Virus record (IMG/VR): IMGVR_UViG_3300033998_000099
Coordinates: 1 to 43,032 of that record
Reading direction: 5' to 3' (one strand)
DNA: 43,032 nucleotides
Source: a virus
Shown: piece after piece, positions 1 to 43,032 of the stretch
Numbering within the stretch: position 1 is the stretch's first letter
Layout of the letters: each line of letters opens with the position of its first letter
Notes under the pieces: generated by a model
Databases searched by the model: none
The model's input: the letters and a program-made list of their open reading frames with translations, nothing else
What the model was told of the DNA's origin: nothing
Made by a program: the position numbers and the translations under genes

Positions 1-113
1 GTAATATAGTTACTGCCAAGTAACGGTTTTGTTACTGGCTTACTAGGTTGCTTAGGAACGCGCTTTGTTTGTTTTTTTACTGGTTCGATTGGCTTTGGTT
101 GTGGCTTTACTGG
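1..113. repeat. Terminal direct repeat of the contig (left copy)
   Basis: Bases 1-113 are identical to 42661-42773; the two copies diverge after base 113, where the left enters the 30-bp array and the right enters a variant spacer. It encodes the C-terminal part of the proline-rich protein on the minus strand. It marks overlap of the contig ends, not a transposon. Whether the packaged genome has a direct terminal repeat here cannot be told. Confidence 0.9.
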
Positions 114-488
114 CTCAATTGGCTTTGGTTGTGGCTTTACTGGCTCAATTGGCTTTGGTTGTGGCTTTACTGGCTCAATTGGCTTTGGTTGTGGCTTTAC
201 TGGCTCGCCAGGTGGCTTAGGAACGAACTTTGGTGGCCAGATTGGTGTTGGTAGTAGCTTTGGGATTTTTGGTCGTACAGTCAGCGTTTGTTTTACAGGC
301 GGCGTTTTTATGTTACCAAAGAAGCCTTTAACTGTGAAGTTGCTAACTCCAGATCTGATTATTGGTTTTTCATTGTATTTGTATGGCTTAAGCTTTTGGT
401 TAAGTAAATTGATCAAGTCTTTAATTTGGTTCTTGTCCAATTTCAGTCCTTCTAGAAGCTCTTGGATATTGTCGTACTGTCCAGGCAT
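1..488 (-). CDS. Proline-rich repeat protein, N-terminal part (runs off the window)
   Basis: Start ATG at 488 follows a perfect ribosome site (GGAGGTGATAAT) that overlaps the large terminase stop. The reading frame is open to base 1. The product begins MPGQYDNIQELLEGLKLDKN, has a short charged helical head (about residues 1-40), a proline-rich middle, and then the decapeptide IEPVKPQPKP repeated about four times, followed by a basic tail (VKKQTKRVPKQP). No signal peptide or membrane segment is visible. The repeats should form a stiff polyproline II rod, like the linker of TonB; this is inference. It is the gene after terminase, so it belongs to the late unit. The other end of the same gene is at 42624-43032. 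Function unknown; a structural or envelope-spanning role is only a guess. Confidence 0.8.
   Translation of the reverse strand, partial: MPGQYDNIQELLEGLKLDKNQIKDLINLLNQKLKPYKYNEKPIIRSGVSNFTVKGFFGNIKTPPVKQTLTVRPKIPKLLPTPIWPPKFVPKPPGEPVKPQPKPIEPVKPQPKPIEPVKPQPKPIEPVKPQPKPIEPVKKQTKRVPKQPSKPVTKPLLGSNYI
91..210. repeat. 30-bp tandem repeat, four units
   Basis: Four head-to-tail copies of a 30-bp unit beginning GGCTTTGGTTGTGGC, nearly identical. On the minus strand each encodes IEPVKPQPKP. The last unit changes to end in CTCGCCA, leading into the unique N-terminal part of the gene. Confidence 0.95.
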
Positions 489-492
489 ATTA

Positions 493-2208
493 TCACCTCC
501 ATAATCGGTTGAACTGTTCGCGTATGTCCTTCGGCTTTGTTTTGCCACGATTTGCGTAGCGTTCCCAGCTTCTTATTTCTTCTTCCCATAGCATGTCTTG
601 AATTCTTTTCTGTTCTTCTTTTTCAGATAAGCCCAACCTATCCACAAGCTGTTGAACAGCCATAGCAAGAGCGTCTACGCGGTCATCGTGTGTTAAGGCA
701 TGTCTGCCATCATACAAATGTGTTAATTGATATTGCAACGTGTATTCTACAGTCAAGTCTCCTGTCTTAACTTTTGAATATTCCTCAAACAACGGTTGAT
801 AGTTTATAACAATCTTGTGCTGATTGAAGAGCGGTTCAAGAACTTCCAAGATACGTTTTTCTTTTTGCTTGGTCGCGCGTTTGACTTCTACGGATGCTCG
901 CACTCCCATCTCTCTCAAGACAGGCTCAAAGACTTTTTTGAACATTCCAAGCCCAAAGTTTTCTTCAGTTATTATAGTGCTAACGTTGTAGTCTAGTGCT
1001 TTCTTAGCAAGAGTTTTCAAAGTCTTATCATCATACGCAGCCTCTGGAATTCCACCGTAATCCAATACGTAAATCTTACCAGCTGCATACGCAACTATAG
1101 CGTACGCAGTTTCGTCTGATCCTTCACCAGCAGTATCAACTGCCATAACTTTATATTCATATGGAACCATTTCTTCCGAAACATTTGAAGCCAAGAACAA
1201 ACCATCAGACTCGAGTCCAAAGCATTCAATGTCCTTAAGCCTTGTTGAAATTGATGGTCCCCAGGTTAAGCTTAATGGTGCTTTGTGGTAATCAGCAGCA
1301 TGCACAATAGCATCTCTAAGCTTCAATGGGTACTTGTCCACATCAGATAACGTAGTATCTACCATGTATTGCAAGGCATATGCTTTTTTACCAATTGAAG
1401 CTTCCCTAACCTCAAGGAGCTCATCAGGGAATCTTCCTGGCTCTGTCGAATGTCCAATGAGCGATGGATCTTCTTCCATGCGCTTCTTAATGAATTCAGC
1501 AAGGTAAATACCATTCGGTCCGTATACAGAGATATCTTTCGGATACCTCGCAGGAAAGATAGCGACATTGTAAATACCTGTTGAAATGAGCTTTCTGTAA
1601 ATTGATTCTTCACTTTGTGGTGTCCCTAGAAAGATCAACCTACCTTGAGGTTTTAAAACGTTGGTTAATTCGTTTGTTTGTTCGAGCAACTTCTGTCTTG
1701 CTTCAATTGAATACGAGTTGTTTGGGATTTCAATATCATCACCGATGATTATGTCCGCACGCGAACCTGTAATTTGCCCTGTGATACCAGCAGCCTTTAC
1801 AGAAGGTGCGTGCGATGGTCTTTTACCTTGAACATCAAACGCAAGAACACTATCTCTTAAACCTAAGCGCCTGTCTGGCGCCATCTCTTTCAAGATCGGA
1901 TCTTCTACAATTATTCTCTTAGTGAACGTTGCGAATTCAATTGCACGTGGGGAACTAGCTGAGACTATCAAAACTTCTAATTGCCTATCATTCCAGATTT
2001 TCCAAACAGTGAACAATGAGGTAAGCAAAGACTTACCAACGCCCCTGAATGCCATAAGAATCAAGTGATCATCATTGTTCTGCAAAAGGTCAGCAATAGC
2101 AAGTTGGATCGGTGTAGGCGGTGGGAGCCTTAATCGTGCGAATTGATATGAAACAAATAACCTAAAATCCTTTTTTAAATCTTCTACGGTTACGTTTTCA
2201 AGTGGCAC
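493..2208 (-). CDS. terL: Terminase large subunit (T7 gp19-like)
   Basis: DNA-packaging motor with ATPase and nuclease halves. From the GTG at 2208, the Walker A motif AFRGVGKS lies near residues 53-60 (T7 gp19 has AFRGIGKS), the Walker B motif DIIIGDD near 153-159, the coupling motif FLGTPQ near 195, and the nuclease domain starts at VDTAGEGSDE (Asp about 359) and ends with DDRVDALAMA. About 571 aa, close to the family size. Start choice: the frame extends to a TTG at 2232, but the GTG at 2208 sits directly after the small-subunit stop and is preceded by GAGGTGG, so coupled translation from 2208 is preferred. The gene order gp18-gp19 matches T7. Confidence 0.96.
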   Translation of the reverse strand: MPLENVTVEDLKKDFRLFVSYQFARLRLPPPTPIQLAIADLLQNNDDHLILMAFRGVGKSLLTSLFTVWKIWNDRQLEVLIVSASSPRAIEFATFTKRIIVEDPILKEMAPDRRLGLRDSVLAFDVQGKRPSHAPSVKAAGITGQITGSRADIIIGDDIEIPNNSYSIEARQKLLEQTNELTNVLKPQGRLIFLGTPQSEESIYRKLISTGIYNVAIFPARYPKDISVYGPNGIYLAEFIKKRMEEDPSLIGHSTEPGRFPDELLEVREASIGKKAYALQYMVDTTLSDVDKYPLKLRDAIVHAADYHKAPLSLTWGPSISTRLKDIECFGLESDGLFLASNVSEEMVPYEYKVMAVDTAGEGSDETAYAIVAYAAGKIYVLDYGGIPEAAYDDKTLKTLAKKALDYNVSTIITEENFGLGMFKKVFEPVLREMGVRASVEVKRATKQKEKRILEVLEPLFNQHKIVINYQPLFEEYSKVKTGDLTVEYTLQYQLTHLYDGRHALTHDDRVDALAMAVQQLVDRLGLSEKEEQKRIQDMLWEEEIRSWERYANRGKTKPKDIREQFNRLWR

Positions 2209-2209
2209 T

Positions 2210-2452
2210 TTAGTCCACCACCTCAGGTCCAACCACCTCTAGATACTCTTCAGAGAGGGTTTGTTGGAGAATTGAGATCGGATCTTCTCCAGTCATCTTT
2301 GCTGGATTTACAGTGATGTTGTTGTGTTTAAGCAAGGCTATTGCTGCCTGATAATCTTTAGCAGTAGCTTGGCCCGACTTAATCTTTTCAAGGAGTTGCA
2401 CTGCAACTTCCATGTGTAATTCATTAAGAATATCAGCTAATTTTTTGTCCAT
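2210..2452 (-). CDS. terS: Terminase small subunit (T7 gp18-like)
   Basis: 80-aa acidic helical protein beginning MDKKLADILNELHMEVAVQL and containing a TAKDYQAAIALLKHNNI segment typical of the gp18 family (about 89 aa in T7). It should recognise the concatemer and regulate the large subunit. It lies immediately before terL, with its stop one base from the likely terL start. Identity rests on length, composition and position more than on a sharp motif. Confidence 0.82.
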   Translation of the reverse strand: MDKKLADILNELHMEVAVQLLEKIKSGQATAKDYQAAIALLKHNNITVNPAKMTGEDPISILQQTLSEEYLEVVGPEVVD

Positions 2453-2456
2453 AGTA

Positions 2457-2633
2457 TCACTCCTTTCTGAGGAACTTCGTTGTCACGTTGCCTCCTACGT
2501 AAAGTCCATATACTGTAAATAGAACCTGGATGAAATTTTCTTCGCTGATTTTTCCAAAAGTGAAATACACAAGCACAATTACAAAGATAATGATAGCCAT
2601 TATGAATTTTCTTGATAGAAATTTGTCATTCAT
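2457..2633 (-). CDS. Small membrane protein, candidate holin
   Basis: 58 aa from the ATG at 2633, chosen because AAAGGAGTG lies 6-7 bases upstream; the frame could start earlier at 2651. Two hydrophobic stretches are visible: residues about 11-27 (FIMAIIIFVIVLVYF) and 34-50 (FIQVLFTVYGLYVGG), with charged ends (MNDKFLSRK, KFLRKE). Two membrane passes, small size and position between tail fibre and terminase match a class II holin such as T7 gp17.5. Start overlaps the previous gene by 8 bases. No sequence motif proves holin function. Confidence 0.7.
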   Translation of the reverse strand: MNDKFLSRKFIMAIIIFVIVLVYFTFGKISEENFIQVLFTVYGLYVGGNVTTKFLRKE

Positions 2634-2823
2634 TTTTAACACTCCTTTCAAGGTGGTCTAGTCTCACATCATGCTTTGCTATTTCTATTTGTAACATTTT
2701 AACTGCTTCTGCTAACTCTTTCATTGTAGCCGCGCTAATTCGTAGATTCCAAGTTGCTAATGTAGTTAAAGAAGTTGTTATAATAGACAAGATTGGTATA
2801 AACCATGCCATGAAGTGTTCCAT
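2626..2823 (-). CDS. Small membrane/coiled-coil protein of the lysis region
   Basis: 65 aa with ribosome site GGAGGATAAAGC before ATG at 2823. One N-terminal hydrophobic segment (about residues 5-25, AWFIPILSIITTSLTTLATW), then an amphipathic helix with heptad spacing (MKELAEAVKMLQIEIAKHDV). The architecture recalls XhlA-type or spanin-like accessory lysis proteins, which is inference. It overlaps the next gene by 8 bases and follows the 2827-3207 gene by 3 bases, so the set is co-translated. Confidence 0.72.
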   Translation of the reverse strand: MEHFMAWFIPILSIITTSLTTLATWNLRISAATMKELAEAVKMLQIEIAKHDVRLDHLERSVKNE

Positions 2824-2826
2824 GCT

Positions 2827-3207
2827 TTATCCTCCTTTCACGAATAGTAATATGGTGGATCCTAATGCAATAGCCGCAATAACTGTGGCTGTGGTTAGCC
2901 ACGTTCTTGCTCGCTCCGCCTCTAATTGGTTTTGTAAGTTTTGAACTTGTTCCTTTAAAGCTGCTATTTCAGCTTCGTACGTTGCAATCATCTTTTCTAA
3001 TGTTTTGATTTGCTCTAAATAGTTTTTGTTTAAATCTTCTAGTTGTTGAATGTAATTAGCGAGCGCTATTACATCTTCTTCCTCAAGGTAGTATTTACCG
3101 TTTTCTTCCTTTATAAATTTATAGTTACTTCCTGAGTTTGCTAATAGTATCATCGAGCTTGCGAAGAGCATCATTAATATTATGATAAGCTTTAGTTTCC
3201 TTAACAT
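2827..3207 (-). CDS. Secreted coiled-coil protein with C-terminal membrane anchor (spanin-like)
   Basis: 126 aa. N-terminal signal-like segment (MLRKLKLIIILMMLFASSMI), then about 75 residues of coiled coil (residues about 45-98, with heptads such as YLEQIKTLEKMIATYEAEI), then a C-terminal hydrophobic helix (about 101-122, TATVIAAIALGSTILLFV) ending in KGG. This places the coiled coil outside the cytoplasm, tethered at the C-terminus, as in unimolecular spanins. There is no cysteine, so no lipobox: a classical outer-membrane lipoprotein anchor is absent. The start overlaps the upstream gene by 83 bases in another frame, reminiscent of nested Rz/Rz1 pairs. Confidence 0.75.
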   Translation of the reverse strand: MLRKLKLIIILMMLFASSMILLANSGSNYKFIKEENGKYYLEEEDVIALANYIQQLEDLNKNYLEQIKTLEKMIATYEAEIAALKEQVQNLQNQLEAERARTWLTTATVIAAIALGSTILLFVKGG

Positions 3208-3382
3208 CTTCCGCTTCCTCCTTTAACTGGTTTAATGCTTTTTTCAGGGCTTCGCGCTCTTCCTCTATTTTGGCTATGTGTTGATCCATCGCTTTTAGAT
3301 GAGTTTTAGATTTATAGACCAAGAATAAAGAAAGAATGGCGCCAGCTAGGGCGCCGATAAGAAGAAAGATTAAATACATCAT
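3125..3382 (-). CDS. Membrane-anchored coiled-coil protein of the lysis region
   Basis: 85 aa from the first of two adjacent ATGs (3382), 6 bases behind GAGGTGAT; the frame is open further upstream but without a ribosome site. An N-terminal membrane helix (about residues 2-23, YLIFLLIGALAGAILSLFLV) is followed by YKSKTHLK and a long charged coiled coil (about 34-85). The topology resembles an inner-membrane spanin, but the lysines after the helix would by the positive-inside rule put the coil in the cytoplasm, so spanin assignment is uncertain. Confidence 0.72.
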   Translation of the reverse strand: MMYLIFLLIGALAGAILSLFLVYKSKTHLKAMDQHIAKIEEEREALKKALNQLKEEAEDVKETKAYHNINDALRKLDDTISKLRK

Positions 3383-3419
3383 TATGATCACCTCACTCGA
3401 TAGCATGTCGTTATCTTTT

Positions 3420-5882
3420 TTAAATTGCATGAACAATAAATAACGTTTTTGGCACTTCGATATATAGATACTGCAACCAGATATCATTTAGCGTCGAATT
3501 AGGCATATAAAAGATTGTTATTGACAATTCTTGCCCTGTGGCTGGTGTTGCCATAGAATAAAAATCAAATATATCATCAAAAGTAATTGAACCCGCATAT
3601 CCTTGTGTCGGGCTTGTGTAAATATTTACACCGTTATAATCCAACTTATAATATGCTTGTATTGTATCTTGTGTTGTATCTATTAAAAATCTAACGCGCA
3701 GTTTAATTGGAACATTATTTAAATATTGTTTCGTACCTTTTGCAGTTATAAGAGATTGTGTGGATAATATGTCATAGGTTGGTATAGAATATTGATGCCA
3801 GACTTGACTCAAATTAGAACCTAAAAGTACGTTATTTTTAGATATAATACTTACATACTCATTCAAATCAATTATAGCACTTTTCTCTAACTTAAGATAT
3901 GAAGTGTCAATTTCACCTTCAACTTCAAGATTATCAGCGTTGATGCGTATCCCATTGCCGCCATTGCTTAAAACGCCTTTCCCTGCTTTAACAAGCCCAT
4001 TTCCAACATCAATTATGTCGTTATTCAGATCAATTTTTGTCGTATCGTAATGCCCTTTGATAATTCCTGTGGTGATTTTCCCACCGTCTATTTCTGTGAA
4101 CGAATTTCCAGAAATTGCTTTAATGATCTTTCCTGCGTTGGTGAATAAGTCTAAACTCCCCTTTTCCTTGTCATACTCAAAAAAGTTTGAAAGAAAGATA
4201 TATACAGGCTCAGGAGTTGCATCATGCCAAACAAACTCATAGTCTCCTACTGCGGATTTTCCATAACGTCTTTCACATCCTGTTAAAACTGTACCACTGG
4301 ACAAAGTCCAATTAGTTGTTTCAGCATAAGGTTCGTGATTTCCTTTATAGTTCCCCGCATAATCAGGTAGTGTTGGTATGTTTAAAAGATTTACATCAAG
4401 TGCATAGTAATAAGCCTTTGCAACGTTAAAAGCGTCAATTCCATAAGCTGTGGAAATAACATACATGATTTTGTAAACCGTTTCTGCTTGGTCATCCGTA
4501 TTTACTGTTGCTACTCCAGCAACATTGATATTGAAATCAGAATATTGATATTTTACCTGCCAAGCTCTATAGAATACATCTGCACTTGAAACCCAATACC
4601 AATTAGTTCCATCTGCAACTGAGCCAAAGCTTTCAAGCAAATACCAATCAATACCATTCAACCAATGAATTGTAGTTGTACCACCAAATACATCATCTGG
4701 ATTCCACGCATTTACAAATGCTATTAATCCCAGAGAATGAACTACGTCTAAAATATCGTTTTGTCTAGTTCTATCGTTATTGTAATCAAAACCGAATTCA
4801 TCTAGAAATATGCCGTGTACTCCTAAATCTTTCCACTTCTGTGCTTTGGAATATATTTCGTCTACTGTATAGCATTTATCAATCCCCGCTCTGTTGCCTG
4901 TAGGAATATAACCAAACATTTTTGTAAATGGGTTGTACTGCTTTATATACTTTATAATTTCAACTAAATTATAATGGTCTAGATGTGTTGGTTGTTCTGC
5001 ATTTTCTGGAAAGACTACCAGATCATACTGCGAGAAGATTGCCCCCGCTCGTTGATTATCATATGTACTGTTTATACTTGAAGGATAAGCATAAAAAATG
5101 AGTAGTTTTGCAACTCTGTGATTTGCCTTATTGGTTAATAGATTATTTACTTCTGCCTTGGTATAGTACCGGCCATCGTGTGTGTGATTTGCCGGTGCAA
5201 AGGCACTTGCGTGTTGTCCATCTACTGTGTCGGCATCGCCTGAAGTCGTTGCATAGCTTACCGAAGCACTAGCAATATCCGTTATGTCGGTAATAGTGTG
5301 GTTGTGTCCAATATCTGCTTTAGAATCCAATGTTGATTGTAAGGATGTCTCTACATAATTATCAATTTCAGCTTTTGCAGAATCAGTAAACCCACTTAAG
5401 ATGTTTTGAATAGCGTCAGCTACCTTTCGAAAGACAGTAGCACTAGCAAATGAGAACCCAGCAGCCTGGAGCTCTTCCATACGAGCCATTATTTTGTCAA
5501 ATATTTGATTTAACTTAGCTGCTGAAATTCTGCTGTTTTCTGTGAACTGAATATCATCATCCGTGAGCTTGGTGCCTTCTAGAATTACCACATAATCCCC
5601 AGGTTGGAATTGTCTGTTAATAAGTTGTAGTGTGATTTTGTACGTGCCAGCATCATCCCATGTAGTAAGTGCAAAATCTTGTGGTCCTAATTCAGTACCG
5701 TTGAGATAGACTCGATACTTTTTTTGTGTGAGGTCGGGGACTTCAATTAAGGGATCTTGAGATATAATTGTCATAGGTGCAACTAGAACAGTATCTACAC
5801 TATCACCAGTCGTTTCGATGAAGAACACATGAAATCGTTTATCAGCATCTACATAAATATCTTGAATTGCTGATTTGCTCAC
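3420..5882 (-). CDS. Tail fibre 2 with glycosidase-like barrel domain
   Basis: 820 aa, GTG start at 5882 after GAGGTGATATGAT. Residues 1-145 form the T7 gp17-type collar-binding domain (VYLNGTELGPQDF, DDIQFTENSRISAAKLNQIF) and are paralogous to the gene upstream. A fibre shaft segment follows, with HNHTITDITD and NHTHDGRYYTKAEVNNLL. Residues about 253-510 look like a TIM barrel of the GH114/spherulin-4 type: KLLIFYAYPS, then KMFGYIPTG, KWKDLGVHGIFLDEFGFD (acidic pair near 360) and FVNAWNPDDVF. That domain could cleave a surface polysaccharide. The C-terminal 300 residues are beta-rich receptor-binding type without a recognised fold. Confidence 0.88.
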   Translation of the reverse strand: MSKSAIQDIYVDADKRFHVFFIETTGDSVDTVLVAPMTIISQDPLIEVPDLTQKKYRVYLNGTELGPQDFALTTWDDAGTYKITLQLINRQFQPGDYVVILEGTKLTDDDIQFTENSRISAAKLNQIFDKIMARMEELQAAGFSFASATVFRKVADAIQNILSGFTDSAKAEIDNYVETSLQSTLDSKADIGHNHTITDITDIASASVSYATTSGDADTVDGQHASAFAPANHTHDGRYYTKAEVNNLLTNKANHRVAKLLIFYAYPSSINSTYDNQRAGAIFSQYDLVVFPENAEQPTHLDHYNLVEIIKYIKQYNPFTKMFGYIPTGNRAGIDKCYTVDEIYSKAQKWKDLGVHGIFLDEFGFDYNNDRTRQNDILDVVHSLGLIAFVNAWNPDDVFGGTTTIHWLNGIDWYLLESFGSVADGTNWYWVSSADVFYRAWQVKYQYSDFNINVAGVATVNTDDQAETVYKIMYVISTAYGIDAFNVAKAYYYALDVNLLNIPTLPDYAGNYKGNHEPYAETTNWTLSSGTVLTGCERRYGKSAVGDYEFVWHDATPEPVYIFLSNFFEYDKEKGSLDLFTNAGKIIKAISGNSFTEIDGGKITTGIIKGHYDTTKIDLNNDIIDVGNGLVKAGKGVLSNGGNGIRINADNLEVEGEIDTSYLKLEKSAIIDLNEYVSIISKNNVLLGSNLSQVWHQYSIPTYDILSTQSLITAKGTKQYLNNVPIKLRVRFLIDTTQDTIQAYYKLDYNGVNIYTSPTQGYAGSITFDDIFDFYSMATPATGQELSITIFYMPNSTLNDIWLQYLYIEVPKTLFIVHAI

Positions 5883-5902
5883 ATCATATCACCTCTCTTT
5901 CC

Positions 5903-7399
5903 TTATACCACATACATCCAATAGCCAGAAGGTGCAGCAATAAAGATTCTAGCTTCTCCATCGTTAAGCGTGTGCATAATATTTGCGCTATGTCTATTGT
6001 GTCTAACGGTAATTGAACCAGGCCCACCTAAGTCCGCTATTATAATAGCAATTACCCCTGCAGAACTTGGTACAGGTAAAGTTAATGTTATACCGCCATG
6101 TGTAGCAACGAATATACCACCGGTAGATGGTAGCGTGCTACTGGTGGTATATTGAGTAATAGCAAACGCATTTGTGAATAGCGAAGGTAAATTAGAGATT
6201 TCAGATAAGGAGTGTTGGTGAGCAAAGTCTGTGATATCAGATTTTGTATGCTGGTGGACCAGTGCGGCTTTCCTATCAAGTTCAGTTTGCAAGTTATTAA
6301 TGTCCGAAATTTCGTGATTATGAGCGAAGTCGGTTATATCTGCTTTTTTGTGTGTATGACTAAAATCTGTAATATCTGCCTTGACGTGAGTATGCCCGAC
6401 GTCTGACTTCCCTGCCAACGCTGTATCTATCTCGGATTCTGTGTAATACCTGTCATCATGGTTATGTGAAGCAGATGGGAACGTTGAAGGGACATTTACA
6501 AGTTCAGACCAATCAATATTTCCATTTACCCACGAGGTTCCATTATACTTAACAACCTCGCCGCTTGAAGGGTTTGCAATATTTACATCAGATAAATCAT
6601 CAATCGCGTGAGTATGCGTAATATCGGATTTATTGTCAAGGGTTGATTGCAAATTATTAACATCTGAAATATCGTGTGTATGCGCAAAGTCCGTGATATC
6701 ATTACGGACATGAGTGTGAGCAAAATCCGTGATATCACTTTTAACGTGAGTATGGTCGAAATCCGTGATATCACTTTTAACATGCGTATGAGCAAAATCA
6801 GTAATATCGTTTTTAACATGAGTATGTCCTACATCTGATTTAGAATCCAATGTTTCTTGTAGATTGTCTACATCATTAATCGGATGCCGGTGTTCGAATG
6901 CAGTTTGCAATAGATAATTTTTAGCACCTTCAGCAATTATTCGATAAAGCGTAGAATTAGTGAAGCCTAATCCAGCTGCTTTCAGTTCTTCAATACGTTC
7001 CAATAACGCAGAAAAGGCTGCATTTAATTTAGATGCTGAAATCCTTTGTCCTTCAGTAAATTGAATGTCTTCTTGGTTTACACGTGTTCCATTAAAAACA
7101 ACGACATAATCATCTTTTTGAAAAGTTTGAGAATTGAGTAGTTGTATAGAAGTTTTGTAAGTTCCACCAGCATCGCGCGCAATTAATTTGAAATCTGCCG
7201 GAGACAATTCACGTCCATTAATGTAAAGCCTAAATTGTCGTTGAGAAAAGTCTGGAGCATAAACTCCTGGCTTATCTTGTGCTTCAGCTAAGGGCACAAG
7301 TATATCAGTGTCTATGGTATCTCCTTCGCGATCTATCATCAGCACTTGGAATCGCGAATCTGGATCTAAGTAAATAGTGACCTTTGATGCTGTAGCCAT
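5903..7399 (-). CDS. Tail fibre 1 with HxH repeats
   Basis: 498 aa, ATG at 7399 after AGGAGGTGATAATAA. Residues 1-150 are the collar-binding domain (LYINGRELSPADF, EDIQFTEGQRISASKLNAAF), homologous to T7 gp17 and to the next gene. The shaft, residues about 180-270 and 315-405, is built from a 12-residue repeat DITDFAHTHVKS, with frequent HTH/HNH/HQH triplets and the phage fibre motif HNHDDRYYTESEID. The C-terminal 90 residues are a compact glycine- and hydrophobic-rich tip (SITVRHNRHSANIMHTLNDG). HxH repeats in trimeric fibres (T4 gp37) bind metal ions on the axis, so this shaft may be metal-stapled. Confidence 0.9.
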   Translation of the reverse strand: MATASKVTIYLDPDSRFQVLMIDREGDTIDTDILVPLAEAQDKPGVYAPDFSQRQFRLYINGRELSPADFKLIARDAGGTYKTSIQLLNSQTFQKDDYVVVFNGTRVNQEDIQFTEGQRISASKLNAAFSALLERIEELKAAGLGFTNSTLYRIIAEGAKNYLLQTAFEHRHPINDVDNLQETLDSKSDVGHTHVKNDITDFAHTHVKSDITDFDHTHVKSDITDFAHTHVRNDITDFAHTHDISDVNNLQSTLDNKSDITHTHAIDDLSDVNIANPSSGEVVKYNGTSWVNGNIDWSELVNVPSTFPSASHNHDDRYYTESEIDTALAGKSDVGHTHVKADITDFSHTHKKADITDFAHNHEISDINNLQTELDRKAALVHQHTKSDITDFAHQHSLSEISNLPSLFTNAFAITQYTTSSTLPSTGGIFVATHGGITLTLPVPSSAGVIAIIIADLGGPGSITVRHNRHSANIMHTLNDGEARIFIAAPSGYWMYVV

Positions 7400-7431
7400 T
7401 TATTATCACCTCCTAAAGAAAGGCAGCAGGG

Positions 7432-10400
7432 TTATTGCCCTGCCACCATATCAAGAATGTCTTTCAAGTGTACATAGACATTTTCTAGTGATTTCGTACT
7501 TTGTTCTGCTACTTGTTTGAACTGTTGATACTGTTGATAAAATACAGGATCTCTTCTGAGTAAGTATTTTGCTTGATTTCTTAAGCGCATATACATTGAG
7601 TAAATAGCTTCGCCTTTTGCTTCATCATCAAGTCTTTGGTAATACGGAGACTTAATAAGTGCTGCAATCTTTTCTTTTGGTTTGAGCATTGCTAAATATT
7701 GACCGAATAGATACTTTAGCTCATCATTAAGAGGCATTCCATAAGCTGTGTTCATGTAGCCTGGAAGAGCAAATCCTGTTGTTACATAGAGTCTTGCTAA
7801 TTCTTTTTCTACAGGATCATCTGTTAAGTGCATCATTCTGGAACCGAAGAATGTTGGTGAAACTTCAATCGGCTCTCCAAAGATGTCTAATCTCGGGTAA
7901 CGCCTGCCATCTTGTCTGTACCAAGTAAGTGTATCATACTTAAACGGATTGATACCGAACATATCAGTATATCTTACAGATCTGTAAAGCCCATGCCCTG
8001 GAATCATAGTTTCAAGAATACCAGAAGTGAGTTGTTCAGGTGATCTTCCTCTAAGGAAGTCTAGAATTTGTCCAAGAGTTAAGAAGTAAGTCTTTTCGGT
8101 AATGCTCTTGAATACCATAGATGTTAAGTTGGTAAAGCCTTCAAAGAATACATCAGTCCAAGGCTTACCAGCTGTAAGTTCTTGGTCAGCTTCGTTTGCA
8201 ACTCTAGAGAGCGCACCAATTACGTTGAAAATATATGATGGAAAGGGGTCGAACCTGTTAAAGCTGATAAATGTATCTCCTATTCTGATACTTGCTGGTT
8301 CTATGCCCGCGTTTCTTAAAACAGTTTCTTCTTTCTTGTCTTTGGCAGGTGGAATCAAAATACCTGCTTGATATAAGCCCCAACCGAGTAAGTAAAGAAT
8401 GCTAGACATTACAAAACTGCTTAAAGCTTCTATTTTAGCTTGTTCTCCATATTTACCAAGTAAACTATTCCAGAGTTTCTTCGAGAACGGTGTTGTATTC
8501 CAGAACTTTTCCAAAATCCTGATTGGAGTATGTGTAAATGGTATTAGGAACTTCAAAGCGGGATTGTTGTTGATAAAGTCGTTCATTTGTTTGAAGAATT
8601 TGGATTCAATCGGATCTTGCCAGGTTCCGTAGTCTGCATATTTTATTGCTTCTCTATCAAGTGATTTTATGAGTTCGAGGTTATCATATTTGAATGGATT
8701 CTCCCCGAACATTCGCATGATTACTTCTTCAATAGCTTTATCATTGAATCCCTTGGTTCTGAGTGTTTGTGTCACTTGTATAGCAGCACGATAGTTCAAT
8801 ACTTGTTGTTCAACTCGTGCCCAGTCTACATCAGGGATCTTGGATTTAAAGTCTGTTATTGCAGCTTTGAGCCCACCAAAGTAGTACATGTTCCTGAAAG
8901 ATCGATCTCCCAATTTGAGACCCCCAAATGTGAACGACTTGATATAAGCTAATCCTTGATCTCCTAGCCTTACCAAGAATTTCAAGATTGGGCTCTTAGG
9001 AGTTAAACCGAGAGCTTCAAAGTCCATATATTCATCGATGAGCGCAACCTGTGTTTTAGTGCGTGCGTCGAGCCCTGCCATAACTCTTTGATATTCTTTT
9101 GGATTCTTAAGCCATAACCACATCATCTGCCAGAATGATGGTGGTTTGTCTAAGCCGTACGCTGCTTGCATGAGTTTACGCCTTGTAATGATTGGATTAA
9201 CAAAGATGTGTTTGAGTCCTTCGAACATACCAAAGAGTCTGGCTTTGAATATTGCTGCAGTCTTTGGATCTTTGAAGCCTAACTTAGCAAAAGCATAACC
9301 AAATGTGTTTGTAAACATGTCATAGATTGTGTTGAATGCCTGAGATAAGAAGTTCGATTGAATGGTAGAGAATGAGAGCATGTTCATCATTCTGAATTGC
9401 ACTAAAGCTTTCGAAATCTTCTTTTGCCAGGAAGTTTCTTTGGATGCGAGCTTCATCACTGCACCTGGTGTGTCTGTCTTAGCTACACGATCTGCTAATG
9501 CAGCCATGTTTTGAACATCTGCAGGAGTGAGTGAACCTTTGAAGACCTTTGAAAGAACAGCTTGTACATCTTCATCCATGTCTGCAAACGCTGTCTTGAA
9601 TGGTTCTACTTCTAATTGTCCTGTGCTAAGAGCTCTACTGATGTTATATTGCAATTTCTTTAAATAGCCACTGAAAGCTTGGAGCTTAGCTAATATTTGA
9701 TAAAAGTTTACTGATGCATCCATCCAATCAGGATCTCCGTTTTGCATCTTTTCTAAGAATTTAAGAGCTGCCTCTTTAGCTTGTACACTTAAGTCTGCTA
9801 CATATAACCTTAGTGTCTGGAATACAACTGGTAAGTCTCCGCTTAGTGCTGCTATTGCTTCAGCCTCTTCTTGGCTAAGTCCGAGTTCCTTAGCGATCTT
9901 TTCTGCACGTTTCTTAATCTCTTGCAATGGAAGTTTCTTGAGGTTTTGCTCAACTAGTTGCCCTGAAGCGTTAAGGATTTCTTTAGTTGCTTCATCTAGT
10001 TTGTATTTCTCAAGATTGAATGGCTTCTCAACTTTTGTAATGTCTCCTTCAAATGGAATACCTTTGCCTATCTCAAGCAAAGCCTTAACTCTTTCTTTTG
10101 GTGTAGCTAAGAATTCAAGCAGTCTTTCATAAGTTTTGCTATCAAGATATTTACCGAAGATAGTTCTAACCTCTTCAATAAGTTTGTTACTGCTTTCATA
10201 TTTGATGTCTTCAATTTGTTTAGGTGTTAGTGGTCGATTCTCTGTTTTAGCTTTAATATCTTCTTGAATTTTGATATAAGCATCTTTAATTTCATCTACT
10301 AGCTTTACAAAATCAATTTCATTCTTGATACCTAAGTCTTCCATCAAGCGCTTCTTTTTAAATTCTAAGTTAGCTCTTAAGTTTTCACCTGGTTCACCAC

Positions 10401-13182
10401 CAATTTGATCCGCAAGCTTGGACCACTCAATGTATTCAATGATATCATCAACTTCTTTACTTCCTACATCAATTTCAAATTTCTGATCTCCAACGTTGAC
10501 TTCACGTGGTCTTTGATATATCATTTGCTTTTCAAGTTCGGCAACTTTCCTTCCAACTTCATCTCCTACTTCCTTGTATTGCTCTTTGGAAAGAGTGAAG
10601 GCTTCTCCAACTTTTTGTGAGTAGAATTCTTCGTAAGCTTTCTTGATTTTTTCAAAAGTCTTACGTCCTACACCATTGACTTTCTGAATGTCTTCAATCT
10701 TTGTGTAGCCATGTTCTAAAGCATCAAGAACTTTGTTGTATGTGGCTTTACCAACTCCAGGAAGATTTGGATAGTTCTTTTTAAACCAGTTTACAAATTC
10801 TTCATCAAGAGTTTGTTTCTCAGGAGTTTCTGGAGCCTTAGCTTCTGGTTTGTTAGGTTCAAAAGGTTCGCCTAAGTCTTCTTGTAAGATTGCTTGGCGC
10901 CTTTCTTCAGGATCTTTTGGCACTTTGCTGTTTTCAACCTTTCGTGCGAGCTCAATTAAATCAATAGCTTCTTGTTTGTTTACTTGATCAACTATGTAGT
11001 CTATGGCTTCGCGTGGTACATTCTCTCCTGCTTGCTTAAGTATGAAATCAATTGTAGCCTTGATTCCATCATCTGCAATTTCCTTGATTACTTTAGTTGG
11101 TTCTACACCTTTAGCTTTCATTGCTCCAAGCACTTCTTCAGAAGTGTTATAGAATTCAACTAATTTTTCGCGTGTAGGATTTTCTTTAAGCTGTTCCCAT
11201 TTCCCCTCTAGCTTATCTAAAGATGGTTTTAAATCAGCGAATAATGTTCCGTATTTAGCATGTTTAATACCACCGAATATAAGGTTTTCAACTAAGAATC
11301 CCGCACCTGCGTAAAGCACGAGCTCATCAAGATCTTCAGCGTCTTGCCCTGTTGATTTACTGTAAACAGCAGCTGCTGCAGATCCACCTATATAGTCTGC
11401 TAGTGAACCTAAGACTTGCGCAGTGACGGCTAAGCCTCCGCTCCCAGTCCATTTAGCAAGTTTAGAAAAAGATTGATAAACAGCTTGCCTTGCAATTTCT
11501 CCACTAGTAAAATCTACAACACCAGCGGAACTGAAGCCCATGCGGCGATCTGGAGCGGATGCTGCGTTTTGTATAAGGGTGAATGCTAAATATTGCTCCC
11601 CACCTTCTACAGCAGCTCGAGCATACCAGGGAAGTTTACTTAATACAGGTGATATACGTAATAGAGTGTTAATTCCTTTAAGCAACCAACTTCCTGCAGC
11701 AGCTATTCCAACCATGGAAAGCAGCCCACCAGAAACTCTACCTAAAATGTAGTCTGTTCCTTCAGCACCTTCAGCCTTATACCAACCTAAACTTGCTTCT
11801 TGCCCAAACCCTTTTAAGAAGTCTTTCCATTGCCATTCATCAGGACCTTCAGGTCCATACATTTCTTCAAGTGTAGGGCGTTTGGTTATAGCTTTAGCTA
11901 ACGCTGATTCAGTTGATGCGTTAGGATTTACAGCGAAGTAATTTTGCGCATATTGAGCGTACGCTGTTGTAAGTTTTTTACTATAATCATCTATCGTAGG
12001 GTTTATCTCACCGCTCTCTTCAGATTCTTGATCTGTTTCTAAGTCTAAGTTTACTTCAGCAACGTTAGGCTCTAGTGAAGTACCTGCAGCAGTAATTGTA
12101 GCTTCTGGTTGATAATTTACAGGTGCTTCAGCTGTATCAGCAGGCTGAGGAGATGGTCGAGCAGTTAACGATGTTATAACAGGTGGTGTTTCAGAAGCAC
12201 GCGTAAGAACATCTACAGGAGACTCGGGCGTGCGTAATTGCGCTACCCAAGTCTCATCACCTTGAAGCCATCCTCTATTTACTGCTTTGTTAATTGCAGC
12301 ATTTATGTCATTAAATTGTAAGTAATAGTTTATGTTTCTAGGTTGTTCATACCAGCGGCGAGCAAAATCGTTTGCCATAATAGCAGCGATGTTGTATTCA
12401 TCTTCCCCTGAAGCTTTTTGCAAAGAACTGTTGTGTATTACCTCATTAAGATAGTTTATAAGTTGGTCTGCTTGGATTGTGCCAGAGGATGCGTTGTCGA
12501 AGACTTGTGCAGCTTCTTTATAGGCATCTAAGTTTGCCTGGTGCCATGCGTCTAAAACTAAAGGCACCAGGCGTCCGACTAATTCATTTTGAACGCCTGG
12601 ATTTTCCGCAAGTACATTATCAGCTAAGCTCCAAAGATTGCGCCCGTTGTGTACGGTTTGTTTCAAAACGTAATCTGCTTTTCTAATAAGTCCTAAACCT
12701 GCTATAGCAAGATATAAGCGTCTAGCTATGCTGTTGTCTTCACCAAAATCAAATCCATCTGTCCCGATATGATTAATAAAGTTTATAATCCTTTCTTGTG
12801 TTGTGGTTCCTTGAAACTCGTGAGAATTTAGAAATCTGGTATAATCATCTGGCAAGTTGCTGAAAATAGGAGCGAAAGCCCTCTGTTGAAATAGGTCTCT
12901 AATTGCTGAGGGCATAATCTGGAAAACATTCGCATTTCGCCCTAAGTCTGATTCTGCTGCTGCAAGCCCTGCTAAAATGTGAGGTTGGAATAATTCTTCC
13001 ACTAAAGCTCTATAAATTCCTGTGTTTCTATCAGGCTCGGCTTGTACTAAAATATTCCAGAAATCAGTTAAATCTTGCCCTGCGTTTTCATAATCAGTTT
13101 CAGTGAACAAATTGAGAATCGCAGCATCATTGCGATGATTTCTGAGAGTATTATAAAAGTTTGTATAGTATGTGTCGAACAT
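7432..13182 (-). CDS. Internal virion (ejection) protein with transglycosylase motif, T7 gp16-like
   Basis: 1916 aa, larger than T7 gp16 (1318). ATG at 13182 follows GGAGGTGAGTC. Near residues 70-95, AAAESDLGRNANVFQIMPSA resembles the SLT transglycosylase signature (catalytic Glu about 77, FQIMP about 88-91), which in gp16 opens a hole in peptidoglycan at infection. Hydrophobic stretches occur around residues 470-640. Residues about 805-850 contain two helix-hairpin-helix motifs, LPGVGKATYNKV and VNGVGRKTFEKI, normally DNA-binding, not known to me in T7 gp16. The remainder is helical with further hydrophobic segments (SSFVMSSILYLLGWGLYQAG). Its place after the gp14- and gp15-like genes is the T7 order. 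It is the only recognisable muralytic enzyme in the window. Confidence 0.9.
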   Translation of the reverse strand: MFDTYYTNFYNTLRNHRNDAAILNLFTETDYENAGQDLTDFWNILVQAEPDRNTGIYRALVEELFQPHILAGLAAAESDLGRNANVFQIMPSAIRDLFQQRAFAPIFSNLPDDYTRFLNSHEFQGTTTQERIINFINHIGTDGFDFGEDNSIARRLYLAIAGLGLIRKADYVLKQTVHNGRNLWSLADNVLAENPGVQNELVGRLVPLVLDAWHQANLDAYKEAAQVFDNASSGTIQADQLINYLNEVIHNSSLQKASGEDEYNIAAIMANDFARRWYEQPRNINYYLQFNDINAAINKAVNRGWLQGDETWVAQLRTPESPVDVLTRASETPPVITSLTARPSPQPADTAEAPVNYQPEATITAAGTSLEPNVAEVNLDLETDQESEESGEINPTIDDYSKKLTTAYAQYAQNYFAVNPNASTESALAKAITKRPTLEEMYGPEGPDEWQWKDFLKGFGQEASLGWYKAEGAEGTDYILGRVSGGLLSMVGIAAAGSWLLKGINTLLRISPVLSKLPWYARAAVEGGEQYLAFTLIQNAASAPDRRMGFSSAGVVDFTSGEIARQAVYQSFSKLAKWTGSGGLAVTAQVLGSLADYIGGSAAAAVYSKSTGQDAEDLDELVLYAGAGFLVENLIFGGIKHAKYGTLFADLKPSLDKLEGKWEQLKENPTREKLVEFYNTSEEVLGAMKAKGVEPTKVIKEIADDGIKATIDFILKQAGENVPREAIDYIVDQVNKQEAIDLIELARKVENSKVPKDPEERRQAILQEDLGEPFEPNKPEAKAPETPEKQTLDEEFVNWFKKNYPNLPGVGKATYNKVLDALEHGYTKIEDIQKVNGVGRKTFEKIKKAYEEFYSQKVGEAFTLSKEQYKEVGDEVGRKVAELEKQMIYQRPREVNVGDQKFEIDVGSKEVDDIIEYIEWSKLADQIGGEPGENLRANLEFKKKRLMEDLGIKNEIDFVKLVDEIKDAYIKIQEDIKAKTENRPLTPKQIEDIKYESSNKLIEEVRTIFGKYLDSKTYERLLEFLATPKERVKALLEIGKGIPFEGDITKVEKPFNLEKYKLDEATKEILNASGQLVEQNLKKLPLQEIKKRAEKIAKELGLSQEEAEAIAALSGDLPVVFQTLRLYVADLSVQAKEAALKFLEKMQNGDPDWMDASVNFYQILAKLQAFSGYLKKLQYNISRALSTGQLEVEPFKTAFADMDEDVQAVLSKVFKGSLTPADVQNMAALADRVAKTDTPGAVMKLASKETSWQKKISKALVQFRMMNMLSFSTIQSNFLSQAFNTIYDMFTNTFGYAFAKLGFKDPKTAAIFKARLFGMFEGLKHIFVNPIITRRKLMQAAYGLDKPPSFWQMMWLWLKNPKEYQRVMAGLDARTKTQVALIDEYMDFEALGLTPKSPILKFLVRLGDQGLAYIKSFTFGGLKLGDRSFRNMYYFGGLKAAITDFKSKIPDVDWARVEQQVLNYRAAIQVTQTLRTKGFNDKAIEEVIMRMFGENPFKYDNLELIKSLDREAIKYADYGTWQDPIESKFFKQMNDFINNNPALKFLIPFTHTPIRILEKFWNTTPFSKKLWNSLLGKYGEQAKIEALSSFVMSSILYLLGWGLYQAGILIPPAKDKKEETVLRNAGIEPASIRIGDTFISFNRFDPFPSYIFNVIGALSRVANEADQELTAGKPWTDVFFEGFTNLTSMVFKSITEKTYFLTLGQILDFLRGRSPEQLTSGILETMIPGHGLYRSVRYTDMFGINPFKYDTLTWYRQDGRRYPRLDIFGEPIEVSPTFFGSRMMHLTDDPVEKELARLYVTTGFALPGYMNTAYGMPLNDELKYLFGQYLAMLKPKEKIAALIKSPYYQRLDDEAKGEAIYSMYMRLRNQAKYLLRRDPVFYQQYQQFKQVAEQSTKSLENVYVHLKDILDMVAGQ

Positions 13183-16100
13183 TATTTAGACTCACCTCCT
13201 CCTACTTGTAACATGCCCATGCCACCAATCATTAAATCTCCAAATGTCGCTCGTTCTGCTATTTTCTTTTTAACTAAGCTTTGGACATAGGTGTACGCTC
13301 CTGCAATTTCTGGAGTGTCTTCCTGGAAGCCAGCAGCTTGTAAGAAACTGTAGATAGTTGTGTTAAATGATGGTGAATCAATTTCATTTGGTCTATTAGC
13401 ATATTTTTGAATAGCCGCTTCGGCAATGGCATCTAGAATAAGCGATTTAGCGATAGTGATAAAGAATTCATCAGGTATTTGTAGATAGTTTTCTCCTTCT
13501 GCTGGCTCATTAATATGGTAGTATACATATAGCGGTTTTGCTAATTTTTCATATGTGGCTGTATGCCAGAACTTCGGTGTTAAGCTGTCTTTGAGCATTT
13601 CCTTTGCTTGTTGTGCTACTTCATCAATAGAAACTATCTGTTGTTCTAGTGCTTCCGCGGGAGTATCGACAAGCTTGTTAACTAAATCAGTTTCTATTGA
13701 TGGTAGTTTCTCATTAAGATATGTATTAAGCCCTTGAGTTAGTGCATCGCGTAAGCCTGCTTGATTTGTATAACCTTCTTTAACACCAAAGAGAGCTTGT
13801 GGAGAATATAACGGTGTAAACAACGGCGCAAAGATATCGCCATTTACTACTAAGTCTGCAACTGAATTTGCTAACTCATCAGGAGTTTTAACTTTAGCTA
13901 ATGGTTTATAGTGTTTATCCAAAGCTTTTACATCTTGTGTTAATAGCTGATAGGAACCTTGAATTTGTTCGTATGGAATAACATTAGCAAGCTGCGAACC
14001 TATTTGTATTCCAAGATCTGTAATTGGTGCCAGCATTGATTGAGTAACTCCTTGTAAATCATAACCATTAGCTTTTGCGAGATTAAGGAAGTTATTTACG
14101 ATTGAATTTGCCCTAAGATTTGCAAGCACATCTGGATTGTTCAAATCTCCTGTTCGTATCAAGTCTGTTACATTATTCATTAACATAAGTTTAATTCTGT
14201 TTAAATTACCTTCAACAGCTGAAACTAATCCAGGATCTGGTGCATAAGTATTCAAGATACTTTTGTAAGTCTTAATATATCCATCAATGGTATCCATAGC
14301 TAAGCTGAGATCACTTTGGAACTGTCCAATGTACTTATTACCAGCTAAGCTAGATAAATAAGTGAAGTCTCCAATTGATAATCGATCTTGGAACGTAATG
14401 AGATCTTGAGGACTTATTTGCCCGCGCATAATTTGTTCAAGAAGATAAGCGTAAGTCCCTTTATCTGTTTCATCTGCCCAGGCAGTCTTATAAGCATCAT
14501 CAATGTAATTCTTCATAGCATTCTTTTTGCTGAGATCTGTGATATACGGATCATTATCAATTTGCAGGCGCATTTGCAGCATAGCCATGTTTATAGCGCG
14601 CGCCTTGTCAGCATCAGTCCAGGTCTTGAGTACTTCAGGATCTTCACCAAGAATGTTAGCTAAAAGTTCAATGTCATCATCACTCATCTGACTTATTGGT
14701 ATGTGTTTAAAAGCGCCTAGGAGTGCGGCATTAGTTGCTAATGTACTACCAAGATTATTATAATAGTTTTCTATAAATGTTTGTTGGGTTTGGTCTAAAT
14801 CTTCAATCATTTGATCGTGAGCTTGAGTTGCAGTTTCTTTATAATAGCTGATTAGTTTTTGTAGCCCTTCATCCTGAACGCTGCTTAATCTTATACCATT
14901 TTGATCAGGGCTATCAACGAAAGATAGAAGTTCAGGCGCACCATATTGGACAGCAATTTTACCTATCTCATCAACGAATCTCTTAGCTATGAGTAACCGC
15001 AAATCTCTGTTGGAAACTGATGCAAATAATTCGTTCTTTCTTAGTTCGTTGTAAGCAGCTTCTGCCATGGCAGGAACCGCTGTTACAAAGTTTTGCAACT
15101 GAGCAGAGTAAGTATCTGGATCTATTGTGCCATTCCAGTATGCTGAAGTTAAATTTGCAAGCGTGTATTTTAATGAAGGTAAATCTATGCCTAATGATGG
15201 ATCCATGAATACAGCATTAAACGCAGCTTCTTGATCTTCGAGTACTTTAGATTCAGCTAAGGCAGTATCCACATTAATAACAGTATTAACAAGCCTATTT
15301 TCTAACGCATCAGTATAATCTCCTATTCGTTTGTAAAGCTGCCCACGTATAGTTTCTTTCATTTCATCAGAAACATTGAGGTTGTCTACATATGCATCGG
15401 CTGCCGTATAAAGCTTTTCTTTCTCTGTCGCAAGTAGTTCAGATAGCTCATCATCTAATTTACCACCAGTTAAAAGCTTAGGATAAACGCTTTGATTGAT
15501 AAACTGGCTGTATGCATCAAAATCATCAGCAAGACTAGAGAATGCTTTGTTCACGTATCTGAGAATTGAATTGACATCTTGCGAATCTCTGAGATTTTGA
15601 TATTGATCAAGTTTGTATTGTCTATGCTTTGCGAGCCATTGGGATTTTAAATAGCTGCCTACAATCAAACCTTGATCTACGAAAAGCGAACGATACTCTT
15701 CAGGAATATTCATTGCAGCTTGAGAAATCTTTTCTGAATAGTACTGCTCAATAGTTTGAGCAAGTGTTTTCTCATCAAGATCTTTCCATTCTGTGCCGTA
15801 TTTATACAAGACTTCGCTTTCTAAATTCTTGAGAAAATTGGAAGCTGCAATTTGAAGATAATACTTCTTACCATCTTTGGTCTTGAGTTTTCCGAATTCT
15901 CCAGGATCAAAGTCCACAGCGTATTGCTGTGCGTTTTGTAAAACCTCTAAGTCTTGCTGCTTTTTATTCGCTTCAAGTACTTGAAAAAAATCAGCAAGGC
16001 TGCTAATAACCCCTAAACCAGAGGCGGCAGCCCTGGTTTGAGTTAAAGAAGCGTTTATCTTATTTTGTAAGACTTCTAAATCTTCTGCAAAATTAATTCG

Positions 16101-16202
16101 TAAATCTGGAGTTAGCGGCTTAGCTACAACTTTAAGATCTGGCGTAGTGTAGTCGAATGTCATCGTGGGCTGGATAGGTATTCGTTTATTGAGATTAGCC
16201 AT
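13182..16202 (-). CDS. Internal virion (ejection) protein, T7 gp15-like
   Basis: 1006 aa from ATG at 16202, nine bases behind GGAGGTGG; the frame also allows a GTG three codons earlier. The protein is almost wholly helical and acidic, rich in Q, L, A and Y, with no catalytic motif visible, as expected for gp15, which with gp14 and gp16 makes the ejection channel. It is longer than T7 gp15 (747 aa). It sits between the gp14-like and gp16-like genes and its last base overlaps the start of the latter. Assignment rests on position and character. Confidence 0.82.
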   Translation of the reverse strand: MANLNKRIPIQPTMTFDYTTPDLKVVAKPLTPDLRINFAEDLEVLQNKINASLTQTRAAASGLGVISSLADFFQVLEANKKQQDLEVLQNAQQYAVDFDPGEFGKLKTKDGKKYYLQIAASNFLKNLESEVLYKYGTEWKDLDEKTLAQTIEQYYSEKISQAAMNIPEEYRSLFVDQGLIVGSYLKSQWLAKHRQYKLDQYQNLRDSQDVNSILRYVNKAFSSLADDFDAYSQFINQSVYPKLLTGGKLDDELSELLATEKEKLYTAADAYVDNLNVSDEMKETIRGQLYKRIGDYTDALENRLVNTVINVDTALAESKVLEDQEAAFNAVFMDPSLGIDLPSLKYTLANLTSAYWNGTIDPDTYSAQLQNFVTAVPAMAEAAYNELRKNELFASVSNRDLRLLIAKRFVDEIGKIAVQYGAPELLSFVDSPDQNGIRLSSVQDEGLQKLISYYKETATQAHDQMIEDLDQTQQTFIENYYNNLGSTLATNAALLGAFKHIPISQMSDDDIELLANILGEDPEVLKTWTDADKARAINMAMLQMRLQIDNDPYITDLSKKNAMKNYIDDAYKTAWADETDKGTYAYLLEQIMRGQISPQDLITFQDRLSIGDFTYLSSLAGNKYIGQFQSDLSLAMDTIDGYIKTYKSILNTYAPDPGLVSAVEGNLNRIKLMLMNNVTDLIRTGDLNNPDVLANLRANSIVNNFLNLAKANGYDLQGVTQSMLAPITDLGIQIGSQLANVIPYEQIQGSYQLLTQDVKALDKHYKPLAKVKTPDELANSVADLVVNGDIFAPLFTPLYSPQALFGVKEGYTNQAGLRDALTQGLNTYLNEKLPSIETDLVNKLVDTPAEALEQQIVSIDEVAQQAKEMLKDSLTPKFWHTATYEKLAKPLYVYYHINEPAEGENYLQIPDEFFITIAKSLILDAIAEAAIQKYANRPNEIDSPSFNTTIYSFLQAAGFQEDTPEIAGAYTYVQSLVKKKIAERATFGDLMIGGMGMLQVGGGESK

Positions 16203-16812
16203 TTGGTCCACCTCCTAAATTTTTAATCCAATTAGAGGTTGAAAGCAATTGCAGTCCTTGTGCAATGTACTGATTCCTAATTGAATTGTACTGCGATGCT
16301 AATTGTAAAGCTTCCCAGGTATTAGACTTTTCAATCGCACTCTTTTGCAAATTCATTTGTGTAAGCGCAGTTAGGTATTCGGCTTCAAGAGCATCTTTTT
16401 GATAACCTAGCTGTGCGCCTATATTCAAGAAGTTTCTCTTAAGAATTGCTAAGTCCTTATCTGCATCAAGTTGTGATTGGATTTCCATAGCTTTAGCTGT
16501 ACCGCCTTTAGCAATTCCTGCAGCATGTGCAGAGACAATTTGTAAAGCTCTATCACGTATTCCTTGTCTAAGCCTTTCAAATTGCTCAAGTAAGAACTGC
16601 TGTTTGTGCTGTTGCAACTGCATGCTTAAACCTACAGCCTGATATTGAGCTTGTAAGTTTAAGACTGCTTTATCCATTTCAAGCTGTTGGAGCTTAACTT
16701 GTTTAATTTCTTCTAACGTATCTAGACTCTTTTTCTTTTCTTGGTTAGCTTGATTCGCTTGCCAAAAACTATACAATATAGCAGCTATTTGTGCGGCAAT
16801 AATTAAATCCAT
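16195..16812 (-). CDS. Internal virion protein, T7 gp14-like
   Basis: 205 aa starting at ATG 16812, behind GAGAGGGGG. The N-terminus has a hydrophobic stretch (LIIAAQIAAILYSFW) and the rest is a continuous amphipathic helix rich in Q, A and L (LQAQYQAVGLSMQLQQHKQQ), ending GGGPNG. Size (T7 gp14 is 196 aa), N-terminal helix and order tubular B - this - gp15-like fit gp14, the outer-membrane part of the T7 ejection conduit. It overlaps the next gene by 8 bases. Confidence 0.82.
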   Translation of the reverse strand: MDLIIAAQIAAILYSFWQANQANQEKKKSLDTLEEIKQVKLQQLEMDKAVLNLQAQYQAVGLSMQLQQHKQQFLLEQFERLRQGIRDRALQIVSAHAAGIAKGGTAKAMEIQSQLDADKDLAILKRNFLNIGAQLGYQKDALEAEYLTALTQMNLQKSAIEKSNTWEALQLASQYNSIRNQYIAQGLQLLSTSNWIKNLGGGPNG

Positions 16813-16813
16813 A

Positions 16814-19603
16814 TTATAACCCCCTCTCACGTATATCTAAGACAGCTGTAAAGCCACGTACAATTAATAAGTCTAAGCTGTTAGTCTCGATCTCAATCAA
16901 GCCTGTACCAGTTACAGGTTGTCGCATTTCTACAACTTGATCTCGGTAAATTAGTCTATCGTAATAGTCTAAGCCTGTAATTTGTCCTATAACATGTCTT
17001 GTGCGAATTGGTGTAGTGTCACCTATTCTTCTGAAGAACTTAATCGTGAAGTTATCACCAAAGATGAATAAGCTAAGTTTTAATAAATTATATCTTTGTG
17101 TGGGTATGATTCGGTCTTCAATTATTGGTGGAACCTGGAATTGTGCTTTAGTGGTAAAGCTTAGTCCCACATAAGCCGTATCAGGCAGCTCTCCAGCAAT
17201 GCCTGCAGGTAATAGATACTCAGATCCTGTATCAATACATTGATTGTTTGGATCATAAAATTGTAATCCCGTATCTGTTACGTCGAAAATGTCTACTACT
17301 TGATCTAGCTTATTGTAATAGTCGGGATATGCTATGTAGAATTCAACGGTTTCGGAAAAAGCTAATGGATCATAATTCGCTTGCCCAATAATCTTGTTTT
17401 TCGCGCCGTACGTATTACAAGCCCAGCTGCCTAATGTACATTGCTGATACCAGTCCATTGGTAGATATTCAGATTCGTTTAGTGTGTTGTTAAGTGCTTT
17501 CGAAATCAAACCAAAATCAATATCACCAGTGAAAACATATAAGTATGTGCCGATTGTACGTACTTTGGAGAATAAAAGATTAGACTCGAGCACACCTATA
17601 GCATGCGAATCAGTTGCTAATTCCCATTTACTGATAGGTCTATAGGCTCCTTCTTCAGAAATAGCTCCTAAATAAACCCAGTAGAACGTTTTGTTATCTG
17701 AAGTTGGAATTAAAACACTCATAGCATACTCTACAGGAATTAAAGCTACGCTATCGCGTAGTAAGAATTCTTGAGTAATTCTAATAGCTTTAGGTAAAGC
17801 ATCCGCTTGCGGAATGTAAAATTCCATTAGTTCGTTGTCTAATGTTAAGAAAATTAACGAGTTACCTACTTTCGCAGGTGGCAAATCGGCTATAGCAAAA
17901 GCTCCTGCTTCAGTAGCAGCAACCGTCTGTGGGCTGAAATAGTTTTGCCAGCTAATAACGTATTGCTTTTGTTTTCCAAATACAATCAAATACTTATCAT
18001 AGCTGTTGATGTATCGCATGTCACCGTCTAATACTAAATCTATCGGATCATCATCAGCAATCAATGAAGGATTACGAGGTACTAATTCAAACGGATAGTT
18101 TACCTTAGAAAAAGTAACTCCCTTCGATGCTACATACGCAATTCTACCATGCACATAGTAAACATCCTTGATGATACTATCGCCAACTGTTGGCTCTACT
18201 AAATATTTTGCTGTATTTATTGGATCAGTAAACAAAGCAATATATTTATCTTGCGCTGCAAGAGATCCTATTAAACTGTCTGCTTTGAATGTGGTAATAC
18301 CGTAGAATTCTATTTGTTTCAAACCATATGTAATATCAACTTCGAAACCTACTTTATCTGGTGTGCCATTTGGTACGAGAACAATTTCTTTGTTAATGTA
18401 TATTGGAACTTCAGAGACAGTACCAGGAGCAGTAACTTGGTAAGTTTTAATAGCTCCTGAAGTTGATACAAGTTCGACAGTCATACCTGTATAGCCCCAA
18501 GGTAAATCTTCTTCGCGCACAACTCTATTGTGCACAAGTCTGATTTTGTCAGCTTCAGCCGCGCGTAACTCAATGCCTTTTAGTTCAAAACCTTTAAATC
18601 CATAAAGTGGAACTGAAGTAACTTCTGTTTGTTGCCCGTTTGGATCAGTTTTGGTAAAATAATCTAGATTTAAGTTGAGTTGCCAGTCAGAACCATTAAT
18701 GATAACTTCATAACCTAAGATATGGGGGTGATCAGCAACGCCAAAATAAGTTTCATTAGTTAACGCATTAATTAACGTAAATACTATTTGTGTGTCAAAT
18801 ATATTACTTGAAACTCCTGATGGTTGATTTTGGAATTCTAAAAGTTTATTATGGATTATAAATGAAGTTGGAGACGTATCAGACGGATATGTGATGACTT
18901 CTAAATTATTTGGGGTTCCTACAGCAGCTGCTAATTCATTTAAGATCGGCAAATAGTTATCTCTAAATTTGCGCATACCATCAGCTAAAGTTTCAGTAGA
19001 GGAATAAGCATAGCTAATTTCCAATATATATGGTGTGCCTATCAAATAGAAACTCCAAACAATGCTATCTCCCTGTGTAGCAGTAACACCATTAAGCGTA
19101 AGACTTTTATCTCGGATTTCAAAAGCAGCCCATTGATTTGGTGGTGGAGCAGTCTCGTTCGCAGTAGCTTGCACTAGTTTAACATAACCTTTCGAAGTAT
19201 ATACAAAGAACTCATTATTGCCTAAGTAAATAAGTTTTATGTTATTAAGCTCTTCAGTTGAAGGATTATCTGCAGACAAAACCACATCTACATCTAATTG
19301 AATAGAACTGTCCTCTGTACTGCGTATAAAGATTTTAACAGTGTTAGTACTTGGTAAATAGAAGAAATGCGCTACGGCATTTTTAGAATCTATAACTAAA
19401 GCTTGTGATTTGATGTATTGTGCATCACCAGGTAATAGCCCTGTATCTAAATAATCTAATTGTTTTATACCTGGTCTCTTAATCAAACCTTGCTCAGTTA
19501 CCAAAAAGTTTATTGCATCACGCACGCTTCCTATAGGCGCTTGAGTAAATGGGAGCTTACTAATACCACGATTAAGTGGTATAAAAGGCGTTTGTTTTCG
19601 CAT
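16814..19603 (-). CDS. Tail tubular protein B / nozzle (T7 gp12-like)
   Basis: 929 aa, ATG at 19603. The N-terminus (FIPLNRGISKLPFTQAPIGS, then QGLIKRPGIKQLDYLD) is the family hallmark of gp12-type nozzle proteins that start by describing an RPG-type strand. The rest is beta-rich. It forms the tail nozzle below the adaptor and holds the fibres. Larger than T7 gp12 (794 aa). It starts 4 bases after tubular A stops. A short match VGNSLIFLTLDNELMEF is typical of the central propeller. Confidence 0.93.
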   Translation of the reverse strand: MRKQTPFIPLNRGISKLPFTQAPIGSVRDAINFLVTEQGLIKRPGIKQLDYLDTGLLPGDAQYIKSQALVIDSKNAVAHFFYLPSTNTVKIFIRSTEDSSIQLDVDVVLSADNPSTEELNNIKLIYLGNNEFFVYTSKGYVKLVQATANETAPPPNQWAAFEIRDKSLTLNGVTATQGDSIVWSFYLIGTPYILEISYAYSSTETLADGMRKFRDNYLPILNELAAAVGTPNNLEVITYPSDTSPTSFIIHNKLLEFQNQPSGVSSNIFDTQIVFTLINALTNETYFGVADHPHILGYEVIINGSDWQLNLNLDYFTKTDPNGQQTEVTSVPLYGFKGFELKGIELRAAEADKIRLVHNRVVREEDLPWGYTGMTVELVSTSGAIKTYQVTAPGTVSEVPIYINKEIVLVPNGTPDKVGFEVDITYGLKQIEFYGITTFKADSLIGSLAAQDKYIALFTDPINTAKYLVEPTVGDSIIKDVYYVHGRIAYVASKGVTFSKVNYPFELVPRNPSLIADDDPIDLVLDGDMRYINSYDKYLIVFGKQKQYVISWQNYFSPQTVAATEAGAFAIADLPPAKVGNSLIFLTLDNELMEFYIPQADALPKAIRITQEFLLRDSVALIPVEYAMSVLIPTSDNKTFYWVYLGAISEEGAYRPISKWELATDSHAIGVLESNLLFSKVRTIGTYLYVFTGDIDFGLISKALNNTLNESEYLPMDWYQQCTLGSWACNTYGAKNKIIGQANYDPLAFSETVEFYIAYPDYYNKLDQVVDIFDVTDTGLQFYDPNNQCIDTGSEYLLPAGIAGELPDTAYVGLSFTTKAQFQVPPIIEDRIIPTQRYNLLKLSLFIFGDNFTIKFFRRIGDTTPIRTRHVIGQITGLDYYDRLIYRDQVVEMRQPVTGTGLIEIETNSLDLLIVRGFTAVLDIRERGL

Positions 19604-19607
19604 GTTA

Positions 19608-20165
19608 TCACCACCTTCTTAACGCATATTGGATTTGCGGATGCTTTAAAACATTGTAATCAGCAGCGTTGTTTTGTTCACGCATAATCATATTGTAAGC
19701 TTCTTGCTCTCTTAATAATAAGGAATTATCTATAATACTACCATAAATAGCTCTTTGCATCTCCCCTTCACAGCGTAAAGCAATATATTCTTGAACAGGT
19801 ATTGGTAATTCATCAAAATCCTCTAGCACCACAACTGATAACTCTACCTCTTCATCTTCAATAATGTGAGTGCCATTTTCTTTATCGTAAAGTTTCCCAT
19901 TAACAACCACGTAATCTTTACTTGGATCTGTTGGATCTACTTGCACATAATTAGACGGAATTGAAATAGTCCCAGTTGAATCAGGAGAAAGCTTCACAAT
20001 GAATGTATTAAACCACCAACCTAAGCCCTGCACGAACGTATTAACCTGATCAAAAATTTCTAATGCAATACTTTGTTCATACGTTAAATCTTCCTCTGCC
20101 AATGAAGCTAATGGTTCAGCCTGAACAGCCCTAAGCATACGATTTATTACATCAAGTTTTGTCAT
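19608..20165 (-). CDS. Tail tubular protein A / adaptor (T7 gp11-like)
   Basis: 185 aa from ATG 20165, placed after GGAGGGCTAAAT. The sequence MTKLDVINRMLRAVQAEPLA followed by a GLGWWFNTFIVKL segment is characteristic of gp11, the ring between portal and nozzle. Residues about 75-110 (SIPSNYVQVDP, DYVVVNGKLYDKENGT) match the usual beta insertion. Length is near that of T7 gp11 (196). It lies just downstream of the terminator that follows the capsid gene. Confidence 0.93.
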   Translation of the reverse strand: MTKLDVINRMLRAVQAEPLASLAEEDLTYEQSIALEIFDQVNTFVQGLGWWFNTFIVKLSPDSTGTISIPSNYVQVDPTDPSKDYVVVNGKLYDKENGTHIIEDEEVELSVVVLEDFDELPIPVQEYIALRCEGEMQRAIYGSIIDNSLLLREQEAYNMIMREQNNAADYNVLKHPQIQYALRRW

Positions 20166-20188
20166 ATTTAGCCCTCCTTTCAATAATT

Positions 20189-20214
20189 AAAAAAACCCGC
20201 CCAACGCGGGCGGG
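20189..20214 (-). terminator. Rho-independent terminator after the capsid gene (T-phi analogue)
   Basis: On the minus strand CCCGCCC, loop GCGTT, GGGCGGG, then seven T. It begins a few bases after the capsid stop. T7 has its major terminator T-phi at the same place, after gene 10. Confidence 0.93.
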
Positions 20215-20227
20215 CTAAAGATTAGAA

Positions 20228-21352
20228 TCAAGCAGATGCTACAATAATGCTTGATGCAGGATCATTGTCGATGATCATACCACAGTTGACCGGATTGAGC
20301 CAACCGTGTCCTACAAGCATGTAAGCGAGGATCAATGTTGCGAATTTGTCTTTGTGCTTTTCGGTGTCAATGGTTAAACCTTGTCTCTTGAGTGTGACAA
20401 TTGCTTCAGGTCTGAAGAAGAGTCCGGCGATCTTTGCGACATCATTTTCTTTGTTGAATCTTCTGTATTTAACAGTGTTGGAACCAATAACTGCGTTGGT
20501 TGCTATGTTAGCATAGCTGGATGCTGTTGTTCCATCAGATTGGAATTGAGATGGAATTTCGTGTTTCTCGACTTCGCCGGCATCGGTTGGGATTAAGTTG
20601 CTTGTCATGATAGTGAAGCCAGCTATTCTCATGACATCACCTTGTGCTAAGCTACCGATGCCTGGATGTAATGTGTTAATTAAGTCGAGGTTTGTAAAGA
20701 GTGCCCAATAGTAATCGGGCTTGAGCACAATTATTCTTCCATTTCTTGGAACATTTTGCTTGTCAAGCTCTTTACCAAGTTCGAGTATTGCCTCGAGTAA
20801 TGCTATAGCTTGGTCAGATGCTCCTGAAATGGCTTTTTCAATTATTGTTCCACCTTTTGCTATGTCTGCGTTTACACCACTAATTGGCTCAACTAACGCG
20901 CCTCTGATGATTTCTGCGGATATGCCTTTGTCGTATTTCACTGCAAGAGCATATCCCATTTCAGAGGAATATCTTTTCCTTTCATCAGTGTGGTTTAAAA
21001 GTTCATCCAATTTGTGAACGTAAACGTCGGATTCAAGGATACCATCTAAGAAAATTTGTCTGGTACCCCTTAAGATTTGTTGTCCGCTGACTGTATCACC
21101 TGGATAGTGGTATCGCGCAGATACATCTGCTAAGAGGTTGAATTCATAACCTTTACCTTGTGTAATAGATTTAACTCTTGTAGCTCTTCCAAAGACAAGG
21201 TTAGCTCTAAAGTTGGCTAATACTTCAGGACCATAGAGAACTTTGAAAAGCGACACGTTAGCCCCATCAGGCAATTCGTTAGCGGCACCATAAGTTCCAG
21301 TGCCTGTATATGTACCAAGTCTGTTTAAATTATTAAAGAATTCACCTGCCAT
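20228..21352 (-). CDS. Major capsid protein (T7 gp10-like)
   Basis: 374 aa, HK97-fold capsid protein of the T7 class. ATG at 21352 follows GGAGGGAGATCGT. Recognisable family segments: FGRATRVKSITQGKGYEF, SARYHYPGDTV, ILRGTRQIFLDGILESDVYV and KYDKGISAEIIRG. Size near T7 gp10A (345). It has a 184-bp leader with hairpins and a terminator upstream, plus a strong terminator downstream, so it can be expressed as its own unit. I see no slippery site and extension that would give a gp10B form. Confidence 0.95.
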   Translation of the reverse strand: MAGEFFNNLNRLGTYTGTGTYGAANELPDGANVSLFKVLYGPEVLANFRANLVFGRATRVKSITQGKGYEFNLLADVSARYHYPGDTVSGQQILRGTRQIFLDGILESDVYVHKLDELLNHTDERKRYSSEMGYALAVKYDKGISAEIIRGALVEPISGVNADIAKGGTIIEKAISGASDQAIALLEAILELGKELDKQNVPRNGRIIVLKPDYYWALFTNLDLINTLHPGIGSLAQGDVMRIAGFTIMTSNLIPTDAGEVEKHEIPSQFQSDGTTASSYANIATNAVIGSNTVKYRRFNKENDVAKIAGLFFRPEAIVTLKRQGLTIDTEKHKDKFATLILAYMLVGHGWLNPVNCGMIIDNDPASSIIVASA

Positions 21353-21481
21353 ACGATCTCCCTCCTTTTCTAGATTTGTATGGTTTATCTACTGCTCTTG
21401 CTCTCGCTTTCGCAGGTGTCCGTTCAGCTTTGCCCCCGCAGGGGTCGCCTCACGGGCTGCTACTTGCTACTGCAAGTGCAG
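21353..21481 (-). promoter_or_regulatory. Structured 5' leader of the capsid gene
   Basis: Non-coding on both strands. It contains a long hairpin at 21456-21482 (arms GCTGC-T-ACTTGC and GCAAGTGCAGC, one bulge) and a CCCC-GCA-GGGG stem at 21434-21444. It lies between an upstream terminator and the capsid ribosome site, so a phage promoter like T7 phi10 is expected here, but I find no clear consensus. Confidence 0.5.
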
Positions 21482-21518
21482 CAAAAAGAAAGAGGCTCCA
21501 GGTTTCCCCAGAGCCTCT
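21482..21518 (-). terminator. Terminator between scaffold and capsid genes
   Basis: Perfect 8-bp stem AGAGGCTC / GAGCCTCT (21491-21498 and 21511-21518) followed on the minus strand by TTTCTTTTT. It would reduce read-through from the portal-scaffold unit into the capsid gene. Confidence 0.85.
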
Positions 21519-21536
21519 CTCTTATTTGCAGCACTA

Positions 21537-22433
21537 TTAGAATAAGTCGCCCATATCAAAGCCTGAATTAATCAGTTTTCTTTGAACTTCTCTTGTAAAC
21601 TTAGGATCAACTCCATAACGCGGATCATTAATATCTCTGATTGCTTCATCCAGTGAACCGTAACCAGCATTTAATGGTTCACCGCTAGGTCCAGTTCCTT
21701 CAAGTAAATTCGGATTGGAATTCATTCTAGCTTTAACACCATCAATTATTAACTTAGCCAATCCTAAGTCCATCGTTTGTAATGCCGCTGCATAAGCCGC
21801 AGTCTCTTCTGGTGAAAGATTTTGCTGTACAAAAGTCATAAGCTTTTGATATTCTTCAACACCACCAGCATAGTTTTGTACACTTTGAATGTAATTGTTA
21901 ACCTCGGATGCGCGAGCTTTAAACGCTAGCTCTACCAATTGAGGATCAACGTTTTCAAATTGCTTCAATGCTTCTTCAGGCACTTTACCAGTTTCAAGAT
22001 ACTGATCAATGTAGGTGTCTATGATTTCTTCCCAATTATGGACCTCGCCTTCGGTTGGTTGCTCTCCAGTTGCTTCTTCAGACTGTTCCTGAGACATTCT
22101 TCCAAGTTCTTGTTCTAAAGCTTTGTATACAGCTTCCAGATCATCTGTACCCGCCAACTTCTGCACGAGGTTTAACAAACCTTTTTGAAGTTCTTCAGGA
22201 GTTTTAAATTTACCAGCTAACAGCTGTTCGCCTTGTTCTTGCTTTGCTTGTTCTGGCGGCAACTCACCTTTTAATTGCTTTTCTAAAGTCTCACTTTGTT
22301 GGAGAAGCTGTTGAACTTCCTCATCAGACATATGAATGTCTAACTCTTCACTTGGATTCGGAGTTGGTCCTGGAACTTCTCCTTCTATTGGTTGACCCTC
22401 CAGCATTTGCCCTTCTAGTCTTTCTTCCATCAT
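21537..22433 (-). CDS. Scaffold / capsid assembly protein (T7 gp9-like)
   Basis: 298 aa, very acidic, E/Q-rich and mostly helical, with the first of two ATGs at 22433 after AGGAGGGGAA. A central helical part (PEELQKGLLNLVQKLAG, EDEL-like acidic stretch) and a C-terminal capsid-binding end (DPKFTREVQRKLINSGF) fit gp9-type scaffolds (T7 307 aa). It sits between portal and capsid genes as in T7. Low complexity means the family call leans on position and composition. Confidence 0.9.
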   Translation of the reverse strand: MMEERLEGQMLEGQPIEGEVPGPTPNPSEELDIHMSDEEVQQLLQQSETLEKQLKGELPPEQAKQEQGEQLLAGKFKTPEELQKGLLNLVQKLAGTDDLEAVYKALEQELGRMSQEQSEEATGEQPTEGEVHNWEEIIDTYIDQYLETGKVPEEALKQFENVDPQLVELAFKARASEVNNYIQSVQNYAGGVEEYQKLMTFVQQNLSPEETAAYAAALQTMDLGLAKLIIDGVKARMNSNPNLLEGTGPSGEPLNAGYGSLDEAIRDINDPRYGVDPKFTREVQRKLINSGFDMGDLF

Positions 22434-22560
22434 TTCCCCTCCTTTGTTTCTCTTGTTCTTCTGAATTTTCTTCAGGAATGCGACCAGCTAACATAGCTAG
22501 TCGCCTATGTATTTCCTCACGCCTCTTCAGGATTATTTCCCGTTTCGACAGCCGCTTCAT
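22348..22560 (-). CDS. Possible small basic protein overlapping portal and scaffold
   Basis: 70 aa. ATG at 22560 has a convincing ribosome site (GGGAGGT, 7 bases ahead). It overlaps the portal end by 44 bases and the scaffold start by 86 bases in other frames. The first 40 residues (MKRLSKREIILKRREEIHRR) form a charged helix; the last part is R/S/N-rich and could be just the shadow of the scaffold gene. T7 has no gene at this position. Alternatively the start serves only to bring ribosomes to the scaffold. Confidence 0.4.
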   Translation of the reverse strand: MKRLSKREIILKRREEIHRRLAMLAGRIPEENSEEQEKQRRGNDGRKTRRANAGGSTNRRRSSRTNSESK

Positions 22561-24064
22561 TAGGAATACCTCCCATCTGTTGTAACATCATGCCTGCCAT
22601 GCCTTGCGCCGCTACACTTTGAGCTTGTAATTGTAGTTGTTCTCGTAGTATATCAGCTCTAGATCGTACAACTGATGGATCTACACCTAAGCTAACAGCC
22701 ATCTGTCTAAGTATCTTTTCTGAATCAATAAGCGCACCAGCTTCAGGTACACCAGCAGCAGATTGTACAAAGAGCAATAACCTATTAAAGTCCTCAGTTC
22801 TACCAATACCTGCAAAGCCAGTGATGATCTTAATATCAAGGACACTCTTATATTTGCTAAGATCGTAGCCGGCTTCACTCTTGAGTCGTTTAAGTAACAA
22901 TCTAAGCATTGGTCTTTGCAATTCGTTAGTGAGCAGCGTGTATACTCCGCCCAGCGAAGTCTCTAACTCTTGTGAAATTAACCTGATTTCTTCAGCAGTT
23001 ACCCTTTCTGCATCTCTAATTGAACCAGGGATTAAGAAAAACACTTGCGCAAGTCTTTGTTCAAGCACCGCGACTATTTGCAAAATCCAATTGAAATCAG
23101 CATATTTGTTCAACTGAACTGCTGATACATCTTCAGCAGAGCCAACCAATACATCACCATTCCAGGCTTTTTCAATATTCTCAGGAGTGAGAACGGAATT
23201 CGGGCGCACCAACCAAATTACACGCGAAGATTGTAATGCACCGCTTACAAGCGCTTCATATAATGCCTCTAAACTCTTAAGATCTCCTAGATACTGTTCT
23301 ACTAGCCCTCTGCCGTAACTTTCATTTGGTGCCGAAGACCAACGTAAGATGATATAAGGAAAGTCTTCATCATTAACAGTAACTTGTTTAACAGGGATAT
23401 CTTCAATTTCTTGTGTAATAGTCCATTTATCTCCATCACGTACAGCCATAGTGTACAATGTATATTCTTCAACCTCAGCAGGATCTTGATCAGGCTTCTC
23501 TTGTTTAATTCTTTCAGCCTTTTCTAAAAGGCTTCTTAGTTCACGTGGTAATACTGCTTTAGCTAATTTCTCCCGTGTGATTAAGGTTTTAACATTTCCT
23601 GCTCCATCACGTTGCACGACATAATCTTCTAGCTTAAAGACTTTTACATTGTCTTTGCCGAAGTAAATTAAAGAGTTTCCAGTTATAACTAAATCTCTTA
23701 ATGCAGTTGCTAAAGTAGCTCTTAAATTTAATTCTTCGACAAGCTTCATGATACGTTTTTCAATAGCTGCTAATAAGATGTCCGCCTGATCTTTCGAAAT
23801 GCCTGCGCTATTCAAAATTTCTGGAGCTATTTCTAACTTAAAGAATGGCACATTTGCGGGTAGCAAAACCAAGAGTAATTTTGAAACTAGCTGGTTTACG
23901 CCACGCGCACCTGTAGACTGATACGGAGTCTCTAGAGTTTGACCCTCCGTCCACCCCGCAGGGGGTAGAACAGAGGGAATTGTAAGTCTTGCGCATTCAC
24001 GAGCTCTCGTAAGAACACCCGCTCGCTTGGCATCTAATCGTTGATATACTTCACCTATCGCCAC
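22517..24064 (-). CDS. Portal / head-tail connector (T7 gp8-like)
   Basis: About 515 aa (T7 gp8 536). N-terminal YQRLDAKRAGVLTRARECAR and LTIPSVLPPAGWTEGQ, then STGARGVNQLVSKLLLVLLP, are strong marks of the T7 connector family, as is the middle segment FPYIILRWSSAPNESYGRG. It forms the dodecameric portal. Start: GTG at 24064 has GGTGAGG just upstream; a GTG at 24073 is also possible and overlaps the previous gene more. The C-terminus is Q/A/M-rich (GMAGMMLQQMGGIPNEAA). Confidence 0.95.
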   Translation of the reverse strand: MAIGEVYQRLDAKRAGVLTRARECARLTIPSVLPPAGWTEGQTLETPYQSTGARGVNQLVSKLLLVLLPANVPFFKLEIAPEILNSAGISKDQADILLAAIEKRIMKLVEELNLRATLATALRDLVITGNSLIYFGKDNVKVFKLEDYVVQRDGAGNVKTLITREKLAKAVLPRELRSLLEKAERIKQEKPDQDPAEVEEYTLYTMAVRDGDKWTITQEIEDIPVKQVTVNDEDFPYIILRWSSAPNESYGRGLVEQYLGDLKSLEALYEALVSGALQSSRVIWLVRPNSVLTPENIEKAWNGDVLVGSAEDVSAVQLNKYADFNWILQIVAVLEQRLAQVFFLIPGSIRDAERVTAEEIRLISQELETSLGGVYTLLTNELQRPMLRLLLKRLKSEAGYDLSKYKSVLDIKIITGFAGIGRTEDFNRLLLFVQSAAGVPEAGALIDSEKILRQMAVSLGVDPSVVRSRADILREQLQLQAQSVAAQGMAGMMLQQMGGIPNEAAVETGNNPEEA

Positions 24065-24269
24065 GTTCCTCACCTGCCTTTAAGATATCTAACGCCTCTA
24101 ACAAAAATCCTCTAATAGCTAAATGAGCTATTAAATCATCATGACCCCATTCCTCTGGATGTCGAATCTCTGGATATTCTTCCAGTTTCATTTTTAAGAA
24201 ATCTTCTGTTCGTTCAGGTAGTTTTTTATTCTTACGGAATTCAAAATATATACTAACGTTTTCACTCAT
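24051..24269 (-). CDS. Small unknown protein between reductase and portal
   Basis: 72 aa from ATG 24269, directly after AAAAGGAGTGAGAGC; the open frame extends upstream but inside the reductase gene. Acidic, with KKLPERTEDFLKMKLEEYP and HPEEWGHDDLIAHLAIRGF. It overlaps the portal start. In T7 small genes 6.7-7.3 lie here (virion proteins), but I see no similarity. Function unknown. Confidence 0.75.
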   Translation of the reverse strand: MSENVSIYFEFRKNKKLPERTEDFLKMKLEEYPEIRHPEEWGHDDLIAHLAIRGFLLEALDILKAGEERGDR

Positions 24270-24282
24270 GCTCTCACTCCTT

Positions 24283-26145
24283 TTAATATAAACATGCCCC
24301 TCCGCTACAACCTGGCTCACCACTGTCCTGATTTAACAAGAGAGCGATCTTATCTAATTTCATTTGCTTTTGCCTTTTGATACCTTCTGAATATTCTTCT
24401 TTGCTAATTTCTTCAAACGGCATTTGTTTATAATGTCCCTCAGAGTCTGGTAAAATTGTAATACCAGTTGGTTTTATTGCGTAGAGCAATTTGCCAAGTG
24501 CGTTGATTTCTTCAGGTCGATAGGTGACAGTCATGCTTGGATTGTGTGTGGTGTAGTGAGTCTTTACAATTTCCCAATAATAGACCTGTTCAAGCGCATT
24601 GACATCATGCCCAAATACACTTGAAGTTGGTGACTCTTGATAGAAGGAGAAAACATAAGCATTCGCGTTGTATAAACTCTTTTCATGTTCGATACCTTGT
24701 TCAATTAAAAGTTGAGCTAACGGATCTGTTTCGCTAACAATCACACGTCTCCTGTAATACTTTGCGTATCTCGGATGGATACCACTAGCTGTTCCAACTA
24801 ATTGAGAAACTGTACCTGAAGGTTTGATACTGGTAACGCTCTTCGGGATATTGATATCAAATCTCTTAGCAAAGTCTTCAGCATAATGCCAAATAGCGCT
24901 CTTAATCATCATGAACCAAGACATAGCTTCACGTGTGCCGTACTGCAATACAGGATGGTCTCTAACACCTGTCATAGACACGCCGAGTAATCTTTCTTCT
25001 TCACTATTGATTTTCCAATCGCTGGACAGGAAAATAAAGTCCGTGAACGTTGCCTGAAGCACGCCGAATAAGGTAGCATACTTCGCTTTCCTAATCAAGT
25101 CTTCTAAAGTGTCTAATGGTCTTACCACAATTTCTGAAAGGTTGCAAAATTGTCTAGGGCGCAATATAACTTCACCACATGGATTAAGTCTATGTTCATA
25201 ACTTAAATCCCTGCCTAATCTTTCTATATCTTTTCGAACTGATTCTTCAAATAAAAATCCTCTTTCCCCTGTTCCACTAAGCACAGTGTGGTTGTATTCT
25301 TGTAAGAACTCTTCCCAAGAAATGCCTTCTGGTAAAACAACAGTGTTATTGCTAAGTGCGCGGTTAGGATGGTGTTCCCAGAACTTACCATCTTTAGCAT
25401 GCTTCATTTCTTCATCATCAAAATCAGAGAAACTAATTGTAGCGCTCCTTCTAGAACCACCAGCTACTACACAATTTGCTACGGCAACTGCCATATCGTA
25501 CAGCTCAATAGGCTTTAGCTTTCTACCGCGTGCTTCTAAGAATGTTTCAATAATGGTTTTGTGCAATTCTTTTAGCGGCTCAGGACCTGAAGCATAACCA
25601 CCAAATGTATGAAGAATAGCTCCAGCTGGTCTAATCTTTGAGTAATCAATTGATGGTATTATGCCATTATATAGATGGTCGAATAGTTCAATAATACTTT
25701 GTGCCCATCCTTCCCTTGAATCTTCCACCACAATCTTATGCTCTGGCACATTGATTAATACTTCAGGAACCTTTTGCCATTTGTTTACATATTTTCTTTC
25801 GACAGAAAATCCTACGCCACCACCACTCATTAGGATAAACATCATATCTGCTAAATCTTTTGGTCCTTCCAATGGAGTATAAGCACAATTGTAAATAGCA
25901 GCGTTGTTAAATTCTAACGCGGGACCTGCGCTCCAAAGCCCACGCATAGAAGGCATAACACCTCTATTCCTGAACTCCGCGACAGCTTCCTCAAAAAGAT
26001 CACGGAGAGATTTAGGAACACGTGGTCTCATAAAATATACCCATCGATCTATAGCTTCATCCCAAGTCTCTCGCCTTCCTAAGTCCTCTCTAAACCTGGA
26101 ATAGCTCCTGAGAAAGATAAAGTTTTGATAAGGTGTCATGTTCAT
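24283..26145 (-). CDS. nrdJ: B12-dependent ribonucleotide reductase (class II, RTPR-like)
   Basis: 620 aa monomeric-type adenosylcobalamin-dependent reductase that makes deoxynucleotides without a metal-radical partner subunit. Visible marks: SGGGVGFSVERKYV (about 108-120), VVAGGSRRSATISF (about 227-239), the active-site NPCGE (N321, thiyl C323, E325), redox cysteines C87 (AIYNCAYT) and C334 (11 residues after C323, as in Lactobacillus RTPR C408/C419), and the C-terminal shuttle pair C613/C618 (GCSGGACLY). It is shorter than RTPR (739 aa), with no ATP cone at the N-terminus. ATG at 26145 after CAGGAGGTGACTGT, overlapping the thyX end by 4 bases. Confidence 0.95.
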   Translation of the reverse strand: MNMTPYQNFIFLRSYSRFREDLGRRETWDEAIDRWVYFMRPRVPKSLRDLFEEAVAEFRNRGVMPSMRGLWSAGPALEFNNAAIYNCAYTPLEGPKDLADMMFILMSGGGVGFSVERKYVNKWQKVPEVLINVPEHKIVVEDSREGWAQSIIELFDHLYNGIIPSIDYSKIRPAGAILHTFGGYASGPEPLKELHKTIIETFLEARGRKLKPIELYDMAVAVANCVVAGGSRRSATISFSDFDDEEMKHAKDGKFWEHHPNRALSNNTVVLPEGISWEEFLQEYNHTVLSGTGERGFLFEESVRKDIERLGRDLSYEHRLNPCGEVILRPRQFCNLSEIVVRPLDTLEDLIRKAKYATLFGVLQATFTDFIFLSSDWKINSEEERLLGVSMTGVRDHPVLQYGTREAMSWFMMIKSAIWHYAEDFAKRFDINIPKSVTSIKPSGTVSQLVGTASGIHPRYAKYYRRRVIVSETDPLAQLLIEQGIEHEKSLYNANAYVFSFYQESPTSSVFGHDVNALEQVYYWEIVKTHYTTHNPSMTVTYRPEEINALGKLLYAIKPTGITILPDSEGHYKQMPFEEISKEEYSEGIKRQKQMKLDKIALLLNQDSGEPGCSGGACLY

Positions 26146-26756
26146 ACAGTCACCTCCTGAGTTAATTTTTCTTGGAAAAGTTTACCTAGTAACGCTGTTT
26201 CTTCATGATTTAAAAGTGCATCTAACATAAGTCCTGCTATTTCTTGCAGCTCTGGTTGAGCGTGTTTATCAAGTCGTACTTCTAAAAAATGGTAAAGAGA
26301 TCGTGCGTTGAATGAAATATACAACTTGGTCGTTGTCGCCATTGGTAAAACATAACGTGCTAATTCTTGCGGATATTTCTTAGAAAGCATATGGTATAGA
26401 TCTCGTGCCTGAGCAAAAAATTCTTCAATATCTTCCCACTCAGGAGCATCAGGCGGTAAGAATGAATAGAATTGCATAGTATCTAACACAACATAACGCA
26501 AAGAACGTTCAACCTTGGATATACCTATTCTATGTCGAGTAATTTGCCTTGAAGCCACCAACGAACATTCTACGTAAAAGACCATTTCTAAGAATTCGAA
26601 CGGTTCCCAATGTCCCCACTCAAACAATTTCTTTAATAATTTTGCATCCTCTTCAACAATGTCTTCTTCCTTTACACCCCTACTCATTCTCGCATAACGC
26701 GCAATGTCTTCTGAGCGACCGCCTACATATACCAATTCCACTACTGGCTTAACCAT
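26142..26756 (-). CDS. thyX: Flavin-dependent thymidylate synthase ThyX
   Basis: 204 aa, FAD-dependent conversion of dUMP to dTMP using methylenetetrahydrofolate and NADPH. The signature lies at residues 70-88: RQITRHRIGISKVERSLRYV, with RHR at 74-76 and the nucleophile-region serine at 85. The usual spacing is RHR-x7-S; here it is x8. Other family traits: LFEWGHWEPFEF (usual GH.s..Eh) and a C-terminal ARSLYHFLEVRLDKHAQPEL, matching the R-x-F-x-x-x-R-x-x-x-x-A-Q-x-E-I dUMP-binding end. ATG at 26756 follows GGAGGGGTT. Works with the reductase downstream. Confidence 0.95.
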   Translation of the reverse strand: MVKPVVELVYVGGRSEDIARYARMSRGVKEEDIVEEDAKLLKKLFEWGHWEPFEFLEMVFYVECSLVASRQITRHRIGISKVERSLRYVVLDTMQFYSFLPPDAPEWEDIEEFFAQARDLYHMLSKKYPQELARYVLPMATTTKLYISFNARSLYHFLEVRLDKHAQPELQEIAGLMLDALLNHEETALLGKLFQEKLTQEVTV

Positions 26757-27529
26757 TTTAACCCCTCCTCATAGTATGGATTTGTAATAGTGTTAGTTTC
26801 AAAATCAAAATCATTTCCCCTAAGTATGTACGCACACAGTAAGTTTTGATAAAACTTTTTAGTAGATAAGCCATGAATTAGATATTGCTTATGCAATTCC
26901 TCAATCCAAAACTCCGTGTCCGTAAACGGGTGCTCACCGCCTTTCCAAACCTGTTCAAGTAATTTATTTGCGCGCTTTGGTCCAACTTGTGGAATCCCAT
27001 AAAAACCATCTGTCGAATCCCCTGTTAACACCTGCGTATAGAATGCGCGATATGCTTCTTCAGGTTCTACCACAAAGAATGTGTCCTTCTTCCAATTAAA
27101 GTGGTAGCCAGGTAATTGTAAGAGATCTTTATCTATAGAACAAATTACATTCTTGTAAGTTGAATCTGAAGATAACAAACCAATTAAATCATCAGCTTCC
27201 AGCATGTCATGAGACATAACTTCAAATTCGTTTTGATTATGCAAAAACTCATAAGTATAATCTAAGCCAGCAGGTGGTGGAGTTTTCTTACGGTTCGCTT
27301 TATACTCAGGGAAAATCTTTTTGCGAAAATTATCTTTACCTGAAAGAACAATTATCGCGTTGTGAGCAAACAGCCTATTTTTAATTGCGTTAATCAAATC
27401 TGTAATATAGCTTTCTATGTATTTCTCATTTACCATAGGTTTATCTATAAACCCCATTGGCTCTAATGTTCCTGAATATGCGGCTCTGTACACCAGGATA
27501 TCCCCATCAATTAGTAACCTTAGTTTCAT
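26741..27529 (-). CDS. 5'-3' exonuclease (T7 gp6-like / PIN-FEN family)
   Basis: 262 aa. ATG at 27529 after GGAGGGTTGAAG. N-terminal LLIDGDILVYRAAYS, then IFPEYKANRKKTPPP, the metal-binding EADDLIGLL, VICSIDKDLLQLPG and the helix-3-turn-helix LTGDSTDGFYGIPQVGPKRA: all are motifs of the PolA-N/flap nuclease family. In T7, gp6 degrades host DNA and removes RNA primers. It overlaps thyX by 16 bases and the small upstream gene by 23. Confidence 0.93.
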   Translation of the reverse strand: MKLRLLIDGDILVYRAAYSGTLEPMGFIDKPMVNEKYIESYITDLINAIKNRLFAHNAIIVLSGKDNFRKKIFPEYKANRKKTPPPAGLDYTYEFLHNQNEFEVMSHDMLEADDLIGLLSSDSTYKNVICSIDKDLLQLPGYHFNWKKDTFFVVEPEEAYRAFYTQVLTGDSTDGFYGIPQVGPKRANKLLEQVWKGGEHPFTDTEFWIEELHKQYLIHGLSTKKFYQNLLCAYILRGNDFDFETNTITNPYYEEGLKWLSQ

Positions 27530-27734
27530 CTTCAACCCTCCTCGCTAGGTTCTCTATTGCGTAAATCACAAGCCGCAACCATACTCCGAACGCAAGTTCT
27601 AAATCATCTTCATGAATTGTTTCCTGAAGCATATGATATAAGTCATATATCCCTGTTGTTTCTAAATTATGTTCATGAAATTTTTGAATTAAATCAACAG
27701 CAGTGTCTAAAAGGAAATCATAAATCTCTTGCAT
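27507..27734 (-). CDS. Small unknown protein between polymerase and exonuclease
   Basis: 75 aa, ATG at 27734 behind GGGAGGTGTGATA. All-helical, acidic and hydrophobic (MQEIYDFLLDTAVDLIQKFH, then LELAFGVWLRLVIYAIENLA). No known motif. T7 genes 5.3-5.9 (including the RecBCD inhibitor 5.9) lie at the same place, but no similarity can be shown. Confidence 0.8.
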   Translation of the reverse strand: MQEIYDFLLDTAVDLIQKFHEHNLETTGIYDLYHMLQETIHEDDLELAFGVWLRLVIYAIENLARRVEDETKVTN

Positions 27735-27749
27735 TATCACACCTCCCGC

Positions 27750-29462
27750 TCAATGTGTTTCCGACCAATTGGAACCAATTTTATATTCCCCATCCAATTC
27801 AACCGACATCTTATAATAATCCGCGACATCTCTAATTGATTGAACCCCTAATTGCGCTACTTCCTCTGCAATTTCAGGTCTGACTTCTAACTGCCACTCA
27901 TCGTGCACGTTGTTCACGAATGCGAAGTCTTTGCCCCATTCATAGCCGTGTTCTAATAGCCTATCATAGAATATTACAAGTGCACGCTTCATGATAATCG
28001 CCCCTGCAGATTGAATCAAAAGATTTAAAGCCGCATGAGGTTTCCTAACCCTAAGCTTCCTACCATCAAGAGCTGTTACATAACCGCTTTGTGCTATCTT
28101 ATAAACCGTACGAGATAATTCTTTAAACCCTGCAATATTCTCCATGAACTGTTCTTTGAGTACTTTTCCTTCTTTTGCACCACCGCCTACAATACTACCT
28201 AATAACTTTTCGCCACCACCATACATCCAAGCGTAGATAAATCTTTTTGCTTGCTGTCTTGTGATACCTAAAATATCCGCGTGGTATTGGTGCATGTCTA
28301 TGCTCACTACCTTTTTCGCATAAGCACCTCGGTCCCACCGAGCTAGGTAGTGAGCGAGGATGCGAAGTTCTAGAGAACTGGCATCGATCCCTACTAAGAC
28401 CTTACCTTCAGGTGCGATGAATAAACTTCTAAGCTTCTCACCCCACTCGCCACGCGCTGGAACTTGTGCTAAGTTTGGAGCGAAGTGCACCATTCTATGA
28501 CTTACCGTGCCTAATGTTAATACACCGCCTCGAATCCTGCCGTCTGATTCAATATAGTTTAACCACGCATTCTTCGTACCTTTCAAGAAACCTAAAACTT
28601 TCTTTAAATACAAGTATTTAGCGACTAATTCAATTTCAGGATACTTTGGAACAAGCTCTTCAAGAACATCCCAACTTACTATTGGTTCGCCTATTTCCGT
28701 GAACTGCGTAGGCTTCCAACCTTTTGATAACAAATAGTGCTTAATATGCATATGCGAATTTGGATTAAATGGAACCATCTTCTTTCCCGAATGTTGTGGT
28801 GGAAACTCTGCTTGTATTTGAGCCCATAGTTTCCTTAATTCAGACTCGATTTCTTCAACATATTCTAAAGCTCGCACATGATCAAAAAGGAAACCATGAT
28901 CTTCTTGTTTGCCTATAATGTCCGCTACTTGGTGTTCCATATCCACCACGTGTTTAATCCTTGCAAGATAATCTTTGTAATTCATAATACGCTTCCATAA
29001 TTCAAAGGTAATTCGAACATCTTGCTGACAGTACTCGATCATTTCATCTGTAAGAGCATCCCACGCATTTTCTTTCTTACCATACTGCCCTTTCAAAATG
29101 CCCGTCCTATAACCAAAAGCTTCTAGAGATAAGCGCCCACAAAACTTAGTTGGTATGTGAATGCCTTTTGCAATTAATTGCATATCTAAAGCTTTCATAT
29201 CATTCCAAATTAATGGAGCTAATACCATCGTATCATAAACTTTCTTCGGCTGAAAATCAGGGTAATGCCGCTTTAACACAGGATAATCAAACTTGGCCGC
29301 ATTATGCCCAATGATAATTTCCCCATTTAACAGTTCAATTGCCTGATCCATTTTATCTTCAGTGAACGTGTACATTTCCCCTGTTTCTGTATCTATTGCA
29401 ACCAATACCCAAATATGATCAGGTCGGTGCAATCTATTAGTTTCAATGTCTATTACATACAT
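27750..29462 (-). CDS. Family A DNA polymerase (T7 gp5-like, without thioredoxin-binding segment)
   Basis: 570 aa replicative polymerase with proofreading. Exonuclease: VIDIETN (D5, E7), GHNAAKFDYPVL (D59), EYCQQDVRITFELW (D148). Polymerase: motif A LVGIDASSLELRILAHYL (D360), motif B RQQAKRFIYAWMYGGGEK (about 402-419), motif C NNVHDEWQLEV (D521). T7 gp5 has 704 residues. Here the thumb passes directly from KLWAQIQAEFPPQHSGKKMV to the conserved FNPNS, so the roughly 75-residue loop that binds host thioredoxin in T7 is absent. ATG at 29462 after GGAGGGGTGATAT. Confidence 0.97.
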   Translation of the reverse strand: MYVIDIETNRLHRPDHIWVLVAIDTETGEMYTFTEDKMDQAIELLNGEIIIGHNAAKFDYPVLKRHYPDFQPKKVYDTMVLAPLIWNDMKALDMQLIAKGIHIPTKFCGRLSLEAFGYRTGILKGQYGKKENAWDALTDEMIEYCQQDVRITFELWKRIMNYKDYLARIKHVVDMEHQVADIIGKQEDHGFLFDHVRALEYVEEIESELRKLWAQIQAEFPPQHSGKKMVPFNPNSHMHIKHYLLSKGWKPTQFTEIGEPIVSWDVLEELVPKYPEIELVAKYLYLKKVLGFLKGTKNAWLNYIESDGRIRGGVLTLGTVSHRMVHFAPNLAQVPARGEWGEKLRSLFIAPEGKVLVGIDASSLELRILAHYLARWDRGAYAKKVVSIDMHQYHADILGITRQQAKRFIYAWMYGGGEKLLGSIVGGGAKEGKVLKEQFMENIAGFKELSRTVYKIAQSGYVTALDGRKLRVRKPHAALNLLIQSAGAIIMKRALVIFYDRLLEHGYEWGKDFAFVNNVHDEWQLEVRPEIAEEVAQLGVQSIRDVADYYKMSVELDGEYKIGSNWSETH

Positions 29463-29465
29463 ATA

Positions 29466-29966
29466 TCACCCCTCCAATGTTTTTAGTAAATCTATAAGTT
29501 CATCAAGCTGTTCATAGAGCTCGACTAATGTTCCGTTGTTATCTACAATCCAGTCCCACTCAAACATGTCTACATATTTTTCAGATGGATCATTCTCGTG
29601 CTCTGGAGTATATCCTTCGCGCGAAGATCTGATTACTACATCTGCCTCAATCTTTACAGGAATAAATCCTGATCGTAATAATAACATATATTCGTTCGGA
29701 AAACGCACATCAGGTATAACCACATGATCATAAAATAACGCTTCACGCAACGCATATTTAGCCCAAACATCTGGATCTACAAGTCTTGTACCTTTGCCCA
29801 AATCAATAAGCTTCTGTCTATCTTTTTCATAAACCCCATAATATTTCTCTAAAATTTCATAAAGCGGTGTAGCTAGTGGTATTTTAGTAAAGCAATACCT
29901 TCTGACTAAATAATCCGCCGCCGTATCTTTCCCTGCTCTTTGTTTACCAAAAAACATAACCTTCAT
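29466..29966 (-). CDS. Deoxynucleoside monophosphate kinase
   Basis: 166 aa from ATG 29966 after GGAGGTGATTAC; the frame extends upstream to 29999 only across the preceding microprotein. P-loop GKQRAGKDTAADYL (about 7-20), then VIPDVRFPNEY and EHENDPSEKYVD, the family signature of phage dNMP kinases (T4 gene 1 type). It phosphorylates dNMPs, supplying dNTP synthesis and salvaging nucleotides from degraded host DNA. T7 itself lacks this enzyme in this position (it has gp1.7). Confidence 0.92.
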   Translation of the reverse strand: MKVMFFGKQRAGKDTAADYLVRRYCFTKIPLATPLYEILEKYYGVYEKDRQKLIDLGKGTRLVDPDVWAKYALREALFYDHVVIPDVRFPNEYMLLLRSGFIPVKIEADVVIRSSREGYTPEHENDPSEKYVDMFEWDWIVDNNGTLVELYEQLDELIDLLKTLEG

Positions 29967-29970
29967 GTAA

Positions 29971-30063
29971 TCACCTCCAAATTTGATAGTATTCTTCAAG
30001 CGCTATGTCAAAAGCTAAAATAGCCACTCCAGCACTAAAAAACATTAACACCCACCAAATCAT
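29971..30063 (-). CDS. 30-aa membrane microprotein
   Basis: ATG at 30063 behind AAGGAGGCGAGAAG, ending in a TGA that overlaps the ribosome site of the kinase gene. The product begins MIWWVLMFFSAGVAILAFDI, one membrane helix, and ends ALEEYYQIWR. It fills the only gap between helicase and kinase exactly, which supports reality. Function unknown; translation may couple to the kinase. Confidence 0.65.
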   Translation of the reverse strand: MIWWVLMFFSAGVAILAFDIALEEYYQIWR

Positions 30064-30075
30064 CTTCTCGCCTCC

Positions 30076-31695
30076 TTAAAAGCCGAAATCCTCTCCCGCT
30101 GCGGTTAAACGCCCTGTGGTTTCATCATAAATTAACAAGTCCGCTTCCCCGATATCCCCAAACAGACGGTTCTTCAAAACACGTATCTTTTTCAAATTCT
30201 TTTCTTCTGTCTCCAACGCAATAACATTATCAGCTAATTGTTTTAAAGCACCTGAACCGCGTAAATCATCAAGTACAATCCTTCTACCTTCTTCAGCGGT
30301 TGTTGAAGACTGGAACTTTCTTAAGTGTGAAATCACGACCATACCTACTCCAGTCTGTTCAACAAGTTGCCTTAGCCGTGTCATGATAATATCCAAAAGC
30401 TTACGTTCATCATGTGTCTCTAATCCTGAAACCACAATACTAATATGATCTAGAAAGATAAAATCTACTCCTAAGCCTAATGCCATGTATCGCAATGTAT
30501 TAAACAGTTTATCACTTTGTAAAGAACCGAAGTGGTCGTAGAATACAAACTTTTCTAAAATTGGTTTTGTTGATTCATATTGTTCTGGAGATAATTTATC
30601 AGGATTCATATATAATTCACCTAAAGGAATATTATTATGTAGCGCTATCACACCTAATGCACTCTTTCTTACACTTTCTTCTAAAGCTACAAACCCAACG
30701 CGAATATCTGGATAGGTTTTAGCTAAATGGTAAGCTAACTCTCTTGCCATTGTGGACTTCCCCACTCCCGTTCCTGCGGTGAGTAAGGTAAGCTCTCGCT
30801 TATGTAACCCGCGCATCATCGCGTTCAAAATTGGAAACGGAATATCATAGGGCTTGACATCAGGTTCTTGTACTAAGAAATCGTAATTTATTTCTGTTCC
30901 CAAGACTACGCCTTCAGGAGTATATGGCGTAGCTTGTCGAACCATGTTCTTTAAAGCTACAGGTCCTTCTGCTAGTAATACTTCGTTGGCATCTTTGTAC
31001 TTTCCGAAACTTACTGTGTACACTTTTCCAGGAGTAAGGATCTTTACAACTTCTGCCATCGCATGTTTGCCAGCGCTATCATTGTCAAAAGCTAGCACAA
31101 TCTTCGAAAATGACTCGATCCAATCTAAATGATCCTTAATTGAACGTGCAGCGCCGCCAGCACCATTTGGAATTGATACTACCGCCATGGACATGGAAGT
31201 GGCTTGTGCAATAGAAAGTGCATCAATCTCGCCCTCGGTAATTACTAGTGTTTTACCATTTCCGTTATTCCATAAATGTTGCCCAAAGAGCAGAAGTCCC
31301 TCTTTTGGATTACCTAGCCAATAAAATTTTTTATCTTGTGTTCTAATCTTTTGCGCTACTATAGCGCCATCAATGCCTACATAATTCGCTACATGCACTA
31401 ATTCCCCTTTATGACTGCCAACGCCGTACAAATACGCTGCTGCCACCTCTTTTGATACCCCTCTGGCAGGCAATTCTTTATATTCAAAATCGATCAGATC
31501 CCCAAGGGATACAGCACGTGTAGTCGCTGAACTTTTTATTTTTTCATCTCGTGTATGAAATTTGTAATCGCACCCAGGGGTAAAACATCTACCGTAAAGA
31601 GAGCCGTCTGGCAACTGCCAGACAGCCACATTATCCTGCGAACCGCACTTCGGACATGGTGCATGATACAAAAACTTCTTCTCCGTGGAAAACAC
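30076..31695 (-). CDS. Primase-helicase (T7 gp4-like)
   Basis: 539 aa (T7 gp4A 566). GTG at 31695 follows AGGTGGTGATAGC, 14 bases after the endonuclease stop; the frame also extends upstream inside that gene without a ribosome site. Zinc-binding primase domain with Cys 14, 17, 37 and 42 (CPKCG ... RCFTPGC); TOPRIM LVITEGEIDALSIAQ (about 148-162) and LAFDNDSAGKHA; helicase P-loop AGTGVGKST (about 305-313), Walker B FIFLDHISI (about 412-420), and a DDLRGSGALKQLADNV segment. Makes primers and unwinds the fork with the gp5-like polymerase. Confidence 0.95.
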   Translation of the reverse strand: MFSTEKKFLYHAPCPKCGSQDNVAVWQLPDGSLYGRCFTPGCDYKFHTRDEKIKSSATTRAVSLGDLIDFEYKELPARGVSKEVAAAYLYGVGSHKGELVHVANYVGIDGAIVAQKIRTQDKKFYWLGNPKEGLLLFGQHLWNNGNGKTLVITEGEIDALSIAQATSMSMAVVSIPNGAGGAARSIKDHLDWIESFSKIVLAFDNDSAGKHAMAEVVKILTPGKVYTVSFGKYKDANEVLLAEGPVALKNMVRQATPYTPEGVVLGTEINYDFLVQEPDVKPYDIPFPILNAMMRGLHKRELTLLTAGTGVGKSTMARELAYHLAKTYPDIRVGFVALEESVRKSALGVIALHNNIPLGELYMNPDKLSPEQYESTKPILEKFVFYDHFGSLQSDKLFNTLRYMALGLGVDFIFLDHISIVVSGLETHDERKLLDIIMTRLRQLVEQTGVGMVVISHLRKFQSSTTAEEGRRIVLDDLRGSGALKQLADNVIALETEEKNLKKIRVLKNRLFGDIGEADLLIYDETTGRLTAAGEDFGF

Positions 31696-31709
31696 GCTAT
31701 CACCACCTA

Positions 31710-32147
31710 TCATTTCTTTTGTTTCTCCCACCATTCTTTTGCTTCCATTAACCACTCCTTCGGTATTCGCCCTTCTGCCCATTTAAAACCTTGCTTCGTT
31801 GCCCAGTCGCCATACGTAGTTTTTGAACCCTTATAAATCAGCAGAGAAGCGTTCTGGAAAACAATTCTTAATTCTTTATTAATGCTTTCCTTAATCCATA
31901 TTAGCTTTTTCCTTTCTTCTTTGGTTAGATAACCCTTCGCTTCAATAAGGAAGGGACCTAGGTCAAAGTCTATTAGGTATTTTCTCTTCTGCGCAGGTTG
32001 GATATATTCTAACCGCTCTGTCTCATACTTGACAGGAATCCCCAGCTGAGCTATCTGCTCAGCCAGGGACTCTTCAAATTGGCTCTTAGGCTTACCCAGG
32101 ATTTGCTTCTTGTAGTTCTTTTTCCGTTTATGCCATTTTGAATACAC
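31710..32147 (-). CDS. Endonuclease I / Holliday junction resolvase (T7 gp3-like)
   Basis: 145 aa (T7 gp3 149). Catalytic residues align with T7 E20, D55, E65, K67: here E25 (SQFEESLAEQ), D60 (YLIDFDL), E69 and K71 (FLIEAKGYL). Also shared: ELRIVFQNASLLIYKGS and TTYGDWATKQGFKWAEGRIP. It resolves branched DNA before packaging and helps break down host DNA. GTG at 32147 follows AAGGAGTTGATAAC. It lies between the SSB and helicase genes as in T7. Confidence 0.95.
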   Translation of the reverse strand: MYSKWHKRKKNYKKQILGKPKSQFEESLAEQIAQLGIPVKYETERLEYIQPAQKRKYLIDFDLGPFLIEAKGYLTKEERKKLIWIKESINKELRIVFQNASLLIYKGSKTTYGDWATKQGFKWAEGRIPKEWLMEAKEWWEKQKK

Positions 32148-32164
32148 GTTATCAACTCCTTATT

Positions 32165-32737
32165 TTAGAATGGAACAGTGTCATCATCTTCCTGAGTAAC
32201 TACATCAGCAGTAAAACCGCTGTCAATTGGCTCGAAGACGTTTGTTAGATCTGACTTGCGTTCAGCCAGTTCCACAATTTGCACAGCTTTTAAGTAGGAA
32301 CTAACACCATAGTTAAGACCACTCAAATAAGGAGTTAATTTCACATAAAGTCTAAGCTTACTACCGTTTGGAACATAAGGGACATCTACGAGTTGCCTAT
32401 TTAAAGCATCGGCGACTAAAGGAACGTATTGGCTCTTAGCTCTGAACTGTAGATACCCTGTTTCTTCATCATCGATAATCTCAGGAGTAATCAAAGGGAA
32501 GTGCTGTAATCTCGCTTGCTTAGCTTTAGGCACTCCTTTAAGTATTTGTGCAATCATCTCTTGTTCAAGTTGTTCGATTTCATCGATAAACTTTGCGTGT
32601 TCATCATTTTCGGGATCCAGAACTAAGACCACTTGGTATTTGCCCCATTTCGGATCTGGTTCTTTAAGTGCTACAAACTTTGCGGGAGCAATCGGTGTAA
32701 GCTTATAAACTTCTTCTACTTTTTTCTTGCCAGCCAC
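32165..32737 (-). CDS. Single-stranded DNA-binding protein (T7 gp2.5-like)
   Basis: 190 aa (T7 gp2.5 232), GTG start at 32737 after AGGAGGACTGATAGC. An OB-fold type domain with KWGKYQVVLVLDPEND and KLRLYVKLTPYLSGLNYGVS, and the typical acidic tail ending in phenylalanine (QEDDDTVPF), which in gp2.5 contacts the polymerase and helicase. Placed just before endonuclease I, the T7 order. The last residue F is essential in T7 and is present here. Confidence 0.9.
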   Translation of the reverse strand: MAGKKKVEEVYKLTPIAPAKFVALKEPDPKWGKYQVVLVLDPENDEHAKFIDEIEQLEQEMIAQILKGVPKAKQARLQHFPLITPEIIDDEETGYLQFRAKSQYVPLVADALNRQLVDVPYVPNGSKLRLYVKLTPYLSGLNYGVSSYLKAVQIVELAERKSDLTNVFEPIDSGFTADVVTQEDDDTVPF

Positions 32738-32741
32738 GCTA

Positions 32742-33116
32742 TCAGTCCTCCTTTTTCTCCTTTAAGTTTATCACGTAATACCACCCATGGTTTGGAATAT
32801 AAACAACTGAAACTTTGTAATGCAAAAGGAACCCATCCAAGTTAGCACCATAAGCTATAGAGCTTAATATATAAGCTGCGCTTGCATTTGGATCTTCTAG
32901 CTTTTCTATAACATCGTAAAATTGGGTGGCGCATGTAGCGAAAAAGTCTTCACGGTCTTTCTCATGCTCTTCTTTGTCAGTAATCAATACATGCTCATGT
33001 GTTTCTAAAACCTCTTTACCTTCTTCCTCAGTTAATTCTAGGTAATCCCCACTCCAGCCTAAAAACTGCGAGTAAGGATATAAATCAAATTCATCATATG
33101 CATTCTTCCTCATCAT
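32742..33116 (-). CDS. Tandem paralog 3 (unknown family)
   Basis: 124 aa, acidic and aromatic; ATG at 33116 (or 33113) behind AAGGAGATAAAAGCG. Shares with its two upstream neighbours an N-terminal RKNAYDEF, a W.GDYLELTEEE segment, an ITDK turn, a DREDFFATCATQFYDVIEKL helix, and a C-terminal VVYIPNHGWYYVINL strand. Overlaps the upstream gene by 23 bases. No known fold or motif recognised. Located between RNA polymerase and SSB, where T7 has host-interaction genes such as gp2. Confidence 0.85.
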   Translation of the reverse strand: MMRKNAYDEFDLYPYSQFLGWSGDYLELTEEEGKEVLETHEHVLITDKEEHEKDREDFFATCATQFYDVIEKLEDPNASAAYILSSIAYGANLDGFLLHYKVSVVYIPNHGWYYVINLKEKKED

Positions 33117-33531
33117 CGCTTTTATCTCCTTCCATGCTTTTTACTCTGCTAGCAAAATACCAGCCCTCACAAGGAATATAAATAATATCTGCTGAAGCAA
33201 CTTCTAAAAGCCTATCAATAATAGGTTTACTTCCTTCCAATGCTTCAGTTAGATACTCTAACAATGCTTGCGCGCCAAACTTCACACCAACGAAAAATAT
33301 ACTAGCAGCAAACATTGTGCCTAAGAAATCATCTTTGTTTAATGCGTAAAACGGTTTATCTGTAATTATCCATGAGTCATCGGTTACATAGTATTTTTCT
33401 GCTTCTTCTTTGTTAAGATGCACGTAATCACCACCCCAAACCATGTTAAGATCCACGTAATCACCACCCCAAACTATATAGTTGTTTTCATGTGTCCACC
33501 CAGTTTCTGCAAAAATGTTCTTTTTTACCAT
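33094..33531 (-). CDS. Tandem paralog 2 (unknown family, with internal duplication)
   Basis: 145 aa from ATG 33531 (ribosome site GGGGGAGTGAGT); a GTG two codons earlier is possible. Same plan as its neighbours: KKNIFAETGW, the unit VWGGDYVDLN repeated twice in tandem (33-bp direct repeat in DNA), IITDKP, LNKDDFLGTMFAASIFFV, then IIYIPCEGWYFASRV. The hydrophobic stretch after DDF is longer than in the others. C-terminus acidic (DKSDDEEECI). Function unknown. Confidence 0.87.
   Translation of the reverse strand: MVKKNIFAETGWTHENNYIVWGGDYVDLNMVWGGDYVHLNKEEAEKYYVTDDSWIITDKPFYALNKDDFLGTMFAASIFFVGVKFGAQALLEYLTEALEGSKPIIDRLLEVASADIIYIPCEGWYFASRVKSMEGDKSDDEEECI
33421..33486. repeat. 33-bp direct repeat inside tandem paralog 2
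   Basis: CACGTAATCACCACCCCAAA occurs at 33421 and again at 33454. It keeps frame and duplicates eleven residues (VWGGDYV[D/H]LN plus one). A recent in-frame slippage event. Confidence 0.9.
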
Positions 33532-33533
33532 AC

Positions 33534-33911
33534 TCACTCCCCCTTTACTTTTTCTGTAAAATTAATTACAAACCACCAGCTATCCTCTGCGTGTACCACC
33601 GCTATGTTATACATTTCCAAGATATCATCAATAGGATAAGTGTCGATTAGGCTTAGCATTGCAAAACTTATTAAATTTCCAACCGCCTCATCTCCTAAAT
33701 CCTCAAGGACCGTAAATAGCGCCCTAACCATAGTTCTAAAGAAATCATCACGCCCTAACTTATCTACTGGTAAAGGTGTAATTTGATAAGCCCCTTCTTT
33801 TTCAAGTATATTCCAAGCCTCATCCTCATCAAGCGAATAGTAATTTCCATCCCATTCAAAACCAAGAACTTCTTCCCATCCAAGTTCCTCATAAATGTTT
33901 TTCCTTTCCAC
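33534..33911 (-). CDS. Tandem paralog 1 (unknown family)
   Basis: 125 aa from GTG 33911, nine bases after AGGAGG; an ATG at 33929 lies inside the RNA polymerase end with no ribosome site of its own. ERKNIYEELGWEEVLGFEW then DGNYYSLDEDEAW, ITPLPVDKLGRDDFFRTMVRAL and IAVVHAEDSWWFVINF follow the pattern of the two genes downstream. First gene after the RNA polymerase, so likely read by both host and phage polymerase. Function unknown. Confidence 0.85.
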   Translation of the reverse strand: MERKNIYEELGWEEVLGFEWDGNYYSLDEDEAWNILEKEGAYQITPLPVDKLGRDDFFRTMVRALFTVLEDLGDEAVGNLISFAMLSLIDTYPIDDILEMYNIAVVHAEDSWWFVINFTEKVKGE

Positions 33912-33925
33912 TCTAATCAACCTCC

Positions 33926-36190
33926 TCATCCAAAGAAATAGGGAGCCTTCAAAATTTCCTCTGGATTAAACTCGCCCCTGTATGGAGGCTCTGGTAGTTT
34001 AACACCATACTCTTTTTCCCAAAATGCTTTCTGTTCTAGTAGTATAGGCACGCTATACATTTCCGCAAAGGTTTCTCTGATAATCTTTTGAAGCTCCGCA
34101 ATATGGTCTGGATGCGCTCCGAAACTGTCATGTTGTACAAGAATAGGCTTTTGGAAACGTTGCACAATCTTCACTAAGTGCGCGGCATCCAGTGAATGGA
34201 TATAGTTAGGACTAATTGCTAATTTCATTTTACGTTTCAATAATCCATTTTCAGGACTATTGCGCGGGTAATACACACGCAAAGTCCTTTGTCCAAATGT
34301 TGTGCGCAAACGGTGCACTACAGCTTTCCAATATGCTTGGTTCACTTCAAAAGAGCTTGGAGTTATCCATCTAACAGGCTTGCCTATCTTCTCTACCGCA
34401 GTTTGGAACCATTTTAATAAATCCAATGGCACAAGTTCCTGTAGGGCTTGGTAAATCTTCTGCGTGATGTAATTTACCATTTCAAATATGTGGCCCCTAA
34501 AAAATCCAAGCCCATATTCTTTCATAATGAATTCTAAGTTCTGGTCCACCATGCCAGGGAATGTTACTGAATAAGGGTATGTCATAACATTGCGTTTTAC
34601 AAGACTTCTTGTCACCCCCTTCTCTAACCAGAACAGTTTCTCGCGCTGATGGTGGATATCTGTATCTTCCTGGACTAGCTCATACGTTCGCTTTGCTACA
34701 ACTTCATAGATATCGTAAACCTTATCCTCGGATGTCATGTTTACGTATTTATTGTTAAACCCCTGCAAGGCGGACAAATGTTGTGTACCATTGTTGGAAC
34801 CATCCACTTGCACTATTACGCCCACAGGCTCACCCTCAAGAGCCTTCACATATTCTTTACACAAATGAACGAACTGATAAGGCTCAGAGGTGCGCCTTAT
34901 CTCATGCATGTAATCTTCCGGATTTGACCCTATCTCAAGAATTAAATCTTCGTTCTCTTCAAACCAGGCAAGCCTTTGCGCGTACGTTCTTTTGTCCAGC
35001 CCATACGCATTAGCAATCCCAATTTTTAACCAACGCCAACCTTCTTCTGTCTCAATCGGTTTCTTCTTTGCAAATTCGAGCATGCCTTTAACATAGTCAG
35101 GACCTTGTGGATTAATGTATGCGCCAGAATAATACATCCTACCTCTAAAATCTACATATACAGGGAAATACATCTCCTCATCCTCATACTCATGTGCTAA
35201 GCGCTTCATAAAGGTATAAGATATCCACAGTCCTTGAGCTCTGTTCTTGTTAGCGTAGTATTCCCGCATTCTATACTTAAATTCTTTCTTCATTTCAGGG
35301 GTAGCGTTGGAGGGCTTTATAGGCTTCATAAAAGTTTCAGGTTTAGGAAATACCAGCTGTTGCGTTTCTAACGTCCATTCAAAAAAGTCCAGCATATCCT
35401 TGTTAACTTTATACGGTACGGACTGCACAAAGTTCGCTGCATCAAGCCATTCGCCCCCTTTTATGGGAGCCTTCATCTTTATACCATGGACTAACTGTAG
35501 TGGTAATGAGATATAACCACCTTCCACAACCTTGCCGTTCTCCAGGCGCCAATCTATCGGTGGCACTACCATCGGTTTATAAAATGGGCGAGGCATATCT
35601 TTTTCTTGGAATAGCTTTATGATATCAGGATTGATATGCATAAGCTTCACGGAGCGCCTACCATGCGGAGCTTTTGTTTCATAAATCAGTCCCGCATGAT
35701 ATAACAGGGCATAAAACCTGAAGCCGAGCCTGAAAGCATCAATGTCAGGCACTTCCAGATACTGCTTCGCGTTCTCCTTTATAATCCTATGCACAATATG
35801 CGGGCGATATGCCTTAGCGTACTCCCACACAATCTTATATTGCTTCGGTGGCATGTTGAAAATACCAAGCTGGTACAGCAATGCATGCCCCATTTCTTTG
35901 ATAACTGCTTGTCGACTTGCACCTTCTTTATTTATTGCAACTTCTAGTGCTATGTCTACCAAAGTTAACCATTGTTTTTGCGTTAAATCCTTCAATACAG
36001 GGATTAAATCCCCGAAAGGTACTGTAAAAGCATCTTCCTGCAACCAAGATTTGATGTTCTCTACCAAAGTAGGTGCAAAAGTCGAAATTAACAAACCTTG
36101 TTTTCTTACTAACAGAGGAGTGCGCTCTAGTCTTTGCGCCCCCTCTTCCCACATAAATCCTTCTAACTCAAGCTCTCTGTCTAACCCGAT
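33926..36190 (-). CDS. Single-subunit phage RNA polymerase (T7 gp1-like)
   Basis: 742 aa counted from the first ATG (36154); T7 has 883. Catalytic marks by that count: D451 (VQVDGSNNGTQHLSA), R516/K520/Y528 (RSLVKRNVMTYPY), H653 (ISPNYIHSLDAAHL) and D676 (LVQHDSFGAHPD), plus the FRGRMYYSG segment near 336-344; these equal T7 D537, R627, K631, Y639 and D812. Start: the frame stays open 12 codons upstream to an ATC at 36190, five bases after a perfect GGAGGTGA and four after the stop of a 49-aa gene; the added GLDRELELEGF resembles the family's N-terminal start region. No ATG, GTG or TTG exists there. I give 36190, with 36154 as the conventional alternative. Confidence 0.93.
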   Translation of the reverse strand: MGLDRELELEGFMWEEGAQRLERTPLLVRKQGLLISTFAPTLVENIKSWLQEDAFTVPFGDLIPVLKDLTQKQWLTLVDIALEVAINKEGASRQAVIKEMGHALLYQLGIFNMPPKQYKIVWEYAKAYRPHIVHRIIKENAKQYLEVPDIDAFRLGFRFYALLYHAGLIYETKAPHGRRSVKLMHINPDIIKLFQEKDMPRPFYKPMVVPPIDWRLENGKVVEGGYISLPLQLVHGIKMKAPIKGGEWLDAANFVQSVPYKVNKDMLDFFEWTLETQQLVFPKPETFMKPIKPSNATPEMKKEFKYRMREYYANKNRAQGLWISYTFMKRLAHEYEDEEMYFPVYVDFRGRMYYSGAYINPQGPDYVKGMLEFAKKKPIETEEGWRWLKIGIANAYGLDKRTYAQRLAWFEENEDLILEIGSNPEDYMHEIRRTSEPYQFVHLCKEYVKALEGEPVGVIVQVDGSNNGTQHLSALQGFNNKYVNMTSEDKVYDIYEVVAKRTYELVQEDTDIHHQREKLFWLEKGVTRSLVKRNVMTYPYSVTFPGMVDQNLEFIMKEYGLGFFRGHIFEMVNYITQKIYQALQELVPLDLLKWFQTAVEKIGKPVRWITPSSFEVNQAYWKAVVHRLRTTFGQRTLRVYYPRNSPENGLLKRKMKLAISPNYIHSLDAAHLVKIVQRFQKPILVQHDSFGAHPDHIAELQKIIRETFAEMYSVPILLEQKAFWEKEYGVKLPEPPYRGEFNPEEILKAPYFFG

Positions 36191-36194
36191 ACTA

Positions 36195-36344
36195 TCACCT
36201 CCTTGATGCTCCCACCCATAGTGTCACCCCCAGAAAAAGGAAGACAAAGGAAGGTATATACCAGGACATTAGAAACCCATGCTTTAGTACAAAGCCCCAC
36301 CAAATCCCCGCCACGATGAGGCATAATTCTGCTAACAATCTCAC
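36195..36344 (-). CDS. 49-aa membrane microprotein upstream of RNA polymerase
   Basis: GTG at 36344 after AAAGGAGTGAGATA, stop TGA within the polymerase ribosome site. Two hydrophobic helices: residues about 3-20 (LLAELCLIVAGIWWGFVL) and 27-46 (SWYIPSFVFLFLGVTLWV), ending GASRR. Gapless fit between ribosome site and downstream gene argues that it is translated and coupled to the polymerase. Function unknown; a small holin-like or exclusion-type protein are possibilities without support. Confidence 0.65.
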   Translation of the reverse strand: MRLLAELCLIVAGIWWGFVLKHGFLMSWYIPSFVFLFLGVTLWVGASRR

Positions 36345-36425
36345 TATCTCACTCCTTTCACTGCTTGGACGACTTATTCACTTGTCAAAGACCCATTCCC
36401 TAAACAATTCTAGCTTAAATTCATT

Positions 36426-36650
36426 TTACTGTAAAACAGCATAGAAATGTGCCGTAAACGAGTCCAAGGTAAATTTCCCTAAGTCTTCTACCTCAACAAT
36501 AAATTCTTCGCCTAAAACTTCATCCGAAAACTTTTCAAGTAAGTCTAAGACAAAACCCTTCAATTCATCATAGTCCACACCTGTCGGGAACTCTCTAAGA
36601 ATGCGCAACGATACTAGTTCGAAGTCTTCGCGTGTTAGATAGACTATCAT
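36426..36650 (-). CDS. Small acidic early protein, unknown
   Basis: 74 aa. ATG at 36650 after GGAGTGAACGT, overlapping the previous stop by 4 bases (ATGA type). MIVYLTREDFELVSLRILRE then VDYDELKGFVLDLLEKFSDE; acidic, predicted alpha/beta. No recognised motif. Last of the host-promoter-driven run before the RNA polymerase unit. Confidence 0.8.
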   Translation of the reverse strand: MIVYLTREDFELVSLRILREFPTGVDYDELKGFVLDLLEKFSDEVLGEEFIVEVEDLGKFTLDSFTAHFYAVLQ

Positions 36651-36997
36651 ACGTTCACTCCTTCCTCCTCTTCTGATTGTAAATCTAAAATAATTGCTAA
36701 CATACTTATTATAACTTTACCAACAAAATCAGGTAAGAACTTAATGGATTGATACTCATCAAAAATTATATCTCCCATAGCTTGTTTGACATAATCTCCC
36801 TTGTCTATTGAGACTTCAAGTACAATTTGTCGTATCTCTCGCGCAAATCCTTGCCTATCTTCTACTACTGCAAAATTTGTGAGAGCATAGCAAAAACTTC
36901 CATCATCATCTTCCCAAAGCTTGACTGCAATTTCATCACGTTTCATCAAAGCTTTATACAATTTAGCTAGCGCTTCTAAATCAATCTTCCCCAGCAT
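36647..36997 (-). CDS. Early protein, unknown
   Basis: 116 aa, ATG at 36997 after AGAGAGGGACAACG. Begins MLGKIDLEALAKLYKALMKR, has a central beta part (DDGSFCYALTNFAVVEDRQG) and ends in a hydrophobic helix and acidic tail (VIISMLAIILDLQSEEEEG). Overlaps its upstream neighbour by 17 bases and its downstream neighbour by 4. No known family recognised. Confidence 0.8.
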   Translation of the reverse strand: MLGKIDLEALAKLYKALMKRDEIAVKLWEDDDGSFCYALTNFAVVEDRQGFAREIRQIVLEVSIDKGDYVKQAMGDIIFDEYQSIKFLPDFVGKVIISMLAIILDLQSEEEEGVNV

Positions 36998-37307
36998 CGT
37001 TGTCCCTCTCTTTCAAGTAAGGTAGAGTTTCATTAAAGAAGTACTCTACAAAATCGTTTATAGAGTCAATATTACTCCTATACCATTCCTTCCTGAAATC
37101 CGTGATGTATTCTTCGAAATCTTCACCATAACCATAATCTTCAAACAAGCGTCGAGCATCATCATAAGATAACCCATCAGCTATAGCAAGGTGTATAATC
37201 AATGGTTCATATCTGGCTTGCAATCCGCTTTCTTCCAAAACCTTTTTTAATTCTTTCAAAAATTTTTCCTCTGTACTTCTTGTCCCTACGAAAATTCCTA
37301 TCATCAT
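36981..37307 (-). CDS. Early protein C (second cassette)
   Basis: 108 aa from the first of two ATGs (37307), behind GGAGGTGAG; the frame runs upstream through the promoter and should not be used. MMIGIFVGTRSTEEKFLKEL and YEPLIIHLAIADGLSYDDAR, then EDFEEYI. The order EP-x-hydrophobic, LA..xG(I/L)(S/T).(D/E).(A/V)R.L, DFEEYI parallels the 39020-39274 gene, supporting a diverged copy. Has its own promoter immediately upstream. Function unknown. Confidence 0.82.
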   Translation of the reverse strand: MMIGIFVGTRSTEEKFLKELKKVLEESGLQARYEPLIIHLAIADGLSYDDARRLFEDYGYGEDFEEYITDFRKEWYRSNIDSINDFVEYFFNETLPYLKERDNDAGED

Positions 37308-37322
37308 CTCACCTCCACTTTT

Positions 37323-37352
37323 ATTATACCACAGCCCTCTATCTCCTGTCAA
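37323..37352 (-). promoter_or_regulatory. Host-type promoter P-C
   Basis: Minus strand TTGACA, 18-bp spacer, TATAAT, with TG one base before the -10 (extended -10). It gives a very short leader to the ATG at 37307. Confidence 0.85.
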
Positions 37353-37364
37353 GTTAATTTTCTG

Positions 37365-37664
37365 TTAATTTTTATTTACGCCAATCCATACTAGCTTTTT
37401 CCTTTCTTTCTTAAATTTAAACTTCTTCAATACCTTTACAGCTTCTTTAGGTGAAAACACATCCCCTAAATACGCTGTCTGATTGCCTTCTTCATCGTAC
37501 ACAAAAATCCCCCTTTTATCCTGGTCGCGCCATTCACGCGCCTGCGTATCAAACCACTGCCTACTTAATAGCACAATCGAATACCCCTTCCGCACTAATG
37601 TTATATCCAAGCTTAAAAGCCACCAGTCATGGAGTAGCTTTTTCTCTGGCTGCTTTAACCACAT
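37365..37664 (-). CDS. Early protein B (second cassette)
   Basis: 99 aa, ATG at 37664 after AGGAGGTGGAAAG. Aromatic and basic: LLHDWWLLSLDITLVRKGYS, then IVLLSRQWFD, RGIFVYDEEGNQTAYLGDVF and KEAVKVLKKFKFKK. It aligns along its length with the 39268-39555 gene (LI/D..W..D.DI...RK.Y.(I)VLES..W, ...(I)VVYD...., .A.(E).LKKL). Follows protein A. Unknown function; small antiparallel beta domain plus helix suggested. Confidence 0.83.
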   Translation of the reverse strand: MWLKQPEKKLLHDWWLLSLDITLVRKGYSIVLLSRQWFDTQAREWRDQDKRGIFVYDEEGNQTAYLGDVFSPKEAVKVLKKFKFKKERKKLVWIGVNKN

Positions 37665-37688
37665 CTTTCCACCTCCTACCCATTTTCA

Positions 37689-37711
37689 ACGGCAAGGGCG
37701 CGCCTCGCCGT
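37689..37711 (-). terminator. Hairpin between proteins A and B (weak terminator or processing site)
   Basis: ACGGC-A-AGG, GCGCG loop, CCT-C-GCCGT, one internal mismatch, just after the stop of protein A. No T run follows on the minus strand, so it may attenuate or be an RNase III-type processing site. Confidence 0.5.
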
Positions 37712-37712
37712 A

Positions 37713-38078
37713 TTAATAACGTTCAATTATCACGTAAACACCTTTATCCACTACGTAGAGAACGACCCAATCGCCAGCTGAGACCCTATCTACAAGCCAA
37801 GCACTTGCATCAATGTAGTTCTCTAACTCTTCAGGATAATTGTAAAGGTCTGCTAAGAAATATTCAATTACTAAATCTTCAACGTATTCACGCAAATCTG
37901 ATATCCATTTAAACACATGAAGCATATATTTGTAATCAATACTCTGTAAATACCTGGCAAGGTCGCGAATATCTTCAAAAGCTTCAAGCACTTCTTTATC
38001 CAAACGTAGATAATCCGCTAAATCCTCGTAGTGTTCCACCGGTACAAAATCCATTATTAAATCATAATTCCATAACAT
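37713..38078 (-). CDS. Early protein A (second cassette)
   Basis: 121 aa, acidic, helical, Y/D/L-rich. ATG at 38078 behind AGAAGGAGGTTGATAAA. Start MLWNYDLIMDFVPVEHYEDL; C-terminus YIDASAWLVDRVSAGDWVVL then YVIIERY. The C-terminal 35 residues match the 39657-39971 protein (E.YIDAS.WL.D.V..G...Y......YVII), and the ribosome site with 30 bases of leader is nearly identical between the two genes. Likely host-takeover protein by position; not recognised. Confidence 0.85.
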   Translation of the reverse strand: MLWNYDLIMDFVPVEHYEDLADYLRLDKEVLEAFEDIRDLARYLQSIDYKYMLHVFKWISDLREYVEDLVIEYFLADLYNYPEELENYIDASAWLVDRVSAGDWVVLYVVDKGVYVIIERY

Positions 38079-38118
38079 TTTATCAACCTCCTTCTCCCTT
38101 CTCTCGTTGCCCGCTTAT

Positions 38119-38147
38119 ATTATATACAGGGTTCTATGTGTTGCCTT
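38119..38147 (-). promoter_or_regulatory. Host-type promoter P-A with decayed -35
   Basis: TATAAT at 38119-38124 on the minus strand; the hexamer 17 bp upstream is AAGGCA, only half matching TTGACA. The flanking ATAGAACC and the whole leader match the intact promoter at 40012-40041, so this is probably the weakened copy. Confidence 0.55.
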
Positions 38148-38187
38148 CCTTATACCTAGAGAAACGGGAGCTTAGCGCCCCCTTCTG

Positions 38188-38592
38188 TTATTCACCTAAA
38201 TCAATAATTAGTTTCTCTAGTGAGCTACCATTTAATACTTTATCTATAAACTCTAAGTATTCCTCTTTCTGGTCCCAAATATTGGCCATAAGATGTCCTA
38301 AAACAATACGACCATCATTGCATACTATAAAATTCCAGTCTGAATCTGCATTTGATGTTATTTCTAGATGGTCCTCTGCTTCTTTTAAAAATCTCTGTAA
38401 ATTTGTCACTTGTTCTCTCCAACATGCCTCAGTTTTTAATTCGTTGGCATCCTTGTTTTCTACGTGTTTAATCACCTCTGCACTTATTAGTAAAACACTA
38501 ACATCATCTTGTAAAAAATCGTATTTTCTATACAAAGAGTCTGTAGGAATGGCACTTACAACACTTTTTCCTTCTAATTTCCTCACGTGCAT
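38188..38592 (-). CDS. Early protein, unknown
   Basis: 134 aa, ATG at 38592 after AGAGGAGGGGATAAG. Begins MHVRKLEGKSVVSAIPTDSL, then a helical region (ANELKTEACWREQVTNLQRF) and a small beta part DSDWNFIVCNDGRIVLGH. Acidic C-terminus (LEKLIIDLGE). No paralog or known domain recognised. It has its own promoter and roughly 110-nt leader. Confidence 0.8.
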   Translation of the reverse strand: MHVRKLEGKSVVSAIPTDSLYRKYDFLQDDVSVLLISAEVIKHVENKDANELKTEACWREQVTNLQRFLKEAEDHLEITSNADSDWNFIVCNDGRIVLGHLMANIWDQKEEYLEFIDKVLNGSSLEKLIIDLGE

Positions 38593-38707
38593 CTTATCCC
38601 CTCCTCTATAGTTTTATAACCACAAACTTTTCTTCTATAGTTTCCCCATCTCACCCACCAAGTTTTCTATTCACTCTTCAAAGGCCCTCTCGCACCTTCC
38701 GCTTATA

Positions 38708-38736
38708 TTTATACCACAGTCTTCCCTAGATGTCAA
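38708..38736 (-). promoter_or_regulatory. Host-type promoter P-D
   Basis: Minus strand TTGACA, 17-bp spacer, TATAAA with TGG before it. Drives the 38188-38592 gene. Confidence 0.85.
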
Positions 38737-38828
38737 GTTACACGTATGTAACAAAAATGTTTCAAGAATATTCCGGAAAATGGTCTCAGGTTCTGTGGGT
38801 CAGAATTGTATATCTAAAGCCTTTTAAA

Positions 38829-38942
38829 AATGCCCGTCAGACGCTCTAGAATCCACAAGAAGGGCCTTTGTCGGACGAAGATGATATTTTATATATCCCT
38901 AAACTAAAACAGGCCTTAAAATTGATTTAAACGTGAGTTTTC
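38829..38942 (+). repeat. Dispersed inverted repeat, copy 1
   Basis: Diverged match, same length within one base, to the reverse strand of 42242-42356. Shared blocks in order: AATGCCC, AGAC, TAGAATC, TTTTATATATCCC, CTTAAAATYGATTTAAACG and GAGTTWTC. Similarity may extend left to 38814. Confidence 0.8.
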
Positions 38943-38989
38943 TATATATAGTATGTCTAGGTTTAAACATACTATATATAGTGTGTCTA
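38942..38989 (-). promoter_or_regulatory. Two 18-bp repeats, possible phage RNA polymerase promoters
   Basis: On the minus strand TAGACATACTATATATAG (38942-38959) and TAGACACACTATATATAG (38972-38989), 30 bp apart. They resemble the T7 promoter core GACTCACTATAGGG in spacing and the ACTATA block. The left repeat also pairs with the CATACTATATATAG of the spacer as a 15-bp palindrome, so a hairpin or protein site is another reading. Confidence 0.4.
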
Positions 38990-39000
38990 ATAAAAGAAAA

Positions 39001-39018
39001 GGCCTGCTTTTGCAGGCC
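39001..39018 (-). terminator. Terminator after early protein C'
   Basis: GGCCTGC, AAAA loop, GCAGGCC, then TTTTCTTTTA on the minus strand, starting one base after the stop of the 39020-39274 gene. Confidence 0.9.
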
Positions 39019-39019
39019 G

Positions 39020-39274
39020 TTATTTTTCACCTAAAACTTCTTGAATAAACTCTTCAAATTGCTCTAATAATCCACTATAAAACACCAACCACAAGTCTCT
39101 TACCTGCTCTTCTGTTATCCCGTATTTTTCTGCTAGTTGTGTAGTGACTTCAGGTTCAAAGGCTTCCATTAAATCGTATATAAATATATCTTCTGTTTTT
39201 AAAAAGTTTTCAATAATCTCTTTTATAGCTTTAGCAGTAGGTTTGTCTTTTACATAAGTAACAACTTTTAACAT
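39020..39274 (-). CDS. Early protein C' (first cassette)
   Basis: 84 aa, ATG at 39274 after GAAGGTGGATACAC, overlapping the end of B' by 7 bases. MLKVVTYVKDKPTAKAIKEI, FEPEVTTQLAEKYGITEEQV, then EQFEEFIQEVLGEK. Very acidic, helical. The second half parallels protein C at 36981-37307. A terminator follows. Function unknown. Confidence 0.83.
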   Translation of the reverse strand: MLKVVTYVKDKPTAKAIKEIIENFLKTEDIFIYDLMEAFEPEVTTQLAEKYGITEEQVRDLWLVFYSGLLEQFEEFIQEVLGEK

Positions 39275-39555
39275 GTGTATCCACCTTCTTTTCTTATTTC
39301 AGTTATTGATAATTTTTTTAGTGTTTCTATAGCTTGTTCGGCATCTTCCGCTATATCGACAATTGTAGCATATCCAAACTTATTGTCGTATACAACTATA
39401 TCTCTTTGAGAAACATAGTGTCGTATCGTGCAGTTGTTTGAATACCATGTTTTACTTTCTAATACAACTATATAGTCTTTTCTGTAAATTTCAATATCAA
39501 AATCACTTCTCCAAGCATCATCAATTAAGCTTTTCTCGTCTTCTCTCAGTTTCAT
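39268..39555 (-). CDS. Early protein B' (first cassette)
   Basis: 95 aa, ATG at 39555 after GGAGGTGGTAAA. KSLIDDAWRSDFDIEIYRKD, YIVVLESKTWYSNN, RDIVVYDNKFGYATIVDIAE, EQAIETLKKLS. Paralog of 37365-37664 along nearly its whole length. Own promoter just upstream. Unknown function. Confidence 0.84.
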   Translation of the reverse strand: MKLREDEKSLIDDAWRSDFDIEIYRKDYIVVLESKTWYSNNCTIRHYVSQRDIVVYDNKFGYATIVDIAEDAEQAIETLKKLSITEIRKEGGYTC

Positions 39556-39605
39556 TTTACCACCTCCATTCTTGAGTTTGCAAGTTTCTTGCTTGCTACA
39601 CTTTT

Positions 39606-39634
39606 ATTTTACCAGATTTTCAAATTTTTGTCAA
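39606..39634 (-). promoter_or_regulatory. Host-type promoter P-B'
   Basis: Minus strand TTGACA, 17-bp spacer, TAAAAT with TGG ahead; AT-rich upstream stretch with A tracts (UP-like). Leader carries a small hairpin GCAAG/CTTGC. Nearly the same sequence as the promoter at 40731-40758. Confidence 0.9.
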
Positions 39635-39656
39635 GCGTTTTAATGTAAAATTTTTG

Positions 39657-39971
39657 TTAACTTTTGCGTGCGTATATAATCACATAGGTATTTTTCTCGT
39701 TGATTTTATATACTTCTAATAAGCCCTCTTTAACTACATCTGCCAGCCAGTAGCTAGCGTCAATGTATTCTTCTATGTATTCTATGTATTTACTAAAACA
39801 ATACACCTTCCGAATTAATCCCTCTGTATAATCAATAAGTTGTTTTATTCCTTCAAGGTAGACCACCGCATAATCAATGTCTGCATCGTCTAATTCTTCT
39901 AAGTATTCCTGCAACTCCTTATCGGAGATTTTTTTAACCACCTTTTCTACTTGACTGTCTAGCCATAACAT
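39657..39971 (-). CDS. Early protein A' (first cassette)
   Basis: 104 aa from ATG 39971 (AAGGAGGTTGATAAA); the frame extends into the leader but that part matches leader sequence of gene A. MLWLDSQVEKVVKKISDKEL, acidic helices, then YIDASYWLADVVKEG and NTYVIIYARKS. Paralog of 37713-38078, with the conserved C-terminal YIDAS.WL.D block. Unknown function. Confidence 0.85.
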   Translation of the reverse strand: MLWLDSQVEKVVKKISDKELQEYLEELDDADIDYAVVYLEGIKQLIDYTEGLIRKVYCFSKYIEYIEEYIDASYWLADVVKEGLLEVYKINEKNTYVIIYARKS

Positions 39972-40011
39972 TTTATCAACCTCCTTCTCCCTTCTCTCGT
40001 TGCACACTTCT

Positions 40012-40041
40012 ATTATATCAAGGTTCTATGGCTTCTGTCAA
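40012..40041 (-). promoter_or_regulatory. Host-type promoter P-A'
   Basis: Minus strand TTGACA, 18-bp spacer, TATAAT, TGA before the -10. The leader from ATAGAACC to the ribosome site is shared with gene A. Confidence 0.88.
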
Positions 40042-40177
40042 GTTAACTCTCTGTAAACTTTTGTTAAATCTCTGTAAATTCCTCTTGCGGTTTATTATTA
40101 GCGCGCGCGTATATAATCACACGTTTAAATAACATACACACTAAGTGCATCCAAATATATCCTATTTAGGTTTTAAA

Positions 40178-40197
40178 ACGCGCGTGAAGCCGCGCGT
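40178..40197 (-). terminator. Terminator after the 40199-40366 gene
   Basis: ACGCGCG, GCTTCA loop, CGCGCGT, then TTTAAAA on the minus strand; begins just after the stop codon. Confidence 0.75.
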
Positions 40198-40198
40198 C

Positions 40199-40366
40199 TT
40201 ATAAACTGTATTTACCACGTTTATTATACCTGTCATCTGTTAAAACTATGTATAAAAATCTTGCTATATTGTCGAAATACACGTCGTCTACTGGCCGGTC
40301 TATCATCCATTTATTAAAGACAAAAACTACTTTACCAAGTTTTCTAACTCTTGCATGTCTTATCAT
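40199..40366 (-). CDS. Small basic early protein, unknown
   Basis: 55 aa from ATG 40366, chosen because AAAAGGAGTGAGAGT lies directly upstream; the longer frame runs through a hairpin. MIRHARVRKLGKVVFVFNKW, MIDRPVDDVYFDNIARFLYI, basic C-terminus (YNKRGKYSL). Unlike its acidic neighbours it is basic (several Arg/Lys), compatible with nucleic-acid contact, which is speculation. Confidence 0.7.
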   Translation of the reverse strand: MIRHARVRKLGKVVFVFNKWMIDRPVDDVYFDNIARFLYIVLTDDRYNKRGKYSL

Positions 40367-40390
40367 ACTCTCACTCCTTTTAATATAACT

Positions 40391-40420
40391 AAGTGCGCGC
40401 GCAAGACGCGCACGCACTTG
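40391..40420 (-). promoter_or_regulatory. GC-rich hairpin between two early genes
   Basis: AAGTGCGTGCGC ... GCGCGCGCACTT, 12-bp stem with one G-T pair and a short loop, between the stop of the 40425-40676 gene and the ribosome site of the next. No T run; resembles an RNA processing or attenuation hairpin, as T7 early mRNA has at gene junctions. Confidence 0.6.
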
Positions 40421-40424
40421 GTTG

Positions 40425-40676
40425 TTATCTCGCAATTGGCTGAATATCCATAATGTATGGTTGTGCTTGAAAATGGTGGAAAATTAAAGCTTCTTCAAGG
40501 ATTGTGATTCCGAATTCATTAGCTAGTTTTTCCACCTGGATTAATTCTGTTTCTATATTCCATTCTGTTTTTGGTTTCTGTTTGTTATACTCGCATACAC
40601 CTACTAGATAATATTTTCCGGTTTCATCTCTAATGAATATCAAGTTGTTTTCAAAAATTACAGTACCTTTTTTCAT
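40425..40676 (-). CDS. First early gene after the leader region, unknown
   Basis: 83 aa, ATG at 40676 after GGAGGCTGGTCAAG. MKKGTVIFENNLIFIRDETG, KYYLVGVCEYNKQ (beta strands), then a helix VEKLANEFGITILEEALIFH and tail DIQPIAR. First gene behind the strong promoter at 40731-40758, so likely the earliest expressed, the position of the T7 anti-restriction protein gp0.3 (Ocr). No sequence similarity to Ocr is claimed. Confidence 0.8.
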   Translation of the reverse strand: MKKGTVIFENNLIFIRDETGKYYLVGVCEYNKQKPKTEWNIETELIQVEKLANEFGITILEEALIFHHFQAQPYIMDIQPIAR

Positions 40677-40730
40677 CTTGACCAGCCTCCTTCTTTAATT
40701 TTTTTGCAAGCTTCAGCTTGCTACACTTTT

Positions 40731-40758
40731 AGTGTACCAGATTTTACACTTTTGTCAA
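40731..40758 (-). promoter_or_regulatory. Host-type promoter P-E
   Basis: Minus strand TTGACA, 16-bp spacer, TACACT with TGG ahead, A-rich upstream region. The leader has a hairpin GCAAGC-TGAA-GCTTGC. Confidence 0.85.
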
Positions 40759-40911
40759 GCCTTTTAATGTTAAATTTTTGTAAACTTTTCCGCGCGTTTT
40801 CTAATTTTTTAGAATTGTTTTGCGCGCGTTTTATTCTTCGGCTTTTCATAGGTTAACCAGTGTTTATACGTGCCAGTCTTAGACTTGCGCGCGTGTTTAT
40901 TTTTTGCTACT

Positions 40912-40929
40912 CGCGCGCCCTTGCGCGCG
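40912..40929. repeat. Perfect GC hairpin
   Basis: CGCGCGC-CCTT-GCGCGCG, an unusual stem in low-GC DNA, with no T tract on either side. Confidence 0.7.
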
Positions 40930-41004
40930 CACTTAATAGCTTATTGTGAATGTATCTTTAGGTTGTTAGTGTTTAACGAATGAGTCGTAAGCTTGGCAAA
41001 GGTC

Positions 41005-41087
41005 AGCTTAGGCGTACGTTGGACATAAAAACGCATGTACAAGGATAGCTTAGGCGTACGTTAGACATAAAAACGCACGCACAAGGA
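41005..41087. repeat. Two 41-bp direct repeats, period 42
   Basis: AGCTTAGGCGTACGTTRGAC then ATAAAAACGCAYGYACAAGGA, at 41005-41045 and 41047-41087, differing at three positions. Each contains the palindrome CGTACG. Iteron-like. Confidence 0.92.
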
Positions 41088-41497
41088 CACTGCCCTGCGC
41101 ATGCGTTGGCCGCGCACCTGGCGCACACCTAGGACCGCACGAGGCAGGCGATATAGATACATGAGGCGGGTTTTGCTTGAGGTAGAGTTGTCCGCGCAGC
41201 GGACACCGCTTGGATTTCTCTTGCTGAGCATGAGGCAGTCCTGAGGCGCGCTTAAAGCATACCCTATGGGGGAATACACCCTGCGCGGAGCGCGATGAGA
41301 TGCGCTCAGAAATTTTTGCAATATTTTTGCACTTTGGAGCGCACTCCTACGCTCGCCAAATGCCTACGCTTGCCGCGCGGCGCGTACCTGAGCTGTACGC
41401 CCCTCCTAGGAACCACCCCATTGATGCAACATAAAGTTAACAAACGAGAAACATAGTTATGATCATGTTACACTGTGTATATATATTTATATATATT

Positions 41498-41717
41498 TAT
41501 ATATAACTATAAGCTTACTATAGGTTACTAAGACTACTAAGAGCTACTATAAGCAATTGAAAGCATAAGTAATTAATTTAATTTCTTTGCTTATAGTAAG
41601 TCTTAGTGTATATATAACTATAAGCTTACTATATGCTACTAAGACTACTAAGAGCTACTATAAGCAATTGAAAGCATAAGTAATTAATTTAATTTCTTTG
41701 CTTATAGTAAGTCCTAG
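41498..41717. repeat. AT-rich 111-bp tandem repeat
   Basis: Two copies (41498-41606 and 41609-41717), period 111, differing at only a few positions. Each holds inverted arms TACTATAAGC / GCTTATAGTA and the run TAATTAATTTAATT. Just left is TATATATATTTATATATATT. Candidate replication origin. Confidence 0.93.
41589..41608 (-). promoter_or_regulatory. T7-promoter-like motif in the tandem repeat
   Basis: Minus strand TAAGACTTACTATAAGC; T7 is TACGACTCACTATAGGG. A second copy (CTAGGACTTACTATAAGC) lies at 41700-41717. Candidate site for the phage RNA polymerase, perhaps priming replication. Confidence 0.4.
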
Positions 41718-41736
41718 AACATGAAGAATCTTTATG

Positions 41737-42114
41737 TTATTCTTCAGCAAGTCCTTGTATTACACCTGGTGCTTTTTTACGTGCATGAATTTCAAAAGGA
41801 TTGTAAAAGTAAGCTTTAAAATAAGCATCTTTCCAGTTTCTTAGCTTAATGATGAAGTACACGAATTGCACAACAAAGAATCCGGAGTATAGCACAATGA
41901 ATATCAATGGACTAAGCATGCGCGCCTGTAGCAAGTGCACACGTTCGTGTTTCAGAACAGCTTCCAGTAAGTAGTGGTTTCGTTCAAGTGTAGCATCCAG
42001 GAAGATTAGGGGTGCGATAGCCATGCCTAGGATTTTGCCTCTGAAATTTATGAATACGTGCACCTCAGCAAAACTAAACACCCAGGTTATAATCCAAATT
42101 GCAATTAGCCACAT
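41737..42114 (-). CDS. Small membrane zinc metallopeptidase (HExxH)
   Basis: 125 aa from ATG 42114, nine bases after GGGGGTG; a GTG at 42126 is also in frame. An N-terminal membrane helix (residues about 2-18), then LKHERVHLLQ with the zinc-binding HERVH at 56-60, a second hydrophobic stretch 66-90, and YNPFEIHARKK, where Glu 108 could be the third ligand (as in NPxE-x-EA ends of gluzincin-like membrane peptidases). Substrate unknown. It is separated from the neighbouring late gene by a palindrome-rich leader. It may act on the host envelope or process a phage protein; both are guesses. Confidence 0.72.
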   Translation of the reverse strand: MWLIAIWIITWVFSFAEVHVFINFRGKILGMAIAPLIFLDATLERNHYLLEAVLKHERVHLLQARMLSPLIFIVLYSGFFVVQFVYFIIKLRNWKDAYFKAYFYNPFEIHARKKAPGVIQGLAEE

Positions 42115-42145
42115 CAAGGTTCTCACCCCCGAATATTTTGCCTCT

Positions 42146-42347
42146 GAGACCGCGTAGAATCGATTTTAAGCATGGGTTAGGGCAGTTGTACGTATGAAAT
42201 ACTATCCGCACTCCTAAGCCAGCCTTAAAATCGATTTAAAAGATAACTCGCGTTTAAATCGATTTTAAGCAGGGGTTAAGTGGGCGGGATATATAAAAGT
42301 ATATCCACGCCCTTGACCCTGGCTTAAAATTGATTCTACGCAGTCTC
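42146..42347. repeat. Nested palindromes around AATCGATTTTAAG motifs
   Basis: Outer arms 42146-42171 and 42322-42347 (26 bp, 2 mismatches). Inside, CTTAAAATCGATTTAAA (42224-42240) pairs perfectly with 42253-42269, and GGATATA/TATATCC (42287-42306) forms a third stem. A further pair GCCCTTGA/TCAAGGGC spans 42308-42352. No T run, so not an ordinary terminator. Confidence 0.9.
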
Positions 42348-42356
42348 AAGGGCATT
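42242..42356 (-). repeat. Dispersed inverted repeat, copy 2
   Basis: Reverse-strand counterpart of 38829-38942 with the same ordered blocks and nearly equal length. Confidence 0.8.
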
Positions 42357-42367
42357 CTAATTTGGGT

Positions 42368-42610
42368 TTAGGACTTGGATTTTTTATAGCTGTTTAGAAG
42401 TCTCTCTGCTTTCGCTGCGACTTGTTTGTAACCGTGCATTCTGGCAAGTCTTAGGGCGCTTCGGAGTGCGTTAATGTTTACTTGCCCTTTTTGCACACCT
42501 CTCCATTCTTTGATTGGGAACTTCTTCTGGCTTGGTAGCAAGAAGTAGCTATCTGGTAGTTTCTTTCTAACTGATTGAGGAGGCGCTTTCCATGGTTTAT
42601 TTACAGCCAT
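42368..42610 (-). CDS. 80-aa basic protein at the end of the late unit
   Basis: ATG at 42610 after AAAGGAGGTGTTAAC. MAVNKPWKAPPQSVRKKLPD, SYFLLPSQKKFPIKEW, then NINALRSALRLARMHGYKQV and AERLLNSYKKSKS. The L-P-x-S-x-F-x-L-P-x-x-x-x-(Y/F)-P-I motif followed by an ALRxAL-type helix is seen in small domains of other phage proteins (DUF6582-like), from memory. Basic, probably nucleic-acid or capsid associated, role unknown. Starts 13 bases after the proline-rich gene stops. Confidence 0.8.
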   Translation of the reverse strand: MAVNKPWKAPPQSVRKKLPDSYFLLPSQKKFPIKEWRGVQKGQVNINALRSALRLARMHGYKQVAAKAERLLNSYKKSKS

Positions 42611-42623
42611 GTTAACACCTCCT

Positions 42624-43032
42624 TTACGGCATTATCTTTAGATATGGAGTTAACGTTCTTGTAATATAGTTACTGCCAAGTAACGGTTTTGTTACTGGCT
42701 TACTAGGTTGCTTAGGAACGCGCTTTGTTTGTTTTTTTACTGGTTCGATTGGCTTTGGTTGTGGCTTTACTGGTTCGCCAGGTAGCCCAGGAACGAGCTT
42801 TACTAGCTCAATTGGTTTTGGTCGTAGCTTTGGTGGTGTTGGTTGTGGCTCTACTAGCTCGATTGGTTTTGGTTGTGGCTTTGGTTGTGGCTTTACTGGC
42901 TCAATTGGCTTTGGTTGTGGCTTTACTGGCTCAATTGGCTTTGGTTGTGGCTTTACTGGCTCAATTGGCTTTGGTTGTGGCTTTACTGGCTCAATTGGCT
43001 TTGGTTGTGGCTTTACTGGCTCAATTGGCTTT
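42624..43032 (-). CDS. Proline-rich repeat protein, C-terminal part (starts outside the window)
   Basis: The frame is open from 43032 and stops at TAA 42624-42626. It has at least five IEPVKPQPKP units, then variant blocks (KPIELVEPQPTPPKLRPKP, LVKLVPGLPGEPVKPQPKP) not present in the left copy, then VKKQTKRVPKQP and the end SNYITRTLTPYLKIMP. Same gene as 1-488; the two ends cannot be joined without ambiguity because repeat numbers and the spacer differ. Followed by the 80-aa gene. Confidence 0.8.
   Translation of the reverse strand, partial: KPIEPVKPQPKPIEPVKPQPKPIEPVKPQPKPIEPVKPQPKPIEPVKPQPKPQPKPIELVEPQPTPPKLRPKPIELVKLVPGLPGEPVKPQPKPIEPVKKQTKRVPKQPSKPVTKPLLGSNYITRTLTPYLKIMP
42661..42773. 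repeat. Terminal direct repeat of the contig (right copy)
   Basis: Identical to 1-113. Beyond it the right end carries sequence variants absent from the left end. Confidence 0.9.
42877..43032. repeat. 30-bp tandem array running off the window
   Basis: About 5.2 units of the same 30-bp repeat as at 91-210; the contig ends inside the array. Confidence 0.95.

Follow-up and report, generated by a model that had tools for sequence, protein, structure and literature searches.

Gene array between the RNA polymerase and SSB genes

The window analyzed here is a virus record of 43,032 bp, taken at its full length. On its minus strand, three small genes (hereafter A, B, and C) lie in tandem between the genes that encode a T7-type single-subunit RNA polymerase (RNAP) and a gp2.5-like SSB (Table 1). 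The gene order in this operon is RNAP-A-B-C-SSB-endonuclease-primase, with the array next to RNAP, as the earlier note on this DNA had it, and the gaps between these genes from RNAP through SSB are too short to hold a promoter. Shine-Dalgarno sequences precede all three starts (AGGAGG, GGGGGA, and AAGGAG, respectively) and were used to pick the preferred start codons, which put the N-termini in register (M-E-R-K-N-I-Y, M-V-K-K-N-I-F, and M-M-R-K-N-A-Y). The copies had also been described as overlapping each other. This holds for B and C, which share 23 nt such that the start and Shine-Dalgarno sequence of C sit within the last codons of B. For A and B, it holds only if B starts at its GTG (4-nt overlap); otherwise these two genes are 2 nt apart. 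Similarly, the RNAP gene and A overlap by 4 nt only with the ATG start of A, and the GTG start, which is favored by its Shine-Dalgarno sequence, leaves a 14-nt gap. All three products are acidic (pI 4.3–4.5, about -10 to -12.5 charges per 100 residues). A similar charge is found in several further small early products of the phage, so the acidity points to nothing specific.

Table 1. Positions of the A-B-C genes, their neighbors, and associated sequence features in the window.
Feature	Position	Strand	Description
T7-type single-subunit RNA polymerase	33926..36154	-	phrog_414, E = 1.5e-150; upstream neighbor, same operon
Gene A, first copy	33534..33911	-	125 aa; GTG 33911 behind AGGAGG; pI 4.3
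Gene A, longer ORF	33534-33929	-	131 aa if ATG 33929 is used
Gene B, second copy	33094..33531	-	145 aa; ATG 33531 preferred; pI 4.3
Gene B, longer ORF	33094-33537	-	147 aa from GTG 33537
In-frame 33-bp tandem duplication in B	33411..33476	-	two copies, 94% identical
Gene C, third copy	32742..33116	-	124 aa; ATG 33116
gp2.5-like SSB	32165..32737	-	phrog_112, E = 1e-20; downstream neighbor, 4 bp after C
Nearest strong sigma-70-like promoter	37323..37352	-	TTGACA, 18 nt, TATAAT, 12/12; ~1.2 kb upstream of RNAP

Genome organization and phage affiliation

The genes for RNAP, SSB, endonuclease I, primase-helicase, and DNA polymerase are all on the minus strand in a T7-like order, as are those for thymidylate synthase, ribonucleotide reductase, head-tail adaptor, and terminase. 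The single-subunit T7-type RNAP and the T7-like order of the replication and head genes (matches to phrog_414, 112, 945, 239, 17, and 449) place the phage in Autographiviridae. The DNA polymerase has a top identity of about 41–45% among GenBank phages and the retrieved IMG/VR loci, the RNAP is 27–28% identical to T7-like RNAPs, and no close relatives by RNAP or primase were found in IMG/VR. Judged by these genes and their order, the phage is a divergent T7-like podovirus of Autographiviridae. Pseudomonas phage LUZ100 and marine podoviruses (of Roseobacter and Pelagibacter, and cyanophages) have the same core genes in the same order, with DNA polymerases up to about 41–45% identical to that of the window phage; neither tblastn against GenBank phages nor the IMG/VR loci examined gave an A-B-C homolog.

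Several other features of the genome were recorded. A ribonucleotide reductase gene (phrog_367) adjoins a ThyX-like thymidylate synthase gene (phrog_85) beside the head genes (24283-26756). A 177-aa protein with a P-loop-like GKQRAGKDTAADYL motif is encoded between DNA polymerase and primase (29466-29999) and is perhaps a nucleoside monophosphate kinase. Within a 498-aa ORF (5903-7399), there is a 36-bp tandem repeat of ~4 copies (6678-6826). A region of ~1 kb without confident genes (40677-41736) contains one tandem repeat of 42 bp and another of 111 bp (97% identity in the 111-bp repeat) together with an AT-rich stretch, and is possibly an origin or end-processing region. Direct and inverted repeats around AATCGATTTTAAGC at 42113-42380 are in part common to 38894-38943. 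Both record ends (1-548 and 42624-43032) lie in the same 30-bp tandem repeat, and a 318-aa frame with PIEPVKPQPK repeats spans the join of these ends. The record may thus be a circular permutation, or its ends may come from a cut within a repeat gene. No RNA families or tRNAs were found in the window.

Paralogy, divergence, and predicted fold

Pairwise identities among A, B, and C are 26–33% over ~120 codons. The Smith-Waterman scores of the three pairs (118, 139, and 119) are far above those of shuffled sequences (means ~31, sd 5.5; Z = 15.7, 20.1, and 16.0, respectively), none of 2,000 shuffles reached them, and unrelated proteins of the window score 56 or less. A profile built from A, B, and C matches exactly three sites in the genome, which are the three genes themselves (each E < 1e-57). 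Chance similarity is ruled out by the shuffle scores, and the proposal that three tandem paralogs lie between RNAP and SSB is thus confirmed. The motifs listed in the earlier note are correct in outline and require amendment in two copies: C has EEG rather than EEA and EDFF rather than DDFF, and A has ITP rather than ITD and ends in SWWF rather than GWYF. Residues invariant in the alignment include K, N, W, G, Y, L, E, I-T, D-F, and a C-terminal W; the invariant set is mainly aromatic or hydrophobic, with scattered K, N, E, T, and D, and neither Cys nor His is conserved.

Codon positions 1 and 2 agree in 48–56% of cases between copies, compared with 33–40% for position 3, and the pairs have dN of 0.73–0.83 with dS either saturated or about 1.4. 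The copies are therefore old and the protein has been under constraint, and the codon pattern is consistent with purifying selection at the protein level. The suggestion in the earlier note of a rapidly evolving family does not follow from such old, saturated copies, and the searches gave no ortholog from which to take a rate. The origin of the array appears best explained by two rounds of tandem gene duplication. Within B, the copies of the 33-bp duplication encode VWGGDYV(D/H)LNM, doubling the conserved W.GDY..L strand, and coincide with the large gap opposite B in the three-protein alignment. From the sequences, this duplication is the single clearly recent event in the array.

Duplication is not confined to this locus. 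A two-gene block upstream of RNAP (36981-40041, minus strand) is present in duplicate, pairing 37365-37664 with 39268-39555 (Smith-Waterman Z = 17.7) and 37713-38078 with 39657-40007 (Z = 10.5). The start regions of the block share a 61-bp stretch with 92% identity, and sigma-70-like promoters of the block are near-duplicates (37352 with 40041); the promoters at 39634 and 40758 form another near-duplicate pair. The A-B-C triplication is therefore one case of a general tendency of the genome rather than a peculiarity of the RNAP neighborhood. Profile comparison found no relationship between A-B-C and other early-region paralog families.

AlphaFold2 models of C (pLDDT 82, pTM 0.79) and A (pLDDT 79, pTM 0.76) have the same order of elements, namely strand, helix, strand, helix, strand, two long helices, a short helix, and a beta hairpin, although both were built from one shared three-row alignment and so do not test the fold independently. 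The C-terminal hairpin bears the GWY motif. On the alignment and these predicted folds, A, B, and C are one family of small acidic alpha/beta proteins. Foldseek returned no significant match (best PDB E = 1.4 for C and 1.7 for A; 1.1 among viral models), and known DNA mimics are absent among the listed PDB matches.

Searches for homologs

No homologs of A, B, or C were found in Pfam, PHROGs, NCBIfam, PADLOC, or PDB sequences, in GenBank phages by tblastn, or in IMG/VR and GTDB genomes by peptide or DNA pattern scans. Among the IMG/VR loci of DNA-polymerase relatives, the window's own copies alone score with the A-B-C profile. Records very close to the window may be absent from these searches, and distant relatives escape pattern scans; within this scope, the earlier statement that the family has no recognized homolog stands. 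All candidates were rejected. PHROG 12936 (labelled minor tail protein, 134 positions) matches A weakly (E = 0.016; 0.006 in one genome) and neither B nor C, and its profile also matches in two of 14 control genomes. Streptomyces phage matches to about 32–45 residues of A (GenBank tblastn, E = 2–8) were taken as chance, and the annotated one falls inside a 245-aa protein. An IMG/VR match (L070 113-331; profile E = 0.019) is limited to the helical middle, has no W.GDY motif, and sits ~4 kb upstream of that phage's RNAP match. Finally, collection scans with the degenerate pattern KN[IA][YF].E...W.G[DN]Y returned five stretches, none of which is a relative.

The RNAP-SSB slot and its transcription

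In those retrieved IMG/VR loci where RNAP and SSB were both identifiable, the two are separated by 13–57 bp in most relatives and by up to ~550 bp in a few, compared with ~1.19 kb in the window phage. This difference suggests that the array is probably lineage-specific. Upstream of RNAP, four sigma-70-like sites scoring at least 11/12 (37352, 38736, 39634, and 40041) occur on the minus strand between 36.1 and 42.4 kb, against 0.22 expected; all four are on the coding strand, and a fifth site (40758) scores 10/12. A terminator scan from the 37352 promoter to A-B-C found a single weak site (35708). Taken together, the upstream promoters and the near lack of terminators make early transcription of A-B-C by the host RNAP likely. 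No repeated phage-RNAP promoter motif was found; duplicated host-type promoters alone turned up.

Possible functions of the A-B-C family

In T7-like phages, the slot after RNAP carries gp1.1, gp1.2, gp1.7, and gp2, of which gp1.2 is a dGTPase inhibitor and gp2 a host RNAP inhibitor (PMC4925675). Published accounts treat the early blocks as host-takeover genes and as the stretch where these genomes are most diverse (PMC10134795, PMC7693777), and small genes vary across the early and middle blocks of T7-like phages (PMC7693777). The gp2 of a Citrobacter phage (72 aa, pI 4.5) lies directly before gp2.5 (PMC4925675). Similar to A, B, and C, T7 gp2 is small, acidic, and encoded between RNAP and SSB, and it is the last gene before SSB, as is C, which ends 4 bp before that gene. 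However, T7 gp2 is 64–72 aa long and single-copy, whereas A, B, and C are 124–147 aa long and present in three copies, and none of them matches the gp2 family (Pfam RNA polymerase inhibitor) in hmmscan against Pfam at E up to 10. T7 gp2 binds the beta' jaw of bacterial RNAP and inhibits transcription. T7 gp1.2 and other gp1.1–1.8 genes likewise occupy the slot downstream of RNAP, are small, and in several cases lack a known function, although they have no sequence match to A, B, or C and gp1.2 is single-copy. The T7 slot also holds DNA ligase, a nucleotide kinase, and genes without known function, so the slot position can mislead on function.

The best-supported reading, to which we assign a little less than an even chance, is that A-B-C are early, acidic, non-enzymatic host-takeover binders that were duplicated and diverged in the position of T7 gp1.1–gp2. 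A gene for one small acidic alpha/beta protein would have been duplicated twice in tandem between RNAP and SSB, and its copies would be expressed early, through linked translation and through read-through of transcription that begins at host-type promoters upstream of RNAP. The products would most likely be non-enzymatic binders, inhibiting or redirecting host proteins as the phage takes over the cell, by analogy with some T7 gp1.1–gp2 genes such as those for gp1.2 (dGTPase inhibitor) and gp2 (host RNAP inhibitor), and the three probably split their targets among themselves or diversified them. A, B, and C showed no catalytic motif. Operon position and composition make a host interaction plausible, and from these sequences we infer the early timing, the host target, the absence of catalysis, and the division of labor alike. 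A bolder version, in which A-B-C are a new fold family whose tandem duplication beside RNAP gave three target-diversified host-shutoff or anti-defense proteins, with the recognition strand of B still duplicating, seems unlikely.

An anti-defense role is about equally doubtful. A-B-C would then be, for example, acidic DNA mimics that block restriction or DNA-targeting defense and were multiplied to meet several host systems. Their acidity, early position, and copy number are in line with this, and T7 early proteins include the anti-restriction protein gp0.3 Ocr (PMC4925675). Ocr resembles A, B, and C in being a small acidic early phage protein but differs in genome position; anti-restriction genes are normally at the entry end, and A-B-C come after the polymerase. 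No Pfam, PADLOC, or PHROG match points to an Ocr-type mimic, no PDB fold match was better than E = 1.4, and no known mimic is among the listed Foldseek matches. The charge density of Ocr is far above that of A, B, and C. Somewhat less probable still is that A-B-C regulate the phage's own RNAP from the same transcript, tuning or retargeting it much as T7 lysozyme inhibits T7 RNAP. Gene A lies directly downstream of RNAP, at ~14 nt or less, so these two genes are probably linked in translation. It is this adjacency that the polymerase-interacting role suggested in the earlier note would draw on. Nearby relatives that carry this type of RNAP lack any gene between it and SSB, so such a partner is not generally required by the RNAP.

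The same comparison bears on a role as replication or recombination accessories that work with the downstream SSB, endonuclease, and primase. SSB begins 4 bp after C, and the operon continues with the whole replication block, but relatives with this block lack A-B-C genes and no replication family in Pfam or PHROGs is similar to A, B, or C, making this role quite improbable. That the array is duplicated filler in a variable slot, with little or no function, would agree with the common duplication in this genome and the empty slot in most relatives. The three frames have all stayed intact through long divergence, show protein-level constraint, and retain conserved motifs and ribosome-binding sites, such that this explanation is very hard to sustain.

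T7-like phages fill the stretch after RNAP with small proteins, of which some disable host functions and many have no known target. The A-B-C family is real and well defined, yet it is ordinary phage dark matter, one more orphan family of the early region. As a three-copy orphan family, it would provide a compact test of how host-directed proteins are built by duplication, and A, B, and C may serve as three natural variants that can be compared in one binding assay.
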